Shown in pieces: positions 1 to 64,000 of a DNA stretch of 64,000 bases. Each line of letters starts with the position of its first letter. Positions within the stretch are counted from its first letter, which is position 1. Origin of the DNA: Nitrosarchaeum sp. (GTDB lineage Archaea > Thermoproteota > Nitrososphaeria > Nitrososphaerales > Nitrosopumilaceae); assembly GCA_021414105.1 (NCBI GenBank), contig JAIOPB010000038.1, positions 1 through 64,000 of the forward strand. Direction: 5' to 3'. Under the pieces are notes generated by a model, which worked only from the letters and a program-made list of their open reading frames with translations, made no database searches and was not told where the DNA came from. Position numbers and translations under genes: made by a program.

Positions 1-566
1 TCTATCATGTTAACACAACGCCCCAGTGTTGATAAAACATGAGAATCACTGCCAGCTACCTGGGTCATTTTATTATCTAATGCAAATTGAGTTGCTCGCG
101 CATTTGAAAGAATATCCACGTTATTGCTATTGAATACCTCCACCATGTCACATTTTTTGGCGCTGTCACGAAGTGCATCTAGCAAACTAAATGGGTGAGG
201 TGCTGATGAAACTCCGCCCTGTTTTCTGACTTCATCTATTATTTCTTCCAGAGCAATTCCAGATTGAATTTCATCATGAATACCATAAGCCAAAACATGC
301 GCACCTGTATTAGTGGTGATTTCCTCTGCAGGATAGACCTCAATATTTTGAAATTTCAAGTGATCTTTTTTGTATTGTAATAACTGTGAATATCCATCCA
401 AAGTATTATGATTGGTAACAAAGAGTGCATCTAATCCCAAATTATAAGAGCGCTCCAATTGATCCCGTATAGAGACATTGCAATCATAAGGTGCTTCTTT
501 ATCACCTACATGAAAATTTGAGAATGAATTATGACAGTGAAGTTCAGTTTTGATAATCAATTTCAA
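1..566 (-). CDS. PHP-domain metal-dependent phosphoesterase (3' part outside window)
   Basis: This gene runs off the left edge, leaving 188 codons from a TTG start. The PHP superfamily (COG0613-like) uses a di- or trinuclear metal centre to hydrolyse phosphoesters. Visible motifs are ELHCHNSFS at residues 8-16, TNHNTLDG near residue 50 and GSDSH close to the break, which are the metal-binding blocks of the family. Another conserved His lies in SAPHPFSLL. The gene is the third of a minus-strand series after serB-like and cofE genes, 48 bp downstream of cofE. Its substrate cannot be read from sequence; RNase AM-like or nucleotide phosphatase activity are options. No ATG occurs near the N-terminus and the TTG has no clear Shine-Dalgarno sequence. 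Confidence 0.8.
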   Translation of the reverse strand, partial: MKLIIKTELHCHNSFSNFHVGDKEAPYDCNVSIRDQLERSYNLGLDALFVTNHNTLDGYSQLLQYKKDHLKFQNIEVYPAEEITTNTGAHVLAYGIHDEIQSGIALEEIIDEVRKQGGVSSAPHPFSLLDALRDSAKKCDMVEVFNSNNVDILSNARATQFALDNKMTQVAGSDSHVLSTLGRCVNMI

Positions 567-614
567 GTAAAATTTTCTTCTTTGGATTATAATCCTATTG
601 CAAACAAAGCATAA

Positions 615-1340
615 CTATCTAAACAGATCTTCATTTTGAGGACGGATAAGATCACAGATAGAAGAGTTTTCATTTTTAAAATCATAGTCACGTATAACTG
701 CAACAGGGCAGTTTGTTGCTTTTTTCATCACTAGTTCTGCGGCGGAGCAGAGTTCATCAGCAATTGCAATTGCAGTAATACGTAATGTCTTTTCAAAAGA
801 ATCTTTGGTTCCAGCATAATCAAGTATGGGATTCATGCCAGAAATTCCAATGGCGCAATTAGTTTGCCCCATTCTAAATGGGCGCCCAAATGTATCAGCA
901 ATAATAACAGATACAGTTTTTTGTATTTTTTTTAGAATTTCCTTACGAATGTTTTCTGCAGATTTATCAGAGTTAAGAGGAAGTAATGTTACAAATCCAT
1001 TTTTGACGTTACTTTCATCTATACCAGCATTTGCACAGATAAATCCATTTTTTGTTTCAACAATTAGTATTCCACGTTCCATTCGAATGATTTGTTTTGA
1101 TTCATTTAGAATTAATTCTATAATATGAGGATTTTTTTCATATTCGGAACTAATTCCTTCTGCCAATAAAGAAGGAACCACAGAAGATAGTTCAACTATA
1201 CGACCTTCTTGTTTTGAGATAATTTTTTGAGCAATAACTAAAATATCACCATTATGAATTTCCTCGGAAGCAATTATTAGTTCAGCGATATTATCATCGA
1301 GTTCTATTTCTTTTTCTATGTGTATTGGAATGATTTGCAA
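615..1340 (-). CDS. cofE: Coenzyme F420-0:L-glutamate ligase CofE
   Basis: CofE adds L-glutamate residues (first alpha/gamma, then gamma-linked) to F420-0 using GTP, the last steps of F420 synthesis in the cytosol. The 241-residue product has the archaeal CofE length and motifs: an N-terminal IPIH, AQKIISKQEG near residue 37 and ADTFGRPFRMGQTNCAIG near residue 148. It lies 34 bp downstream of the serB-like gene and upstream of the PHP gene on the same strand. Other F420 genes lie elsewhere in the window (cofD and cofC near 28-30 kb, cofG and cofH near 57 kb), so the pathway is dispersed. Confidence 0.93.
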   Translation of the reverse strand: MQIIPIHIEKEIELDDNIAELIIASEEIHNGDILVIAQKIISKQEGRIVELSSVVPSLLAEGISSEYEKNPHIIELILNESKQIIRMERGILIVETKNGFICANAGIDESNVKNGFVTLLPLNSDKSAENIRKEILKKIQKTVSVIIADTFGRPFRMGQTNCAIGISGMNPILDYAGTKDSFEKTLRITAIAIADELCSAAELVMKKATNCPVAVIRDYDFKNENSSICDLIRPQNEDLFR

Positions 1341-1374
1341 TTACAGTAGGTGTGAAAATACGGTAAGATATTGT

Positions 1375-2043
1375 TTATGCAGTGGTTGTAGTTTCCAGTT
1401 TTAGACGATAGTGTTTATTTATAATATCAAGTATTTTTGAAAGATCTTTTTCTTCCAATGTGGCAGTTGCCAAATCTTTTACCACGTCTTGAGCTCGATA
1501 AGCAATACCTAGACCAGCGATATCAAATAATTTGATATCATTTGCGCCATCTACAACACAAATGGTATTTTCTTTCTTTTCGTTCCATTCTGCAATTTTG
1601 ATTTTAGCTGACTTTGATTTATCAGAATCAACATGTAATGTTACACCATCTAGCTTGCCATTTTTGAAGATTAATTCATTTGCAAAGATATAATCCAAAT
1701 CCAATTCTTTTTGTAATCGGTCAGTCATTATTGTAAAGCCACCAGAGATTGCCATTAATTTCCATCCTGCTGCCTTTAGAATTCTACATGCTTCTTTTGC
1801 ACCAGTCATTATAGGTAGAGCATCAGCGATTTCTTTGCATGTAGTATAATCAAGACCTTTTAATGCCTCAACTCTTGTTCTAAGACCATCTTCCCAATTA
1901 ATCACACCTTGAATACCTTGTTTTGTGATTTCCCAAATTTCATCTTCTTTGTCGAGTTTTTCTGCAAGAATTGGGAGATACTCTGCATCATATAGAACTC
2001 CTTCAACATCAAAAATTGCCAGCAATTGATTTCTGATTTGCAA
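1375..2043 (-). CDS. serB: HAD-superfamily phosphatase, SerB (phosphoserine phosphatase)-like
   Basis: This HAD hydrolase of 222 residues resembles archaeal phosphoserine phosphatase, the last step of serine synthesis. Motif I is FDVEGVLYD (residues 11-19), motif II is SGGF near residue 100 and motif IV is VDGANDIKLF near residue 164. The nucleophile Asp is present, but the second Asp of the usual DxDx(T/V) signature, the general acid/base, is Glu, and the first Gly of GDGxND is Val-Asp. Fold and cap layout still fit the SerB branch. Phosphoserine is the likely substrate, but the altered motif I means another small phosphomonoester is possible. It is the first gene of the serB-cofE-PHP series. 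Confidence 0.75.
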   Translation of the reverse strand: MQIRNQLLAIFDVEGVLYDAEYLPILAEKLDKEDEIWEITKQGIQGVINWEDGLRTRVEALKGLDYTTCKEIADALPIMTGAKEACRILKAAGWKLMAISGGFTIMTDRLQKELDLDYIFANELIFKNGKLDGVTLHVDSDKSKSAKIKIAEWNEKKENTICVVDGANDIKLFDIAGLGIAYRAQDVVKDLATATLEEKDLSKILDIINKHYRLKLETTTTA

Positions 2044-2128
2044 AAAAATTACTAATTATATTAAAGTTTAAACTTTTTTTAGATCTAAAAACGCTAGTAA
2101 TAAATCAAGGAAAATAATTCAACCATAT

Positions 2129-2416
2129 ATGGGAGAATTAGAACACAAATACGAAGTAGTAATAGAGTTAACTGAGGCAAAACAAAAACTCCCAGACGAT
2201 ATCAAGGCAGAGTTAAAGGACTCGGGCATGATGGACGATAAAGGAAAATTAAAACTTAAAGGAGTTAGTCCAAAAATGCTCAAAAAGATGAAGCAGGAAT
2301 TTGTGAATTGTCCGGTATTAAAGGAGGAGATTCAATTTATCCAATGTTTTGTTTGTCCAAACTTCCAGAGTAGAGTTATGGGAAAAGTCCTCTGCAAAGG
2401 CGACTCGCTAAAATAA
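2129..2416 (+). CDS. Conserved small protein of unknown function with C-terminal cysteines
   Basis: This is a 95-residue, Lys/Glu-rich soluble protein that I do not recognise. Four cysteines lie in the last third (NCPVL, QCFVC and VLCKGD), so a metal-binding site is possible, but the spacing fits no zinc ribbon known to me. It starts with ATG after a short AT-rich spacer, divergent from the serB-like gene (85 bp between the starts), and lies just upstream of proS on the same strand (69 bp). Confidence 0.6.
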   Translation: MGELEHKYEVVIELTEAKQKLPDDIKAELKDSGMMDDKGKLKLKGVSPKMLKKMKQEFVNCPVLKEEIQFIQCFVCPNFQSRVMGKVLCKGDSLK

Positions 2417-2485
2417 AGACCATGGTCTATACTAATCAGATAATGTTTAATTTATCACGAAAGGCTCATTAGTAAAATTATTTCT

Positions 2486-3940
2486 TTGAATTCTAGTTTG
2501 AGTAAAGAAGACATTGGGATCACAGTTTCAAAAGAGGCGGATTTTAGTGAGTGGTATACACAAGTGGTACTAAAAGCAAAATTAGCAGATTATGCACCAG
2601 TAAAAGGCCTGATAGTATTAAGGCCTGATGGCTACTCAATTTGGGAATCATTGAGAAGTACTTTTGATGAAAAATTTTCTAAAAATGGGATTAGAAATGG
2701 ATTTCTTCCAATTTTAATTCCAGAATCACTTTTAGGGAAAGAACAAAAACATTTTGCAGGGTTTAATCCAGAAGTATTTTGGGTAACACATTCAGGAGAA
2801 AATGAAATAGGAGACAGATTAGCACTTAGACCTACTTCAGAAACTTTGGCATATACAATGTATTCCAAATGGATACAAAGTTGGAGAGATTTGCCATTAA
2901 AGATTAATTTTTGGAATACAGCACTAAGAGCAGAGATAAAAGCTACAAAACCATTTCTCAGAACTTCAGAATTTTTATGGCAAGAAGGTCATACAGTTCA
3001 TGCAGTTCAAGAAGAAGCAGAAAAAGAAGTTATGAAGATTTTAGAAATTTATAAAAATACAGTCGAAGACGAATTAGCTATTCCAGTGGTTACAGGTAGA
3101 AAAAGTGAAAAAGAAAAATTTGTAGGGGCAGTATATACAACAACTATGGAAGCAATAATGCCAGATGGAAAAGCTCTTCAGATGGGAACATCGCATTTTC
3201 TTGGACAAAATTTTTCAGTGCCATTTGAAGTAAAATTTTCAGATAAAGACAATGTAGAACAATTTGCTTGGCAAACTTCTTGGGGAGTATCATGGAGATT
3301 AATTGGTGCCATGATCATGGTACACGGAGACGATAAAGGTCTTGTACTTCCACCAAAAGTAGCACCAATTCAAGTAGTAATAGTTCCAATTTACAAATCA
3401 GATGAGGCCAAAGAAACAGTTTTTCCAAAATTAAATGAAATTCGTGAACAGCTAGAATCAAAAAAGATTCGAGTTCATGTAGATGACAGAAATGAATTAA
3501 CACCAGGTTACAAATTTAATGATTGGGAGCTAAAAGGAGTACCATTAAGAATTGAGATTGGACCAAAAGATATAGAAAAACAACAAGTTATTGTAGCAAA
3601 AAGATACAATCGAGAGAAGATAAGTGTAGGATTTAATGAGATTGAAAAAATAGTCACAATATTAGATGAAATACAAAAAGATATGCTAAAAATTGCGAGA
3701 GAAAAAACCAAAGAAAATACAATGAATATTTCAGACTATTTAGAGTTCAAATCGAAAATAGGAAAAGGTGGTTTTTTCAATGCGTATTGGTGTGGAAAAA
3801 CAGAATGTGAAGAAAAAATTAAAGAAGAAACAGGTGCAGACATCAGAGTGATTCCTTTTGGTAGCGAAAACACCAATGGAAAATGTATTTACTGTCAAGA
3901 GAAAAGTATTGCAATTCCAATATTTGCAAGAGGGTATTAA
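2486..3940 (+). CDS. proS: Prolyl-tRNA synthetase, archaeal/eukaryotic type
   Basis: This class II synthetase charges tRNA-Pro with proline. The 484-residue length, absence of an inserted editing domain and C-terminal zinc-binding extension identify the archaeal/eukaryotic form. Motif 2 region RPTSETLAYTMYSKW starts near residue 114, followed by FLRTSEFLWQEGHT. The anticodon-binding domain covers about 285-400. The C-terminal domain carries YWCGKTECEE and GKCIYCQ (four Cys) and ends in the typical Tyr. TTG is used as start; no ATG lies ahead of the conserved KEADFSEWY block. The cognate tRNA-Pro(UGG) is encoded at 49 kb. Confidence 0.95.
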   Translation: MNSSLSKEDIGITVSKEADFSEWYTQVVLKAKLADYAPVKGLIVLRPDGYSIWESLRSTFDEKFSKNGIRNGFLPILIPESLLGKEQKHFAGFNPEVFWVTHSGENEIGDRLALRPTSETLAYTMYSKWIQSWRDLPLKINFWNTALRAEIKATKPFLRTSEFLWQEGHTVHAVQEEAEKEVMKILEIYKNTVEDELAIPVVTGRKSEKEKFVGAVYTTTMEAIMPDGKALQMGTSHFLGQNFSVPFEVKFSDKDNVEQFAWQTSWGVSWRLIGAMIMVHGDDKGLVLPPKVAPIQVVIVPIYKSDEAKETVFPKLNEIREQLESKKIRVHVDDRNELTPGYKFNDWELKGVPLRIEIGPKDIEKQQVIVAKRYNREKISVGFNEIEKIVTILDEIQKDMLKIAREKTKENTMNISDYLEFKSKIGKGGFFNAYWCGKTECEEKIKEETGADIRVIPFGSENTNGKCIYCQEKSIAIPIFARGY

Positions 3941-4006
3941 AAATAAACACCTACAGAACTAGGATAGTAAAAACTTTAGAAATCAATGATTTGTACAAAC
4001 TATATT

Positions 4007-4020
4007 TGTCACAAGTGACA
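4007..4020. promoter_or_regulatory. Perfect 14-bp palindrome upstream of the ABC ATPase gene
   Basis: TGTCACAAGTGACA is a perfect inverted repeat (two 6-bp arms, 2-bp centre). A TATA-like tract (GATATACTT) lies near 4040 and the ATG is at 4067, so the palindrome sits just upstream of the core promoter, a usual place for an activator or repressor site. No regulator gene is adjacent. Confidence 0.4.
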
Positions 4021-4066
4021 CATTGGAGTTGGATTTCTTGATATACTTCTTTACTCAATTCCATAT

Positions 4067-5032
4067 ATGGATGAAATTTTAAGAATAGAGCATTTGAGTA
4101 AGTTTTTTATTAAAAAAAGTATTTTCAGTACAAAAACCAGTACAGTGAAAGCAGTAGATGATGTTTCATTCTCTTTAAAAAAAGGAGAAGTCTTTGTATT
4201 AGCAGGCGAATCAGGTTCAGGCAAGTCAACAATAGCAAAATTAATTCTCAAATCCATTCATGCAGATTCAGGAAAGATATTATTTGAAAATCAAGAGATT
4301 AAAAATGATAAAAAAAGTTTAGAAAAAATCAGAATGAGTTGTCAAATGATACATCAAGATCCATATGATTCAATAAATCCACGAATGAACATAGAAGATA
4401 TTGTTTCAGAACCACTTGAAATTCATAAAATTGGAAATAAATTAGATAGAAGAAAAAGAGTCATAGAAGTACTACGTGAAGTAAAACTTGAACCTACAGA
4501 AGAGATTCTAAAAAAATACCCACATATGTTATCAGGAGGACAAAGACAACGCGTGGTACTTGCAAGAGCACTTGCATTACGACCAAAAATAATTCTTGCA
4601 GACGAGCCTGTTTCCATGTTGGATGTCTCCATAAGAGCAGAGATGCTAGAATTAATGCAAGAGTTACAAAAAAAATACGATATTTCTTTCATATACATAA
4701 CTCATGATTTAGCAACTGCCAGATACTTTGGTCAGAGAATAGGAATTTTGTATCTTGGAAAAATTGTAGAAATGGGATTAATTGACGAGATATTACTAAA
4801 ACCAAAACACCCCTACACACAAGCTCTTATGGATGCAATTTCAGAACCAGATCCTGAAAATCTCAACAGAGAGAGAAAGATCAGAATCAACGAACCTCTA
4901 GACATTGATGTTTATCTTGGATGCAGATTTAGAGCAAGATGTCCATATGCTATTGAAAAATGTAAAACAGAGCCAAGTTTAGAAAATATAGAAAAGGATC
5001 ACTTTGTTGCATGTTATGTTAATCTAGACTAG
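4067..5032 (+). CDS. Oligopeptide/dipeptide-type ABC transporter ATP-binding protein (OppF/DppF family)
   Basis: This ATPase of 321 residues would energise peptide (or nickel-type) uptake at the inner face of the membrane. It has Walker A GESGSGKST (about residues 48-56), a Q-loop in HQDPYDSINPRM, signature LSGGQRQRV near 155, Walker B ILADEP near 177 and H-loop YITHD. The C-terminal CRFRARCPYAIEKC segment is the oligopeptide/dipeptide transporter extension that defines OppF/DppF. No permease or OppD partner is adjacent; the only solute-binding protein of this class in the window is 30 kb away (35319). The stop overlaps the end of the convergent smc gene by 4 bp. Confidence 0.88.
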   Translation: MDEILRIEHLSKFFIKKSIFSTKTSTVKAVDDVSFSLKKGEVFVLAGESGSGKSTIAKLILKSIHADSGKILFENQEIKNDKKSLEKIRMSCQMIHQDPYDSINPRMNIEDIVSEPLEIHKIGNKLDRRKRVIEVLREVKLEPTEEILKKYPHMLSGGQRQRVVLARALALRPKIILADEPVSMLDVSIRAEMLELMQELQKKYDISFIYITHDLATARYFGQRIGILYLGKIVEMGLIDEILLKPKHPYTQALMDAISEPDPENLNRERKIRINEPLDIDVYLGCRFRARCPYAIEKCKTEPSLENIEKDHFVACYVNLD

Positions 5033-8000
5033 GATGTTCTAACAGAAGGCATTCGCTTGTCTTTGTATGTAACAACATAAGATACCCCATTCTTTGGATA
5101 AACACCATAGATGAGTTTGGCTTTTTGCACAACAGAGTCTTTTAGAGAAACCATAATGAATTGACTTTCTTGAGAACGTTCTTCTAAAATTTTTGCCAGT
5201 TTTTCAGAATTGGGGGCATCAAGATGTGCATCTACCTCATCAAAGAGATAGAAAGGAGATGGCTTTAATTTTTGAAGCGCCAAAACAAATACTATTGCCG
5301 CTAATGTTTTTTCACCACCACTGATTGATGTTGATTCTCTTTTTGGTTTATTTGGAAATTGAATCATATAAGAAATTCCAGCGTTGAAAATATCATCTTC
5401 ATTTTGCAATTCAAGCCAAGCATTACCACCAGTCATTTTACTAAAAATAAGACGGATTTCTTTGTCTACTTTATCAAATGCATCCAGAAATGTTTGACGT
5501 TTATCTTTTTCAATATCTTCAATAAATTTTACAATAGAGTTTCGTTCTTCCTCTAGTGAATTTTTACGTACAGACATAGATCGATATCCATAAGATACTT
5601 CAAGGTATGTTTCAGGAGCTTTGGCGTTAAGAGTGTTAAGAGAGTTTAATTCAGTAGTTAATCCTTGTACGATAGAGTCAACATCAAAGGTTTCCATATT
5701 TTTATCAAATCCAAAAGACGAGAGAAGGTGGTGCAATTTGGTTTCATTTTCGATTAAATCATGTAAGTCACGAGTTAAAGAATCAGATTGTCTTTCCAAA
5801 GAATTAATTTCCTTTGTGAGTTCTTTGTCTTTTTCAGAGAGAATTTTTAATTTATCATCATACTCTTTGAGTTGCCCAATGGATGAACCAGATGTAGAGA
5901 TAAGATCTTGTTCTTTTTCTCTCAATGTTACAAGTATTGCAGTTTTAGATTCTTTTTTTATCTCTAATTCTTTAATTTTATTTTCTAATTCCTGATGTTG
6001 TGAGATTAACGAGTCTTCTTCATCATAAAGACTTTTTATTTGAGATTTTTTTCTATTTTCTTCAGTCTGCAATGTGGTTAATTGTGAATCTTTATCTCGA
6101 TATTCATTCATTATTGTAGTGTATAGTTTTTCAAGATCCGATTTCGTTGCATTAACTCTAGATAATTCATTTGCAATGCGTGCTTGCTCTCCACTGGCAT
6201 AGTTTTCCTCAACAAGAGTAATTCTTGCGTTAAGAGAATCCACATGAGATTCATGTGTAGAAATTTCTACAAGTAAACTAGTATTTCTTTTATTTAGTTC
6301 AGAAATTCGTGTAACAAGTTGTTGTTTCATATTAATTGCAGATGAAATTCTTGATTGTAGATTAGAATAATTTTCATCAGTTGATGCAAGACCTTGTTCT
6401 GAAAGAGATAATCTCTCAGCATAGTTCTGAATAGAATCTTCAAGCTTCTTAAGAGAGTGCTTTTTCTTTAAAACATATTTTTTTAATAGACTGATTGATT
6501 CTAGCAATCCATCAATATCAGTACTCATAGAGATAATTTTAGTTAATTTTGAAATTTTTGAGTTAATATCGATTATTACAGCGCCGCCTTTAGCCTCAAA
6601 ATACTCTCCATTCAAAGTTACTGCTTTATAGCCCAATTTGGAGATACGATATGCTGAATCCCTAGAATCAGCAAGAACAACATTTCCAAAAAGGAATGTC
6701 TTAAGCGCAAAATGAGAAGGATTGCATTTCACATAGTCAGAGAGTACACCGATTACACCAGGTTCCTTTGGTAAATCTAATTTGAATTTTGGAATTGCAT
6801 CAAGTGGAATTATTTTCAATTTTGGCAGATTTTTTGAACGTGCGACTTCTGCAATGCTAAGCAATGTTGCAAAGTCTGGCACAACAATTGCCTTAATCCA
6901 ATCAGAGCTTACAGCAAGTACTGAGCGCTCATATTGTTTATCCCAAGAAATCATTTCATAAACCAATCCTTCAATACCGAGTTTATCTGCATCTTCTTTT
7001 AGTTTAGCAACAGTATAATCTTCATGCATGATTCCCTTTACAGTTTTAATTTTTGTTTCATATTGAGCTGCAGATTTACTTGACTTTTCTAAAATTAGAT
7101 CAAGATCTTCCAAATCATTTAGAGTTTTAGATTTTTTTGAATTAAGTTTAGAGATTCTAGATTTTAATTCAGAAATAGATGCGTTATGATTATTTATCAT
7201 AGATTCCAATCTTAATTTCAGAGCAGATAATGTCACAATATCTTGTTCCAGATCAGATGATCTAATGGAATTAGATTTAATTTTAATTTGAGACTCTTCC
7301 TTTTCATTTTCTACCTTTGATAGTTTTAGTTTAGTTTCATTAAGTTGATCAGAGAGTAATTTTATTTTATTATCAATTTCAGCTTTTTTAGATGCCACTA
7401 TAGATTGATCAGTTAAAATTTTATTTCTTTCAGAATCAAGTATTTCCAAATCATCGTTAATTTTATTCTTTTTCATATTGGTTTCATTAATTGATTCTTT
7501 AGATTGTAAAATACGAGATTCAATTTCATTTCTATCCAGATCAATGACTTCAATTTCATTTTTAATTTCAGGAATTCTAAAATCAATTTGTTGTAGTCTT
7601 TTAGTAGATGCGACAATTGCACTATTGTCTACCTCATATTGCTCCATTGCAGAGCTTAATTCAGAATCAATAGCAGCCTTGGCCTGACTATACTCATTGG
7701 CAGATGTCATTAGTTTTGACTTTTCACTGTCAAGTGTATTGATTTCAGTTCTAACCAGGGCCCTCTCATCATCAAATTTTTTGATTTCAGAGGTGATTTT
7801 GTTAAAAGTGTCTTCCTTTGAAGATTTCTGACTTGTGATTGCTCTTAGTTTGTTAGATGCCGCAATTGCTTTGTAGCGATTTAATTCTCGTTCAAGTATA
7901 TCATGACGAAGTTTTTGATTTCGTTCCTCTTCAAGCTCATCAATTCTTTTTTTAATTTCACCCATTTTTGCAAGAGCAATCTCCAGTCTTCTATCAGCAT

Positions 8001-8553
8001 CATCTAGTTGTTTGATTGCTTCAGTTTTTTTCTCATCAAAATAAGACAATCCGATTAAATCTTCAATGGTATTTCGTTTTTCTTCGGATGTGAATTCAGA
8101 TATTCTTGTAACGGTTCCTTGCTGTACTGCATTTAGCTGACCCAGCCCAGCATTAGCAACATCAAGTAGATCTAAGATTTGACTTCTGTTTGTTGGCTTT
8201 TTGTTTAGATAGTATGTGTTTTCACCTTTATCATCCATTTCTCTTGTAATTTCCACTACATCAGAATCAATTGGAATCTTTCTATCAGAATTATCAAAAT
8301 GAACACTAGAACGTGCAATTTTAGGTCCATGTCGATTGCCTTCTATATCATGTAACAGAGATCTGAGTTTGTCAACTCTCATCATTTTTGGCTTATTTTC
8401 ACCTAAAGCAAAAATTATCGCATCAAGTATGTTGCTCTTACCAGATCCATTAGGACCAGAAATAGAAACTAGACCGGGTTCAAACAGAACAGTAGTATTC
8501 TTAAATCCAAATGATTTGAAACCAAAGATCTCTACTTTTTTAATATGTACCAA
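5029..8553 (-). CDS. smc: Chromosome segregation protein SMC
   Basis: This 1174-residue SMC ATPase compacts and segregates chromosomes as a homodimer. The N-terminal head has Walker A GPNGSGKSNI near residue 34 and a QQGTVTRI segment near residue 144. Long coiled coils cover about 165-500 and 690-1020, and a hinge lies at about 505-690 (SSDWIKAIVVPDFATL region). The C-terminal head has signature SISGGEKTLAA near 1077 and Walker B FYLFDEVDAHLD near 1100. The 275-bp spacer to inositol-phosphate synthase holds no gene I can support. ScpA/ScpB-type partners are not adjacent. Confidence 0.96.
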   Translation of the reverse strand: MVHIKKVEIFGFKSFGFKNTTVLFEPGLVSISGPNGSGKSNILDAIIFALGENKPKMMRVDKLRSLLHDIEGNRHGPKIARSSVHFDNSDRKIPIDSDVVEITREMDDKGENTYYLNKKPTNRSQILDLLDVANAGLGQLNAVQQGTVTRISEFTSEEKRNTIEDLIGLSYFDEKKTEAIKQLDDADRRLEIALAKMGEIKKRIDELEEERNQKLRHDILERELNRYKAIAASNKLRAITSQKSSKEDTFNKITSEIKKFDDERALVRTEINTLDSEKSKLMTSANEYSQAKAAIDSELSSAMEQYEVDNSAIVASTKRLQQIDFRIPEIKNEIEVIDLDRNEIESRILQSKESINETNMKKNKINDDLEILDSERNKILTDQSIVASKKAEIDNKIKLLSDQLNETKLKLSKVENEKEESQIKIKSNSIRSSDLEQDIVTLSALKLRLESMINNHNASISELKSRISKLNSKKSKTLNDLEDLDLILEKSSKSAAQYETKIKTVKGIMHEDYTVAKLKEDADKLGIEGLVYEMISWDKQYERSVLAVSSDWIKAIVVPDFATLLSIAEVARSKNLPKLKIIPLDAIPKFKLDLPKEPGVIGVLSDYVKCNPSHFALKTFLFGNVVLADSRDSAYRISKLGYKAVTLNGEYFEAKGGAVIIDINSKISKLTKIISMSTDIDGLLESISLLKKYVLKKKHSLKKLEDSIQNYAERLSLSEQGLASTDENYSNLQSRISSAINMKQQLVTRISELNKRNTSLLVEISTHESHVDSLNARITLVEENYASGEQARIANELSRVNATKSDLEKLYTTIMNEYRDKDSQLTTLQTEENRKKSQIKSLYDEEDSLISQHQELENKIKELEIKKESKTAILVTLREKEQDLISTSGSSIGQLKEYDDKLKILSEKDKELTKEINSLERQSDSLTRDLHDLIENETKLHHLLSSFGFDKNMETFDVDSIVQGLTTELNSLNTLNAKAPETYLEVSYGYRSMSVRKNSLEEERNSIVKFIEDIEKDKRQTFLDAFDKVDKEIRLIFSKMTGGNAWLELQNEDDIFNAGISYMIQFPNKPKRESTSISGGEKTLAAIVFVLALQKLKPSPFYLFDEVDAHLDAPNSEKLAKILEERSQESQFIMVSLKDSVVQKAKLIYGVYPKNGVSYVVTYKDKRMPSVRTS

Positions 8554-8828
8554 TGAGAATATTTTCTTAATTGGTTGGATAATCGATGGTTAACAAGTTT
8601 AGTTGACATAATTGATTAATTTTTCTTGGTGTACTATCATTTTTTTCGTAATGGTGGTTATTATGAGATTAAAATTAGAATCGCATATTAAATTGATGCG
8701 TGCCTAGAAAAATAATTGTGGTTTAGTTAAGCATATTTGTCATATACAGGCTCAATTTCGGGATAAAAATAGGCAGTATATGAAGACTCGAAAAATATCG
8801 AACTAAACTAAGATCACAAAAATTTTAA

Positions 8829-9923
8829 TTATTTACCTTCGACGAATTTTTCACAGTCTACTTTTGCTTGAACGTCAGACATTTGTTCAATAGGATGTTT
8901 CATTAAATATGCGCTAGCAGGAATAATCGGACCACCTACGCCTCTATCAAGGGCAATTTTTGCTAGTCTAATAGCATCAATAACAATGCCTGCAGAATTT
9001 GCTTTATCATCAACTTCCAAACGAACTTCCATGTTGTAAGGAATGTTAGCCCACTGTCTGCCTTCAATTCTCATAAACATGAGTTTGGTGTTGCCTAAGA
9101 ATGGAATAAAATCAGAGGGGCCAACATAAATCTGATCATCAGCTAATCTTTCTGCGAGTTGACTTTGAACACTTTCAGTTTTAGAAATTCTCTTAGAGGC
9201 TAATCGGTCTTGTTCTTTCATGTTTAGAAAATCAGTATTGCCTCCAACGTTTATTTGGTAAGTTTTTTCTATTTTAGTTCCACGATCACTGCATAATTTA
9301 GCTAATGTTCTATGAACGATAGTAGCACCTACTTGACCTTTAATGTCATCACCAATTACAGGGATGTTCTTTTCTTTGAATTTCTTAGCCCATGTTTCAT
9401 CAGATGCAATAAAAGACGGAATACAGTTTACAAAAGCAGTATTTGTGTCAAGACAAATTTGAGCCCAAAATGCGGTGACTTGATCAGAACCTACTGGCAA
9501 ATATGAAACAATTATTTCAACACCCCTATCTTTGAGGATTTGTTTAATTTCTTCTGCGAGTTGTTTGTCAGTTTTTGTAGTTTGGATTGGGTTTATTCTA
9601 TTTTCAACCCATAGACCGACTCCATCAAGAGCAGGACTTTCGTAAACTTTGGCATCAGTTTTTGGCATTGCATCTTTTGGAATCCAGTTGACCATGTTTG
9701 GATATTCATAAATTGCCTCATTGAGGAGTTTGCCAACTTTGTTATCACCCACATCAAAGCCGCATACAAAATCAATATCGTGAATTCCATATCCAGCCAG
9801 TTTATCATGAATTATACCAGTAACTTCTTGAGCAGGGTTTTGTCGATAGTATTCTATTCCTTGAATTAGGCCTGCAAAACAATTGCCTATACCTACCAAA
9901 GCTACTCGAATTCTTTTTACCAT
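8829..9923 (-). CDS. ino1: myo-Inositol-1-phosphate synthase
   Basis: This enzyme of 364 residues converts glucose 6-phosphate to inositol phosphate with NAD+, supplying head groups for archaeal inositol phospholipids. It shows the Rossmann start VALVGIGNCFAGLIQG (residues 7-22), the conserved SYLPVGSDQVTAFWAQ segment and the catalytic-domain block GDDIKGQVGATIVHR. NVGGNTDFLNM and the Lys-rich SKRISKTESVQS region match the archaeal/actinobacterial short form. It is monocistronic, with a long upstream spacer that contains a strong hairpin (10035-10065). Confidence 0.93.
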   Translation of the reverse strand: MVKRIRVALVGIGNCFAGLIQGIEYYRQNPAQEVTGIIHDKLAGYGIHDIDFVCGFDVGDNKVGKLLNEAIYEYPNMVNWIPKDAMPKTDAKVYESPALDGVGLWVENRINPIQTTKTDKQLAEEIKQILKDRGVEIIVSYLPVGSDQVTAFWAQICLDTNTAFVNCIPSFIASDETWAKKFKEKNIPVIGDDIKGQVGATIVHRTLAKLCSDRGTKIEKTYQINVGGNTDFLNMKEQDRLASKRISKTESVQSQLAERLADDQIYVGPSDFIPFLGNTKLMFMRIEGRQWANIPYNMEVRLEVDDKANSAGIVIDAIRLAKIALDRGVGGPIIPASAYLMKHPIEQMSDVQAKVDCEKFVEGK

Positions 9924-10034
9924 TCAAAAATTAGTGAGTTTATGCCGGTTTTAAGTTTTCTTTTGAATCACGAGTAAAAAAATTTAGGCATAATTGATTC
10001 TAAATTACTACGTAAAATTCCTTAAAAGTTATGG

Positions 10035-10065
10035 ATTAGTTAAAAATTCAAAATTTCTAACTAAT
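10035..10065. repeat. Intergenic hairpin-forming inverted repeat
   Basis: ATTAGTTA (10035-10042) is perfectly complementary to TAACTAAT (10058-10065), and inside it AAATT pairs with AATTT, giving a 13-bp interrupted stem around a tiny loop. It lies 112 bp upstream of the ino1 start in a 219-bp spacer and overlaps no supported gene. It could be an operator or an mRNA 5'/3' end structure. AT-richness makes chance formation quite possible. Confidence 0.25.
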
Positions 10066-10142
10066 GTTTTATCCTTTGAGAAAAATCTGATGATCGCATC
10101 TAAAAAACAAATTTAAATTCATATTTTTTGGACGTTTTTTAA

Positions 10143-10301
10143 TTGAATATTCAGGAAATCATACAAATTGCTAGCGAATTTGGGCTTAAGATTAGCAATC
10201 TAGATGACTTGGATGAGAAAACTCTGGCTGACTTTCATCAGGCAATAATAGAATACAAGGAAAACAGATGCAATGTTCATACCATTGATTACATGTGGTA
10301 A
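10143..10301 (+). CDS. Possible 52-residue small protein
   Basis: This is an uninterrupted TTG-initiated frame of 52 codons with protein-like composition: an amphipathic N-terminal part (NIQEIIQIASEFGLKISNL), an acidic middle and a C-terminal NRCNVHTIDYMW. An archaeal-looking TATA tract (CATATTTTTTGG) lies about 20-25 bp upstream, which would give a nearly leaderless message. It is followed at 10338 by another small gene on the same strand. I do not recognise a family. Confidence 0.4.
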   Translation: MNIQEIIQIASEFGLKISNLDDLDEKTLADFHQAIIEYKENRCNVHTIDYMW

Positions 10302-10337
10302 GATCAATCTTTTATTTGAGAAAGTGCATATAGTATT

Positions 10338-10439
10338 ATGAGACTGGCAAAGGAATGCATTATTTGCGGGAAAGATTTTATCGGATTTGAAAAATATTGC
10401 AGTACAAATTGTCTGGGAGAAACATACAGTAAGAAATAA
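10338..10439 (+). CDS. 33-residue zinc-knuckle microprotein
   Basis: This ATG frame of 33 codons encodes a protein with CIICGKDF near the N-terminus and YCSTNCLGE later, a CxxC...CxxxC arrangement that would bind one zinc ion. Such tiny treble-clef or zinc-ribbon proteins are common in Thaumarchaeota. It lies 36 bp after the preceding small frame and converges on the VOC gene. Function is unknown; nucleic-acid or protein binding is the usual guess for the fold. Confidence 0.6.
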   Translation: MRLAKECIICGKDFIGFEKYCSTNCLGETYSKK

Positions 10440-10472
10440 TTTTTGATGTAGAATAGTTAATTTATTGTTTAA

Positions 10473-10853
10473 TCACAATCCCCCTCCAAAAACTTCGCTT
10501 AGCTCAATATCATAACCGCTAGGGTCACTAATGTAAATTGACCGCGATTTTTCAAATTGGACAGGACCATCATAGTAGACCTTGACATTTAATGACTTGC
10601 AGATTTCCATTATCTCATCAAAATTTTCTACATGAAACCCAAAATGAGCAATTGCACCTTCTGGTTTCATCTCAGGGTCCTCATAAAGACAAAGTTTGAT
10701 GTTGTCATTACCTATGATTTTGGATTTATCTTGTGGTTGTTCTTTTTTAATTTCAAAGCCAAAAAGATTTTTGTAAAACTCTACACTTTCTTCTAAATTC
10801 TTTACTGTCATATTGACATGATCCATTGAAGTGGCCTTCAATGTTTTAGACAT
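10473..10853 (-). CDS. VOC-superfamily protein (glyoxalase/bleomycin-resistance fold)
   Basis: This 126-residue single-domain-pair VOC protein has paired beta-alpha-beta-beta-beta modules: MDHVNMTVKNLEESVEFYKN at residues 10-29 and AHFGFHVENFDEIMEIC near 70-85, closing with SDPSGYDIELSE. His12, a His in the second module and the C-terminal Glu are candidates for a metal site. The family includes glyoxalase I, methylmalonyl-CoA epimerase and dioxygenases, and the specific reaction cannot be told. The gene is transcribed alone, divergent from deoxyhypusine synthase. Confidence 0.8.
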   Translation of the reverse strand: MSKTLKATSMDHVNMTVKNLEESVEFYKNLFGFEIKKEQPQDKSKIIGNDNIKLCLYEDPEMKPEGAIAHFGFHVENFDEIMEICKSLNVKVYYDGPVQFEKSRSIYISDPSGYDIELSEVFGGGL

Positions 10854-10997
10854 GATTAATTACCAATTATTAGGCTTAATAATATTGATTTTAAAAGATA
10901 GTGGAGAATCTATTTCCCCCAATACCAGATGTGTGATTTCATATCAGACAAAGACACATTCTTAAATGATTATGAGGCGTAAGGCAGAATTTTATAC

Positions 10998-11957
10998 TTG
11001 TCTCCAAGAAATCAAAACATGATAAAACCAGGTCGTTCTGTAAAAGACATTAAAATAGATTCAAACACATCGATAGAAAAAATTTTTGAAGAGATATCTC
11101 AATCAGGAGGATTTGAATCAGTTAATCTTTCAGATGGTCTTGATATTTTAACTACAATGATTTCAGATAAAGAATGTCTAAAGTTCATTTCTTTTGTTGG
11201 TGCAATTGTATCAACCGGATTACGAGGAATTATCAAAGACATGATAAAAAATAAATGGTTTGATGTTGCAATTACGACTTGTGGTGCTCTAGATCATGAT
11301 ATTGCGCGACATTTTTCAAACTACAAAGAAGGATCATTTACTATGGATGACGGAGAATTGGCAGACCAGCACATCCACAGATTGGGGAATATTCTAGTAC
11401 CAATGGAAAGTTATGGTCCACTTATTGAAGAAAAGATGCAGTCATTCTTAGAAGAAGAATACAAAAATGGAGTAAAAGAAATGTCCACAGCAGATATTTG
11501 CAAGATGATTGGAAAACACTTGGGAGAAAATTCTTTTCTTTATTGGGCTTACAAAAATAAAATCGATGTAGTGGTACCTGGAATTATGGATGGCGCTGTA
11601 GGAAGTCAGATATGGTTATTCACACAAAGACATAATGATTTTAAATTGAATCTAACAGCAGATGCAGATTTGTTGTCAGGATTAATATTCAAAGCAAAAA
11701 AATCAGGGGCTTTAATGATTGGAGGGGGAATTTCAAAGCATCACACATTATGGTGGAATCAATACAGAGAAGGTTTGGATTATGCATTTTACATTACAAC
11801 TGCACAGGAATTTGACGGTAGTCTAAGTGGTGCACTGGTAAGAGAAGCCATTTCGTGGGGAAAAGTTACGCAACAAGCTAGACAAGCTACTCTACATGCA
11901 GAAGTGACAACAATTCTACCGTTCATTTATGCAGCACTGATTTCAAAACTAAAGTAA
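10998..11957 (+). CDS. dys: Deoxyhypusine synthase
   Basis: This enzyme transfers the 4-aminobutyl group of spermidine to a lysine of aIF5A, the first step of hypusine formation. The 319-residue product carries the NAD/spermidine-site motifs FVGAIVSTGLRG, TTCGALDHDIARH and DGAVGSQ. The active-site lysine lies in LMIGGGISKHH near residue 246. TTG at 10998 is followed by a second possible start, ATG at codon 8 (11019). Some archaeal homologues act on other polyamines, so homospermidine-type activity is not excluded. Confidence 0.92.
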   Translation: MSPRNQNMIKPGRSVKDIKIDSNTSIEKIFEEISQSGGFESVNLSDGLDILTTMISDKECLKFISFVGAIVSTGLRGIIKDMIKNKWFDVAITTCGALDHDIARHFSNYKEGSFTMDDGELADQHIHRLGNILVPMESYGPLIEEKMQSFLEEEYKNGVKEMSTADICKMIGKHLGENSFLYWAYKNKIDVVVPGIMDGAVGSQIWLFTQRHNDFKLNLTADADLLSGLIFKAKKSGALMIGGGISKHHTLWWNQYREGLDYAFYITTAQEFDGSLSGALVREAISWGKVTQQARQATLHAEVTTILPFIYAALISKLK

Positions 11958-12003
11958 TCAAATCAGGTAAAAACTATTATTCGATAGAATCCAATGCATT
12001 ACA

Positions 12004-12717
12004 TTGTATTCTAGAATAAGGATTAAAGAATTAAGACCAGTTAATTTGGAAGGTGGTTATCTCATAGACGGATTTCCTTCAGTAGGATTTACCAGTGCAA
12101 TTGCAACAGAATCAATGATACAAACATCGCAATTTAGTTTAGCAGGAATAATTGATTCAGATAGCTTTCCACCAATTAGTTTGATTAAAGAGGGCAAACC
12201 AAATTATCCAACGCGAATTTTTGTAAACGATGATCTTAAAGTTTCGGTTTTTTTATCATATCTTACTCTTCATGAATCGTTACACAGAATTGTTGCAAAG
12301 ACAATGCTCAAGTGGGCAAAAAAACAAAAAATAGAACTAATTGTAAGCAGTATGGCAGTAAAATCCCTAGATGCAATTGAAGGAATAGTTGCAGTAGGAA
12401 ATACAGATTCTGCAAGAACAAAATTAAAAAAATCAGGATTAAAAGTTCTTGAATATGGAACAGTCCCAGGAATACCAGGTATGTTACTTAATGAAGGAAG
12501 TATCACAGAACAAGATGTAATTGTAATTCTTTTTCATTCAGATGGCACAGGTCCAGATTTTAGATCAAGTGCAGAATTATGCATAGGAATGTCACAGTTA
12601 ATCCCGGGTACATCTTGTGACATTTCACTCCTACAAAAAGAAGCAGAGAAAGCAGAGCAATCAATTAAAGAAACAGATGAAGAATCACGACAGTTAAAAG
12701 ATTCAATCTACGGATAA
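12004..12717 (+). CDS. PAC2-family protein (proteasome-assembly-chaperone-like)
   Basis: This protein of 237 residues belongs to the PAC2 family (PF09754), related to the eukaryotic proteasome assembly chaperone 2 and archaeal PbaA/PbaB. Features are LEGGYLIDGFPSVGFTSAIA at the N-terminus, SSMAVKSLD near 115-125, and the GTVPGIPGMLLNEG loop. The last 30 residues are a charged helical tail. A second paralogue is encoded at 59500. TTG is used as start, 47 bp after dys. Chaperone or scaffold roles are inferred from the family only. Confidence 0.85.
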   Translation: MYSRIRIKELRPVNLEGGYLIDGFPSVGFTSAIATESMIQTSQFSLAGIIDSDSFPPISLIKEGKPNYPTRIFVNDDLKVSVFLSYLTLHESLHRIVAKTMLKWAKKQKIELIVSSMAVKSLDAIEGIVAVGNTDSARTKLKKSGLKVLEYGTVPGIPGMLLNEGSITEQDVIVILFHSDGTGPDFRSSAELCIGMSQLIPGTSCDISLLQKEAEKAEQSIKETDEESRQLKDSIYG

Positions 12718-12777
12718 AAAAATTATCAAATTACTATGTTTATTTTATAACAACGTGCCAATAAAAATAGAAAATCA

Positions 12778-13392
12778 ATGGAACAAATAATAGAATTTGC
12801 AGTGATGGTTATAATTATTTCAGCGTCAGGAGTAATGACACCAGGTCCTTTATTTGCAGCAAACATAGCATATGGATTACAAGGTGGTGGAAAAGCAGGA
12901 ATAAAAATGGCAGTAGGCCATACAATTGTAGAGTTACCACTTGTAATTTTGTTAGGAGTGGGAGTATTTTCATTTGAAATTTTTCCAGAATTTAGAACAT
13001 GGATTTCTATTCTGGGAGCAGTCACACTTTTTGTATTTGCTGGAATTCAAATTAAAACAACATTACAAATGAAAGAAACAACTTTCAATCTAAAACACAA
13101 TGCAGTTCTTACAGGAATTACACTCAGTGCATTAAATCCATTTTTTATCATATGGTGGTTAAGTATTGGTTTTAAATTAATTTCAGATGCAATGTTGATA
13201 TGGGCATTTGTAGGAATAATTGTTGTTTTTTTATTGCACATATGGATGGATTTTGTGTGGTTGTATTCAGTTGCATGTCTTGCTTCTAAAAGTTCAAAAA
13301 TACTTTCAAATAGAAATTATAAAATTTTAATGATTGGTTTAAGTTCCATGATGATATATTTTGGGATATCATTCATAACTGATGTAATTTAG
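12778..13392 (+). CDS. LysE-family membrane exporter
   Basis: This membrane protein of 204 residues has about six hydrophobic helices. The N-terminal signature is SGVMTPGPLFAANIAYGLQGGGKAGI, followed by GHTIVELPLVILLG, typical of LysE/RhtB amino-acid exporters. ALNPFFIIWW near residue 120 is the second conserved loop. Substrate is unknown; amino acids or other small polar compounds are likely. It follows the PAC2 gene by 60 bp, and its stop overlaps the convergent 80-residue membrane protein by 4 bp. Confidence 0.88.
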   Translation: MEQIIEFAVMVIIISASGVMTPGPLFAANIAYGLQGGGKAGIKMAVGHTIVELPLVILLGVGVFSFEIFPEFRTWISILGAVTLFVFAGIQIKTTLQMKETTFNLKHNAVLTGITLSALNPFFIIWWLSIGFKLISDAMLIWAFVGIIVVFLLHIWMDFVWLYSVACLASKSSKILSNRNYKILMIGLSSMMIYFGISFITDVI

Positions 13393-13631
13393 CCACAATC
13401 TAAAATTTCAACTTCAGGTTTACAATCAGCGTTAAATAAATTAATTCTTTCAACTAAAACATCACAAAATTCTGGATCAAATGATTTTTCATATGATTTT
13501 AAATCAGATACAATTGCAATATGTTGTAGCCCACAAGGATATGTTGTAAATCCAAGAATTATTCCAACAGCGAAAATACCTATACAAGCTAGAATCAAGT
13601 ATCTAATAGTTTTAATTTTTTGTAATGTCAA
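13389..13631 (-). CDS. Small single-pass membrane protein, function unknown
   Basis: This is an 80-residue protein with one N-terminal transmembrane helix (about residues 8-28, IRYLILACIGIFAVGIILG) and an extracytoplasmic tail with four cysteines (YPCGL, EFCDV, ADCKP and LDCG), which could form two disulfides. The start overlaps the end of the alba gene by 20 bp, so the two are probably cotranscribed. I recognise no family. Confidence 0.6.
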   Translation of the reverse strand: MTLQKIKTIRYLILACIGIFAVGIILGFTTYPCGLQHIAIVSDLKSYEKSFDPEFCDVLVERINLFNADCKPEVEILDCG

Positions 13632-14001
13632 TTTCTATTGTAGAGACATTACGTGTTTTACCATCTTGAGATGTAAGTGAATCAGATAAAATTCTAACAT
13701 CACTGATAACATACCCAACAGTATTCATTCTTTTAACAATCATTTGAGATACATCAACTGCCTGAGTAATTCGTTTACCTCGAGCCTTAATTGTAACAGT
13801 GTGTCTTGTTGAAAGTTGTGTCAAAGTAGCTGAAACATAGGTCATTATTGGTTTAGTGCCAACAAAAATTACATCGCGTTCTTCAGGATTATGTCTAGTT
13901 TCAGGTGAAGGTAATTGTGGTTCTGGTTCAGGTGAAGTATGAATATCATGAAATTCGGATAAAATGTCTTCTGCGTCTTTAGATTTTTTTGGGTCGCTCA
14001 A
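13612..14001 (-). CDS. albA: Alba DNA/RNA-binding chromatin protein
   Basis: Alba coats DNA and RNA as a dimer. The core domain runs from about residue 38 to the end: VIFVGTKPIMTYVSATL, then IKARGKRITQAVDVSQMI, and the beta-hairpin SLTSQDGKTRNVSTIEI. The Lys of the usual GKKP loop region is TKP here. An acidic/proline-rich N-terminal extension of about 35 residues (EPEPQLPSPETR) precedes the domain, which most Alba proteins lack. Internal ATG starts would remove part of the core, so the extension appears real. Confidence 0.92.
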   Translation of the reverse strand: MSDPKKSKDAEDILSEFHDIHTSPEPEPQLPSPETRHNPEERDVIFVGTKPIMTYVSATLTQLSTRHTVTIKARGKRITQAVDVSQMIVKRMNTVGYVISDVRILSDSLTSQDGKTRNVSTIEIDITKN

Positions 14002-14042
14002 TTTATTATTCCTTTAACAACAAAAGCTTCTTTGGCTTTTAT

Positions 14043-14312
14043 TTAGTTTTTGAGGTTCTCACGTTGTATGTATTCTTCAAAAATTTTTTCAACTTCATCA
14101 TCGTTTTTGCTGTTCTTTACCTGATTTACTAGATCTTCTTCTTCGATTTCATAGCAATTTAGGAAATCTTGTGAATCTTTGAATAGTAGAAGAACTTTGT
14201 TCTTAAACACATAATGGTAGAGTTTTTCTTTTTCCATCAGTTCTGGCTTTATGTTAAGACCATTATCGTCAGAAGATACAGGATAGGTCATACTATTATT
14301 GAAAATACTCAA
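14043..14312 (-). CDS. Small acidic protein of unknown function
   Basis: This 89-residue soluble protein is rich in Glu, Asp and Asn, with a predicted helical C-terminal half (EEEDLVNQVKNSKNDDEVEKI). No recognised domain. A second possible start is ATG at codon 8 (14291). It lies downstream of nothing on its own strand and upstream of alba (41 bp), and is divergent from dinB. Confidence 0.5.
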   Translation of the reverse strand: MSIFNNSMTYPVSSDDNGLNIKPELMEKEKLYHYVFKNKVLLLFKDSQDFLNCYEIEEEDLVNQVKNSKNDDEVEKIFEEYIQRENLKN

Positions 14313-14360
14313 TATTTAGATGAATGCACAATATAGGAATAATTAGAGAAGTGATTCAAA

Positions 14361-15458
14361 ATATCTGAAGATAGAGTAGTTTTCCACATAGATTTTGATT
14401 ATTTCTTTGCTCAATGTGAAGAGATACGCACTCCTGATCTAAAATCAAAACCAGTATGTGTTTGTGTTTTTTCAGACAGAGGTGGAGACAGTGGAGCAAT
14501 TGCAACTGCGAATTACATAGCTAGAAAATTTGGTGTGAAATCAGGAATGCCAATTAGTTTTGCAAAAAAAAGATTAGAGGAAAGAAAAGATTCAATTTTT
14601 CTTCCAGTTGATTTTGATTATTACTTGGAAATTTCTGAGAAAGCCATGAACATCATAAAAGAGAGTGCAGATGTTTTTGAATATGTAGGAAAAGATGAAG
14701 CATATTTGGATGTCACTAATAGAGTAGAAGGAAGTTTTGATAAGGCAAGTCATTTGGCACAGCAAATTAAAAATTCCATAAGAGATAAAGTGAAACTTAG
14801 TTGTTCCATAGGAGTTTCAACAAACAAATTGATTGCAAAAATTGCGTCAGATTTTAAAAAACCAGATGGATTAACAGTAGTATCACCGGAAAAAATTGAA
14901 GAATTTTTAGAACAATTAAAGATTCGAGCGATACCAGGTATTGGAAAGAAAACAGAAGAGCGGTTTACACAAATGAATCTTGAAACAATTAATGATCTGA
15001 AAAAATTAGATGTGTTTACTTTGATTAAAGAATTTGGAAGAAAACACGGGACTTACATATTTAATGCATCTAGAGGATTGGATAATGAGCCAGTAAAGGA
15101 AAGAGAGGCAAGCATACAATACAGTAAACTGACTACTCTAAAAAAGGATTCAAAAGACTATGAATTTTTGGCAGAAAATCTTAAGGAATTATGCATAGAA
15201 CTACACGAAGTAATTCAAAAAAACAATAGAATGTTCAAATCAATAGGAATACAGTTCATTTTATCAGATTTAACAAACAAAACAAAATCAAGAATGTTAA
15301 AAAATCACACATCAAGTCTAGAAGAATTACAAAAAAATGCAACGCAGTTATTAAAAGAAGCATTAGAAGATCAAAAAAATACAGTTAGAAGATTAGGGGT
15401 AAAAGTTTCAGAACTTTCAGAAATTCAGGGTCAAAGTAGTATTACTAGCTATTTTTAG
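14361..15458 (+). CDS. dinB: DNA polymerase IV (Y-family, DinB/Dpo4), start codon non-canonical
   Basis: This translesion polymerase bypasses damaged bases. The Y-family catalytic residues are seen in FHIDFDYFFAQ at the N-terminus and KDEAYLDVT near residue 112. A helix-hairpin-helix lies at AIPGIGKKTEERF, and the little-finger domain follows. The C-terminus ends in QSSITSYF, a PCNA-interacting (PIP) motif. The reading frame is open from the TGA at 14352-14354, yet contains no ATG, GTG or TTG before the catalytic FHIDFD block; the first later canonical start (GTG at 14523, ATG at 14535) would delete the active site. I place the start at ATA 14361 as the best guess; a sequence error or start-codon mutation is the alternative. 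Confidence 0.85.
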   Translation: MSEDRVVFHIDFDYFFAQCEEIRTPDLKSKPVCVCVFSDRGGDSGAIATANYIARKFGVKSGMPISFAKKRLEERKDSIFLPVDFDYYLEISEKAMNIIKESADVFEYVGKDEAYLDVTNRVEGSFDKASHLAQQIKNSIRDKVKLSCSIGVSTNKLIAKIASDFKKPDGLTVVSPEKIEEFLEQLKIRAIPGIGKKTEERFTQMNLETINDLKKLDVFTLIKEFGRKHGTYIFNASRGLDNEPVKEREASIQYSKLTTLKKDSKDYEFLAENLKELCIELHEVIQKNNRMFKSIGIQFILSDLTNKTKSRMLKNHTSSLEELQKNATQLLKEALEDQKNTVRRLGVKVSELSEIQGQSSITSYF

Positions 15459-16389
15459 GAACAGATTTTCCTTCAGATTCTAATTTTTTTAACCTCTTTG
15501 TTTCGATTAGAATTACTATTAGTAAAAAGATAAACAGCCACGGCAAGAACATAATCTCACCTGCGACAGAATGAAATTCTTCCCATTGTTTTGCATCAGT
15601 AGTAACTTTGAGAGCATACCAAGACAAAGAAAATATTCTAATCATATTGACACCAATTGTTCCTGCAATTCCCAATCCAAAGTAAACAGCTTTTCTATTT
15701 TTAGGAATATTCATTTTTAATAGAAATGCACCCATGACCAAAGAATAGATGATTATACTATGCACACCTGCAGATGGCCAAAATACCTGAAGTACCATTG
15801 GTCCAAAATCGCCTTTGAGGAACATTAGATTGTCACGTGCAGTAGCAGTTCCAAGATCAAATGCATTTACTAACCATACATTTGTTTGCACCAAGTAAGG
15901 TACAACATACTGTAATGGACCAAGAGAATCATATGGAAAAAAGGCATCCAATGAAAGAATAATTGCACTGCCACCAAGAAATATTGGCCCAGCAGGCGCA
16001 ATTCTTATCCATCGTTTACCAAAAAAGATACTCAGTACAACAATTACAAAAATATCCAACACTATAAAATCCCACATCCATGTCCAAGAATTGATTAGTT
16101 GTACGTTGAATTGTTCAGCAGATGATAAAATATAATCTCTTAAACCATATTCCAATCCAATAATATATGCAATCACCATAATAGCCAATGGAATTACAGC
16201 AATCAATTTTTTTTTAGAAATGATAATTTTAAGACCAATTAATTCAGCGACAACAAACACAAGTGCAAAAAGAAATCCTCCTCTTCCTTGATTCCAACTT
16301 AAACTAAAGCTATCAGGAAATGCAATTAGTGCAAAAATAATTGGACTAGCAATAATAGCGATTCCGATTATCAAGTTCTTGTTTTGCAT
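15445..16389 (-). CDS. Archaeosortase/exosortase-family membrane protein with Ser in place of catalytic Cys (thaumarchaeosortase-like)
   Basis: This polytopic protein of 314 residues has about eight transmembrane helices. Exosortases and archaeosortases are membrane transpeptidases that process C-terminal sorting signals, using Cys, Arg and His. Here the block equivalent to the Cys motif reads WPSAGVHSIIIYS (near residue 205) with Ser where Cys is expected. The Arg in NMIRIFSLSW (near 250) and the His in EEFHSVAGE (near 271) are present. The family version in Thaumarchaeota is known as thaumarchaeosortase. No target with a PEFG-type C-terminal signal is encoded in this window. The 3' end overlaps dinB by 14 bp (convergent). 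Confidence 0.8.
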   Translation of the reverse strand: MQNKNLIIGIAIIASPIIFALIAFPDSFSLSWNQGRGGFLFALVFVVAELIGLKIIISKKKLIAVIPLAIMVIAYIIGLEYGLRDYILSSAEQFNVQLINSWTWMWDFIVLDIFVIVVLSIFFGKRWIRIAPAGPIFLGGSAIILSLDAFFPYDSLGPLQYVVPYLVQTNVWLVNAFDLGTATARDNLMFLKGDFGPMVLQVFWPSAGVHSIIIYSLVMGAFLLKMNIPKNRKAVYFGLGIAGTIGVNMIRIFSLSWYALKVTTDAKQWEEFHSVAGEIMFLPWLFIFLLIVILIETKRLKKLESEGKSVPKNS

Positions 16390-16432
16390 GTGTTTGAATT
16401 AAAAAGTGGTCAATAAATAGATCAAGATTGTA

Positions 16433-16579
16433 TCAACAAACCATAGAAAATCTTTCAGGACAACAAAGATGTTCATAGTATGGATCAGATAGTTTATCCT
16501 TGATCAAAAACACAACTATTGTGTAGTTACCAGTTTTTGGAATAATTTTACTGCATTTTACACATCTGAGCGTATCCAT
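16433..16579 (-). CDS. 48-residue zinc-ribbon microprotein
   Basis: This ATG frame of 48 codons has RCVKCSK at the N-terminus and LCCPERFSMVC at the C-terminus, giving a CxxC...CC...C set able to bind zinc. The middle is a beta-rich segment (NYTIVVFLIKD). It occupies most of the spacer between the nre and archaeosortase genes, on the same strand. Family not recognised. Confidence 0.55.
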   Translation of the reverse strand: MDTLRCVKCSKIIPKTGNYTIVVFLIKDKLSDPYYEHLCCPERFSMVC

Positions 16580-16682
16580 GAATAATTTTAACAACAAAAT
16601 ATACTTTAGAAACAGGATGTAATGATCTAAAATAACTATTTTACAACAAATTTAGCCACAAACCAATTTTACATATAGTAAA

Positions 16683-17837
16683 TTAGAAAAAGTCTGCAAT
16701 TGTTTTCTGACGAATTAATTTCATAATATTGCCTTTTGAAATCCATTCAGGTTTGCTAATACTCATTTTCTTTGACGCTAATGTAAGAGCATCGTCAAAA
16801 GTTTCACTAATTATCGGTGTTTGTCTCATTGCTGAACGAATACCCTCTCTTATCTGCCAAACACCCACAGGAATTGCATATTCAGGTCTGATTTCCCGTA
16901 AGATTATCACACCGGATTGAATTTTATTTTTCACTAGATATTCAGTTACGCCTAATTTAGCTGCAAAATATGCACCAGCTATTGCTGGAGGATGATTAAT
17001 TCCACGCGCATCCTCAAAATCAGAACCAAATCCTAAAACACCATTAGAATACCATGCTTCAATCATTTCATAAATCCATCTGTGTGGAAACAAAACTACT
17101 GAGAACGAGTTTCCAAGATGTTCATATGTGAAAACTTTGTATGAATCAATCAAAGGATAATTCAAAATTTCTTCAGTAAGAGATTTTGATATAATATCAT
17201 CTGTAGCAGTTATACTCCACTTTGTAGGAACAAGTTTTCTTTTTTGTCCAAGCATCCCAATACTGAAACATTTTTGAATTTTTGAGATGTCTATACCAGA
17301 ATTATAGAGACGTAAAACAGCATCTTGTGCATTTAGATCTTTATCATAGAAAGTTTTTTCAATGGATTTTGTTGCAGATGTACCATAAAACTTTGCAGAT
17401 TTGATTTCGCCTATTGGTCCAAATGGAGCACTTTCCCCATCTAGTGAAATACTTGTAGATGTAGTTTTAGTGAATTGTAAGTCAGAGTCGGTAGGTTTTG
17501 AGGACATTGTAATTTCTTGTAAATTTTCTATGTAACGTCCTTCTGTTTGATGTATTGAAACTTTTTGAATGCCACGAATTAGATTCAATCTAAAATTAAC
17601 AATTTCTTCAAGAGATTTACCTGCCCATCTTTCAGGATTATCAAGTAAACTTGTATCGCCGTGTATTGGAGGAACCATTGGTCCTACGAAGACTTTGGGA
17701 TAGTTGTATGACCCTACAAACACTGATGGGGGACTAGAACCACTAATAGAATCAGATGAAAACAAATTCCCATATTTTGATAAATTCTCATGCCATTTTG
17801 CCAAGATTGCTCTTCGAATATTTTGTGAGTCAGACAA
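16683..17837 (-). CDS. nreA: Nre-type archaeal DNA repair protein with C-terminal PIP box
   Basis: This protein of 384 residues has the two conserved archaeal domains once called DUF650/DUF651 (NreA/NreB). Conserved segments are VFVGSYNYPKVFVGPM near residue 40, LVPTKWSITATDD near 210 and HRWIYEMIEAWY near 255. The last eight residues, QKTIADFF, are a textbook PIP box for binding PCNA. Nre proteins are linked to repair of alkylation and mitomycin damage in haloarchaea. The N-terminal C4 zinc finger found in many NreA proteins is absent here: no cysteines occur in the first 180 residues. Confidence 0.85.
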   Translation of the reverse strand: MSDSQNIRRAILAKWHENLSKYGNLFSSDSISGSSPPSVFVGSYNYPKVFVGPMVPPIHGDTSLLDNPERWAGKSLEEIVNFRLNLIRGIQKVSIHQTEGRYIENLQEITMSSKPTDSDLQFTKTTSTSISLDGESAPFGPIGEIKSAKFYGTSATKSIEKTFYDKDLNAQDAVLRLYNSGIDISKIQKCFSIGMLGQKRKLVPTKWSITATDDIISKSLTEEILNYPLIDSYKVFTYEHLGNSFSVVLFPHRWIYEMIEAWYSNGVLGFGSDFEDARGINHPPAIAGAYFAAKLGVTEYLVKNKIQSGVIILREIRPEYAIPVGVWQIREGIRSAMRQTPIISETFDDALTLASKKMSISKPEWISKGNIMKLIRQKTIADFF

Positions 17838-17903
17838 TGAAATTTGTGCCTGAAATATGCCTATTAAGTTGCCTAATCAGCAGAATTGACCATGACTTAA
17901 CGT

Positions 17904-18860
17904 ATGACGTTTAAAGAACAAATCAAAATACAAAACATGCCAATAAAGAGAATAGTCTCTTTTTTACCCAGTGCCACAGAATTGTTATATGAATTTGGAG
18001 CAGAAGACATGTTGTATGGAGTCACACATGAATGTAAATATCCTGAAAATGCAAAAACAAAACCGCATGTTATTAGTTCTATAATTAATTCAGGCGAATT
18101 ATCCAGCAAAGAAATAGATACAAAAATTTGTCAATTATTAAATGAAGGAAAAGAAATTTTTACGCTACATGAAAAAAATATTTTAGAAGCAAATCCAGAT
18201 CTCATAATATCTCAAGAAACATGTGATGCATGTGCAGCACATACCAACCATGTTAACAAGGCGATTCAAATTTTACAAAAAAAGCCAATAATCCATTCGA
18301 TGGATCCACATAATTTACAAGAAATAATAGAATCTGTAAGCAAAATTGGAGAAATTATTGGAAAAGAAAATGAAGCAAAAAAGATCACAGAATATCTACA
18401 ACAAAGAATAAAGCATATAAAAAAATGTACACCAAAGACAAAACTAAAAGTTCTTGCAATAGAATGGATTGAGCCATTTTTTACAGCAGGTCATTGGATA
18501 CCAGAAATGATCAAAGATGCAGGAGGTGAAAATATGATCAGTGTAATTGGAGAACATTCTAGAAAATTAAGTATTGCAGAGATCATAGAATCAGAACCAG
18601 ATATTATTATTATGATGCCATGTGGCTTTGATACATTTCGTACGATATCAGAATATGACAAGACATTAAAAGACAACAAATCATGGAATGTGTTGAAAGC
18701 TGTCAAGAACAAAAAGGTTTTTGCAGTAGACGCGAATTCTTATTTCAGCAAACCAAGCATTAGAACAATCACAGGATTAGAGATACTTGCAAAAATTATT
18801 CAGCCGGAGAGTTTTTTGAATCTAAACGTTCCAGAAAACTCATTTTTACAGATAAAATAA
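17904..18860 (+). CDS. BtuF-like substrate-binding-fold protein without signal peptide (corrinoid/iron binding)
   Basis: This protein of 318 residues has the periplasmic-binding-protein-II-like fold of BtuF/FepB: KRIVSFLPSATELLYEFG at the start, LEANPDLIISQETCDACA near 90-110 and SIAEIIESEPDIIIMMPCGFD near 220-240. No signal peptide or lipobox is seen, so it is probably cytoplasmic, as are other cobalamin-binding-like proteins of this kind. ATG at codon 12 (17937) is an alternative start directly before the conserved domain. No ABC permease is nearby. A role in corrinoid handling is inferred from family resemblance only. Confidence 0.75.
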   Translation: MTFKEQIKIQNMPIKRIVSFLPSATELLYEFGAEDMLYGVTHECKYPENAKTKPHVISSIINSGELSSKEIDTKICQLLNEGKEIFTLHEKNILEANPDLIISQETCDACAAHTNHVNKAIQILQKKPIIHSMDPHNLQEIIESVSKIGEIIGKENEAKKITEYLQQRIKHIKKCTPKTKLKVLAIEWIEPFFTAGHWIPEMIKDAGGENMISVIGEHSRKLSIAEIIESEPDIIIMMPCGFDTFRTISEYDKTLKDNKSWNVLKAVKNKKVFAVDANSYFSKPSIRTITGLEILAKIIQPESFLNLNVPENSFLQIK

Positions 18861-18864
18861 GGGA

Positions 18865-18960
18865 TTATTCTTCGGTATCGTCTAATTCATCATATTCGGC
18901 ATTTCGTCTACCAGGTCTAATTGGAATGTAAATAATTGACACTGATTTTATTGATTTCAC
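18865..18960 (-). CDS. Possible 31-residue small protein
   Basis: This GTG-initiated frame encodes a basic beta-like half (SVSIIYIPIRPGRRN) and a strongly acidic tail (EYDELDDTEE). Composition looks protein-like for the AT-rich background, but the length is small and there is no supporting motif. It sits downstream of the convergent BtuF-like gene. Confidence 0.3.
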   Translation of the reverse strand: MKSIKSVSIIYIPIRPGRRNAEYDELDDTEE

Positions 18961-19083
18961 TACAAGATAGATTCCAAGGTTTTAAAAATTTGCCCTTTTA
19001 GTGTATGTTTGATGCAATTTATCATTTAGATTAATCTCATTTATTTTCTCTAATCGTTATTCTAACCAATAATATTTGAACTA

Positions 19084-19560
19084 TCATCTAATCTTACATT
19101 CGATTTTAAGTGATTTTACTGTGGCATAGTATGTAAAAGCCAATAATGCAATTGCCCCAATCCTTATTGGAAGTTCAAAACTTGTCAAAAACGCAAGAGT
19201 GGTAGCACCTACAGAACCAAATGTAGAAACCACAGCAAAACCGACAGGACCGCAGCTACAAGCACCAGCAACAGATCCAATAAATGAACTAAAAACACTG
19301 CCACCCATCTTTCCTTTTGATTTTTTCAAAGTATTGATCCGGTAAACATTCATAGGAATTACCAAAGCAGACAATATAGAGAGAATTACAATTAACACAA
19401 ATCCAAATTCTGTCCCTTGTGAGATATGGCCAACAATGTAGGGATCTAAGAAAACATACTCTGAAAGAATTAACAAACCAATTAACATGGATGTGAAAAT
19501 AACAACTGACAAAACAATGTAGAAGTGATTTGAAAATACAAGTTTCAGAGTTTGTACCAT
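19084..19560 (-). CDS. Four-helix membrane protein with CSC motif, paired with DsbA-like protein
   Basis: This 158-residue protein has four hydrophobic helices at about 13-30, 50-70, 95-125 and 130-150. The third helix contains GACSCGPVGFAV, a CxC with adjacent Gly-Pro, and the last residues include a further Cys. It starts 1 bp after the end of the DsbA-like gene on the same strand, so the two are surely cotranscribed. A membrane partner that re-oxidises or reduces the DsbA protein (in the role of DsbB or DsbD) is an attractive inference, but the sequence is not an obvious member of either family. Confidence 0.6.
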   Translation of the reverse strand: MVQTLKLVFSNHFYIVLSVVIFTSMLIGLLILSEYVFLDPYIVGHISQGTEFGFVLIVILSILSALVIPMNVYRINTLKKSKGKMGGSVFSSFIGSVAGACSCGPVGFAVVSTFGSVGATTLAFLTSFELPIRIGAIALLAFTYYATVKSLKIECKIR

Positions 19561-19561
19561 A

Positions 19562-20224
19562 CTAAATCATTGAATCCAATACTTGTTTAAAAACAGAATA
19601 TGGTTGTGCACCAACAAGTTTTTGCTGTTGTCCGTCAGGACCTATAATAAAAAATGTAGGAGTGCCATTTGCGCCTAATTTTTTTGCTTCTGCAATATTA
19701 TATTGAACTCTTTTTGTATATTTTCCTGAATCAAGACAACTATCAAATAATTCCACATCAAGACCCAAACTAAACGCAAATGCTTTTAGTCGTTCAGAAT
19801 TTGCCCATCCATTATCTATTTGAGATTCTTGAGCAGTGTATAGTTGATTATGATATTCCCAATATTTTCCTTGATCTTCAGCACAGTAAGATGCTTGAGC
19901 TGCTTTTGGCGAATCCCTTCCCAAAAAAGCAAGATCCATAAAGACAAAATTAGCTTTTCCAGTATCGACATAATTTTGAAACACAGTAGATTTTGTATTA
20001 TGAAACCAATTATAGCACTGATGACATTGATAATCACCAAACTCCACTATTGTGATTTGGGCAGATGTGTTTCCTAATATTGGTGATCCCATTGTAGTAG
20101 AAATCATCCCATGAGTTCTTACATCAAGATTCTCAGTTTCAACAGAAGATGAAGAATAGACGACAATTACACTTATGATGACTATAGATACGATAATGCC
20201 AATTAAAATTCCTTTTTTATTCAC
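19562..20224 (-). CDS. Membrane-anchored DsbA-like thiol-disulfide oxidoreductase
   Basis: This protein of 220 residues has an N-terminal anchor (GILIGIIVSIVIISVIVVYS) and a thioredoxin-fold domain of the DSBA/DsbG-like type (DSBA thioredoxin domain, PF13462-like). The active site is FGDYQCHQCYNW near residue 70, and the cis-Pro loop is GANGTPTFFIIG near 190. Two further cysteines (SYCAED and DSCLDS) sit in the helical insertion. It should act outside the membrane on disulfides of exported proteins. It leads a two-gene unit with the four-helix protein. Confidence 0.85.
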   Translation of the reverse strand: MNKKGILIGIIVSIVIISVIVVYSSSSVETENLDVRTHGMISTTMGSPILGNTSAQITIVEFGDYQCHQCYNWFHNTKSTVFQNYVDTGKANFVFMDLAFLGRDSPKAAQASYCAEDQGKYWEYHNQLYTAQESQIDNGWANSERLKAFAFSLGLDVELFDSCLDSGKYTKRVQYNIAEAKKLGANGTPTFFIIGPDGQQQKLVGAQPYSVFKQVLDSMI

Positions 20225-20255
20225 AAGTCAAGTCTTGAAAAATTGTTTAAAAAAC

Positions 20256-20453
20256 TTATTCCAAATTATGAGATGACTTTCTCTTAAAGAGATTTACAAA
20301 TTTGGAAATAGCAGTGTCAATTGGACATGTTTCACATAATACATTAGAGGAATGTTTGATTAGGTGCTTTTCAAATGTTTTTCTAGAATCAAATATCAGA
20401 TCACATCGTGTGCAGTAAACTTTTGAAATATTATTTTTAGATAATTTTACCAC
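20256..20453 (-). CDS. Small C2H2 zinc-finger protein
   Basis: This 65-residue protein has one C2H2 finger, YCTRCDLIFDSRKTFEKH followed by LIKH (CxxC-x12-H-x4-H), and an additional CETC pair after it. The C-terminus is basic. It lies 31 bp upstream of the DsbA-like gene on the same strand. DNA or protein binding is likely. Confidence 0.75.
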   Translation of the reverse strand: MVKLSKNNISKVYCTRCDLIFDSRKTFEKHLIKHSSNVLCETCPIDTAISKFVNLFKRKSSHNLE

Positions 20454-20603
20454 TAGTGTTTTTTATAGTTAGAACTTATAAAGATCTTGTTGAAAATCAT
20501 GTCTAAAAAAAGTTCAGATGTGATTCTAAATTATTAGTTTTGACTAGATGCACAATATCTTAGAAATTAAAACAAATACATGTTATAGAGGGTAAGCAAA
20601 GAA

Positions 20604-20990
20604 TTACAGATAGTGTATCTTCATGTGGTTTTGAAGTTCTATTTCATAGCTAGTAACAAATCCACAATGAGTACATGAAAACAACTCAGATGGGGGAGAA
20701 GGATCTCGTTCAATAGTTTTTCCTGAAATAGATTTAATCGATATGATATCATTGCTAGAAATCACAGCAAAATTTCGTCCCTCACCAATTGAATCTAGGA
20801 ATTCTTTGATTGCAGTTATCACCACGTTTTTGTCAATTTTTTCATCATTTAATGAAGACAACATAAACTCATGAATCTTCAAAGTAGGGATTGCGGCAAC
20901 TTGATCTGACACATACACGACTAATTCGCTCTTTATAGATGCCACATCTCTACAATCAATTGTAAGCATGAAGTTTGGTGAAAGAATCAA
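20604..20990 (-). CDS. Protein with C-terminal C2H2 zinc finger
   Basis: This 128-residue protein has an N-terminal alpha/beta part of about 95 residues with no recognised family and a C-terminal finger, FSCTHCGFVTSYEIELQNH followed by MKIH (CxxC-x12-H-x3-H). ATG at codon 8 (20969) is an alternative start. Divergent from the next gene across a 62-bp spacer that holds a 12-bp inverted repeat, an arrangement seen for autoregulated transcription factors. Confidence 0.7.
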   Translation of the reverse strand: MILSPNFMLTIDCRDVASIKSELVVYVSDQVAAIPTLKIHEFMLSSLNDEKIDKNVVITAIKEFLDSIGEGRNFAVISSNDIISIKSISGKTIERDPSPPSELFSCTHCGFVTSYEIELQNHMKIHYL

Positions 20991-21013
20991 TATTTTAGTT
21001 TAACAAATATTTG

Positions 21014-21046
21014 AAAATGATTATTATGGTTTGAAATAATCATTTT
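21014..21046. promoter_or_regulatory. Perfect 12-bp inverted repeat between divergent genes
   Basis: AAAATGATTATT (21014-21025) and AATAATCATTTT (21035-21046) are exact reverse complements separated by 9 bp. The repeat ends 6 bp before the ATG at 21053 and begins 24 bp from the divergent zinc-finger gene start. It could be an operator for that zinc-finger protein or a start-codon-proximal mRNA hairpin. Confidence 0.45.
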
Positions 21047-21052
21047 TCACAG

Positions 21053-21439
21053 ATGAGAGATTCAGAGACATTTGGGGTGGAAAAAGGATACGGTGAAGAA
21101 GTAGTTACATGGCTAAATCAACAATCCAAAGAGCAAGGATCTAAATTCGAAGCAAGATTGTATGGATATACAGTAACTACAAAAAATTTTGGAGACTTTG
21201 AAATGTTCTCATGGATTGGAGATGTACAGATTGCAAGAAAAATGATCAATAAAGCAAGTAAAAGATTCAAGATTAAAGTAATAGAAGGAGGATACAAACC
21301 AAAAGAAAAGGTGTTCCGAATGAAAAAATTTGATTATGCAAAGATCAGAAAAGATGAAAAAACAATAGGGCAAGTAGAATTTGAGGCATCGAGATTTGGC
21401 AATGGGCAATGGGAGATAAAAAATGAAGAGCGTCATTAA
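21053..21439 (+). CDS. Conserved protein of unknown function
   Basis: This is a 128-residue soluble, basic alpha/beta protein (conserved-looking segments GYGEEVVTWLNQQ, ARLYGYTVTTKNFGDFEM and KVIEGGYKPKEKVFRMKKF). I recognise no domain. It stands divergent from a C2H2 zinc-finger gene, with an inverted repeat directly before its start, and 27 bp ahead of the beta-hydroxyacid dehydrogenase gene, so it could lead that transcription unit. Confidence 0.6.
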   Translation: MRDSETFGVEKGYGEEVVTWLNQQSKEQGSKFEARLYGYTVTTKNFGDFEMFSWIGDVQIARKMINKASKRFKIKVIEGGYKPKEKVFRMKKFDYAKIRKDEKTIGQVEFEASRFGNGQWEIKNEERH

Positions 21440-21466
21440 AAAATACAGCGTCAGGAGAAAAGAAAG

Positions 21467-22351
21467 ATGACAAAAATTGGAATTATCGGAACAGGAATGC
21501 TTGGAAACGCAGTGGGTTTGCATTTGTTGGAATCAGGTTTTGATTTAACAGTATACAATAGAACAAAAGAAAAAACAAATGAATTAAAAAATAATGGTGC
21601 AAAAGTTGCAGATTCTCCAAAAAGCGTAGCTGAAAATTCAGAATTAATAATCATAGTTGTAAAAGATGCAGATGTCGTAAAAGAAGTATCATTTGGGAAA
21701 AATGGAATCATTAACGGACAGCATGAAGGACTTACAGTTGCAGACATGAGCACCATAAACCCAGTAGAGTCAAAAAAGATTTCAAAAAAATTTTTAGAAC
21801 ATAAAATAATTAAATTAGACATACCAGTTATGGGGGGACCAAATGTGGCAAGTACTGGCGAATTAGTATTGATGGTATCGGGGGATAAAAAGACATTCGA
21901 TAGGTTTAGAAATGTTTTTGAAAAAATAGCAAACAAAATATTTTTTTTAGGAGAAGATGGAACAGCTCATCTAGTCAAACTTGCAATGAATCTTCAAATA
22001 ACAATGCTTGCACTTGCTCTATCTGAGGGAATCACATTGGTAAGAAGTGCAAATGTAGACCCAAAAATATTTCTAGATATTTTGAATTCAACTTATTTTA
22101 AAACTGGAATGAGTGAAAATAAAGCATACAAAATGATACAAGAGGAATTTGACGCAACGTTTACCCTTGCAAATTTGAAAAAAGACATCAGCACTATTAC
22201 AGATACTGCAAAATCATTTGGGATCAAACTACCAATGATAAAAAAAGCTGAAGATGTATACAGGGAGGCAGTGAAAAAAGGATTTGGAGATATGGATTAT
22301 ACAGGAATTTTAGCATACGTCAAAAAAAACAATTCTTGGCATAACAAATAA
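21467..22351 (+). CDS. Beta-hydroxyacid dehydrogenase family oxidoreductase (3-hydroxyisobutyrate dehydrogenase-like)
   Basis: This NAD(P)-dependent dehydrogenase has 294 residues. The N-terminal Rossmann motif is IGIIGTGMLGNAVGLHLLES, followed by VYNRTKEKTNEL at the cofactor 2'-phosphate position, where Arg suggests NADP. The substrate-binding DIPVMGGPNVASTGELVLM matches the family, and the catalytic Lys lies in LVKLAMNLQ. The good Shine-Dalgarno AGGAGA precedes the ATG. Close relatives act on 3-hydroxyisobutyrate, tartronate semialdehyde, succinic semialdehyde or glyoxylate; which one applies is not visible. Confidence 0.88.
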   Translation: MTKIGIIGTGMLGNAVGLHLLESGFDLTVYNRTKEKTNELKNNGAKVADSPKSVAENSELIIIVVKDADVVKEVSFGKNGIINGQHEGLTVADMSTINPVESKKISKKFLEHKIIKLDIPVMGGPNVASTGELVLMVSGDKKTFDRFRNVFEKIANKIFFLGEDGTAHLVKLAMNLQITMLALALSEGITLVRSANVDPKIFLDILNSTYFKTGMSENKAYKMIQEEFDATFTLANLKKDISTITDTAKSFGIKLPMIKKAEDVYREAVKKGFGDMDYTGILAYVKKNNSWHNK

Positions 22352-22407
22352 AAAATATGACTGAATTTTACCAAAAATTCTATAAGACACACCAATAAAA
22401 TCACCAT

Positions 22408-23169
22408 ATGCGATTAAAGGACAAAGTTGCAATAGTTACTGGGGCATCAAGTGATATTGGCAAAGGTGTTGCAAAGAGATTTGCAGAAGAAGGAGCCAAA
22501 GTAATTCTTATTGCAAGAAATCTGCAGGGATTAGAAAAAGCCAGAAAAGAGATAGGAAATGAAAAATCTACGGCATCAATGGTGTGTGATTTAACTAATG
22601 AATCACAAGTAATGCAAACAGTTAGTCAAGTTATGGACACATATGGAAAAATTGATATTTTAGTGAATAATGCAGGTGCAATCAATGATCCGATTCATTT
22701 TCATGAAATGGCAGATTCTGAAATTAAAAAATTAATCGATGTTAATTTGTTCGGAGTTTTTCACATGACAAAAGCTGTGTTAAACAAAATGTCAGATGTT
22801 AAAAAAGGAGTCATCATAAACATTGGTTCAATCTCAAGTGAAAGAGCCATACCAAGAGTTCATTTGGCAGCATACTCGGCAACAAAAGCAGCAATAACAA
22901 TGTTCACAAAATCAATCGCAGTAGAATATGCAAGAAGAAACATTAGATGTAATTGTGTAAATCCAGGAATTATCAATTCAGGCATGATAAAGCCATATCT
23001 TGATGATCCACAAGCAAGAAAAGTTCTAGAAGAAAGATTACCACTAGCAAGAATCGGTGAACCAGTAGATGTTGCAAATGCAGCATTATTCTTAGCATCA
23101 GACGAGGCAAATTGGATTACAGGTATTGTCCTCAACGTAGATGGTGGAAAAACAGCTTCAGAAGGATAA
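22408..23169 (+). CDS. Short-chain dehydrogenase/reductase (FabG-like)
   Basis: This classical SDR of 253 residues has the cofactor motif [10 protein letters not shown] (residues 11-20), NNAGAIND near 85, active-site Ser in [10 protein letters not shown] and YSATKAA carrying the catalytic Tyr and Lys. The C-terminal [20 protein letters not shown] and GIVLNVDGG are typical of FabG-type enzymes. Thaumarchaeota lack bacterial fatty-acid synthesis, so the substrate is more likely a 3-hydroxyacyl-CoA, sugar or other alcohol. It ends overlapping the DUF99 gene by 12 bp. Confidence 0.88.
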
Positions 23170-23739
23170 TCCTTTTTGAAGTAGTGAATTAGCAAGTAAT
23201 TGAGATACTCTAAGAGGTTCAGGAACAGAGCCTTGTAATGTTAATTCGTTTAGGAGTTGTTTAACTTCATAAATTGTACAGCCCTCATATCGTACAAAAA
23301 GATCATAAGATGTATGTAAAGTAATTCTTTCTCTTTTTCCTAATTTTTTATATTCGTTAATTTTAGATTCAAAAGATTTTGGGAAGTGATGTTTTATTGC
23401 ATCTTCAATTCCATCAGATTCATTGTATGTAATTCCAATAATTGGAATTTGTAAAGAATCATGTAGTTTTTTGACATCAACAATATTATACATTGAAATA
23501 ATTAACCCAGAAAGGATTAGATAACTAATATCAGATCGGCATAGTTCTTCATACATGTGTAATATTTGATCAGTAGTATCATTGCCTTCTAAAGTAGCAC
23601 TTCCAAAAATAAATCCATCAATTACAAAATCCCTTCTCATTATTAATCCAGATAGAATGGATCTTGTTGAATTTTGTCTAAAGCTTTCAGCAATGGCAAG
23701 ACCACGTAAACCCTTTTTTTCAAGATGAAGTGATCTCAT
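23158..23739 (-). CDS. DUF99-family protein (endonuclease V-like fold)
   Basis: This 193-residue protein belongs to archaeal DUF99 (PF01949), which shares the RNase H-like fold of endonuclease V. Family segments include LRGLAIAESF, DFVIDGFIFGSATLEGND near residue 38-55 and YLILSGLIISMYNIVD near 75-90. The biochemical role is unproven. The downstream end overlaps the SDR gene, and the 5' end is overlapped by a 41-codon membrane peptide gene. Confidence 0.85.
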   Translation of the reverse strand: MRSLHLEKKGLRGLAIAESFRQNSTRSILSGLIMRRDFVIDGFIFGSATLEGNDTTDQILHMYEELCRSDISYLILSGLIISMYNIVDVKKLHDSLQIPIIGITYNESDGIEDAIKHHFPKSFESKINEYKKLGKRERITLHTSYDLFVRYEGCTIYEVKQLLNELTLQGSVPEPLRVSQLLANSLLQKGLSF

Positions 23740-23845
23740 TTTTTCTTCTCCTATTGTAAGACGTATAGCTAAAAGCAGTAAGCCCCATAATTATTACAGT
23801 GATTACAGACCAGAATACAAAAGAAACAACATCAGACTCTGCCAT
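23720..23845 (-). CDS. 41-residue single-pass membrane microprotein
   Basis: This ATG frame of 41 codons encodes a peptide with a hydrophobic helix (VVSFVFWSVITVIIMGLTAF) and a basic C-terminus (YNRRRKNE), consistent with a small inner-membrane protein with the tail inside. It overlaps the DUF99 start by 20 bp, so translation of the two would be coupled. No family recognised. Confidence 0.5.
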   Translation of the reverse strand: MAESDVVSFVFWSVITVIIMGLTAFSYTSYNRRRKNEITSS

Positions 23846-23960
23846 TAAACAAACACCGATTGATTAAACATCTAAAGTTTTGGTTCAAAAAAACAAGATA
23901 ATAAAATAAACTTTGAGTTATTTCTGAAACATCTAAATAGATTTGATACCGATAACTTTC

Positions 23961-24170
23961 ATGCCTGAATTAATATGTCCAGATTGTGGAAAGCGTTTAT
24001 TTCATGAAAATGAAGATACGTTAAAGATAGAACAAACAGTACATGGAAAATTCTGTAGGAAAAAAATGGGCGAAACACAGAGCTTTATGCACAGAGATCT
24101 AGCACATATGAGTACATTTGATTCGGAAAGAGAAAATGACACATCGGGTACACCAGTTTTAAAAAAATAA
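23961..24170 (+). CDS. Small zinc-binding protein
   Basis: This 69-residue protein begins MPELICPDCGKRLFHEN, with a CxxC knuckle and a later Cys/His set (VHGKFC and FMHRDLAH) that could complete the site. An upstream in-frame TTG (23943) would add six residues, but the ATG directly before the conserved-looking PELICPDCG is more likely. It lies 66 bp upstream of the geranylgeranyl reductase gene. Confidence 0.6.
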   Translation: MPELICPDCGKRLFHENEDTLKIEQTVHGKFCRKKMGETQSFMHRDLAHMSTFDSERENDTSGTPVLKK

Positions 24171-24236
24171 TCCATAGGTAAATCAGGACGTAAAACTACC
24201 TCAAAATTATATTCTAGGATCAACAAAGCAAAGAAG

Positions 24237-25463
24237 TTGACAAGAGAGTATCATTATGATCTAGTAATAGTAGGAGGTGGCCCAGCAGGTTCGTCAGTAG
24301 CATACGAAGCATCAAAAAATGGAATTAAGGTTGCGCTTTTAGAGAAAGAAGAAACAATTGCGCAGTCAGTTAGAACCAGTGGAGTTACATGGATACAAAA
24401 CATAAAAGAATTTGGTATTCCAGATGACTGTTATAATCCGATTAAAAATTACTCATTTTGTTCACCAAATAATGAAGTTACAATAAGAGATACAATTCCA
24501 CAAGCTGCAGTTTTAGATGTAAGAAAAACATATCGATGGTTAGCAGAGCAAGCAAAAAATGAAGGTGCAGAGATTTTTCTCAAAACCAACATCAATAATG
24601 TGATAAAAAACAAAGACGGGGATGTTATCGGAGTAAGTGGAACAAGCAAGGAAGGAGAGGTGATATTCCATTCCAAAGTTATCGTTGATGCAAGTGGATT
24701 TTCTTCAACAGTTTCTAGAGCTATGGGGTTTGTAACACAATGGGAAAGATTTGGAGCAGGTGCAGAATACGAGGTAAAAGCTGAAAATGTAGATCAAGAA
24801 ACATGGTGGCTCATGGTGGGTCAGAAATATTCTCCAGCAGGATATGCATGGATTTTTCCTGTAGGAAAAAATATCGTAAGAATAGGAGTTGGAGTTGGAA
24901 AACCAGAATCACAAGTAGATCCTACAGAGCGATTAAAAGAATTGATGGATTCAAAAATTGGTCCAATTAGTAAATTAGGAAAAATTACACCTATCGAATT
25001 TCATTATGGATTAATTCCAAACGATGGATTATCAAGAAAAACGGTATACAATAATTTGATTTTGGTAGGAGATTCAGCAGGTCAAGCTAATCCATTAGTA
25101 TTAGAAGGAATAAGATATGCAATAAAATTTGGAAGAGTTGCAGGAAAAATAGCATCAAATGCAATAAAGTCAGGAAAAACAGATGAGACTGCACTGTATC
25201 CATATGAGGAAAAGTGGAAAAAAGACATTCAAGCAAAAATCAAATCTGCAGGAAAAGTCCAAGATAGATGGATTGGATTATCAGATGAAGAATGGGATAA
25301 TGAATTAGACATAATCAAGGAATTAAAACCTGAGGAATTTTTAGATTTTATTAAAGCAGATTTTGGATTAGCAAGTATGATAAAATTGGCAACACATCAT
25401 CCAAAATTAGCAGTTAGACAGTTATTCAACTTGGTAAAAAGTAAAAACAAGATTGAGAAATAA
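24237..25463 (+). CDS. Geranylgeranyl reductase-family FAD enzyme
   Basis: This flavoprotein of 408 residues saturates isoprenoid double bonds, classically in digeranylgeranylglycerophospholipids of archaeal membranes. It has the FAD motif VIVGGGPAGSSVAYEASKNG (residues 10-29), an ARxxGxx-like SGFSSTVSRAMG block near 155 and the LVGDSAGQANPLVLEGIRYA segment near 275-295. Thaumarchaeota carry several paralogues. Some may act on other chains, including menaquinone side chains, which are saturated in these organisms. TTG start, preceded by no clear Shine-Dalgarno. Confidence 0.88.
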   Translation: MTREYHYDLVIVGGGPAGSSVAYEASKNGIKVALLEKEETIAQSVRTSGVTWIQNIKEFGIPDDCYNPIKNYSFCSPNNEVTIRDTIPQAAVLDVRKTYRWLAEQAKNEGAEIFLKTNINNVIKNKDGDVIGVSGTSKEGEVIFHSKVIVDASGFSSTVSRAMGFVTQWERFGAGAEYEVKAENVDQETWWLMVGQKYSPAGYAWIFPVGKNIVRIGVGVGKPESQVDPTERLKELMDSKIGPISKLGKITPIEFHYGLIPNDGLSRKTVYNNLILVGDSAGQANPLVLEGIRYAIKFGRVAGKIASNAIKSGKTDETALYPYEEKWKKDIQAKIKSAGKVQDRWIGLSDEEWDNELDIIKELKPEEFLDFIKADFGLASMIKLATHHPKLAVRQLFNLVKSKNKIEK

Positions 25464-25490
25464 GAAAATAGACATAGATTTGGAACATTG

Positions 25491-25500
25491 TTTATAATAA
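25491..25500 (+). promoter_or_regulatory. TATA box of the RNase P RNA gene
   Basis: TTTATAATAA lies about 45-50 bp upstream of the first helix of the RNase P RNA. The distance predicts a transcript start near 25520-25527, so the primary transcript would carry a short 5' leader. Confidence 0.45.
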
Positions 25501-25542
25501 GCCAGAAAGACAATCTTCAAATTAAATCAAAAATACAACTAA

Positions 25543-25830
25543 CATGTGTGAGCTGGAGCACGATACACTGCTACGGCAGAGGAAACTCCTCCCTCCATAC
25601 AGGAAATGTGATCCGGAGATGGATAATCAGAGATGATTGGCAACGGAACAGAAAATAATCCAACCTGGCGCACAATGATGGCAAAACCTGAGATTTCCAG
25701 AGAAGGAATGAAAAAGACGCCCCACATGGAGCAAAGCCAAACAGAACTATAGGATCCTGTACCAAGTTCAGGTAGGCTGCAAAGCGTAATATCGTGAAAA
25801 CAGAAGGAGGGTTACTCCCAGCACACACGT
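25543..25830 (+). ncRNA. rnpB: RNase P RNA
   Basis: This is the catalytic RNA of RNase P, which removes 5' leaders of pre-tRNAs. The conserved region CR-I reads GAGGAAACTCCTCCCTCC near 25576-25593, matching the universal GAGGAAAgTCC block, and CR-V reads ACAGAAGGAGGGTTACTCCC near 25800; together they form helix P4. Terminal helix P1 is formed by TGTGTG-A-GCTGG at the 5' end and CCAGCACACA at the 3' end. GGAACAGAAAATAA near 25639 corresponds to CR-II and GGAGCAAAGCCAAACAG near 25727 to CR-IV. The segment is clearly richer in GC than its flanks and carries no plausible gene. A T-run at 25833-25839 is the likely terminator. Confidence 0.92.
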
Positions 25831-25840
25831 ATATTTTTTA
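25831..25840 (+). terminator. T-rich terminator after rnpB
   Basis: ATATTTTTTA directly follows the 3' strand of the P1 helix. Archaeal RNA polymerase terminates on short U-runs, so this is the natural end of the RNase P transcript. Confidence 0.5.
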
Positions 25841-26018
25841 AAATAATTCTGAATATGCTCGATGTTTAAATTTTTTTCCTCGTTTGTTATTCCACGTGGT
25901 AGTTCAAGTGGTTTTGTTACCAAGTACTGATTTAGATTTTGTTGTGATAACTATGCAGAACTAGGCAGTTTTTGATTTTTAGTCAATTCTCATTCAAATC
26001 AAAGTCAAATTAATTCAG

Positions 26019-26047
26019 ATGTACATAGAAAAGAGAAATGTACATAG
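26019..26047. promoter_or_regulatory. Tandem ATGTACATAG sites before an HTH gene
   Basis: ATGTACATAG occurs twice (26019-26028 and 26038-26047), with the repeat starts 19 bp apart, about two helical turns. Each copy includes the palindrome ATGTACAT. The second ends 7 bp before the ATG of the helix-turn-helix protein, which makes an autoregulatory operator likely. Confidence 0.45.
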
Positions 26048-26054
26048 TTAGATT

Positions 26055-26798
26055 ATGGAAATTGCTCAAAAACAAGGTGGTCCATATACAAAAACTGAAC
26101 AAGATGAGAGAAGGAATAAAGTGTATAGCATGTATTTTGAGAAGGGATTTTCTGCGATAAGGATTGCAAATGAGTTAAAAGTTAACAGAAACACAATTAA
26201 TCAAGATGTAAAATTTTTACGTTCTGATCTAACACAGAAAGATCAAATCAAGCCAGCAATTTGGGTGTTAGAGCAAAAAGAACATTTAGAACAACAAAAA
26301 GACAGATTGCTAGAATTACTGGAGACTACTAAAGATTTTGAGCAGAGATTAAGAGTAGAAAAAATAATTTTAGATATAGAAGGCAAAATTACCAATCTTG
26401 TAATCAAAATAACCGGTTTTGATTCTGTATCATTTGAATATGATCCAGGTCCAGAATTTGATGAGGAGATTGAACTAGTTGTAAAAGATTTAGTTTTAAA
26501 TAAAAAGACAGAAAACCGATCATACTTGCAAAATGACATTATTCTTAAGGCAAGAGAATTATTGAGGTGTGATTTTATTCATGCAAAAAAAATATTTACC
26601 AGAATGAAAGATTTGGGGTTATTTGAATTTAAGGGCGAGGATGGTGTAGGTTACGATCTTGCAAATTTTGGTGTTTTAAATGAAATGATAGCAAAATCAC
26701 AACTAGATAAAATCAATAAAGAAAATAGACAATCCAACAAGGCAGAACCACATTTGTTTGGATTGGGTAAAAATTTTATTGAAAAAGATAAAAAATAG
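26055..26798 (+). CDS. HTH-domain protein, probable DNA-binding regulator
   Basis: This 247-residue protein has an N-terminal helix-turn-helix of the resolvase-like type (YFEKGFSAIRIANELKVNRN, about residues 34-53), followed by a coiled-coil segment (LEQQKDRLLELLETTKDFEQ, about 78-97) and a C-terminal region that resembles a second winged helix (ILKARELLRCDFIHAKKIFTRMKD). No enzyme motif. It would bind DNA as a coiled-coil dimer. It is monocistronic and has tandem palindromic sites before its start. Confidence 0.65.
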   Translation: MEIAQKQGGPYTKTEQDERRNKVYSMYFEKGFSAIRIANELKVNRNTINQDVKFLRSDLTQKDQIKPAIWVLEQKEHLEQQKDRLLELLETTKDFEQRLRVEKIILDIEGKITNLVIKITGFDSVSFEYDPGPEFDEEIELVVKDLVLNKKTENRSYLQNDIILKARELLRCDFIHAKKIFTRMKDLGLFEFKGEDGVGYDLANFGVLNEMIAKSQLDKINKENRQSNKAEPHLFGLGKNFIEKDKK

Positions 26799-26907
26799 TG
26801 ATTTTGAAAGTAATAATGTAGAATTTTACAAAAAGATATTTGAAAAGATTTTGAAGAAATTAATCGTACATTTTACATGGTTTAAAATATTTCAATTTTT
26901 GAAGAGA

Positions 26908-28266
26908 TCAACTCATTGACTTGACTTGTTCTTTACAAAGACTAGCATTACATCTGCATGTTGCATCACATAAACATGAACCATGCATTTCACAATCACA
27001 TTCAGAACCAATTTCTGCAGATGCTGCACAGCCACATGCTGCTTCCTCCTTATTGCTAGGAAGGGCTGAAGGTGGGCTTTGTTGTTGGTCTTCATATACA
27101 CTTCTAGTTTGTGTATAATCAGATGTGTCAGCAAGCTGTGCTTCACCTCTATTAGTTTGATAACCACCAGAAGATGCACTTGTTTGATAACTTACTAATC
27201 TACTTGGATCAATTCCTTGTTGACCAGTTGTTTGATTCTTTAATGTTCTATTACTAAAGATGAAAAATGCAATACCACCAATTGCAGCCATTCCTGCCAT
27301 GCCATAAACTATCATCACAGGAAAATCTCCAGTAGAAGTTGTTTGGTAACCTTCTGGAGGAGTTGGTGTAATTCCTGCAATTTCTAAACCATCAAGTACA
27401 TCTAGTGCACCAAATCCAATTGCGGCGATATTTCCCTGATCAGATGATTGAACACTTCTAACTACATAATTTTGATCAGCAGATACAGGGGCCTCAAAAA
27501 CTCTTTCCACTTGTCTTCCTTCTCTGAGACTACTTTCACCCATTGTCCATCTAGAGACAACAAATCCAGAAATAGACTCATCTAATCCAAATGTAGCTGC
27601 ATCAGAAGTAACTCCAGTAGGATCAAATAAAAAGTGCCAATTGGTCATTGGTTGTTCTAAAATATAATCTGCATTGATGAGACCTTTTGATAATATTGAA
27701 TCTGCCTCAGTTCCTGCAAGAATATCATAGACTGCAGGTTCTTGGTCTTTTAACAAAGATATCGGTAAATTTATTTCCACACCATCAATTACAACAGAAT
27801 CATTAGTGCTTATTCCTCTCCAACCCATATCAACTAAAGTACGAACTTGGTCTTTTGTAATTACATAATCAGTCAGAGTGCCTTTTAGAATTACTTTGTA
27901 ATCTACAGAAGTATTGAGATTTCTGCCTTTAAGATGAAAATCATAAGAGACATTTAGATCAGATATTTTTGCATGACTTCCATCAGATTGAATTTTTTGA
28001 TTAAGACTTGCAATTAGTTGTTGAACCCCAGAGTTTGATGCATCTGCAGAACCACTAACTGTCCATTCCTTCTCATGTAATTCATCAAATATCTTTCCAC
28101 CGTTTGGATATTCAATAAAGATAGTTTTCTGATAATTATAAGAGAAAGGAGATGCATTACTATTAGGATTAATTTTGGCGTCTACCTGTGCTGCCCAAAC
28201 AGAAGAACTGGAACCAATTACAAACAAACCAGCAATCAAAACTGCTAAAAATACAGTCCTAGACAC
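26908..28266 (-). CDS. Secreted/membrane-anchored protein with cysteine-rich cytoplasmic tail
   Basis: This 452-residue protein has a signal peptide (TVFLAVLIAGLFVIGSSSSV then AWA), an extracytoplasmic part of about 280 residues with no recognised domain, and one transmembrane helix near 310-330 (VMIVYGMAGMAAIGGIAFFI). After a polar linker, the last 45 residues hold nine cysteines as CGC, CDC, CLC, CRC and a final single Cys. In the predicted type I topology this tail is cytoplasmic. The pattern is metallothionein-like and could bind Cu, Zn or Fe. The gene stands alone, divergent from cofD. Surface or electron-transfer roles are both open. Confidence 0.7.
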   Translation of the reverse strand: MSRTVFLAVLIAGLFVIGSSSSVWAAQVDAKINPNSNASPFSYNYQKTIFIEYPNGGKIFDELHEKEWTVSGSADASNSGVQQLIASLNQKIQSDGSHAKISDLNVSYDFHLKGRNLNTSVDYKVILKGTLTDYVITKDQVRTLVDMGWRGISTNDSVVIDGVEINLPISLLKDQEPAVYDILAGTEADSILSKGLINADYILEQPMTNWHFLFDPTGVTSDAATFGLDESISGFVVSRWTMGESSLREGRQVERVFEAPVSADQNYVVRSVQSSDQGNIAAIGFGALDVLDGLEIAGITPTPPEGYQTTSTGDFPVMIVYGMAGMAAIGGIAFFIFSNRTLKNQTTGQQGIDPSRLVSYQTSASSGGYQTNRGEAQLADTSDYTQTRSVYEDQQQSPPSALPSNKEEAACGCAASAEIGSECDCEMHGSCLCDATCRCNASLCKEQVKSMS

Positions 28267-28382
28267 GAATAAAATCGACAGTCAATTAGTAATAAACTTA
28301 TCCTCAAAAACTAGATCGGGAATTTCTGAAAAAGTAATATGGAGTGACAGCAAATGGTTTTAGAGTTTTAGGAGAAAATGGA

Positions 28383-29303
28383 ATGATTACAGTACTAGCA
28401 GGTGGGACAGGTTCGGTTAAACTAGTCAGAGGACTAGTAGCTCAAGAATCCAAAGTCAATGTAGTAAGTAACGTAGGGGACAATTATTGGCTTTATGGAT
28501 TATACGTGTGTCCAGATATTGATACTATTGTTTACGGTCTGGCAGATTTACTAGATCAAGAAAGAGGATGGGGAATTAAAAAAGACACATTCAATTTTCT
28601 AAGACAGATGGAAGTGTTTGGAGAAGAGACATGGTTTAGAGTTGGAGACAGAGACGCAGCGACTCACCTGATAAGAACAAACATGTTAAAAAACGGTAAA
28701 AATTTGAGCGATATTACAAAATGGATGTGTGAGAAATTTGCAGTCAGTGCAAATATTATTCCAGTTACAGATAACAGCATAGAAACAAGGATAATCACAG
28801 ACAAAGGAGAATTACATCTTCAAGAATATTGGGTAAAACATCGCGGAAGAGATAAAGTTGAAGGAATTCAATATATCGGCGCAGACAAAGCACGTCCAAA
28901 TCCAGAAGCAGTAAATGCAATTCATGATGCAGACATGGTAATTTTGGCACCAGGAAATCCACTAACATCTATTGGTCCAATGTTACAAATCAAAGGAATT
29001 CGAAAAGAACTTTCAAAAATTAAAAAGAAAGTGGTTGCAGTTAGTCCACTCATTGGAGATAAAGCCATTAGCGGACCAGCAGCGAAATACATGGAAGCTG
29101 CAGGAATCGAAGCAAATGCATATGGTCTTGCAAAAATGTATTCAGATGTATGCTCCAACATAGTAGTAGATACAAAAGACAGATTACTAGTAAAGAAAAT
29201 TCAAAGTCTAGATATGAAAGTATATGAAACAAAAATTACGATGAATAATAAACTAGCTGAAGATGCATTAGCAAATTTCATTTTAAAACAAATACACGTA
29301 TAA
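28383..29303 (+). CDS. cofD: 2-phospho-L-lactate transferase CofD
   Basis: CofD joins FO to the lactyl (or enolpyruvyl) phosphoguanosine made by CofC, producing F420-0 or its dehydro form. The product is 306 residues from ATG 28383, the normal CofD length, beginning MITVLAGGTGSVKLVRGL with the nucleotide-binding loop. SNVGDNYWLYGLYVCPDIDT near residue 33 and ILAPGNPLTSIGPML near 195 are family blocks. An in-frame GTG at 28344 would add 13 non-conserved residues; a Shine-Dalgarno (GGAG) supports the ATG. cofC follows with a 1-bp gap. Confidence 0.93.
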   Translation: MITVLAGGTGSVKLVRGLVAQESKVNVVSNVGDNYWLYGLYVCPDIDTIVYGLADLLDQERGWGIKKDTFNFLRQMEVFGEETWFRVGDRDAATHLIRTNMLKNGKNLSDITKWMCEKFAVSANIIPVTDNSIETRIITDKGELHLQEYWVKHRGRDKVEGIQYIGADKARPNPEAVNAIHDADMVILAPGNPLTSIGPMLQIKGIRKELSKIKKKVVAVSPLIGDKAISGPAAKYMEAAGIEANAYGLAKMYSDVCSNIVVDTKDRLLVKKIQSLDMKVYETKITMNNKLAEDALANFILKQIHV

Positions 29304-29304
29304 T

Positions 29305-29859
29305 TTGAAAATTGCAGCTATAATTCCGGTAAAGACTTTCTCCCTAGCAAAAACACGTTTGGATTTATCATCACAACAAAAAGAAGATTTATGCAAAATA
29401 ATGTTAGAAGAAATATTATACATATTATCGATTTCACCACAAATTGAAAAAACAGTAATTGTAACAAAAGAAGAAAAAGCAATTGAACTAGGCAAAAAAT
29501 ACAATGCCATAATCATCCTAGACAAGGAAGAAAAAAGCGTCAATAATGCAGTGGCTCTAGCTGACAAATATCTGTTAGAAAATAAATTTGATGCGTCAAT
29601 TGTTTTTCCGCAAGACATACCATTTATCAAAACTCAAGATATTGATTTTATGTTAAACTACATAGTACCCCCAAATTTTGTAATAGTAGTGCCCTCTAGA
29701 AGATTTGATGGTACAAATGCACTTGTAAGAATGCCAATAGATTTGATGGTAACACATTATGATGAAGACAGTTACAAAATTCACATGAATACTGCAAAAG
29801 AATACACTAGAAATGTATCACTTGTTTTTGTAAATAAGCAAAACACACCAAGTTTTTGA
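29305..29859 (+). CDS. cofC: 2-phospho-L-lactate (or phosphoenolpyruvate) guanylyltransferase CofC
   Basis: CofC activates 2-phospholactate or PEP with GTP for CofD. The 184-residue product has the nucleotidyltransferase start IAAIIPVKTFSLAKTRLD, the metal-binding VFPQDIPFI near residue 110 and VVPSRRFDGTNALVRMP near 130. It starts with TTG one base after cofD. It is short at the C-terminus: the usual acidic DIDTPEDL-like end is replaced by NKQNTPSF and a stop, while the +1 frame continues 10 more codons. A small C-terminal frameshift or natural variation could explain this; the active-site region is complete. Confidence 0.85.
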   Translation: MKIAAIIPVKTFSLAKTRLDLSSQQKEDLCKIMLEEILYILSISPQIEKTVIVTKEEKAIELGKKYNAIIILDKEEKSVNNAVALADKYLLENKFDASIVFPQDIPFIKTQDIDFMLNYIVPPNFVIVVPSRRFDGTNALVRMPIDLMVTHYDEDSYKIHMNTAKEYTRNVSLVFVNKQNTPSF

Positions 29860-29958
29860 TAAATTAGATGATTGTAGGTAAAGATCACCATCAGATTTAT
29901 AAGAAATGAATCAGCAATGGTTATATATTATTCATAAAAGGTTTTGAAAGGAAAAAAT

Positions 29959-30867
29959 ATGGTTAAAAATGTAAATCCAAAAGACAGATGCCCAAGATGT
30001 GGACAGGGCACATTAGTCACAGATGCAACCACCGGTGAGAATTTTTGCGGAAAATGTGGCTTTGTAATTACTGATAAAGTTGATGAATCAGGTCCTGAAT
30101 GGAGATCGTTTTCTAATGAAGGTGAAAACAAAAGCAGGGCAGGAGTTCCAACTTCATTGGCAATGCATGACATGGGGTTGGCAACTGTAATCAATCCTCA
30201 AAACAGAGATGCAACAGGCAAGCCGCTTACTTCTGCCATGAAAAGCACTATTGAAAGACTGAGAACATGGGACAGTAGAAGTCAAGTTCATGAACCTGTG
30301 GATAGAAACTTTAGACAGGCATTTAGCGAACTAGATAGATTAAAAGACAAATTAGCAGTAGGCGATGCAGTTATTGAAAAAGCGGCTTACATTTATCGTA
30401 AAGCATTGGAGAAAGGGCTTGTAAGAGGACGTTCAATTTCGGCATTAATTGCATCTGCACTTTATGCTGCATGTAGAGATACAGAAACTCCCAGAACACT
30501 AAAAGACATTGGACAAGCAAGTAACATAAAACGAAAAGACATTGCGAGATGTTACAGATTATTATTAAGAGAACTTAATTTGAAAATGCCAGTAGTAGAT
30601 CCTGTAAAATGCATATCAAGAATTGCAAGTAAGGCAGGACTGTCTGAGAAAACAAAAAGAGCAGCTACCAAAATACTCCAAACTGCAGAAGAGCAAAAAA
30701 TATCTGCAGGTAAAGACCCAATGGGATTAGCTGCAGCAGCACTTTATGTTGCATGTGTTACAAATGGTGAAAATAAAACTCAAAGAGATGTTGCAGAAGC
30801 AGCTGGGGTAACAGAAGTTACAATAAGAAACAGATACAAAGGCTTGAAACTTGCACTAAATCTTTAG
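29959..30867 (+). CDS. tfb: Transcription initiation factor TFB (canonical)
   Basis: TFB bridges TBP at the TATA box and RNA polymerase. The 302-residue product has an N-terminal zinc ribbon (CPRCGQ and FCGKCGF), a B-reader/linker region (GPEWRSFSNEGENKSRAGVP) and two cyclin-like repeats, with the helix-turn-helix VAEAAGVTEVTIRNRYKGLK at the end. TTG at 29944 would add five residues; ATG at 29959 has AAAGGA upstream and starts just before the ribbon. A TATA tract (TTATATATTATT) lies near 29920. A divergent second TFB is encoded at 42358. Confidence 0.95.
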   Translation: MVKNVNPKDRCPRCGQGTLVTDATTGENFCGKCGFVITDKVDESGPEWRSFSNEGENKSRAGVPTSLAMHDMGLATVINPQNRDATGKPLTSAMKSTIERLRTWDSRSQVHEPVDRNFRQAFSELDRLKDKLAVGDAVIEKAAYIYRKALEKGLVRGRSISALIASALYAACRDTETPRTLKDIGQASNIKRKDIARCYRLLLRELNLKMPVVDPVKCISRIASKAGLSEKTKRAATKILQTAEEQKISAGKDPMGLAAAALYVACVTNGENKTQRDVAEAAGVTEVTIRNRYKGLKLALNL

Positions 30868-30902
30868 GGTAATTTATCACTAATTAAATTTCAAATAACA
30901 TG

Positions 30903-31895
30903 CTATTCAATTTTTAATTTTTGTTCTTTTTTTGAATTAAAATAAGTAATCAACAGTACAGAAATTGAAAATATACCAGATATTAAAAACAATATTTCCA
31001 TTGTATTTATTAGAGGATGTAAAAATGCCGCATCAATAGTTATCTCATTAATCTGAGATACAAAATTTGCATATGAAAATATGAAATAATTTGTTCCCCA
31101 ATGAACAAGAATTGCAGGTATCAGACCAAATCTGAAATATAGCCAGCCAAGTATAATTCCACTTGCAGTGGCTTGTGCAAATTTTCCTTCACTCCACGGC
31201 TCACCAGTCATAATATGAGCTAGCCCAAAAAATATACCAACTAAAACTATCAAAAACAGAACTTTTCTAAAATCATAGATATGTAAATTACGATTTGGAT
31301 TCCAAAGGGATTTGAAAAAATGTTTTATGGATAATTTGTGTGAATAAAACACAAAAAGCGGCAAGCCTATGAGAATCACCCTAAATCCAAGCTCTTCAAC
31401 AATAGGGGACAGGCTCACATACAAAAACTGAGTCAGGTTATTATCGACTGGTGGAGGAACAGTGACTATACCAAATCCCTGTTGAATAAAATCAATAATT
31501 ATAGATATCAGAATTAGAATTGAAAACCATTTTGTTATTGCAATCATATAGTTTGATTTTGTTTCTAATTTTTCATTACTGAGAGCGGTAGACAATGTTT
31601 TTAGAAATCCTTTATCAGGACCAAACATAGCTATTGTAAAAAGAATAGCATAGATAGACCATAAAACAATAAAGACATCGCCAATTTCAATATCAAATGG
31701 AATAAGATATCTAACTTCTTTGAAAATATCAAGACTGTTTAACGGGTATTGAAAATTAATATCATCGCCAATATCAGTATCAAATACAACAAATGCTCCA
31801 AATGGAAATGACAACAGCATCATTCCAAATATAACAGACAAAAGTGCCAAATGAGGAATGCCTATAATTTGTAGAATTTTATTTGGTACTTGCAA
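30903..31895 (-). CDS. CPBP-family (CAAX protease-like) intramembrane metalloprotease
   Basis: This polytopic membrane protein of 330 residues has eight or so helices. The CPBP/Abi catalytic motifs are SPIVEELGFRVIL near residue 160 (EExxxR), GLAHIM near 220 and LVHWGTNYF near 280. Such proteins cleave prenylated or other membrane-embedded substrates, or act in bacteriocin immunity. It starts 7 bp after the end of the aIF1 gene on the same strand, so the two are cotranscribed, although no functional link is evident. Confidence 0.85.
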   Translation of the reverse strand: MQVPNKILQIIGIPHLALLSVIFGMMLLSFPFGAFVVFDTDIGDDINFQYPLNSLDIFKEVRYLIPFDIEIGDVFIVLWSIYAILFTIAMFGPDKGFLKTLSTALSNEKLETKSNYMIAITKWFSILILISIIIDFIQQGFGIVTVPPPVDNNLTQFLYVSLSPIVEELGFRVILIGLPLFVFYSHKLSIKHFFKSLWNPNRNLHIYDFRKVLFLIVLVGIFFGLAHIMTGEPWSEGKFAQATASGIILGWLYFRFGLIPAILVHWGTNYFIFSYANFVSQINEITIDAAFLHPLINTMEILFLISGIFSISVLLITYFNSKKEQKLKIE

Positions 31896-31902
31896 TGTCT
31901 AT

Positions 31903-32211
31903 CTAATGAAGCTCGATGCTAGATTCAGGAAATCCTAAATGGATCAGAGTGTCTTTGATTGTATCTCTATGATCACCTTGAAGAAATATGTAGCCATCTT
32001 TTGCGGTTCCACCACAAGCATATTTGTTCTTTAATTCTTTGGCGACTGTTTCTAAATTATTTAATTTAGGATCTAATCCTTCAATCATAGTTCCTTTTTT
32101 CTTGAATCGTCTAGTTTCCAAACGAATTATAATTTTTGTACTGTCTTTAGCGAGCTCACCACAAGCGCATAGATCTTCAGGAAGACCACATGTATTACAA
32201 ATTACCGCCAT
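31903..32211 (-). CDS. Translation initiation factor aIF1 (SUI1 family)
   Basis: aIF1 binds the small ribosomal subunit and controls start-codon selection. The 102-residue product begins with a zinc knuckle, ICNTCGLPEDLCACGE (CxxC-x6-CxC), then the SUI1 domain with ETRRFKKKGTMIEGL and KYACGGTAKDGYIFLQGDHR. The N-terminal knuckle is usual for archaeal aIF1. It leads a two-gene unit with the CPBP protease. Confidence 0.93.
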   Translation of the reverse strand: MAVICNTCGLPEDLCACGELAKDSTKIIIRLETRRFKKKGTMIEGLDPKLNNLETVAKELKNKYACGGTAKDGYIFLQGDHRDTIKDTLIHLGFPESSIELH

Positions 32212-32315
32212 ACGTTCTAAATTATTCCGATTCTACGCACTATTAAGCCTTGTTTGAGATATTAATGAAATTGCAAAACAATTGTATTTTTTAGAGAGAA
32301 ATCCCAACTCAGAAT

Positions 32316-32648
32316 ATGTCAAAAGATCTTACAAAAAAGGCAGCCGAAATGTTATTGAAAGGAGCAACTTTGCTAAGTGAGCCGTGTCCATACTGTTCAG
32401 GAGTAAGAGTAATGAAAGAAGGTCATGCGTTATGCATCAATTGTGGCAGAGAGCCAGAAAAAAAAGAGAATCCTATTGAAGTAAAGCAACAGGTAGAAAA
32501 AACAGGACTGGAGATCACATTAGAAAAAAAATTATCCGAGTTATCCAAAGAATTAGAACAAGAAACCAATCATGAAAAACAACAAGAGATTCTAAGATCA
32601 ATTAATTCACTCATAGAAACAACGAAAAAATTGCAGCACAAACAATAA
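32316..32648 (+). CDS. Zinc-ribbon protein of the SSSCA1/ZNRD2 (autoantigen p27) family
   Basis: This 110-residue protein has the domain shared with human ZNRD2: KKAAEMLLKGATLLSEPCP then YCSGVRVMKEGHALCINCGR, with a four-cysteine ribbon (CPYC and CINC). The second half is a charged coiled coil. The family (UPF0148 in archaea) has no settled function. It is followed by Sec61-beta and DUF2070 genes on the same strand (37 bp and 3 bp gaps), suggesting a membrane-biogenesis operon. Confidence 0.85.
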   Translation: MSKDLTKKAAEMLLKGATLLSEPCPYCSGVRVMKEGHALCINCGREPEKKENPIEVKQQVEKTGLEITLEKKLSELSKELEQETNHEKQQEILRSINSLIETTKKLQHKQ

Positions 32649-32685
32649 AGTATTTATGTCAAAATTCAAGCTTTGAAAAACAGCC

Positions 32686-32856
32686 ATGAGCAGTAAAAAG
32701 AAGGGAGCACCACTACCAGCATCAAGTGGAGGCCTCATGAGATTCTTTGAGGATGAGACTAAAGGATTCAAAGTTGATCCAAAAATTGTTGTTTCAGTTC
32801 CAATCAGCTTAATTGTGGTTTCATGGTTAATTGACATATTTTTGGCTCCACGATAG
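32686..32856 (+). CDS. Preprotein translocase subunit Sec61-beta (SecG equivalent)
   Basis: This 56-residue protein has the Sec61-beta layout: a short basic N-terminus (MSSKKKGAPLPASSGGLMRF), the conserved segment FKVDPKIVV and one C-terminal transmembrane helix (SVPISLIVVSWLIDIFL). It is the small accessory subunit of the SecYE channel. The DUF2070 gene begins 3 bp after its stop. Confidence 0.9.
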   Translation: MSSKKKGAPLPASSGGLMRFFEDETKGFKVDPKIVVSVPISLIVVSWLIDIFLAPR

Positions 32857-32859
32857 AAC

Positions 32860-34599
32860 ATGGAAAAATCTTCAGATGATGTTTCAAATATACACAATAG
32901 GTTTTCCCTTACATTAATCAATCCAGCATCACATTATTTTTCTCTGGTAGGATCATTAGCAATTGCAGCAGTAATTGTAGCTACAGTTTATTTTGGATAT
33001 CTTGGTTCAGATGAAATTTGGTTTAGAATTCTAAGCGTAATTGGAATATTAGCATTAACTCAGCTAATCGATAAACAATTTACCAGAAAAAAAGAATATT
33101 CAAAATCACTACACGCGTCTCTTTTTGGAAATATGTTGTGGATTGCAGTATTACTAATGGGATTACTTGCAAGTGTTGTACTAGCAAAAGAGGCATCATT
33201 GTTCTTTGTAACATATGGAATGTTTCTATTTGCTAGTTTTAGAATTGGGATTTTCACCACAACATTAGGTGCAAGTATTAGAAAAGCATGGGCCATATGC
33301 ATGGTACAGCCACTTGCCATGTTCTTAGTAATGATTCCGTATGACATGTGGGATTCAATGCTAACAAATCCAATGGCAATAGGATTTGGAGCAGTGTTTT
33401 TGATAATTGCCAGCGTTTGGTCTGTATTAACAGATAGAGCTGGAAGACCAGGTATGGAAAGCACACACAGAACAATACAAGCATACTTGGCATCACAAGG
33501 AAATGATTTTACAGAAGCTGAAGAGATCATCGAACAGCGTTCGTATAAAACCAAAGTATCTACATCTCAAATAAGACTACGTTCATCAAATGGAAACGCA
33601 GAGTTTAGGATGGTCTTACCTGAGATTCATCCAGGCCCATATCATCCAGTCGGAGGAAGCAATATCCCATATTTGATTTATAAAAATCTAGATTCTTCAG
33701 CAATGGTCATGCATAGTATTTCAGATCATTCGTTAAATCTTCCATCAAAAAATGAAGTGGAAAACTATTTGAAAAATTTAGACAAAAGCATAATCAAAGA
33801 AGAGGGACTAGTATGCACAGAACCAGTAACTGTTCAAATTAACAAAGCCAGAGTCACCGGTTTACTCTTTGGAAATAATCCATTATTGTTTCTCTCATTA
33901 TCACCACATGGCATGGAAGATATTCCAAACTATATGAAAAAAGAAATCGAACAATATGCCAAAAATAGAAACTATGTCAGAATATTGATTGTCGATTGTC
34001 ATAATGCAATGGGTGAAGAAATTTCAAAAGAGAATGGAGAAGATATGCTAAAAGCAGCAAAATCTTGTCTTGATTCTTTAATTACAAAAGATAGTTATCC
34101 TATAGAATTTGGCTATGCAAATTCAGACAGTATGGATGTATGGACAGAAGACTTGGGAATGGGCGGTCTAGGAATAGTATGCCTAAAAATCAACGGCAAG
34201 AAATTCTTTCTTGGATGGGCAGATGCAAACAATATGGAAAACGGAGTAAGAGAAAAAATTGTAGAGAATTTTGCAAAAAAAGGATATCAATTATTAGAAA
34301 TTTGCACCTCAGATACACACTATGCTCCAGTTAAAGCTAGAAACAGAAATGGATACTACCAACTAGGATTGATCACAGGTGCAGAAAAACTATCCAAGTG
34401 GTATTTGGAAATTGCAAATGATGCAGAATCAAAAACAGCATCGGCAAAATTTGAAATTTTAGAAAATGAAACAGATGTAAAAATTATGGGGCCGGGAATA
34501 TACGAGGATTATTCCAAAGCACTAGATAATTCTCTAAAAATCACAAAAGGGTTTATGATTGGAAGCGTCATATTATTCATAATTACTTTGTTCCTATAG
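32860..34599 (+). CDS. DUF2070-family membrane protein
   Basis: This 579-residue protein has about six to seven N-terminal transmembrane helices (residues 25-200), a large soluble domain (215-555) and a last helix near 560-578. The soluble part has conserved polar motifs EIHPGPYHPVGGSNIPYL and VDCHNAMGEE, and GHADAN-like GWADANNME. DUF2070 (COG3356) is found across archaea and has no known function. The conserved His, Asp and Glu residues look like a metal site. It is coupled to Sec61-beta by a 3-bp gap, and overlaps the convergent nuclease-like gene by 17 bp. Confidence 0.88.
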   Translation: MEKSSDDVSNIHNRFSLTLINPASHYFSLVGSLAIAAVIVATVYFGYLGSDEIWFRILSVIGILALTQLIDKQFTRKKEYSKSLHASLFGNMLWIAVLLMGLLASVVLAKEASLFFVTYGMFLFASFRIGIFTTTLGASIRKAWAICMVQPLAMFLVMIPYDMWDSMLTNPMAIGFGAVFLIIASVWSVLTDRAGRPGMESTHRTIQAYLASQGNDFTEAEEIIEQRSYKTKVSTSQIRLRSSNGNAEFRMVLPEIHPGPYHPVGGSNIPYLIYKNLDSSAMVMHSISDHSLNLPSKNEVENYLKNLDKSIIKEEGLVCTEPVTVQINKARVTGLLFGNNPLLFLSLSPHGMEDIPNYMKKEIEQYAKNRNYVRILIVDCHNAMGEEISKENGEDMLKAAKSCLDSLITKDSYPIEFGYANSDSMDVWTEDLGMGGLGIVCLKINGKKFFLGWADANNMENGVREKIVENFAKKGYQLLEICTSDTHYAPVKARNRNGYYQLGLITGAEKLSKWYLEIANDAESKTASAKFEILENETDVKIMGPGIYEDYSKALDNSLKITKGFMIGSVILFIITLFL

Positions 34600-35218
34600 T
34601 ATTCATTTGATCAAGGTTACCATAAAATTCATCTACAAATGATGAAAATTGAAAGATTGGAACTATAGGTACCTTATCTATAAAATCTATCTTATCGTGG
34701 TATAAAGTCACAATTACAGGCACAGCTATGGCACCTGGAGTTTTTAAAATGTAATGTTTTGTCCTTGCAATCTGTTTTTTCACTGCGGAAGACAAAGTAG
34801 AAGAGCTGTAACGTTTCCAATGCTTACAATCAATTAACATAGCGACACCTAATCGTATACCAATAACATCAATTTCCATTCTGGGTTTGGTAAGAATTAG
34901 ATTTTTTATAATTGCAAAGTTTTTAGAGTATAAAATTTCAGCAACCAAACCTTCAAAATCTTTCCAGTTAAGCATAATCGAAATTTCATCTAGCGGACCG
35001 CCATTTTTTATTAATTCAATTGCAGCTTTTAGTTTATCACCATCTTCAAAATAATACTTGTTTTCTTGTTTTGTTCCAATTCCAGTTTTAATATACCAAT
35101 CTAGAATTTTTTGTGAATCAATAGAATTTGTTTTTGTAATTGCAGTAAAATCTTCAACAGAAATGCCACCGGAAATAATTCCATTTAGTCCAGTTAGCAT
35201 ATTTTGATTAAATTTCAT
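34583..35218 (-). CDS. PD-(D/E)XK nuclease-like protein (restriction-endonuclease type fold)
   Basis: This 211-residue protein has an N-terminal helical part that resembles a winged helix and a C-terminal Mrr-like nuclease domain: LNWKDFEGLVAEILYSKNF near residues 83-101 (conserved Glu), MEIDVIGIRL near 115 (conserved Asp) and LIDCKHWKR near 130. The usual (D/E)xK is DCK, which fits. In this archaeal subgroup the target is unknown; it may be a cellular repair or RNA/DNA-processing nuclease rather than a restriction enzyme, since no methylase is nearby. Confidence 0.7.
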   Translation of the reverse strand: MKFNQNMLTGLNGIISGGISVEDFTAITKTNSIDSQKILDWYIKTGIGTKQENKYYFEDGDKLKAAIELIKNGGPLDEISIMLNWKDFEGLVAEILYSKNFAIIKNLILTKPRMEIDVIGIRLGVAMLIDCKHWKRYSSSTLSSAVKKQIARTKHYILKTPGAIAVPVIVTLYHDKIDFIDKVPIVPIFQFSSFVDEFYGNLDQMNTIGTK

Positions 35219-35318
35219 ATTATTTTTCTTTGATAATTAAGACGATATAGGTTTTAGGAGATATTATTAAGAGGTTATTGTGAAATAGGTTTTATTACAA
35301 CTAAACTAAATAACGGTT

Positions 35319-37781
35319 ATGAAATTATTGCTAGTATTCATACTAGCTCTCACAGTAGTATCTTTAATCCATAATGATTCATTTGCAGAAAAGAGTACAT
35401 TTTTTGATTCTGTAAAGTTTATCCAGTATTTGGATGAAAATACAGCATTAGAAGAAGTAAGAAATGGCAATTTAGATATTTATTATTATAGAATTTCCTC
35501 AGATAGATTAGAAAATCAGAAATCACGAGAGGGATTAGAGGTGTTTGATTCAACTGGAGGGTCTTACAGCATACTAGTAAATCCAGCAGAATCAAATGAA
35601 TTCAATCCATTTTCAATTAAAGATATCAGATTTGCATTAAACTATCTGATAGATAGAAAATTGATTGTCAATGAATTGATGGGCGGATATGGCGCACCTA
35701 TGATCTCTTACTATAGTCCTTCAGACCCAGAATACCTTACCATAATAGAACAGTTAGAGACATTCAATTTCAGATATAATCCAATATTGGCAGAGGAGAT
35801 GATTTCAAATGCACTGCAAGAAAAAGGTGCAACAAAATCAAATGACAAATGGGAAATTAATCACAAGCCAATTGAAATTACAATTTTTATCAGAAGTGAT
35901 GATCCGGTAAGAAAATCAATTGGGGAGATTTTATCTTCCGAATTAGAAAGTATAGGGTTTATAGTAAAAAAAGACTATGGAGATTTGAACAAGGCTTTTG
36001 TTGTTGTGCATGGTTCAGACCCAGCAGAAATGAAATGGAATTTGTATACAGAGGGTTGGGGAAGGTCTGCATTTGTAAGATATGATTCAATAGGATTATC
36101 TCAAATGTATTCTCCATGGTTTTCAAATATGCCTGGATTCAATAATCCTTCATATTGGAATTACAAAAATGAGTACTTGGATACTATAACTCAAAAAATT
36201 TACACTGGTGATTTTCAGTCAGAAGATGAAAGAGCAGATTTGATTCAAGATGCAATTGCAGAAGGTATTGATCAATCAGTTAGAATTTTTCTAGCAAGTA
36301 AAATTGATCAGTATGTAGCAAATGAGAAAATGGAGGGAATAATTAATGATTTGGGAGCTGGAGTTCCAAGTAGATTCACACCAATTAATGCCAGAGGTGA
36401 AGATAAAGAATTAGTTATCGGCGTTAAGCAAATCTACCAAGGAGCATGGAATCCAGTAATGGGATTAGGTGACACATACAGTAGACAAATTTGGGGGATA
36501 ATTTCAGATCCTATTACTTTCAAACATCCATTCACAGGAAAAACATTTCCAGTCAGAGCAGATTGGGATGTAGAGACAGCAGGACCAAATGGGAAATTAA
36601 ATGTGCCAGATGATGCAATAATGTGGAATCCGGAGAAACAACAGTGGGCAAAAGTATCCTCTGGAACTCAAGCAACAAGTAAAGTCAGATTTGATTTTAA
36701 ATTTAGTAATTGGCATAATGGTCAAAAAATGGATATGAATGATATTTTACATTCATTATATTTTACAATGGAGTGGGGAACACAAACAGATGAAAATGAC
36801 AAGACATTTGATGTGGAATTCACACCAATGGCCTCACAAGCGGTTCAAACTATAATTGGAATCAAGCCTGTTGATGAGGACACAATTGATGTTTATGTGA
36901 ATTATTGGCATTTTGATGAAGGTGAGATTGCAGATTGGGCAGCATTATGGAGCTCAATGCCATGGGAAATTTCAGCTGCGATGGAACAAGCTGTAATAGA
37001 TGGAAAAACATCATTTTCCAGATCCGGTGCAACCAATAAAAACGTCAGTTGGATTTCTTTAATAATTCCAAATGATGCTCAAATGATTCAAAGCTATTTG
37101 AATGATTTTAGTGAAAAGAAATACATTCCAAAATCACTAGAGTCATTTGAAACAGATTTTAATTATTTTGATAGTAGGTATACCGCATCATCAGAATGGG
37201 TTAAAGTAAACAATCACGCAGTGATTAGCAATGGGCCATTTTACCTTAGTACGTATTCACCAGAATCAAGGAGTATCACTGTTAATGCTTTTGATGATGA
37301 AACGTATCCTTTCAAGTTAGGGTACTGGTCAGAATTTGAAAAAACAGAATTTCCAAAAATAACAAATGTGGATTCACCAGATATCATTCAAAAAGGAGCT
37401 GAATTAGAGATAAACATAGAAACATCACATGCAAATTCAATTCTTTATTTTCTGACAGATAGTAACGGAAATTCAACATTATCAGAACTAATTAGCGTAG
37501 ACAAAAACTCCACCAGTATCAAGATTCCAGGCGAAAAAACAGAGAAGATGGATACAGGAGCAAAAGATCTAAAAATATTTGCCATTTCTGATTCAGTACT
37601 AAAACCAGATTACTATTCTACAAGTTTCTTGGTAGTGAAAAATAAAGGGATACTACCGGAGATAAATCAAAACGATATAGAATTTAATGAAAATAATTCT
37701 TTTGAATGGATATGGTTAATTGTACCCATAACAATCATTGTGGCAACTGCAATATACATTAAGAAAAGAAAACATAGTTAA
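35319..37781 (+). CDS. ABC-type solute-binding protein, family 5 (peptide/nickel class), membrane anchored
   Basis: This 820-residue protein has a signal peptide (LLLVFILALTVVSLIHNDSF then AEK), a family 5 solute-binding domain over about residues 30-660 and a C-terminal transmembrane helix (WIWLIVPITIIVATAIYI) with a basic tail. Between about 675 and 780 lies a beta-sandwich-like segment. DIRFALNYLIDRKLIVNELM near 100 and FKFSNWHNGQKMDMNDILHS near 465 are typical. At 820 residues it is longer than usual (about 500-600), with a second substrate-domain-like start (LVIGVKQIYQGAWNPVMG) near 365. No permease is adjacent; the nearest ATPase of this class is at 4067. Confidence 0.82.
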   Translation: MKLLLVFILALTVVSLIHNDSFAEKSTFFDSVKFIQYLDENTALEEVRNGNLDIYYYRISSDRLENQKSREGLEVFDSTGGSYSILVNPAESNEFNPFSIKDIRFALNYLIDRKLIVNELMGGYGAPMISYYSPSDPEYLTIIEQLETFNFRYNPILAEEMISNALQEKGATKSNDKWEINHKPIEITIFIRSDDPVRKSIGEILSSELESIGFIVKKDYGDLNKAFVVVHGSDPAEMKWNLYTEGWGRSAFVRYDSIGLSQMYSPWFSNMPGFNNPSYWNYKNEYLDTITQKIYTGDFQSEDERADLIQDAIAEGIDQSVRIFLASKIDQYVANEKMEGIINDLGAGVPSRFTPINARGEDKELVIGVKQIYQGAWNPVMGLGDTYSRQIWGIISDPITFKHPFTGKTFPVRADWDVETAGPNGKLNVPDDAIMWNPEKQQWAKVSSGTQATSKVRFDFKFSNWHNGQKMDMNDILHSLYFTMEWGTQTDENDKTFDVEFTPMASQAVQTIIGIKPVDEDTIDVYVNYWHFDEGEIADWAALWSSMPWEISAAMEQAVIDGKTSFSRSGATNKNVSWISLIIPNDAQMIQSYLNDFSEKKYIPKSLESFETDFNYFDSRYTASSEWVKVNNHAVISNGPFYLSTYSPESRSITVNAFDDETYPFKLGYWSEFEKTEFPKITNVDSPDIIQKGAELEINIETSHANSILYFLTDSNGNSTLSELISVDKNSTSIKIPGEKTEKMDTGAKDLKIFAISDSVLKPDYYSTSFLVVKNKGILPEINQNDIEFNENNSFEWIWLIVPITIIVATAIYIKKRKHS

Positions 37782-37784
37782 TTA

Positions 37785-38279
37785 TTAATCAGATATACCA
37801 TATTCTTTTAGAATGACATCAATTTGATCTTCAGATTCTAATTTAGAGTATTCATTCAAAAGATTTTGGTTTAATTCGTAAAAAGTATGCCCCCACTTGA
37901 ATTTATCAAGTATTGCAAGGGCCTCATCTCTAAAACCTAAAATAAATAATGAGGCAGATAGTGCTTCAGCAGTAGTAAGTTTATTGAATTTTGCATAATT
38001 AACAGGATTGCCAGCAAGCAGTGGCGGTAATTTTCTTTTGATGCCACTAAATTTTTTTGAAAATGCCTGATCAGCAAGAGTCCAAGAACAATCAATTCCA
38101 ACTATTGAATTTATCAAGGATTTGTCTTTAGGTAAAAGGGTTTTTTCAGAAAAAGGATCTAAAACTAATCCTTTATTTCCTATTTTTTTGATATTTTTAG
38201 CAATTCCAAATTTAACCATTTTTGCTGCGGTGCATTTTTTTGGATCATCCTGATAAAACATCAAAACCTGAAGATTCAT
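37785..38279 (-). CDS. tsr3: rRNA aminocarboxypropyltransferase Tsr3 (DUF367)
   Basis: Tsr3 transfers the aminocarboxypropyl group of SAM to a hypermodified pseudouridine in small-subunit rRNA, late in ribosome assembly. The 164-residue product has the family blocks FYQDDPKKCTAAKM at the N-terminus, GIDCSWTLADQAF near residue 62, RKLPPLLAGNPVNYAKFNKLTT-like region (LPPLLAGNPVNYAKF) near 83 and TAEALSASLFILGF near 102. It ends 4 bp after the convergent solute-binding gene. Confidence 0.92.
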   Translation of the reverse strand: MNLQVLMFYQDDPKKCTAAKMVKFGIAKNIKKIGNKGLVLDPFSEKTLLPKDKSLINSIVGIDCSWTLADQAFSKKFSGIKRKLPPLLAGNPVNYAKFNKLTTAEALSASLFILGFRDEALAILDKFKWGHTFYELNQNLLNEYSKLESEDQIDVILKEYGISD

Positions 38280-38310
38280 GAATTATATATGAAATGATAG
38301 TATTTTGAAC

Positions 38311-41300
38311 TTACTCTAGTATCTTGTAGTTAATTTTGTAATAGAATCTAGATGCTTGATCATCTTTGATTACATCTACATTCCAAGTTACATTAGGCAG
38401 AAAGTCTGCAGATGACTCTGGAAGGATGTCAAATTTCTCCAAATACACATCGGGACCACTATATCTAATTTTTAGATTAACTCCATCTACTGAAACAGAT
38501 TCATAGATTTGTCCTGGTTTTTTAGTAGAATCTTTTACAAGACAATTTTCCTCAGGACCAATAATGCAAACTCCGGATTCAGAAGAAATTCTGAGATTAA
38601 CATCAGACTGATCAGCTTTTGCAGTAAGTAATGAACCAGAAAGTACACGTGGCAATACCTGATTATCATCTATGGTTTTTTCATTTGTGATAATGGATGT
38701 TTTATTTTCCAAAATTCTATTGACTTTCTCAATTATAGTTAAAGGCGATTTTTCAGATTCTAAGATAATAGGTTTTTCTACAACATCAAACATCAAAGAT
38801 TTTGTTTCAAAGCCAGCATCCACGGTAATTTCGTATGAGCCCAAACTTGAGGGGGAATCAGATATCTGAATTTGGTGTGAAAATGAACCGGAAGAACTAG
38901 GCCTAATAGTAGTAACAGGACCTAAGTGTTTACCACAGTAAAATGAACCACATGTTATTTCACCATCTATTTTCTGAATTACACTGACATCAAATTGTTC
39001 AAGATAAATTAACTTGTTGGGTTTACCAGATATAGTTACCAGATCACCAGGATAATATTCAGATTTATCAGTAGCAAGCAAAAGAGATAATTGTTCATCA
39101 GAACCAAAAGAGAAATCATTTGCAATAGTAAATGTAGATTCAGCTTGTTTGCCTGAATGTAATGCTTTTACTTTGTATTCACCTTCGCTGAAAACAGTTA
39201 TTGGTAATTCAAATAAGCTCTGGAAATTTCCACCTTGATCAGGATAAACAGATGCTTGGTGGATTTGTTTGAATGGGAATTTACCATCAAATACAAGTAT
39301 TGTGATTCTTTCTGGAATTACCAATCCTTCAGAACCTTGTTCTCTTTTAATGATATTTCCAATCACCTTTAATTTTTCTCCAGCTTTGTACAGAGATTTA
39401 TCAGTTGAGACATACAATGGAATCAAAGATAAAGAATCATTTTCAGGATCAGAAGAAACTTTGAAGAAAACATCCTTGCCATGAGAAGAAGCGGAGACAT
39501 GGATTTTGTAAATTCCATAATTGGTTTTAGAAACGGAACGGTCATCTAGTTTTATAGTCAGAGGTTTTTCAGCAATAGGGGCAACCCAAGACCAAGAAAA
39601 TCGTTGGGTATCAACAGTAGCACCGGAATTTATTGTACTGCCATCAGGTTTTGTAAGAGAAATACTTACAGAGTTATCACCAGTTGGAGGAAGTAATCCA
39701 GTCAAAAGAACAGTTTCGCCTAAACCATAAACTTGCTTATCCAAAGTAAGTAATGCACCATCACTTAATTTCAAAGGATCTACAATTCCAACAGTTGTGG
39801 TTTGTATCAGTCCACGATATTCTGCTTTTATTTTATAAGATCCTTCAGTAAATGCACCTGGAATTATACTTGTTTGAACTGAGAATTTCCCAGAAGGTTC
39901 AGGAATTGCAGTAAGTTCGTATGCAACAATTAGCCCATTGCTCTCTCGGGTTTTAGCGCCGCCCACTTTATTCACACCAGTGATCTCTAGCGGACTACCA
40001 TCTTCGTGAGATATTGAAATCTTTACTGATGCTGTTTGAAAGCTTGAACTAGTAGCAGGATTTGTGATAAAACCAGTAACTGTCATGACGTCACCTAAAT
40101 CATAAATCACTTTATCTGTTGAAAGTGAGAGAGGATCAGCATTTGCAACGTATTCGCTAGTATTTGTGACTGCATGAATTGTTTTTGATGCAGACCCAAT
40201 CTCTTTTGAAACAGAGATTCGGTAATCACCCAATCGGATATCATTATCAGGTATTTTGAAAGAATACGTAAAAGAACCATCACCAGATATTTTTATTATA
40301 TCTGAAATTTTAAATCCAGAATTGCCACCACCTAGTGCACTTGTAGCAAGTGCAGCATTTTTGGTCTGAATAATTTCTAAATCCATAAAGCCTACCCACG
40401 CGTTGTTTAATCTGCCTGTAATTACAACAGTTTCGCCTAAACCATATGCTTCTTTATCAGTCCACAAAGATACTGCCTTTTCTTCTTTGATATCTTGGAT
40501 GACTTCAAAAGATGTAAGTGTGGATTTATCAAAATATTCACCAATTATCTGATATTTTCCATAAGCAGGATTCACAGTAGTAAGAAACACATTTGTAGAG
40601 AATTTTCCATTTGTAGGATACAAACTACCTGTAAAAATTACTTTCCCACTTGGATTCTTTATAGTAAATTTCAAGCCTTCAAATGGGATTACTTTGGTAG
40701 TAATGCCTGTCATAGACAAAGTATCTCCAGGAAGATATTGAGATTTATCAGTAGCAATACTAAGAGTACCATCTTCTTCAATAGCATCAATAACAATTTC
40801 ATCACCTACAGAGAAACTGGTTTGAGATGTGGTACCACCATAACTAACTGAAACAGAGTAAACGCCTGTGTTAATTCCAAGAACTTGCTGGAGATTCAAG
40901 GTTGTCTTATAATTCAAATTAAGATCAGGATAAAGTGAAATTGTTTTATCATAGTTAGGACCAGATATTGTTACAAGTATTTCATCAGCATGAAAATATG
41001 GTTTTACAAGGAATATTTGTTTTGAGACATTTCCTTGAATAGTAGCTGTTTCACCAAACAAGTATGAAGATTTATTTGATGATATAGATACTGAAACACC
41101 TTCTTTGTTTTCTGCAACAATTAACTTTCCATTGGAAGATCCAGCTGTAGAAATTACAAATTTCCAATCATCCGTATTATCCAAGTCATATCCGTCAGAT
41201 GTTCTTTGCCAAGATGAGAAATCATTTTTCATGTCAGATAATAAAGGAGTCTTATCTACAATCATACTATTCTTGTCTTTTAGTTCAACGGATTCGTTAG

Positions 41301-41607
41301 TATCAGCAAACCATAATTTTTGATATGAAAATGTCAAAAATTTTCCAGGTTCAATAAAAGTGCCAGCAGGAATGATCAATGTTTTTTTCAATATGGTAGT
41401 TGATGCAATTTGCCAACCGCCGATATCAACTTTAGAACTTGTAGGATTATAGAGTTCAACCCATTCTGTGATAGATTTGGCATCATCACCTGGCGGATTA
41501 ATATCAATTTCATTAATTACAACATGATCAGGAGTAGATTGGGCATTTGCTGTAATAACTAGCCCACCAAGTAACAAAATAGAAAATAAAATAAGGATAT
41601 TCTTCAT
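38311..41607 (-). CDS. Giant secreted protein: lamin-tail domain plus seven beta-sandwich repeats
   Basis: This is a 1098-residue exported protein with a signal peptide (ILILFSILLLGGLVITANA). Residues 27-150 form a lamin-tail domain (VVINEIDINPPGDD, EWVELYNPTSS and DIGGWQI). Then come seven repeats of about 110-125 residues, each opening with a variant of TDKxxYxxGExxxxTG: near 170, 285, 385, 505, 635, 750 and 870. They resemble the MG/Ig-like sandwiches of surface adhesins. There is no C-terminal anchor or PEFG sorting signal; the end is a cysteine-containing domain (VCIIGPEENCLV). Likely cell-surface or extracellular, perhaps adhesive. Confidence 0.8.
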   Translation of the reverse strand: MKNILILFSILLLGGLVITANAQSTPDHVVINEIDINPPGDDAKSITEWVELYNPTSSKVDIGGWQIASTTILKKTLIIPAGTFIEPGKFLTFSYQKLWFADTNESVELKDKNSMIVDKTPLLSDMKNDFSSWQRTSDGYDLDNTDDWKFVISTAGSSNGKLIVAENKEGVSVSISSNKSSYLFGETATIQGNVSKQIFLVKPYFHADEILVTISGPNYDKTISLYPDLNLNYKTTLNLQQVLGINTGVYSVSVSYGGTTSQTSFSVGDEIVIDAIEEDGTLSIATDKSQYLPGDTLSMTGITTKVIPFEGLKFTIKNPSGKVIFTGSLYPTNGKFSTNVFLTTVNPAYGKYQIIGEYFDKSTLTSFEVIQDIKEEKAVSLWTDKEAYGLGETVVITGRLNNAWVGFMDLEIIQTKNAALATSALGGGNSGFKISDIIKISGDGSFTYSFKIPDNDIRLGDYRISVSKEIGSASKTIHAVTNTSEYVANADPLSLSTDKVIYDLGDVMTVTGFITNPATSSSFQTASVKISISHEDGSPLEITGVNKVGGAKTRESNGLIVAYELTAIPEPSGKFSVQTSIIPGAFTEGSYKIKAEYRGLIQTTTVGIVDPLKLSDGALLTLDKQVYGLGETVLLTGLLPPTGDNSVSISLTKPDGSTINSGATVDTQRFSWSWVAPIAEKPLTIKLDDRSVSKTNYGIYKIHVSASSHGKDVFFKVSSDPENDSLSLIPLYVSTDKSLYKAGEKLKVIGNIIKREQGSEGLVIPERITILVFDGKFPFKQIHQASVYPDQGGNFQSLFELPITVFSEGEYKVKALHSGKQAESTFTIANDFSFGSDEQLSLLLATDKSEYYPGDLVTISGKPNKLIYLEQFDVSVIQKIDGEITCGSFYCGKHLGPVTTIRPSSSGSFSHQIQISDSPSSLGSYEITVDAGFETKSLMFDVVEKPIILESEKSPLTIIEKVNRILENKTSIITNEKTIDDNQVLPRVLSGSLLTAKADQSDVNLRISSESGVCIIGPEENCLVKDSTKKPGQIYESVSVDGVNLKIRYSGPDVYLEKFDILPESSADFLPNVTWNVDVIKDDQASRFYYKINYKILE

Positions 41608-41870
41608 TGTGTTTTCCTATATTGAATGCCTGAAAGCCTCATTTTAGAATGGAATTGAGGAAAAGTTGAGCTAGTTGTGAAAGTTGACCTCAGTTGTAGG
41701 ACTTTGTGGGTCATTTTTGTACAAAATTTATAGATTTTATAATATTTAGGATCTGCGTATGAATAATTTGTAGGCAGTATCTAGATGTTAAAATTTCAAA
41801 ACCACTAAAAAGTCGGATTTTTCGTAGAGCATACAATCAGATACCTTATTCTTAGTATTTGGTTTTGAGA

Positions 41871-42164
41871 TTATGCAGGAACAGATAACTTTCGCATATA
41901 GTCATAATGTATTCTCAAAAAATCCATGATCTTTCTATCTTCATTTTTGTCAATGGGAGCCCCATTTGCAAGTATGCTCAGATATTTTAAATCCAAATCT
42001 AAACGATGGAGAGATGTTTTAATTCCCCCTTCGTATCCTGTTCTCAAATATTCTATGATTTTATCTTCTGTCTGTACAATCTCTGTTTCCAGATTCTTAA
42101 TGTCCTCATGGACACTTCGTCTCATTAGTTCTCTGAGTACATATTGAAAAATAATCTTATTCAT
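41871..42164 (-). CDS. Small helical protein of unknown function
   Basis: This is a 97-residue mostly helical charged protein (EDIKNLETEIVQTEDKIIEY and DRKIMDFLRIHYDYMRKL) with no recognised domain. It is transcribed alone near the divergent tfb gene on the same strand. The 263-bp spacer upstream to the surface-protein start holds no supportable gene. Confidence 0.5.
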   Translation of the reverse strand: MNKIIFQYVLRELMRRSVHEDIKNLETEIVQTEDKIIEYLRTGYEGGIKTSLHRLDLDLKYLSILANGAPIDKNEDRKIMDFLRIHYDYMRKLSVPA

Positions 42165-42357
42165 ATAATTTCTTTAAATGTGTTAAAAATAATTCAAATT
42201 TTTGAACAAAATAAAAGAAACCCAATATTTTCTTTTTTTATAAAATCAAAACTCCAATTGTCATTCCAGATTTGCTAAAATAATTTTGTATTTGTCTATT
42301 TCATAATATTTCTATGAAAATAATATTTTACAGGATCAATAATTACGATAACTAGGA

Positions 42358-43248
42358 TTAAGATAATTCAATGTATTTTTTATAATCTTGTAATCTATTA
42401 CGAATAGTTACGCTGGTTATTCCAGAAATTTTGGTAATCTCATGTTGGGAGAGATTGATGTTAGTTTTGATACCTGCCATATAGATTACAGTGGCAGCTA
42501 CTGCATTGGGGTTTTTTCCTGCAGTTAGTTCTTTTTCTTTTAGAATATCAAAAATTTTTATGGCTTCTCGTTTAGTGATTTCAGGTATTTGTAAATTATT
42601 TGCAAATTTTATGATGCAGTTGATTGGATCTGTTACAGGAACAATAAGTCTTAGATTTTGAAACAATATTCTATAGGCTTTTGCAATTAATTTTCGTTTT
42701 TCTTGAAGGTGATTTGAAATGTCGATAATAGTTCGGGTAGTCTCCATGTCTCTGCATGCAGCATACACACATGCTCCTACTATAGATTTGACAGTTCTGC
42801 CACGTACTAGCTGTGCCTTTGCAGCTTTTCTGTATAGATATGCGGCTCTATCAATTACGGCATCAGAAAGACCTAGTTTTTCTTTGAGTTTTACCATTTC
42901 ATATAATGCAATTCTTAGATTTTTCTCCGAAGAGGTTTTTGCTTGACTTCTAGAATCCCACATTCTCATTCTTTTCATGGATTGTTTCATTTCGTAACCC
43001 AGTGGTTTTCCAACAAAGTCCCGATTGTATTTTCCAATAATTGTTGATAACCCCATATCATGCATTGTTAATGATGTTGGCGCATGTTGATCTTGTGTAA
43101 ATGATCTCTCTTCTTTTCTTGTATCTGTAATATTTTCTTGTAAAATTCTTCCGCAACTCTGACAGATAATTTCGCCTGTTTCAAAATCAGTAATTACAAT
43201 ACTCGCACTACATGGAAGAACTTTGTTTGTGATAAGTTTTTGAACCAT
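42358..43248 (-). CDS. Divergent transcription factor B paralogue with incomplete zinc ribbon
   Basis: This 296-residue TFB-family protein has both cyclin-like repeats (SDAVIDRAAYLYRKAAKAQL near 122 and TKREAIKIFDILKEKELTAG near 230) and the final HTH (ITKISGITSVTIRNRLQDYK). The N-terminal ribbon keeps IICQSCGR but the first knuckle has a single Cys (VLPCSAS), so one of four zinc ligands is Val. Aligned to the TFB at 29959, the missing residue is the first Cys. The B-reader region (RSFTQDQHAPTSL) is also altered. This factor probably serves a special promoter class or replaces TFB under stress. Confidence 0.88.
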   Translation of the reverse strand: MVQKLITNKVLPCSASIVITDFETGEIICQSCGRILQENITDTRKEERSFTQDQHAPTSLTMHDMGLSTIIGKYNRDFVGKPLGYEMKQSMKRMRMWDSRSQAKTSSEKNLRIALYEMVKLKEKLGLSDAVIDRAAYLYRKAAKAQLVRGRTVKSIVGACVYAACRDMETTRTIIDISNHLQEKRKLIAKAYRILFQNLRLIVPVTDPINCIIKFANNLQIPEITKREAIKIFDILKEKELTAGKNPNAVAATVIYMAGIKTNINLSQHEITKISGITSVTIRNRLQDYKKYIELS

Positions 43249-43286
43249 AAAAGATAATCATTCCCGATCCCAAAATATTCTAAAAT

Positions 43287-43643
43287 TTAAAATGTTAACC
43301 CCTCTTTCATCATTAGAGATAAATCATTTCTTAGCGGATCATAACTAAGTGCAAAATTTAGATTATCCAAAAGTGAATCTATCAATGCACACTTATTTTT
43401 TGCATATTGATAATACCTATCAAATGCCATGTCAAATGAATTACATTTTCCAAATTGACTCCAAAAATCATCACGTATCACGACATATTCTTGCAAAAAT
43501 TGGCGTACAGGTACTTCAACAACTGGTGCCATGTTGTAGCGCAAAAGTTTGACTAGTATTGTCTCAAATTCCCTGTCTAGGTTTGCGTCATAGATTTGTT
43601 GATAAATACTTGTCATATTTTCAAGTAAATACCATAACTTCAT
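43287..43643 (-). CDS. Protein of unknown function upstream of the TFB paralogue
   Basis: This 118-residue, mainly helical soluble protein with aromatic-rich segments (EYVVIRDDFWSQFGK and MAFDRYYQYAKNKC) matches no domain known to me. ATG at codon 10 (43616) is an alternative start. It ends 39 bp before the TFB paralogue start on the same strand, so the two may be cotranscribed. Confidence 0.5.
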   Translation of the reverse strand: MKLWYLLENMTSIYQQIYDANLDREFETILVKLLRYNMAPVVEVPVRQFLQEYVVIRDDFWSQFGKCNSFDMAFDRYYQYAKNKCALIDSLLDNLNFALSYDPLRNDLSLMMKEGLTF

Positions 43644-43834
43644 CTTTGGCTAGTTTTTCTCTAAATTTTTCTTTGTCTCTTTGTTTTTTATCTTTCATGA
43701 CATAATATGGTAACAATGGAATTTATTGTAGATTGTAGAAAATATGAACAAATATGTGATAAAAATTGAAAATAATGAACATTTTTTAAGATTTTTGAAT
43801 TTAAATTATAATATCATGGTTTCGTACATGGGAC

Positions 43835-43987
43835 ATGCATGATGTTATAAAATGTGGGCATCTTGATCTTTATACTGATTGTAATCAATGCCACAGCCCA
43901 TTACCATATTGCCATTGTAAGTGTCATTATTGTGGAAAACGAGATGATTGTGAATGTGCATTGTTTGATGCAGTTACAGGAGGTTAA
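43835..43987 (+). CDS. 50-residue cysteine-rich mini-protein (family member A)
   Basis: This ATG frame of 50 codons has nine Cys and four His. From residue 16 the spacing is CxxC-x6-CxCxCxxC, then GKRDDCEC. The protein at 45333 has exactly the same spacing (GKREDCKC), so the two are paralogues; the opening CxxC-x6-CxC also occurs in aIF1 and in the protein at 45079. Strong selection on cysteine spacing in two copies rules out a chance frame. It could bind one or two Zn/Cu/Fe ions. A ribosome-binding AGGAGGT lies at its 3' end ahead of the next small gene. Confidence 0.75.
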   Translation: MHDVIKCGHLDLYTDCNQCHSPLPYCHCKCHYCGKRDDCECALFDAVTGG

Positions 43988-43994
43988 ATGAAAT

Positions 43995-44153
43995 TTGAAT
44001 ATTTATGATACTAAAACAATTAGATGTGCAATTTGTCAAAAGGCAATAGGAGAAGTAGATTTTGATGCGGAAATAATTCGCCCAAAATGTGGGCAGTGCT
44101 CAAATCCAATTCCTGACACTAGAGATAAAATGCCTTACTTGATTTACAACTAG
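43995..44153 (+). CDS. 52-residue zinc-ribbon protein
   Basis: This TTG-initiated frame has a classic four-cysteine ribbon: IRCAICQKAIGE near residue 9 and RPKCGQCSNPI near 30, then a short basic tail. A strong AGGAGGT lies 10 bp upstream, inside the end of the preceding cysteine-rich gene, so the two are likely translated from one message. Function unknown. Confidence 0.6.
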   Translation: MNIYDTKTIRCAICQKAIGEVDFDAEIIRPKCGQCSNPIPDTRDKMPYLIYN

Positions 44154-44180
44154 ATTTTTAGCACATTAAACTTAACAAAA

Positions 44181-44711
44181 TCATTTGCTAAAACCTTGAT
44201 TCCCAACCACATTTAACGTGATTGTGGATTTTATATTTGCAATCTTTCGAATCTTTTTGCTAATAATATTTGAAATGTCATTATATGTTGGTGCAACAAG
44301 TGTACAAATAATCTCAAAAGAACCAATCAGATTATCAGCTTCCACCACTTCAGTTATTTTTTCTAGTTCTTGTAAGATTACGGATTCTTGTGATCTGTTA
44401 CAATGAATTATGACAAAAGCTTGCGCCATGTATTTTTCTAAAACCTCTTTTTCACTTTTAGTTGTTTTTCTAAAACTTTCTTTTTCATTTACCAGTAATG
44501 TCAATGTGGAATAAATTTTTTGAATTTTTCTAATCCCATCGGAAATATCATGTTGAATTTTTCCCTCATCATTTGACTCTAGTTTTGTTATAATGTCATA
44601 GGAGCCAAATGTACCATGTGCCTCCTTTACACTTTTAATTTTATTTAGATTTGATATGACAGATGTTTCAGATCCAGATTCATTAGATATTAGAACAAAA
44701 GCTTTAGGCAT
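44181..44711 (-). CDS. Tandem stand-alone Lrp/AsnC ligand-binding (RAM) domains
   Basis: This protein of about 176 residues comprises two RAM domains without a DNA-binding HTH: one from AFVLISNESGSE to STLTLLV and one from AQAFVIIHCNRSQE to STITLNVV. The motifs GTFGSYDIITKLE and NLIGSFEIICTL are the glycine turn and strand typical of RAM effector domains. An upstream ATG at 44732 would add seven residues and overlap the previous gene by 17 bp; ATG 44711 is preferred. Such proteins may sense amino acids and form hetero-oligomers with full Lrp regulators. It follows a single-domain homologue by 4 bp. Confidence 0.8.
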   Translation of the reverse strand: MPKAFVLISNESGSETSVISNLNKIKSVKEAHGTFGSYDIITKLESNDEGKIQHDISDGIRKIQKIYSTLTLLVNEKESFRKTTKSEKEVLEKYMAQAFVIIHCNRSQESVILQELEKITEVVEADNLIGSFEIICTLVAPTYNDISNIISKKIRKIANIKSTITLNVVGNQGFSK

Positions 44712-44715
44712 ATCC

Positions 44716-44955
44716 TTAGTTTTGTCCTTCAATTCCCATAAGAGTAAGAGTGGATCTAATGTATTCTATTTTTCGTATACTCCAAATGATGATCTCTCGT
44801 AGTTTCTCTTTTTCAGCGTGTTCAATTTTTGCAATTATATCGTATGCACCAAATGTCCCATGCACTTCCTTAACTGAATCTAGATGCTTTAGACTTTCAA
44901 TTATTGTCTCTTCTTTTCCCAATTCACAGTTAATCAAAACATAAGCTGTTGCCAT
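44716..44955 (-). CDS. Single stand-alone Lrp/AsnC ligand-binding (RAM) domain protein
   Basis: This 79-residue protein has one RAM domain, beginning MATAYVLINCELGKEETIIE, with GTFGAYDIIAKIEHAEKE in the middle and STLTLMGIEG at the end. An in-frame ATG five codons upstream is less likely. It forms a two-gene unit with the tandem-domain homologue. Absence of an HTH means it must act through partners or as a metabolite-binding switch. Confidence 0.82.
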   Translation of the reverse strand: MATAYVLINCELGKEETIIESLKHLDSVKEVHGTFGAYDIIAKIEHAEKEKLREIIIWSIRKIEYIRSTLTLMGIEGQN

Positions 44956-45078
44956 GTTATTACATATCACCAGATCATTATTTAATATGAATGATAAATT
45001 TATAAATATTTGTTTGATTTTATTTGGTATAATTAAATATATTTATACATATTAAGTAAACTACTTTATTATTGTGTA

Positions 45079-45243
45079 ATGCGTTATAGTGCCATGAGCT
45101 ATTGCATAAAATGCTTTGCACCAGCAGATGTATGTTTCTGTGAAACAAAAAAGGTGCCTCTTAGTGAATATACTCATGAAATGAAAGAATGTACTGATTT
45201 GAAATGCTATTGTAAAGAACATATACCGAAGGCTAGTTCATAA
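45079..45243 (+). CDS. 54-residue cysteine-rich mini-protein (family member C)
   Basis: This ATG frame has seven Cys: SYCIKCFAPADVCFCE (CxxC-x6-CxC, as in the other two) and later KECTDLKCYCKEH. The first half matches the family at 43835 and 45333; the second half diverged. TATA tract TATTTATACAT lies about 30 bp upstream. It sits between the RAM genes and member D. Metal binding is inferred only. Confidence 0.65.
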   Translation: MRYSAMSYCIKCFAPADVCFCETKKVPLSEYTHEMKECTDLKCYCKEHIPKASS

Positions 45244-45332
45244 AAATTTATTTAGAATAAATAATAAATATTAAACAAATTTTAAGAATATTAATTACAC
45301 ATTTAATTTTCATTGTGTCATAAATCTATTCA

Positions 45333-45479
45333 ATGAGAGAAGATTTTGCAGAATATACAAAATGTGTTGGTTGTAATGCATCATTATTGCTCTGTGATTG
45401 TAATTGTCCTAAATGTGGAAAAAGAGAAGATTGTAAATGTGACCTAAAACCAATTAAATGGAATCAGTTAGGCTATTGA
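45333..45479 (+). CDS. 48-residue cysteine-rich mini-protein (family member D)
   Basis: This ATG frame has nine Cys... in fact eight: CVGC, then CDCNC, KCGKR and DCKC (residues 11-36), with the spacing CxxC-x6-CxCxCxxC-GKRxDCxC shared exactly with the protein at 43835. The remaining residues differ, so the pair has diverged under constraint on the cysteines. It is divergent in role from known metallothioneins I can name. It converges on the UspA gene. Confidence 0.75.
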   Translation: MREDFAEYTKCVGCNASLLLCDCNCPKCGKREDCKCDLKPIKWNQLGY

Positions 45480-45506
45480 TTTTATAAAAAGATTAGATTG
45501 ATTATG

Positions 45507-45935
45507 TCATCGTACTACCATGACGGGGCATTTTGCATGATGCATAACTTTTATCGACACACTACCTAGAACCAATTCCTTAAAGACATTCATGCCACGA
45601 GTTCCAAGTACAACTAGATCATAATCTTTAGAATTAACAATTTCTATAATCATATTTGCAGGATCTCCAATTTCTAACATGAGTTTTGGATGAATGCCTT
45701 TTTCTAGAGCGTCTTTTTTGTATTCTTCTAACATTGAATTTGCTTTGATTTTAAGATCTTCAACTAGTTCAAGACTTGCGGCACTATCTCCACCAAATTC
45801 ACATGAAACCACATGAATCACATCAATTTTACATTTAGATATGGATGCAAGATAAATCGAGGTTGTGAATGCTTTTTTTGCTGATTCTGAACCGTCAATT
45901 GCAACAAGTATCTTTGAAAACAATCTTTTCCTCAA
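45507..45935 (-). CDS. Universal stress protein (UspA family)
   Basis: This 142-residue UspA protein begins KILVAIDGSESAKKAF and ends with the ATP-binding motif LGTRGMNVFKELVLGSVS, then CPVMVVR. The G-x2-G-x9-GS layout predicts ATP binding. It lies 7 bp downstream of the CBS-pair gene, so the two form a unit for stress or energy sensing. A second UspA is truncated at the right window edge. Confidence 0.92.
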   Translation of the reverse strand: MRKRLFSKILVAIDGSESAKKAFTTSIYLASISKCKIDVIHVVSCEFGGDSAASLELVEDLKIKANSMLEEYKKDALEKGIHPKLMLEIGDPANMIIEIVNSKDYDLVVLGTRGMNVFKELVLGSVSIKVMHHAKCPVMVVR

Positions 45936-45942
45936 TTCTATT

Positions 45943-46407
45943 TTAAGGAATTTTATTTTTAATCATAGATAATTGGTTAGTCAAATCAGTCGAGGTTATT
46001 ATTCCAATGATTTTATCATTTTCAACTACGGCCAGCTTGCGGATTTTTTTTGATGACATTTGTTTGGCTGCATCTAAAATGGATTCATTTGGACCTATGA
46101 TTTGCAAAGGCATTGACGCTACTTTGCCTGCTGGTGTATCTGAGGGATATTTGTTTGCCATAATTTTAATTGCAAAGTCTCTATCAGTTATAATTCCTAT
46201 AGGAATGGAATCTTCTTTCACCAAAACAGATCCTATTCCCTGCTCCATCATTTTAGATATCTGATACACAGTTGTCGAAGATTGCGCCACTATCAATTGT
46301 TTTGACATCACATCTTTCACTAAAATTTCTGATAGGTTTTTTTCTAATTTGTTATCATTTACAAAAGTTTTTTTTGTGTTTCTTGTTAACCTACCAAAAA
46401 TTCCCAT
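45943..46407 (-). CDS. CBS-domain pair protein
   Basis: This 154-residue protein has two CBS domains (VKDVMSKQLIVAQSSTTVY, about residues 30-85, and ASMPLQIIGPNESILDAAK, about 93-150) that form a Bateman module binding adenine nucleotides or SAM. ITDRDFAIKI and IITSTDLTNQL are the CBS signature ends. It is a regulatory module without an enzyme domain and leads the UspA gene. Confidence 0.9.
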   Translation of the reverse strand: MGIFGRLTRNTKKTFVNDNKLEKNLSEILVKDVMSKQLIVAQSSTTVYQISKMMEQGIGSVLVKEDSIPIGIITDRDFAIKIMANKYPSDTPAGKVASMPLQIIGPNESILDAAKQMSSKKIRKLAVVENDKIIGIITSTDLTNQLSMIKNKIP

Positions 46408-46509
46408 TGTGTAATATTACTCAACAAAAACTTAAGTCTTTCTAAATATCGGATTAAGAATTTATGAAATCAAAAACATATTAGAATTTAATTGTCATAG
46501 ACGAATACA

Positions 46510-46609
46510 GGTAGTAATCAAAACCAAGTAGTTATCCAATGACAACTCTATGTTCTGGTTCCAACACCAACTTCCATACCATTGATGTTTTTACTAGTTG
46601 ATTACTACC
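46510..46609. repeat. Perfect 12-bp inverted repeat enclosing 76 bp in a 358-bp gene-free spacer
   Basis: The spacer 46408-46765 contains no supportable gene. GGTAGTAATCAA (46510-46521) and TTGATTACTACC (46598-46609) are exact reverse complements. The enclosed 76 bp are slightly richer in GC than the flanks, including TGTTCTGGTTCCAACACC. A non-coding RNA with a closing stem, or a degenerate mobile-element end, are both possible; nothing in the sequence decides. Confidence 0.35.
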
Positions 46610-46765
46610 CAAAGTAAGCATAATTTTGTGAAATAAAAACAGGATTTGGATGATCATGAATATTTGTTTGTTATTTCTATTAATATTAAACAACTTGAAA
46701 TGTATGTGAAAAAATAAAATATTGAAAAACTATTAACTCATAAACTTAAGAAACAACGAACAGTA

Positions 46766-47449
46766 ATGAGTAGTGAAAATCCAAAAGATTTAGTTCCAAT
46801 GTTTTTTACTAATACCGCTAAGTCATATGATAAAATAGTATACTGGACTACGTTTGGGAAAGACAATGTTTGGAAAAATAAAATTCTAGAACATCTATCC
46901 ACTGAGAAAACAGTGTTAGATCTTGCATGTGGTACAGGCATTCTTACAAAACAAATTGCAGACAAAATTCCACAGGCTAAAATCATTGGATTAGACATTA
47001 CGGAGAACTATATTGAAAAAGCAAAAGAAAAATTAAAGTCATATCAAAACATTTCATTTGTAAATCAGGATGCCGAAAAACTAAATTTGGGAAAAAAGTT
47101 TGATTGTATTACTGCATCTTATTTACCAAAATATTGCATATCTGATGTTTTAGTCAAAAATTGTATTGCGCATCTTAATAATGGTGGAAAAATAATTCTG
47201 CATGATTTTACATATCCAAAAAACAAATTTGTAAGAAAAATGTGGAACTTTTACTTTAACATACTTTATTTGGTAGGATTTTTTGTCCCAAATTGGAAAA
47301 AGGTGTTTGTTAGTTTACCTTATCTCATAAGAACCACAGATTGGATAACAGCATATGAAAATACTATGAAAAATAACGGATTGAAGGTTTACAAACAAGA
47401 TTTGACATTTGGAACTTCATCTATTATTGTTGGAACCAAGATTATCTAA
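46766..47449 (+). CDS. UbiE/MenG-like class I methyltransferase
   Basis: This 227-residue SAM-dependent methyltransferase has motif I TVLDLACGTGILTKQI (about residues 49-64), acidic IIGLDITENYIEKAK near 75 and IILHDFTYPKN near 150. The N-terminal MFFTNTAKSYDKIVYWTTFG and the overall layout match UbiE/MenG, which methylate quinone precursors; the post-motif region YLVGFFVPNW fits too. It is convergent with, and overlaps by 33 bp, the UbiC-like gene, which is followed by a UbiA-like gene. Confidence 0.78.
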   Translation: MSSENPKDLVPMFFTNTAKSYDKIVYWTTFGKDNVWKNKILEHLSTEKTVLDLACGTGILTKQIADKIPQAKIIGLDITENYIEKAKEKLKSYQNISFVNQDAEKLNLGKKFDCITASYLPKYCISDVLVKNCIAHLNNGGKIILHDFTYPKNKFVRKMWNFYFNILYLVGFFVPNWKKVFVSLPYLIRTTDWITAYENTMKNNGLKVYKQDLTFGTSSIIVGTKII

Positions 47450-47854
47450 TCTAATTTCTTCTAAAATAGTAAACCACACAATTCCATTGTGAAGTATTTC
47501 GTATTTCCTTAAGACCAAAGTATCATCAGGATTACGATTAAAGGAGATTACATTTCGAGTTGCTTTGATGTTATAGGTATTAAGAATAGTTCCTACTCCA
47601 CGCTTTTTCTTTAAAAGATCAGACACAATAGATTCGGGCAAAACAGTAGAATCAAATTCTACGTATGCTTTAATCACTGGCAATCCATTTGCAATGATTG
47701 CAATCTTTCTCACAAATTGGTGAGGTGTGATAGCGTTTTGTTCTATTACTTCTAAATGGATATTACAATTTAATATCTCACCAAGAACAGTAACTACTTG
47801 ACCTACAGGAGCATCCAATATCTTATTTAACAAATCTTCAGAAACTGTATTCAT
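47417..47854 (-). CDS. Chorismate-lyase-fold protein (UbiC/DUF98 family)
   Basis: This 145-residue protein has the UbiC-like fold (DUF98), with VGQVVTVLGEILNCNIHLEV, FVRKIAIIANGLPVIKAYVEF and the Gly-rich LLKKKRGVGTILNTY. Chorismate lyases release 4-hydroxybenzoate and pyruvate; conserved Arg and Glu near IANGLPVIKA and ILEEIRLDN would sit in the product site. Expected length for UbiC is 160-170, slightly longer than here. It lies 16 bp downstream of the UbiA-like gene on the same strand. Whether it makes 4-hydroxybenzoate is unproven. Confidence 0.72.
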   Translation of the reverse strand: MNTVSEDLLNKILDAPVGQVVTVLGEILNCNIHLEVIEQNAITPHQFVRKIAIIANGLPVIKAYVEFDSTVLPESIVSDLLKKKRGVGTILNTYNIKATRNVISFNRNPDDTLVLRKYEILHNGIVWFTILEEIRLDNLGSNNNR

Positions 47855-47870
47855 ATAATATTATCGTGTT

Positions 47871-48566
47871 TTAAACAATTAAAAGGTGTCTTAATACAAA
47901 AAAGAAAATTGTTCCAAATATTACAATAGAACTAACAAGTTTGAGAATAATTTCTTTTTTGTAAAATATTTCATAAGGTGCATTTTGTTGTTTTAGAATT
48001 TTGTATTTTCTGGAAACGGTTATCAAAATATAGCTTGCAAGACCAGCGATTATAGAAAATATTATCGTTTCAAAAGATATAGAATTTGATTGAATTACTG
48101 CTCCTGCAAAAACAGGTAAAATTCCCCAGGATATGACAAACGAGGCATTATTATGAAATTTGCCATTGAATAATTCAAGATTATATGCAAAAAGAAAAAA
48201 TATTTCGATTGCACCTATTGGAAATAACATCCAAGAATCTAAAAATACATAATACATTCCAATGGAAAATGACAAAATCAGAGAAATGATGGAGGCTAAC
48301 CAGAGATTAGTCCGAGATAGATCTCCCCAAGGTCTTTTCTTACTTCCCAAGGCATCAAGGCAATGTGCAGATATTCCAATTGCAAAAAAATAGAGTAACC
48401 CAATCGACAACAATCTATCAAGACTAGATTCTACTGAAAGAGAACCCCAAATTACAAAAGATATTACCATTCCAGTATAAGGTAAAAATAAAATTCCCAC
48501 AGTCAGTCTAAAATTCCTAGGACCGAATTTTGGAACAAACCATTCTGATAATCTATCGTTTTGCAT
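47871..48566 (-). CDS. UbiA-like prenyltransferase superfamily membrane protein
   Basis: This 231-residue protein has about seven transmembrane helices. SAHCLDALGSKKRPWGDL (residues 67-83) recalls the first Asp-rich prenyl-diphosphate motif of UbiA enzymes, with Asp71 and the Arg-Pro end, but only one of the usual Asp residues. A second Asp-rich motif is not obvious and the protein is short (UbiA is about 290), so this is a divergent member or an inactive relative. Its neighbours (UbiC-like downstream, UbiE-like convergent) support a prenyl-aromatic pathway. Confidence 0.55.
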   Translation of the reverse strand: MQNDRLSEWFVPKFGPRNFRLTVGILFLPYTGMVISFVIWGSLSVESSLDRLLSIGLLYFFAIGISAHCLDALGSKKRPWGDLSRTNLWLASIISLILSFSIGMYYVFLDSWMLFPIGAIEIFFLFAYNLELFNGKFHNNASFVISWGILPVFAGAVIQSNSISFETIIFSIIAGLASYILITVSRKYKILKQQNAPYEIFYKKEIILKLVSSIVIFGTIFFFVLRHLLIV

Positions 48567-48634
48567 TGTTTTACTTTAATCTAGTATTCTGATGTTGCCT
48601 ATAGCAATATTGTCAAATTCTCATCTTTCCAAAG

Positions 48635-48895
48635 TTATTCGTTTACAGAATCACAATTTGGGCACTTTTGATTAGATATTTTAGAACCACAGTCAGCACA
48701 GATGCCTTCTCTTAGTTCTTTTTCGATGGATTTTCTTCTATTTCCAACATAGAATTTTATTCCAAAATAGATAGCAATTGCAATTAAAGCCGCATATATT
48801 GGTGCCATGAAAGGAATCAATCCAATCATAAAAAGTAAAAGACCAACAATCAAAATAATATCGCGTTTTTCAAAATTCAACAAAATTAAAACCAT
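48635..48895 (-). CDS. Small membrane protein with C-terminal zinc ribbon
   Basis: This 86-residue protein has two hydrophobic helices (about 13-30 and 32-50, DIILIVGLLLFMIGLIPFMA and YAALIAIAIYFGIKFYV) followed by a basic stretch and a zinc ribbon ICADCGSKISNQKCPNCDS (four Cys). The ribbon would lie in the cytoplasm. Function unknown. Confidence 0.65.
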   Translation of the reverse strand: MVLILLNFEKRDIILIVGLLLFMIGLIPFMAPIYAALIAIAIYFGIKFYVGNRRKSIEKELREGICADCGSKISNQKCPNCDSVNE

Positions 48896-49026
48896 CTAGA
48901 ATTCATAAAAACATGCCGGAGCTCAGAGCCATTAGTTTTACTTCATATCAAAGTCATCACTCTAACTCTTCCTCATTGCTCGGCAACAAAATTAGGATAT
49001 GATTTGATAATAAGATAATGATTTAG

Positions 49027-49103
49027 TGGTGGGATCGGCGTGATTTGAACACACGACCTCTGCGTCCCAAACGCAGAATCATACCAAGCTAGACCACGAT
49101 CCC
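49027..49103 (-). tRNA. tRNA-Pro (anticodon UGG), CCA encoded
   Basis: On the minus strand the acceptor stem is GGGATCG paired with CGATCCC. The anticodon arm is CTGCG-TTTGGGA-CGCAG, whose loop gives anticodon TGG (UGG). The T arm is GTGTG-TTCAAAT-CACGC, and a D arm with GGTA lies in between. The 3' end reads A-CCA in the genome, so CCA is encoded. No intron is seen. TATA-like CTTAAATT is about 23-30 bp upstream. Confidence 0.95.
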
Positions 49104-49284
49104 AGTGAATCCTAAAAGTCGCCCAATTTAAGCTTGACAGATATTAAATTGACTAAATTTTAAAGTTAGATTAGTGCCATTTTTGGCATTTGAAAAGAAT
49201 TACATCGTCAATGGCTTCAACATGTTAAATCACAAGTAAAATTCATTGAAGATGTCGATATTAAAGATATAAAAAAATACGGAT

Positions 49285-49761
49285 TTAGTTATCCAAGGTT
49301 GCCCTTAGCATCCAAGCAGTTTTTTCATGTTTTTCCATCAGTTGTGTAAGAAAGTCTTCTGTTCCTGCATCATCTAATTTGGCACAAGATCCTATGTCTT
49401 TTCGCAAATTGCGAATGACTGTTTCATGATCTGCCAAAAGATTTGTAATCATAACTTTGGCAGTAGGATATTTTGCCGGATGTTCTTTTAGGGTTGCTGA
49501 TTTGAGAAATTCGCCTAATGTTGCAGGAGTCTTTCCACCTAAGGCACGTATTCTTTCTGCAACTTCATCAATGTCTTCATCTATTGCAGAATATTGATCT
49601 TCAAATAATTTGTGATATTGTATAAAGTCTTCGCCAGTCACATTCCAGTGATAGTTTCTTGTTTTTGTATACAGAATGTATTGATCTGCAATAATGTTGC
49701 CTAGTATGTCAATGACTTTTTGACGCGAATTTGGAACAAGTCCGATATTTACTTTATCCAT
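49285..49761 (-). CDS. dps: Dps-family ferritin-like DNA-protection protein
   Basis: This protein of about 158 residues stores iron with peroxide or oxygen and protects DNA. It has the Dps blocks LYTKTRNYHWNVTGEDFIQYHKLFE-type core (KTRNYHWNVTG near 30, HKLFEDQYSAIDEDIDEVAER near 50), with the ferroxidase His and Asp residues at the subunit interface. An upstream ATG (49809) would add 16 poorly conserved residues; ATG at 49761, directly before DKVNIGLVPN, is more likely. Confidence 0.88.
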   Translation of the reverse strand: MDKVNIGLVPNSRQKVIDILGNIIADQYILYTKTRNYHWNVTGEDFIQYHKLFEDQYSAIDEDIDEVAERIRALGGKTPATLGEFLKSATLKEHPAKYPTAKVMITNLLADHETVIRNLRKDIGSCAKLDDAGTEDFLTQLMEKHEKTAWMLRATLDN

Positions 49762-50018
49762 GTTTTCTATTTTCAGATCATAATATACAAGGTTTACTGT
49801 ATTTACCAAAATCTAGAATCATGGAGTCAAACAGGTTAGATTAGAATAATGGATGTATATAGAAAAATGAAAACTAGATTTTTGATAATATTTGTAATAA
49901 TATGTCCCTGATACTTGAAGTCAATCAAGAGAATAGATTCACATGCCTGAAGTTAACAAAGAGAGTTTGTGGTTTAACAGATAATCATTTTAAAGGCATT
50001 CAAAAGAACAAAAAAGCA

Positions 50019-50915
50019 TTGCAGTTAGACGATTATATCAAAGCAGGAAAAATTGCTGCTGAAGTAAGAGAGATGGTAAGAGAAAGAAACTGGGTTGGAA
50101 AAACAGTTTATGAAATTTGTGAGGAAGTAGAAAATCAAATTAAAAAACGCGGAGCAAAATGCGCATTTCCAGTAAATGTAAGTATCAATGAAATAGCAGC
50201 TCATTATACAGCAGAACCAAATGATCCAATCACAATTACAGATTCGGATTTAGTCAAAATTGATCTTGGTGCACAAATTAATGGATACATTGCAGATACT
50301 GCAGTTACAGTTTGCCAAGATGCACAGTTTGAGGGATTGATTCAGGCTGCAGAAGAAGCATTAAGCAATGCAATGTCCATGATAAAAGTAGGAGTCAAAG
50401 CAAGTGATATCGGACGAACCATAGAAAAAACAATAAAACAAACAGGATTCAAACCAATTGCAAATCTTAGTGGTCATTCTTTAGGACAATATACAATACA
50501 TGCAGGAAGATCCATTCCAAATATTTGGTCAGTTGGAGGATTCACACTAGCAGAAAATACAGCTTATGCATGTGAACCATTTGTCACTACAGAAAAAGGA
50601 GGAGGGTTTGTAAGAAATGGAAAGATAAAAAACATATTTGCATTAAATTCAAGAAAAAAAACAAAAAATGATGAAGCAGATAAACTACTTGATTATATCT
50701 GGGAAAAATTCAACATGTTGCCCTTTGCACTAAGATGGATTACAAAAGATTGGGAAGAAAAGAAAGCTAAAGATCTATTAGAACAACTTGTCAATAAAAA
50801 AGCAGTTCAGGCATATCCAGTATTAATTGAAATAAACGAGCAAAGAGTGGCTCAGGCAGAACATACTTTTATTCCAAATGAAAATGGAGTCACAGTAACA
50901 ACTATTTCTCAATAG
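50019..50915 (+). CDS. map: Methionine aminopeptidase, type II
   Basis: This enzyme removes the initiator Met from new proteins. The five metal ligands are visible in KIDLGAQINGYIADTA (two Asp), SGHSLGQYTIHAG (His), AYACEPFVT (Glu) and AQAEHTFIP (Glu). I place the start at TTG 50019, giving 298 residues that begin QLDDYIKAGKIAAEV, as in archaeal homologues. The frame is open further up to ATG 49902, which would add 39 non-conserved residues. Confidence 0.92.
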   Translation: MQLDDYIKAGKIAAEVREMVRERNWVGKTVYEICEEVENQIKKRGAKCAFPVNVSINEIAAHYTAEPNDPITITDSDLVKIDLGAQINGYIADTAVTVCQDAQFEGLIQAAEEALSNAMSMIKVGVKASDIGRTIEKTIKQTGFKPIANLSGHSLGQYTIHAGRSIPNIWSVGGFTLAENTAYACEPFVTTEKGGGFVRNGKIKNIFALNSRKKTKNDEADKLLDYIWEKFNMLPFALRWITKDWEEKKAKDLLEQLVNKKAVQAYPVLIEINEQRVAQAEHTFIPNENGVTVTTISQ

Positions 50916-51081
50916 ATTCGCCAAAGATTTTTTCTATTACAGTAATTCCATTACAAGAATCACATTTTGAGGTTTCAGTAAAGAGAACATCCCCAACTTG
51001 GAATTTTCTTTTTCTTTCCAAATTACATTTATTGCATTTTTCTACAGTATATGCAAAGATAGTTTTTTCTTTTGAGAACAT
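50902..51081 (-). CDS. 59-residue zinc-ribbon protein coupled to DUF1512 gene
   Basis: This ATG frame has two CxxC pairs, EKCNKCNLERKRK and SKCDSCNGIT, the standard zinc-ribbon arrangement. Its ATG overlaps the stop of the DUF1512 gene as TAATG, a sign of translational coupling, and its 3' end overlaps map (convergent) by 14 bp. I recognise no family. Confidence 0.7.
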   Translation of the reverse strand: MFSKEKTIFAYTVEKCNKCNLERKRKFQVGDVLFTETSKCDSCNGITVIEKIFGESIEK

Positions 51082-52202
51082 TATTGTGGTACCCCCATAG
51101 TGTTTCCTACACCAATTAACAAAACGGATTGACCGAGTTTTGTATTGTCATGAATCATCTCATAGATTTGCAAGCGTACGCTATCTGCTTTGTCTGCAAT
51201 TTCTTTAGTCATTAGGGTGATTGCTTCTTTGACAGATTGTTTTATCACAATTGCAAAAATAGGAATGTTATTTTTTGTTGCAATGTCTTCTATCTGAAAT
51301 CGTTCAGTTCCGATTCCACCTATTGCTGCACCAAATCCTTGTGCAATAATTGCAGATTCTTCTCCTTCCATTTTTAATGCGGCATCGACCATGATAATAA
51401 TATCAGGTTTGTTTTTAGAAACAATTGATTCTACTGCATCTCCAGGTCTACCAACAGTAGAGCCAGGACCTTCAGCTTTTAGTAAAAATAATTTTCGCCC
51501 ATCATATTGAATTTCACTAAGAACAGTTTGAAAAGCGATTGATTCCTTTTTAGTATCAAGCATCATTTTGCCTACAACCATAGGCCCTATACCATCACCT
51601 ATAGGCTGACCCATTTTAAAAGCAGGTATGGCTTTGTGCATAGCTTCTGCTTCTTCTAATATAAAAGGCAAAATCATTTGAAGCGGTAAAATTAACGGAT
51701 AGTTATTTTGTTTTTTTGCAGTCAAATAGAGATGATTGATAACTTTGTAAATCATTTGCAAAGATGTGGCAATTTCAAGCAGTGTTTGAATTTTGGTTAA
51801 TTCTAAATCACTTGTTTGAGGAGACAATGATTTTACATGTTCTCTAGAATAATCTTCTCGTGCTCTTACGATATGTCTGACTTTGGAAACTATTCCATTT
51901 GGATCCATGTCAACTGGCATTATAGTAAAATAATCTAAAAAGCGGTCAATTTTTTTAGTTGGATCATCTTTAGGATTCATATTTTTTTTAATATAATCAA
52001 TTAGTTCATTTCGGGATTGAGTTTTGTAATCTTCTAGTTTTTTGATTCCTTTTTTTATTTCTCCAGATGTAATTGATAATTGAATTCTCTGTCCATAGAA
52101 AACAAAAATGATAATTGGAACAATCCAGATTAACATCATAATTGGATTAGTTTCATCATTTAATCCAAACAATTGATCAAAATCGATGTTTGTAAAATCC
52201 AA
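51081..52202 (-). CDS. DUF1512-family membrane-anchored protein
   Basis: This 373-residue protein has one N-terminal helix (PIMMLIWIVPIIIFVFYGQR) and a cytoplasmic region conserved across archaea. Conserved segments are KMEGEESAIIAQGFGAAIGG, AEGPGSTVGRPGDAV and LLIGVGNTMGVPQ at the C-terminus. The glycine-rich blocks suggest nucleotide or phosphate binding. Function is unknown. It is upstream of, and coupled to, the 59-residue ribbon protein; divergent from TBP across 155 bp. Confidence 0.85.
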   Translation of the reverse strand: MDFTNIDFDQLFGLNDETNPIMMLIWIVPIIIFVFYGQRIQLSITSGEIKKGIKKLEDYKTQSRNELIDYIKKNMNPKDDPTKKIDRFLDYFTIMPVDMDPNGIVSKVRHIVRAREDYSREHVKSLSPQTSDLELTKIQTLLEIATSLQMIYKVINHLYLTAKKQNNYPLILPLQMILPFILEEAEAMHKAIPAFKMGQPIGDGIGPMVVGKMMLDTKKESIAFQTVLSEIQYDGRKLFLLKAEGPGSTVGRPGDAVESIVSKNKPDIIIMVDAALKMEGEESAIIAQGFGAAIGGIGTERFQIEDIATKNNIPIFAIVIKQSVKEAITLMTKEIADKADSVRLQIYEMIHDNTKLGQSVLLIGVGNTMGVPQ

Positions 52203-52357
52203 TAGAATCAGAGTTAAGGGAATCCAAATTAAATCATTCGTATAATCAAAGGCAATAATGAAAATCCAACCTAAAGTAGAAATTGTAAAAATAGTCTACT
52301 TGAGGGTAAAAAAATGGCGAGTGCTTTTATTATAGGTAGGGTAGAAAAAACCTGAAT

Positions 52358-52918
52358 ATGCCACAAACAAAGCCTATTGTAAGCGTGGAAAATGTTGTAG
52401 CATCTGCTTCAGTTGACCAGAAAATGGATCTAAACGAAATTACAAGAACATTTCCAGATGTAGAATATCATCCTGACCAATTTCCAGGACTAGTCTTTAG
52501 ACTAAAGAGTCCAAAAACAGCAACTTTGATTTTTACCTCAGGAAAAATGGTATGCACAGGATCAAAATCTGAAGAAATGGCAAGAAAGGCAGTAAAAACA
52601 GTAGTACAAAAACTTCGAAAAGGTGGGATTAAAGTAAAAAAAGACGCAACAGTTGAAATTCAAAATATAGTAGCATCAATTAATCTGGGCGGTAAAATCC
52701 ATCTTGAACAAGCCGCAAGAACTTTACCAAGAAGTATGTATGAGCCAGAGCAATTTCCAGGATTAATTCACAGAATGCTAGATCCAAAAACAGTAATTTT
52801 GTTATTTTCGTCTGGAAAACTTGTATGCACTGGTGCTAAAAAAGAACCAGATGTGTATAGATCAGTAAACAACTTGCATGCACTACTAGAAGAAAAAAAT
52901 CTAATGATCTACGATTAA
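52358..52918 (+). CDS. tbp: TATA-box-binding protein TBP
   Basis: TBP recognises archaeal TATA boxes and recruits TFB. The 186-residue product has the two direct repeats of the saddle: IVSVENVVASASVDQ to LIFTSGKMVCTGSKSE and VEIQNIVASINLGGK to LLFSSGKLVCTGAKKE. The DNA-intercalating Phe residues in FPGLVFRL and FPGLIHRM are seen, the second with Ile/His in place of the usual Val/Tyr. A TATA box CTTTTATTATA lies about 30 bp upstream of the start. Confidence 0.95.
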   Translation: MPQTKPIVSVENVVASASVDQKMDLNEITRTFPDVEYHPDQFPGLVFRLKSPKTATLIFTSGKMVCTGSKSEEMARKAVKTVVQKLRKGGIKVKKDATVEIQNIVASINLGGKIHLEQAARTLPRSMYEPEQFPGLIHRMLDPKTVILLFSSGKLVCTGAKKEPDVYRSVNNLHALLEEKNLMIYD

Positions 52919-52952
52919 ACGTAGATTGAATTTATTTTCATTTCTTTTCTGA

Positions 52953-53279
52953 TTACTTTATTGGACTTCCTAATGGAACATCTTCATTTACAGTTAACCA
53001 AAATGGTTTGTCATCAACATCAGCTGCCAAAAGCATTGCGTTTGATTCCACACCTGCCATTGTTTTTGGCTCTAGATTTGCAATAACAATTACAGTTTTT
53101 CCAACAATATCTTCTGGTTTGTAATATTGTGCACCGCCAATTATCACGTTTCTTGTTTCATTACCAAGATCAATAATTCCTTTTATAATTCGGGTTTTAC
53201 CTGGGATGGGTTCAGTTGAAATAATTTTTGCCACACGAATATCTAATTTTGCAAAATCATCATAAGTTACATGAGACAT
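52953..53279 (-). CDS. tRNA-binding domain protein (MetRS C-terminal/Trbp111-like)
   Basis: This 108-residue protein has the EMAP-II/Trbp111 OB-fold: DDFAKLDIRVAKIIS at the start, VIIGGAQYYKPEDIVGKTVIVIANL in pieces (GKTVIVIANLEPKTMAGVES) and AMLLAADVDDKPFWL. It binds tRNA structure-specifically and assists aminoacylation, usually with MetRS, of which it may be a separate beta subunit. The catalytic MetRS is not in the window. Confidence 0.88.
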   Translation of the reverse strand: MSHVTYDDFAKLDIRVAKIISTEPIPGKTRIIKGIIDLGNETRNVIIGGAQYYKPEDIVGKTVIVIANLEPKTMAGVESNAMLLAADVDDKPFWLTVNEDVPLGSPIK

Positions 53280-53320
53280 AAGAATTCCTAAATTACCTTG
53301 TTAAAATGAATTTCGAAATT

Positions 53321-53536
53321 TCACATTAGAACTTTTTTATCTATACCACTTGTCTCAATTTCATATTTTAGAGCCGCAGGTAATTCAATGTATTTTTTAT
53401 TAACCAATGCAATTATTTGGTCATCAGGTACGTTTACCATTTTTAGTAACTTGCCACGTTGATGAGCATAAGCGTTTTTCCAAAATCCTGCTCCATCAAA
53501 GGTTCCAATTTTTGGCATATATCGTGAGGGTTTCAT
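53321..53536 (-). CDS. Small basic protein of unknown function
   Basis: This 71-residue protein has a Trp/Tyr-containing basic N-terminal half (SRYMPKIGTFDGAGFWKNAY) and a charged C-terminal half. No recognised domain. The 153-bp spacer to the divergent SRPBCC gene contains a cloverleaf-like set of inverted repeats (53553-53631). Confidence 0.55.
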   Translation of the reverse strand: MKPSRYMPKIGTFDGAGFWKNAYAHQRGKLLKMVNVPDDQIIALVNKKYIELPAALKYEIETSGIDKKVLM

Positions 53537-53552
53537 TTTTTTAAGGGTAATT

Positions 53553-53631
53553 GACTGTGACGGAAGTTTGGCAATTGCCGTTAGAACTGGAGTTACTGTT
53601 CTGGATTTTAGGCATGTTGCCCATCACAGTC
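53553..53631. ncRNA. Candidate cloverleaf-like structured element (unproven RNA)
   Basis: Four nested inverted repeats fill 79 bp. The closing stem is GACTGTGA with TCACAGTC (perfect, 8 bp). Inside it are a 7-bp hairpin GGAAGTT/AATTGCC with one mismatch and one G-T pair, a perfect 5-bp hairpin AGAAC/GTTCT with a 10-base loop and a perfect 4-bp hairpin GGCA/TGCC with a 3-base loop. The layout is tRNA-like, but T-loop (GTTCRANNC) and D-loop features are absent in both orientations. The local GC content is higher than in surrounding spacers. It may be an ncRNA, a decayed tRNA or an operator array. Confidence 0.35.
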
Positions 53632-53689
53632 TCTTTCTTAACATATAGGAATCTAATATATTTAATGCGAAATTAACGAGTAAAAGGCC

Positions 53690-54106
53690 ATGGCAGAAAT
53701 CGAAGTTTCAGTTGAAATTAGTGCTCAAATAGACAAAGTTTGGGATATAGTATCAGACATAGATAACGAACCAAAATTTTGGAAAGGAACTAAGGAGATT
53801 AGAAACATATCAAAAAATGAAAACACAGTCAACAGGGAGATAACCATTGCATTTAGAGACCAAAAATGCATGCAGGAAGTAAAATTGCAACCCAAAGAAA
53901 AGATCGAGGTCGTATTTACAAAAGGAATCATAGACGGAACTAAAATCATCACTCTAACTGCCAAAGATGGAAAAACATTGCTGAATGTAAAATGGGACAT
54001 CAAACTTACAGGTATGATGGGTATGTTTACAGGGATGATAAAAAAACACATTGAAAGTGGAACAGTGCAAGCACTACAAAAGATCAAAGAAGAGATAGAG
54101 AGATAA
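53690..54106 (+). CDS. SRPBCC (START/Bet v1-fold) family protein
   Basis: This 138-residue protein has the helix-grip fold of SRPBCC proteins: EVSVEISAQIDKVWDIVSDI (residues 4-23) then PKFWKGTKEI, the ligand-cavity strands, and a long C-terminal helix (MIKKHIESGTVQALQKIKEE). The family binds hydrophobic ligands (polyketides, lipids, hormones). Six bp upstream of the GT2 glycosyltransferase gene, so cotranscribed. Ligand unknown. Confidence 0.8.
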   Translation: MAEIEVSVEISAQIDKVWDIVSDIDNEPKFWKGTKEIRNISKNENTVNREITIAFRDQKCMQEVKLQPKEKIEVVFTKGIIDGTKIITLTAKDGKTLLNVKWDIKLTGMMGMFTGMIKKHIESGTVQALQKIKEEIER

Positions 54107-54111
54107 AATTC

Positions 54112-55317
54112 ATGGAATTAATTTCAGATATTTTGAATTATTCACTAACTGCAATTTTAGTTGGAGTATCCATAGCATGGACATTTCTAATTAAATCCAT
54201 GATTGATTCTGTCAGATTAACACCATATCTAGATAAATTTGAAAGAAAGGAACACGCTAACCCCAAGGTTTCAATCATTCTTCCTGCAAGAAATGAGGAA
54301 GAATTTATTGGAAAATGTTTAGATTCGCTAATTGAGCAAGACTATACAAATTATGAAATTATTGCAATTGATGATTCATCAGATGATGCAACAGGTAAGA
54401 TTATTTCAGATTATGCAAAGAAAAATTCCAAAATAATACCAGTGAGTGCGCAAATAAAACCAGATGGATGGATGGGGAAAAATTGGGCCTGCATGGAAGG
54501 ATACAAAAAGGCAACGGGAGAATTATTATTATTTACAGATGCAGATACTAAACATTCACAAAATGTGGTTTCTCTTGCAGTATCACATTTACTTTCTTTT
54601 AATTTAGATGCATTATCAGCAATTCCAAAAATGCGTACAATGGATTTTTGGACAAGAATCACACTCCCGATGATTTCAACATTTCTTCATACAAGATTTT
54701 CAGCTATTCGAGTAAATGACCCTTCAAAGAAAACAGCATATTTCTTTGGTAGTTTTTTCATAATTAAACAAAAAACCTACAAAGAAGTAGGAATGCACGA
54801 GGGTGTAAAAAATGAAATTATTGAAGATGGGGCACTAGGAAAAAAAGTAAAAGAATCAGGACATAAGATGAAAATGACCAGAGGAGATCATCTAATAGAA
54901 GCAGTGTGGGCACGAGACAAAAGTACACTTTGGAATGCCCTCAAGAGACTGATGATTCCACTGTATCTTCAAAATGAAAAAATTGCAATTGGCATTTTCT
55001 TTGCAGTATTATTCTTACTTTTTATGCCGTTTCCAATTTTAGCATATTCTACTTTAGTGGTATTGGAAACAACATCGTTTTCAATTTTATTTGTAGCATC
55101 ATTTGTTGCTTCAATTATGATTTACATAGGAGCGATAATTGAAGTCAAGAAACTATTGCAATTGAGATTAATTGACGCATTATTTGCTCCCATAGGGAGC
55201 TTGATAGTAGTGCTAGGATTTTTGGGCGGATTACTTCAGGCAAAAAACAGTACTGTGTCTTGGAGAGGAAGAAAATATTCCATGAAAGACCATGTTCAGA
55301 ATTCGATAAGTGTATAG
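54112..55317 (+). CDS. Membrane-associated family 2 glycosyltransferase
   Basis: This 401-residue protein has an N-terminal membrane helix (ILVGVSIAWTFLIKSM), a GT2 domain (VSIILPARNEEEFIGKCLDS near residue 53, DDSS near 90, DADTKH near 142 and the Gx-ED-type IIEDGALGK near 240) and three C-terminal helices (about 300-380). It adds sugars to a lipid or polyprenyl acceptor at the cytoplasmic face, perhaps for glycolipids or carotenoid-like glycosides. It follows the SRPBCC gene by 5 bp. Confidence 0.88.
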   Translation: MELISDILNYSLTAILVGVSIAWTFLIKSMIDSVRLTPYLDKFERKEHANPKVSIILPARNEEEFIGKCLDSLIEQDYTNYEIIAIDDSSDDATGKIISDYAKKNSKIIPVSAQIKPDGWMGKNWACMEGYKKATGELLLFTDADTKHSQNVVSLAVSHLLSFNLDALSAIPKMRTMDFWTRITLPMISTFLHTRFSAIRVNDPSKKTAYFFGSFFIIKQKTYKEVGMHEGVKNEIIEDGALGKKVKESGHKMKMTRGDHLIEAVWARDKSTLWNALKRLMIPLYLQNEKIAIGIFFAVLFLLFMPFPILAYSTLVVLETTSFSILFVASFVASIMIYIGAIIEVKKLLQLRLIDALFAPIGSLIVVLGFLGGLLQAKNSTVSWRGRKYSMKDHVQNSISV

Positions 55318-55354
55318 CAATACTTTTAGATAGAAAATATGGTAACGATTTCGC

Positions 55355-56494
55355 ATGGATAAATCTGGAATGTTAGTAGGTGGAACAATAGGGGCTGTAA
55401 TTGTTGCAGTTATTTTTGCAGTAATTTTGATAACACCTACTACAATGAAATCGGAGATTATTGTAAGTGACAAACCCATTCCAAATACAATAGGAGAAAC
55501 AACTCCAGCATATTCAAAGAATCTTTCATTAATTGAAATATTTGAAAAATCAGAACCAGGAGTAGTCAGAGTCAATGTTCAAAGAACAGATCAAGCAAAT
55601 GGAACTAGTGGAGTTGGCTCGGGTTTTGTTTTTGATAAAAAAGGACATATCATTACAAATTCTCATGTTGTAAAGGATGTAAAAAAAGTGGTCGTTACAT
55701 TTCTTGATGGTCGTTCATACAATGCAGAAATAATTGGTTTTGATGAATTTACAGATATCGGAGTTGTCAAAGTTAATGCGGATTTGTCATTGTTACAACC
55801 ACTGTCATTGGGGGATTCATCTAATCTCAAAGTTGGAGAACCAATTGCAGCAATCGGAAATCCATTTGGACTATCAGGTTCTATGACATCAGGGATTGTC
55901 AGTCAATTAGGCAGATTATTACCTTCAGGTGCAGGGTATTCCATTCCAGATGTAATTCAAACAGATGCTGCAATAAATCCAGGAAATTCTGGAGGACCGT
56001 TGCTCAATATGAGAGGAGAAATTGTTGGAATAAACACTGCAATACAGTCCACTACAGGCGAATTTACAGGAGTTGGATTTGCAGTTCCATCTCAGACAAT
56101 AGCCAAAATTGTTCCAAGTCTAATAGAAAATGGAGAGTATCATCACCCATGGATTGGAATTTCGGGCAGAGACATTGATCCTGATCTAGCCAAAGTTTTG
56201 AATCTAAAGGATGCAGTAGGATTTCTTGTAATTACAGTAGTAGAAAATAGTCCTGCAGCAAAAGCAGGCATACACGGATCTGATGAGACAATTCAAGTAG
56301 AAGGGGTAAATTATCCAATCGGAGGAGACGTCATACTATCAGTAGACGGCAAACAAGTAAGAAAAATAGACGATATTTTGATTCATCTACAAAGGGCAAA
56401 ATCTGTTGGAGATGAAATGAGTTTAGAGATTCTAAGAGACGGTAGAACAACTAACATCACAATTGCCTTAGAAGAAAGACCAAATGGAAATTAA
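55355..56494 (+). CDS. htrA: HtrA/DegP-type serine protease with PDZ domain
   Basis: This exported, membrane-anchored protease has 379 residues: an anchor helix (GGTIGAVIVAVIFAVILITP), a trypsin-like domain with His in TNSHVVKDV (near 104), Asp in EFTDIGVVK (near 134) and Ser in INPGNSGGPLLN (near 211), and one PDZ domain (about 285-375). It degrades or refolds damaged extracytoplasmic proteins. It is 37 bp after the GT2 gene. Confidence 0.93.
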   Translation: MDKSGMLVGGTIGAVIVAVIFAVILITPTTMKSEIIVSDKPIPNTIGETTPAYSKNLSLIEIFEKSEPGVVRVNVQRTDQANGTSGVGSGFVFDKKGHIITNSHVVKDVKKVVVTFLDGRSYNAEIIGFDEFTDIGVVKVNADLSLLQPLSLGDSSNLKVGEPIAAIGNPFGLSGSMTSGIVSQLGRLLPSGAGYSIPDVIQTDAAINPGNSGGPLLNMRGEIVGINTAIQSTTGEFTGVGFAVPSQTIAKIVPSLIENGEYHHPWIGISGRDIDPDLAKVLNLKDAVGFLVITVVENSPAAKAGIHGSDETIQVEGVNYPIGGDVILSVDGKQVRKIDDILIHLQRAKSVGDEMSLEILRDGRTTNITIALEERPNGN

Positions 56495-56536
56495 AGCAAT
56501 ACAAGCATAAATACTTCTAGACAAGCAACACAACTA

Positions 56537-57706
56537 TTGAACAAACTTGTGTTAAACTCTGAGAGTTTAAACAATGTTTTAGAAAACAAGACAATTTCCA
56601 GAGACGAAATAATACAAATCTACGAAAATTCAAAAAGTAATCCCAGTGAGTTATTTTCAACAGCTCAAAAGTTGAGAAAAAAATTCAAAGAAGAGTCAGT
56701 TACATTTTCAAAAAAAGCATTTTTCAACATTGTAAATTTATGTAAAGATACATGTTCGTATTGTACTTACAAGTCAGAACCTGGTGAGGAAAAAATATCC
56801 TTGATGTCAAAACAAGAAATAAAACAATTACTGAGTCTTGCAAAAAAATACAGATGCGTAGAAGCTTTGTTTGTAACAGGAGAACAACCTGAACAAAGAT
56901 ATCAAGAAGCACGAGATTGGCTAAAAACAAACGGATTCAAATCAACTGTAGAGTATTTGATTCATGCATCAGAATTAGCAATAGAAAGCGGATTGTTTCC
57001 ACACACTAATGCAGGAAACTTGAATAAAGAAGATCTAAAAGAATTGCAAAAAAGCAATGTATCAATGGGCATAATGTTAGAAAATATCAGTGAAAGACTC
57101 ACAAAAAAAGGGATGCCACATTATCTAGCAGCAAGTAAGAGACCAAAAGCACGACTAGAAGTACTAGAGAATGCAGGAGAATTGAGAATTCCAATGACAA
57201 CAGGGATACTATTAGGAATTGGAGAAACACCAATGGAAATCATAGATTCAATTTTGGCAATAAGAAAACTACATGAAAAATATGGAAATATCCAAGAAGT
57301 GATTGTACAAAATTTTCAACCAAAACAAGATACCATGATGAAGAATTTCCCTTCAGCCAATGAAAACTATTTCAAAACAATTGTTGCATTAACAAGGATA
57401 ATCATGCCAAAAATGAACATACAGATTCCTCCAAATTTATCTCCAAATTCATATCATAGTTTTCTATCTGTGGGAATTAATGATTGGGGTGGAATTTCAC
57501 CACTTACACCTGATTATGTAAATCCAGAATTTTCTTGGCCAGAGATTAAAAAAATAGAACAAGACTCAAAGAGTGCAGGGTTTGAACTAAAATGTAGGTT
57601 TCCTGTTTATCCAGAATTTTTTTCATTTATTGGCAAAGAGTTAAGAAATAAGATGAAAGACATTGAAGATGAAGAAGGATTGGTAAAACAGGAGTATTGG
57701 AAATGA
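56537..57706 (+). CDS. cofG: FO synthase subunit 1, CofG (radical SAM)
   Basis: CofG and CofH together make FO (7,8-didemethyl-8-hydroxy-5-deazariboflavin) from tyrosine and a pyrimidine. The 389-residue product has the radical-SAM cluster motif CKDTCSYCTYKSE near residue 71, a GEQPEQ block near 117 and TTGILLGIGETPMEII near 220. TTG start, no ATG ahead of the radical SAM motif. The stop overlaps the cofH start as ATGA, so the two are translationally coupled. Confidence 0.94.
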   Translation: MNKLVLNSESLNNVLENKTISRDEIIQIYENSKSNPSELFSTAQKLRKKFKEESVTFSKKAFFNIVNLCKDTCSYCTYKSEPGEEKISLMSKQEIKQLLSLAKKYRCVEALFVTGEQPEQRYQEARDWLKTNGFKSTVEYLIHASELAIESGLFPHTNAGNLNKEDLKELQKSNVSMGIMLENISERLTKKGMPHYLAASKRPKARLEVLENAGELRIPMTTGILLGIGETPMEIIDSILAIRKLHEKYGNIQEVIVQNFQPKQDTMMKNFPSANENYFKTIVALTRIIMPKMNIQIPPNLSPNSYHSFLSVGINDWGGISPLTPDYVNPEFSWPEIKKIEQDSKSAGFELKCRFPVYPEFFSFIGKELRNKMKDIEDEEGLVKQEYWK

Positions 57707-58962
57707 GTATCAACATAGAATCACTACTTAAAAATTCAGACCCTTTTGTTTCTGAGATTTTAAACAAGGCATTATCAGATAAAGAGATATCAGCACCAGA
57801 AGGATTAAGACTATACAGTGCAACAGAAACAGATTTTCATTTAGTGGGATTGGTTGCAGATGAAATTAGAAAAAGAAGAGTCGGCGATACTGTCACATAT
57901 GTTGTAAATAGAAATATCAATTTTACCAACGTATGCATCAAACAGTGTGGTTTTTGTGCATTTAGTAGAGATTTTAGAGAGGAGGAAGGCTATTTTCTTC
58001 CAACAGATGAGATTGTAAGACGTGCAAAAGAAGCACATCAGTTAGGTGCAACTGAAGTCTGCATCCAAGCTGGCCTCCCACCAGACATGGATGGTGATTT
58101 GTATGAAAATATTTGTAGAGAAATTAAAAAAGAGATTCCAGACATTCACATACATGGATTTTCACCAGAGGAGGTTCTCTATGGAGCAACAAGATCAAAG
58201 ACAACAATTAGAGAATATCTCAAAAGACTCAAAGAATCAGGGGTAAACACTTTACCAGGAACAGCAGCAGAGATTCTAGATCAAAAATTAAGAGATAAAA
58301 TTTCTCCAGGAAGAATAAGTGTGAAAGATTGGATAGAAATAATCAAAACAGCTCATAGTCTTGGAATCAACACAACCTCAACTATGATGTTTGGACACAT
58401 TGAAACATATGAAGACAGAATAAATCATATTGTAAAGATCAGAGAAATTCAAAAAGAGACTGGAGGTTTTACAGAATTTGTCCCACTCAATTTTATCCAT
58501 AGTGAAGCTCCAATGTACAAACATCAATTGTATGAGGGGATAAGACAGGGAGGAAGCGGTAATGACGTATTGCTAACACATGCAATTGCAAGAATTATGC
58601 TAAATAATTACATAGACAATATTCAAATGTCCTGGGTAAAAGAAGGGCAGAAAATGTCACAATTGTTGTTAATGTGGGGAGCAAATGATTTTGGAGGAAC
58701 CTTAATCAATGAAAGCATTTCAACATCTGCAGGTTCCAATCACGGTCAATTGATAAGACCAAAAGAGATAAGAAGACTAGTAAGAGAAATTGGAAGAATA
58801 CCTGCAGAAAGAAACACCAATTACAAAATATTGAAAAAATTTGATACTAGTGATGAATCAGATGATGAATTAGATAAAATTTCAGACTCATCAAAATTTG
58901 GTTCATATGCAGAACTAATCAAGATTAACAAATTCAAATACAAAAATCCAAGGAAAGAATAA
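57703..58962 (+). CDS. cofH: FO synthase subunit 2, CofH (radical SAM)
   Basis: CofH generates the tyrosine-derived partner in FO synthesis. From ATG 57703 the product has 419 residues. Radical SAM motif CIKQCGFCAFSRD is near residue 77, CIQAGLPPDMDG near 120, GTAAEILDQKLRDKISP near 188 and TSTMMFGHIE near 225. The ATG overlaps the cofG stop by 4 bp and follows GGAG; a TTG two codons upstream is less likely. Confidence 0.94.
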   Translation: MSINIESLLKNSDPFVSEILNKALSDKEISAPEGLRLYSATETDFHLVGLVADEIRKRRVGDTVTYVVNRNINFTNVCIKQCGFCAFSRDFREEEGYFLPTDEIVRRAKEAHQLGATEVCIQAGLPPDMDGDLYENICREIKKEIPDIHIHGFSPEEVLYGATRSKTTIREYLKRLKESGVNTLPGTAAEILDQKLRDKISPGRISVKDWIEIIKTAHSLGINTTSTMMFGHIETYEDRINHIVKIREIQKETGGFTEFVPLNFIHSEAPMYKHQLYEGIRQGGSGNDVLLTHAIARIMLNNYIDNIQMSWVKEGQKMSQLLLMWGANDFGGTLINESISTSAGSNHGQLIRPKEIRRLVREIGRIPAERNTNYKILKKFDTSDESDDELDKISDSSKFGSYAELIKINKFKYKNPRKE

Positions 58963-59113
58963 TTTGCCTTAGATAATGCATTGAATCATTCAAAAAAGAA
59001 TTGACAAAAAAGAGGGCAAAACAGGAAATATAGAACCGTAGGCACAAAATAAGGTGTAAAAAAACCATCTAGACGGATCAACAAAGCTTCAGGTTAACAT
59101 TAATAAGGTAATG

Positions 59114-59130
59114 TACCGTACCATACGGTA
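59114..59130. promoter_or_regulatory. Operator-like palindrome TACCGTA-CCA-TACGGTA
   Basis: TACCGTA (59114-59120) and TACGGTA (59124-59130) are perfect reverse complements around CCA, ending at the first base of the wHTH gene ATG (59130). A TATA-like TTAATAAGG lies about 15-20 bp upstream. A dimeric winged-helix protein binding here would block its own transcript, which would be nearly leaderless. Confidence 0.6.
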
Positions 59131-59477
59131 TGATGCGAGCAAGACTAACATACATACCTGTAGAAGTAGCAGACCAATTCGAAGATTTTATTATAAAACG
59201 AGATGTCCAGATACTAGATGCAGTAAAAGCAAGAACACGTGATTACAGTACATTATCTCTTCTAAAATTACTGTACCAGCTTAGAGGAAATCCGATGACG
59301 TTTTCAGATCTGTATTCAAAATCAAAAATAAGAATGAAAAAATCATTTCTAAATTATTTACATCTTTGTGTAAATTACAACTTTGTTCAAAAAGAAGCAA
59401 TGGGATCAAATATGATCTATTCCATAACAGACAAAGGAAGAACCATGTTGAATTTGTTTATTCATAAAAGTAATTAG
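59130..59477 (+). CDS. Small winged-helix transcriptional regulator
   Basis: This 115-residue protein has a winged helix (about residues 40-108: TLSLLKLLYQLRGNPMTFSD, recognition SKIRMKKSFLNYLHLCVNYN and wing KEAMGSNMIYSITDKG). It resembles archaeal MarR/PadR-type or Lrp-size regulators of this class. The second Met is only one codon later. Its own palindrome at the start suggests autorepression. It is the first gene ahead of a PAC2 gene and purM (22 bp to PAC2). Confidence 0.75.
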   Translation: MMRARLTYIPVEVADQFEDFIIKRDVQILDAVKARTRDYSTLSLLKLLYQLRGNPMTFSDLYSKSKIRMKKSFLNYLHLCVNYNFVQKEAMGSNMIYSITDKGRTMLNLFIHKSN

Positions 59478-59499
59478 ATAGAACAAATCGATGTAAAGA

Positions 59500-60225
59500 A
59501 TGCAAGAAGCGTTTCCAGAAGCAGAAGTATTTGAAATTAAAAAAACTGAACTCAACAGCCCAATAATATTTGCAGGGTTTGTAGGGGCAGGTCTTGTAGG
59601 ACCACTTGCAATTAGTCACATCATTGAAGAATTAAAAATGGAGGAGATAGGATTGATGAGATCAAAATATCTGCCACCATCGACTGTTTTTATGAAAGGT
59701 AGATTACGTCATCCTTTCAGATTTTATGCAAACAAAGAAGGCACGATATGTACAATAATTTGTGAAATAACATTAAGAATGGAGGGACTGTATTCGCTTG
59801 TTTCAGCTATTTTAGATTGGGCAGAGAAAAAAGGTTCAAAAGAAATTGTAATTTTAGACGGGATAGCAAGTGAAGAGCATGATGATAAAGCATATTGTGC
59901 AGCGGGAGAAGATTTGATAAGAATGATGGCAGACAAAGACATCAGTATGATCCCACAAGGATTTATCACCGGAATTCCAGGAGGAATTTTAAATGAATGC
60001 ATTATAAGAAAAATTCAAGGAATATCTCTACTTGCAAAAGCAAACAAAACATTGCCAGATCCTGCAGCTGCATCGACGTTAATAGAGGCATTAAATAGAT
60101 TCTACGATATGAAAATAGACACATCAGATTTGGAGAAAGAAAAAGATAGAATCAATTCTGAATTTAGTGAATTGTCTCAAAAATATGTTGAGCATAGAGA
60201 AGAGTTTGCGGGCATGTACATGTGA
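59500..60225 (+). CDS. PAC2-family protein, second paralogue
   Basis: This 241-residue PAC2 protein (PF09754) has NSPIIFAGFVGAGLVGPLAI near the N-terminus, KEIVILDGIASEEHDDKAY near 115 and GFITGIPGGILNECI near 155. The last 30 residues form a charged coil. It shares the fold with the protein at 12004 but is clearly divergent, as with archaeal PbaA and PbaB. A proteasome-assembly chaperone role is possible. Followed by purM. Confidence 0.85.
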   Translation: MQEAFPEAEVFEIKKTELNSPIIFAGFVGAGLVGPLAISHIIEELKMEEIGLMRSKYLPPSTVFMKGRLRHPFRFYANKEGTICTIICEITLRMEGLYSLVSAILDWAEKKGSKEIVILDGIASEEHDDKAYCAAGEDLIRMMADKDISMIPQGFITGIPGGILNECIIRKIQGISLLAKANKTLPDPAAASTLIEALNRFYDMKIDTSDLEKEKDRINSEFSELSQKYVEHREEFAGMYM

Positions 60226-60274
60226 GGCAAAAACTAGGCAAATTCTTTTATTCACAGCAAATACGCATGAAACT

Positions 60275-61297
60275 ATTGGCTTAACCTACAAAAAGGCAGG
60301 CATAGACATAGCCAAAATCAAACAAAGCCAAGCAGCAATAGGCAAGATGATTGAATCCACACATAAACTCCAAAAAATGGCAAAAATCACACATGGTTTT
60401 GGACATTATGCTGGAATTGTAGAGATTCCGGGAGGAAAATTATTAGCTACACATACAGATGGTGTAGGAACCAAAGTAGTAATTGCAAATTTGATGAAAA
60501 AATACAACACAATTGGAATTGACTGTGTTGCAATGAATGTAAATGATATAATCTGTATTGGTGCAACTCCAGTTTCATTTGTAGATTATATTGCTGCAAA
60601 CAAAAACGATCAAAGAATTTTCAAAGGAATCGTAGAAGGATTGGTAAAAGGAGCAAAGAAATCAGCAATGCCAATTGTGGGAGGAGAGACAGCTATAATG
60701 CCAGATGTCATTGCAGGAAAAGGATTTTCATTTGATTTAGCTGGAATGGTAGTAGGTCTTGTTTCAAAAAAAGACATGGTTCTTGGAAATAAAATAAAAA
60801 TAGGAGACATTATCATAGGTGCAAAAAGTAGTGGACTACATTCCAACGGATATTCATTAGCAAGAAAAGCGCTTTTAACAAAATATTCGATAAAAGACAA
60901 AGTAAAAGGAGTGGGAACAATAGGAGAATCTCTTTTGACACCTACAGAAATTTATGTAAAACCAGTTTTAGATATAATTCAAAAGTGTAAAGTAAATGGG
61001 TTGGCACACATTACAGGTGGAGCATTTACAAAATTACTCCGTCTCAAAAAAATAGGATATGATATAGATTCACTGCCAACAATTCCACCCATAATGAAAT
61101 TAATTGAAGACCAAGGTGTGAAACAAGATGAAATGTATAAAACATTTAACATGGGTGTAGGATTTTGTGTTGTGGTATCAAAAGATCAAGCAGATAAAAT
61201 AAAATCAATATTTAAAAAACACAGCATAGCAAGTCAGGAAATTGGTCAAATTACATCTAGAAAAGGAGTTTTTGTAGATTCTATAAAAATTGCATAA
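60275..61297 (+). CDS. purM: Phosphoribosylformylglycinamidine cyclo-ligase PurM, start codon uncertain
   Basis: PurM (AIR synthetase) closes the imidazole ring in purine synthesis with ATP. The product has LTYKKAGIDI at the N-terminus, ATHTDGVGTKVVIA near 65, GIDCVAMNVNDIICIGA near 88, GGETAIMPD near 140 and LHSNGYSLARKALL near 190. The frame continues upstream into the PAC2 gene, and no ATG, GTG or TTG occurs between that stop and the conserved LTYKKAG. Starts at 60167, 60185 or 60206 would overlap PAC2; ATT at 60275 gives the usual 340-residue length and lies about 25 bp after TTTTATT, but is non-canonical. Its 3' end is part of a direct repeat (see 61268). Confidence 0.88.
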   Translation: MGLTYKKAGIDIAKIKQSQAAIGKMIESTHKLQKMAKITHGFGHYAGIVEIPGGKLLATHTDGVGTKVVIANLMKKYNTIGIDCVAMNVNDIICIGATPVSFVDYIAANKNDQRIFKGIVEGLVKGAKKSAMPIVGGETAIMPDVIAGKGFSFDLAGMVVGLVSKKDMVLGNKIKIGDIIIGAKSSGLHSNGYSLARKALLTKYSIKDKVKGVGTIGESLLTPTEIYVKPVLDIIQKCKVNGLAHITGGAFTKLLRLKKIGYDIDSLPTIPPIMKLIEDQGVKQDEMYKTFNMGVGFCVVVSKDQADKIKSIFKKHSIASQEIGQITSRKGVFVDSIKIA

Positions 61298-61355
61298 TAA
61301 TTAGACAATTGTGAAAGAAGGTTCTACTCATATGGTGGACATGATTCATTTGAAC
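61268..61355 (+). repeat. Left copy of ~90-bp imperfect direct repeat (includes purM 3' end)
   Basis: This copy begins GTTTTTG inside purM, covers its last ten codons and stop, and continues TTAGACAA...TGAAAGAA to ATTTGAA in the spacer. It aligns with 62367-62458 with small gaps. Between the copies lies the methyltransferase gene. Repeat arms that include a gene 3' end are typical of site-specific integration or of a tandem duplication. Confidence 0.6.
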
Positions 61356-61481
61356 TAAATTTCTATATAATGAATGGACTTTTCATAACAATCGATTGAA
61401 TAAAAATATTAAGATAATATTTTTAATATTATTTTTTCTACAACAGATACTTTTTTATGATATGAATTTCTATTTTTTAAA

Positions 61482-62294
61482 ATGAAAGAAAAAGAAAACG
61501 GCATTACAAAATCTGCCAATTTCTTGCACAAAATTGAAAATCATTTTATGGAAATTGCTCCTAGATATAGAAAACTTAGAACGACGGACATGGAACCTAT
61601 TTTATTTATTGAAAGAGAATTAAATGATGCTAATCGAATGCATGGCGCAGATATTGGATGTGGTGCAGGACGTTATACTTTAAGATTAGCAAAACAACTA
61701 GGAAAAAAATGTCATCTACTACATTGTATTGATAAAAGTGAACATATGCTAATACAATTAAAAAAATTCTTTGGAAAGCATAGTATAAATCACTTTAAAA
61801 TTCTTCACAGTGATGCTCACAAAATACCTCTTGAGACGGATTCTCTAGATTTTGTTGTCAGCTTTAATGCAGTGCATCATTTTGATATGCCAAATTTTCT
61901 AAAGGAATCCTCAAGAATACTAAAAAGTAAATCAAGATTATTTGTTTACACTCGATTAAAAAGTCAAAACACAAGAAATGTGTGGGGAATGCACTTTCCT
62001 AATTTTACTGACAAAGAAAATAGGCTTTATGAATTGGATGAGTTAGAACACATGATTGAAAATACTCCAAACCTGAGTCTAAAGTCAATACGATTCTTTG
62101 AATACGAAAGAACTTCAACTCTTGCAAGGTTGGAAGAGCAAGCAAGGGGATATCATTATTCCACATTTAGATTATTTTCCAAGAAAGAATTTGATAAATC
62201 TATTAGGACATTTAAGAAAAACATAATTGAAAATTATGATGTAAACAATGTGACTTGGAAGGATCAAAACATACTTTTAGTTATAGAGTCATAA
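61482..62294 (+). CDS. Class I SAM-dependent methyltransferase between direct repeats
   Basis: This 270-residue enzyme has SAM motif I GADIGCGAGRYTLRLAKQ (residues 56-73), an acidic second motif CIDKSEHMLIQLKKFFG near 83 and motif VVSFNAVHHFDMPNF near 125, the type 11 methyltransferase layout. Substrate unknown; small molecules such as metalloids, lipids or quinones are methylated by relatives. It stands alone, bounded by imperfect direct repeats, the left of which includes the purM end. Base composition is like the neighbours, so recent foreign origin is not obvious. Confidence 0.8.
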   Translation: MKEKENGITKSANFLHKIENHFMEIAPRYRKLRTTDMEPILFIERELNDANRMHGADIGCGAGRYTLRLAKQLGKKCHLLHCIDKSEHMLIQLKKFFGKHSINHFKILHSDAHKIPLETDSLDFVVSFNAVHHFDMPNFLKESSRILKSKSRLFVYTRLKSQNTRNVWGMHFPNFTDKENRLYELDELEHMIENTPNLSLKSIRFFEYERTSTLARLEEQARGYHYSTFRLFSKKEFDKSIRTFKKNIIENYDVNNVTWKDQNILLVIES

Positions 62295-62366
62295 GACGAA
62301 CAATATTTCTGTAATGTCTTTTAACTATCCTGCAAGATAAAGTAAGATGATCATGTTGGATATCAT

Positions 62367-62458
62367 GTTTTTGCAAGTACTTTAAAATTGTATAATTAGA
62401 CAACTATGAAAGAAAATTCAACTAATAATTACCTTATATGAGTACATTTTATTTGAAA
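62367..62458 (+). repeat. Right copy of ~90-bp imperfect direct repeat
   Basis: GTTTTTG, TAAAATTG, TTAGACAA, TGAAAGAA, ATATG and ATTTGAA blocks occur in the same order as at 61268-61355, with short gaps and an extra 11 bp in the middle. This copy forms the promoter region of the CPA2 antiporter gene (TATA-like CTTATATG near 62434). It probably keeps remains of a purM 3' end, but no reading frame. Confidence 0.6.
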
Positions 62459-62466
62459 ATAGAGAA

Positions 62467-63702
62467 ATGTCAGAAATCAATTTTATTTCTACAATAATAG
62501 GTGTAGGAATACTCCTTTTTGCTGCCAAACTAATGGCAGAGTTGTTTCTGAGATTAAAACTACCAATAGTTTTAGGGGAACTTTTGGCTGGAATAATAAT
62601 AGGACCATTTGCGTTAGGAGGATTTTTCATATACAAAGAAATGTCATTGATGGAGATCACTGAAGAGATAAAGATACTAGGAGAAATTGGAGCACTCGTG
62701 ATTTTGTTTATGGCAGGATTAGAAATGACACCAAAAGAGTTTCTTAGGGGAGGGAAAGCAGCATTCACAGTTGCTACAGCTGGTGTGGTTGTTCCATTTT
62801 TTGCAGGTCTAGTAGTTTTTCAAATGTTCGGTTTTAATGCGTTACAATCTATGTTAATTGCAACTGCACTTACAGCAACAAGCATTGCAATTTCAATTCA
62901 AGTATTAAGTGAATTTGGTAAAATCAAAACCCCCGAAGCACGTCTAATAATAGGGGCCGCTGTAATTGATGATATTTTAGCAATTGCAGTATTGTCTGTT
63001 GTTTCATCGATGGCAGGAAACGTAGAAAGCATAGAGAACATAGACATCATGAATATAACAATTACAATTTTGCAAGTGTTAGGATTCTTTGCAATAATAT
63101 TAGTAATAGCTGTATTAGTAATTCCAAAACTGATTACTCCAAGATTATGGAAAGCAAAGGGCAGTGTTGAAGGAATTGCAACAGCATCATTTTTTGGAAC
63201 TGCTGCGTTAGCTGGATTAGTAGGATTATCACCTATTGTGGGAGCATTTGCAGTAGGAATGGCATTATCAGCTACTAAAATATTTGAAAATATTCGCAGT
63301 TATATTGAAAAGATGGGATTAATTTTTGCCCCATTGTTCTTTGCAATTATTGGTGCACAAGTAGATCTCAGAGCAGTTAATTTAGAAATTTTAGCGCTAA
63401 GTGGAGTTATCATAGCACTTGCAATTGTAACAAAGCTATTTGGATGCGGATTACCTGCAATGTTGTTTTTGAAAAGCAAAAGAGGCGGATACAGAGTAGG
63501 GATTGGAATGATTTCAAGGGGAGAGGTTGGGTTGATTGTAGCAGGAGTTGGAATATCAACAGGAGTTCTTACTTCAAATGTATATTCAACTATTGTAATC
63601 ATGGTAGCTGCTACAACAATCATAACTCCTATTTGGTTAAAGATGGAATACAGAAAAGAACAGAAAACGAATCTAGGACAATCAAAAGGAAAAGATCAGT
63701 AA
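62467..63702 (+). CDS. CPA2-family cation:proton antiporter
   Basis: This 411-residue membrane protein has about twelve helices and belongs to the monovalent cation:proton antiporter-2 family (KefB/NapA-like). Typical segments are LRLKLPIVLGELLAGIIIGP near residue 25-45, LFMAGLEMTPKEF near 75, and ATALTATSIAIS then IIGAAVIDDILAI around 135-170, where the Asp pair (DD) would bind the cation. MISRGEVGLIVAGVG is near 345. It lacks a cytoplasmic RCK/TrkA domain. The right repeat copy forms its promoter. Confidence 0.9.
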   Translation: MSEINFISTIIGVGILLFAAKLMAELFLRLKLPIVLGELLAGIIIGPFALGGFFIYKEMSLMEITEEIKILGEIGALVILFMAGLEMTPKEFLRGGKAAFTVATAGVVVPFFAGLVVFQMFGFNALQSMLIATALTATSIAISIQVLSEFGKIKTPEARLIIGAAVIDDILAIAVLSVVSSMAGNVESIENIDIMNITITILQVLGFFAIILVIAVLVIPKLITPRLWKAKGSVEGIATASFFGTAALAGLVGLSPIVGAFAVGMALSATKIFENIRSYIEKMGLIFAPLFFAIIGAQVDLRAVNLEILALSGVIIALAIVTKLFGCGLPAMLFLKSKRGGYRVGIGMISRGEVGLIVAGVGISTGVLTSNVYSTIVIMVAATTIITPIWLKMEYRKEQKTNLGQSKGKDQ

Positions 63703-63802
63703 CGCAGTTCCCTCAATGATCAGTGGATTTTAGAGCAAAATAGATCCAGGTATTTCTGTTAGATAGGATTCAAGTTTTAGTATCTTTGAAAAATTCTATT
63801 TG

Positions 63803-64000
63803 TTACTTTACAATTAACACTGGAATTTTGGATGAGTGGACGATATAATTTGAAACACTGCCCAAGAATAATTCTTTTATTGCACTTCTTCCTCGTGAGC
63901 CCATCACAATTAGTGCAAATTTTTCTTTTTTATCATGAGCCAATTTTATGAGATTATATCCTATATCTCCACGTAGAAGTTTTTCTTTGAATACTATACC
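63803..64000 (-). CDS. Universal stress protein UspA, C-terminal part (5' part outside window)
   Basis: Sixty-five codons and a stop are visible; the gene starts beyond the right edge. The end carries [20 protein letters not shown] and SKIPVLIVK, the ATP-binding G-x2-G-x9-G(S/T)-type motif and final strand of UspA. It converges on the CPA2 antiporter gene (100 bp). UspA genes often sit next to antiporters in prokaryotes. Confidence 0.85.

Follow-up and report, generated by a model that had tools for sequence, protein, structure and literature searches.

A compact cluster of three genes, encoding UbiE-, UbiC- and UbiA-like proteins, is a real and widely conserved feature of the Nitrososphaeria. 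We put the chances at about even that it encodes an accessory route to an aromatic membrane lipid, prenylated and methylated and of the benzoquinol or phenol class, which the cells would make alongside menaquinone. The cluster occupies positions 46766-48566 of the window, by which we mean the whole 64,000-nucleotide stretch of DNA that was analysed, and its members are:

46766..47449, + strand: UbiE-like methyltransferase, 227 aa, a UbiE/COQ5-type SAM methyltransferase
47417..47854, - strand: UbiC-like protein, 145 aa, Rv2949c-like (DUF98), with a predicted chorismate-lyase fold
47871..48566, - strand: UbiA-like membrane protein, 231 aa, a divergent member of the UbiA superfamily

The tight packing described in an earlier, sequence-only reading of this DNA is borne out by the open reading frame coordinates: the convergent UbiE and UbiC genes share 33 bp at their 3' ends, and a gap of 16 bp separates UbiC from UbiA. 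UbiE lies on the opposite strand to UbiC and UbiA, so the three genes do not form one operon in the window. The nearest loci by sequence are those of Nitrosarchaeum MAGs and the window genome (G000) carries archaeal amoA; the host is therefore an ammonia-oxidising archaeon of the Nitrosarchaeum group. Elsewhere in the window, CofG-/CofH-like radical SAM genes adjoin at 56537-58962; they probably serve F420 synthesis, and the second of the pair is ~37% like MqnE/MqnC.

Of the 398 genomes searched in the phylum, 39 have the UbiA-like gene, 30 the UbiE-like gene and 25 the UbiC-like gene. All 30 genomes with UbiE also have the cluster UbiA, as do 23 of the 25 with UbiC (G001 and G420 have UbiC without UbiA), and so the triad proposed from the sequence is indeed co-conserved across the Nitrososphaeria. 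In 61 relatives the pairwise associations gave Fisher p values of 7e-9 and 2e-6, uncorrected for relatedness. UbiA was followed by UbiC on the same strand in 55 of the 55 loci with UbiC nearby (median gap 24 bp) and UbiE lay within 3 kb in 78 cases, a few of the fetched loci being counted twice in these tallies. At least four families of Nitrososphaeria have this neighbourhood, which is therefore not a matter of chance. Its arrangement varies: UbiE is convergent in the Nitrosopumilaceae, the Nitrososphaerales have a co-directional UbiE-UbiA-UbiC, and Nitrosocaldus and its kin have UbiE, an epimerase, UbiA and UbiC in that order, together with a prenyl synthase and a geranylgeranyl reductase. 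Linkage that persists while order and strand differ between lineages argues for a joint function. The cluster is nonetheless patchy within genera, being present in some members and absent from others (g12, g17). Archaeal-type clusters were also seen on two contigs binned as bacterial, L070 (a Planctomycetaceae MAG, probably mis-binned, at 74% identity) and L129 (a Syntrophobacterales MAG).

The membrane protein of the cluster is predicted to have the UbiA prenyltransferase fold. Its match to PF01040 (1.1e-5, 25.3 bits) is below the gathering threshold of 34.2, and a direct alignment of its sequence with that of E. coli UbiA was not significant; PF01040 is matched at E <= 1 by 17 of 22 UbiA-like homologues, the best at 6e-11. 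The structure prediction that the sequence-only reading had suggested as a check gave an AF2 model with a pLDDT of 92.8 and a pTM of 0.90, and its best nine PDB folds are all UbiA-family chains at a probability of 1.00, with TM scores to the query of 0.45-0.58 and a best E-value of a modest 1.4e-3, none falling below 0.001. The family carries the signature AHxxD...PW...YNxE...FH...SWG...SRxYK. Absent from it are the two Asp-rich Mg-diphosphate motifs of a canonical UbiA-type aromatic prenyltransferase: the first, NDxxDxxxD, is reduced to AHxxD, with one Asp left, and the second is replaced by SRxYK. The protein had been described from the outset as divergent, which is correct, and as having one Asp-rich motif, which was generous. 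Invariant polar residues of the family include R5, E8, H68, D71, E131, H138, S185 and K189, and its sequences suggest a conserved alternative active site rather than decay. The nearest UbiA paralogue in the window genome, with 29% identity over residues 74-184, is MenA (1,4-dihydroxy-2-naphthoate prenyltransferase), which keeps NDYWDYKRGID and DHDAD (DHDADKSKGRK) where the cluster protein does not. The same genome encodes two heme O synthase-type UbiA paralogues (L157:4205-5113 and L158:4211-5140), the second of which lies ~2.6 kb from a UbiD gene, an arrangement that is the same in G023 (L161). Second UbiA and UbiC copies with in-frame stops and a UbiE gene with one TAG, seen among G393:C1:1196300-1196856, G291:C12:83513-83818, G308:C17:13753-14076 and G224:C1:567081-567755, reflect either decay or assembly error.

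Loss of both Asp motifs while other polar positions stay invariant speaks of a function that was changed, not lost. One alternative is that the UbiA-like protein has given up prenyl transfer for another membrane reaction or ligand, and that the cluster yields a small aromatic compound, methylated but with no isoprenoid tail. We think this unlikely, if worth keeping in view: the top fold matches are to UbiA-family chains only, in deep lineages the cluster includes paralogues of prenyl synthase and geranylgeranyl reductase, and in some Nitrosopumilus the reductase joins it. Both the prenyl synthase (GGPS) and the reductase (GGR) are found in the cluster at L044, L046 and L118, in Nitrosocaldus and a related lineage; GGR adjoins UbiA-UbiC-UbiE at L055, L066 and L111, where it belongs to a near-universal family (57 of the 61 relatives). 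A second GGR copy of G038, a divergent one, adjoins the prenyl synthase within its cluster; the sole copy found in G037 has the same position. The sequence-only reading had offered the geranylgeranyl reductase at 24237 as relevant, a link that was rejected: this is a different protein from the cluster-associated reductase, which has no tblastn match in the window and whose orthologue in the window genome is on another contig (G000:C63). In Nitrosocaldus-type clusters UbiC and the prenyl synthase are separated by a fluoroacetyl-CoA thioesterase-like (FlK) gene (L043/L044 region, e.g. L044:8561-8944).

It had also been proposed that ammonia-oxidising archaea use the cluster to make the head group of their menaquinone; this, or a role as an alternative MenA/MenG pair, is now highly improbable. 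Two observations might be taken in its favour: the nearest paralogue of the UbiA-like protein is MenA and, in G043, mqnD, mqnE and mqnC at ~222-226 kb are followed by UbiA-UbiE at 232 kb. (At this locus, L148:6246-9562, the three mqn genes are ~6 kb from the UbiA-UbiE pair.) The head-group role was rejected on distribution and on the existence of separate Mqn and MenA genes. Two PF02621 proteins, MqnA and MqnD, take part in the futalosine route. PF02621 was found in 43 of the 61 relatives, with the cluster in a subset, and essentially all of the Nitrosopumilaceae searched have it, even genera that lack every cluster gene; the exceptions (G011, G017 and G036) are incomplete or fragmented assemblies. 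Most Nitrosopumilaceae genomes have one PF02621 gene; G039, G040 and G046 have two, divergently oriented. MqnE-like and MqnC proteins were checked in two genomes and canonical MenA was found in individual genomes, being in G000 a separate gene with intact motifs. Futalosine genes and MenA are separate from the cluster and occur whether or not an ammonia oxidiser has it; the cluster itself is patchy even in single genera. MK-6 is, as far as is known, present in every cultured ammonia-oxidising archaeon that has been analysed, and this, with the patchiness of the cluster, makes the cluster look accessory. Three genomes have a cluster-like UbiA in which PF02621 was not found (G044, G059 and G051, the last only 77% complete). 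Since G044 and G059 have COX1 as well as the UbiA-like gene, the cluster might make their sole quinone, but this is not decisive, as G045 has COX1 but neither the UbiA-like gene nor PF02621. What stands of the sequence-only reading is a candidate prenyl-aromatic pathway, which agrees with the co-conservation, the folds and the GGPS/GGR association.

The methyltransferase of this putative pathway passes the Pfam profile PF01209 (9e-22); with TIGR01934 (6e-31) it scores 107.5 bits against a cut-off of 158.35, and it falls below the strict curated cut-offs for UbiE/MenG. The motif LDLACGTG is conserved, and Y119, K122, Y123, H146, D147 and W193 are cluster-specific invariants. A PDB profile search with the family matched COQ5 (4obw) over nearly its full length (positions 3-225); the other matches were partial, yet other methyltransferases had better E-values than COQ5. 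Membership of the methyl-plastoquinone (Mpq) system was rejected because the match of the window UbiE to MpqE is weak, at 70 bits against a 335-bit cut-off.

As a single sequence the window UbiC had no Pfam match, and its direct alignment with E. coli UbiC was not significant. The family profile finds AF1396 (2nwi, of the DUF98/chorismate-lyase family) at 9e-12, and PF01947, named in Pfam as chorismate pyruvate-lyase, Rv2949c-like, is matched by 7 of 10 homologues, the window protein itself not being among them. Its AlphaFold (AF2) model has a pLDDT of 91.7, and Foldseek returns AF1396 with a TM score of 0.80 and E. coli chorismate lyase with TM scores up to 0.66. Invariant residues are Q39, R49, A63, G88, Y118 and E132, of which R49 and E132 are unchanged in 30 of 30 aligned homologues and align with an Arg and a Glu of AF1396; we take them, by motif and fold only, to be the counterparts of R76 and E155, the catalytic residues of E. 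coli UbiC. The model agrees with what had been read from the sequence, namely a chorismate-lyase fold, and the catalytic Arg/Glu pair appears to be kept. That the protein is a ligand-sensing (UTRA-like) regulator and not a chorismate lyase is very doubtful: the fold search also gives many GntR/UTRA effector domains, with E-values that beat that of E. coli chorismate lyase, but no DNA-binding domain is present in the 145 residues of the window protein, the closest fold match (AF1396) is of the Rv2949c-like chorismate pyruvate-lyase family, and none of the 30 aligned members has lost the Arg or the Glu. Three of four Nitrosarchaeum-type genomes (loci L135-L138, the exception being L137) have a detached UbiC-like gene close to one for a triosephosphate-isomerase-like protein; in G001 the UbiC-like gene occurs without UbiA or UbiE.

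The cluster has a second form. In one Nitrosopumilaceae clade, supported on the UbiA tree, a divergently transcribed small cupin-fold gene adjoins UbiA and UbiC is absent from the locus (L034:6541-6936, L036, L037, L042 and 29 other loci). The cupin was never found at the same locus as UbiC and has no Pfam or NCBIfam match; it is present in 11 relatives, all with a UbiA-like gene, and in several genomes UbiA and the cupin stand without UbiC or UbiE at the locus. Many cupin-type UbiA loci have a catechol-type O-methyltransferase (PF01596) nearby (L034:2315-2947 and 17 others). The UbiA tree needs only one change to account for the split between UbiC and cupin forms, which therefore counts as a single event. 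The cupin as a strict replacement for UbiC is an idea weakened both by this and by G002, G007 and G014, which carry the cupin together with a UbiC detached elsewhere in the genome. Where UbiC has gone from the locus, another source or modification of the head group may be in use.

In the accessory pathway that we favour, the UbiC-like enzyme would convert chorismate to 4-hydroxybenzoate and pyruvate, as its fold and Arg/Glu pair suggest, and the UbiA-like enzyme, on the strength of its modelled fold, would work in the membrane to attach a polyprenyl chain to the ring. The donor would be bound without the usual Asp-Mg2+ motifs, perhaps by a basic patch formed by the invariant S-R-x-Y-K. The UbiE-like protein, which matches the PF01209 family, would C-methylate the ring at a presumptive site, and the chain would be supplied and saturated by the prenyl synthase and geranylgeranyl reductase of the cell, with Nitrosocaldus and the related lineage probably using dedicated paralogues within the cluster. 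Several points count against such a lipid: the metal-binding motifs that define prenyl transfer have been lost in the UbiA-like family, a number of genomes have UbiA and the cupin without UbiC or UbiE at the locus, G001 and G420 have UbiC with no UbiA, and across loci the neighbourhood shows no conserved decarboxylase or ring hydroxylase dedicated to the pathway, enzymes that a quinone would need. A bolder version, in which a UbiA that works without both Asp motifs helps to build a second membrane redox lipid from chorismate (a methylated benzoquinone or prenylphenol with a saturated tail), is possible, and we advance it tentatively. As for the decarboxylase, UbiD lies outside the cluster, elsewhere in G000 (L158) and also in the cluster-negative G023 (L161); the UbiD of L158 is more likely to be the menaquinone decarboxylase.

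Few microbes on Earth are as abundant as the ammonia-oxidising archaea, and menaquinones are in general the only quinones reported from them. From a prenyl-aromatic cluster that is conserved and patchily inherited one would predict a lipid so far unreported, which may be a redox carrier, an antioxidant or a biomarker. The cluster also gives lipidomics a prediction that can be made strain by strain. The UbiA-like subfamily, for its part, would be a test of the extent to which the two-Asp-motif mechanism is needed.

The same three enzyme families serve the ubiquinone route of E. coli (ubiCA), where ubiC and ubiA are adjacent too. In contrast to the E. coli set, the cluster UbiC is of the archaeal DUF98/Rv2949c-like branch, its UbiA is without both Asp motifs, and dedicated hydroxylases, UbiG and a decarboxylase are absent from the cluster, although an O-methyltransferase recurs beside the cupin-type loci. 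A literature search found one paper labelling these genes, in a figure legend: CHLP, GGPS, UbiC, UbiA, RmlB and UbiE are named in Candidatus Nitrosocaldus cavascurensis ICE-2 (PMC5797428, Fig. 8 legend), a gene set with the same partners as at L044 and L118. The legend labels them as cargo of one element, and gives no pathway, active-site analysis or distribution. A 2026 survey of bacterial quinones calls an archaeal update highly relevant (PMC13386864). The methyl-plastoquinone system of Nitrospira (Mpq), also a nitrifier, employs UbiA-, UbiC- and UbiE-like enzymes that are branches of the ubiquinone set, and methyl-plastoquinones are the only quinones found there (PMC12324825, PMC13386864); in the archaea, by contrast, menaquinone genes coexist with the cluster.
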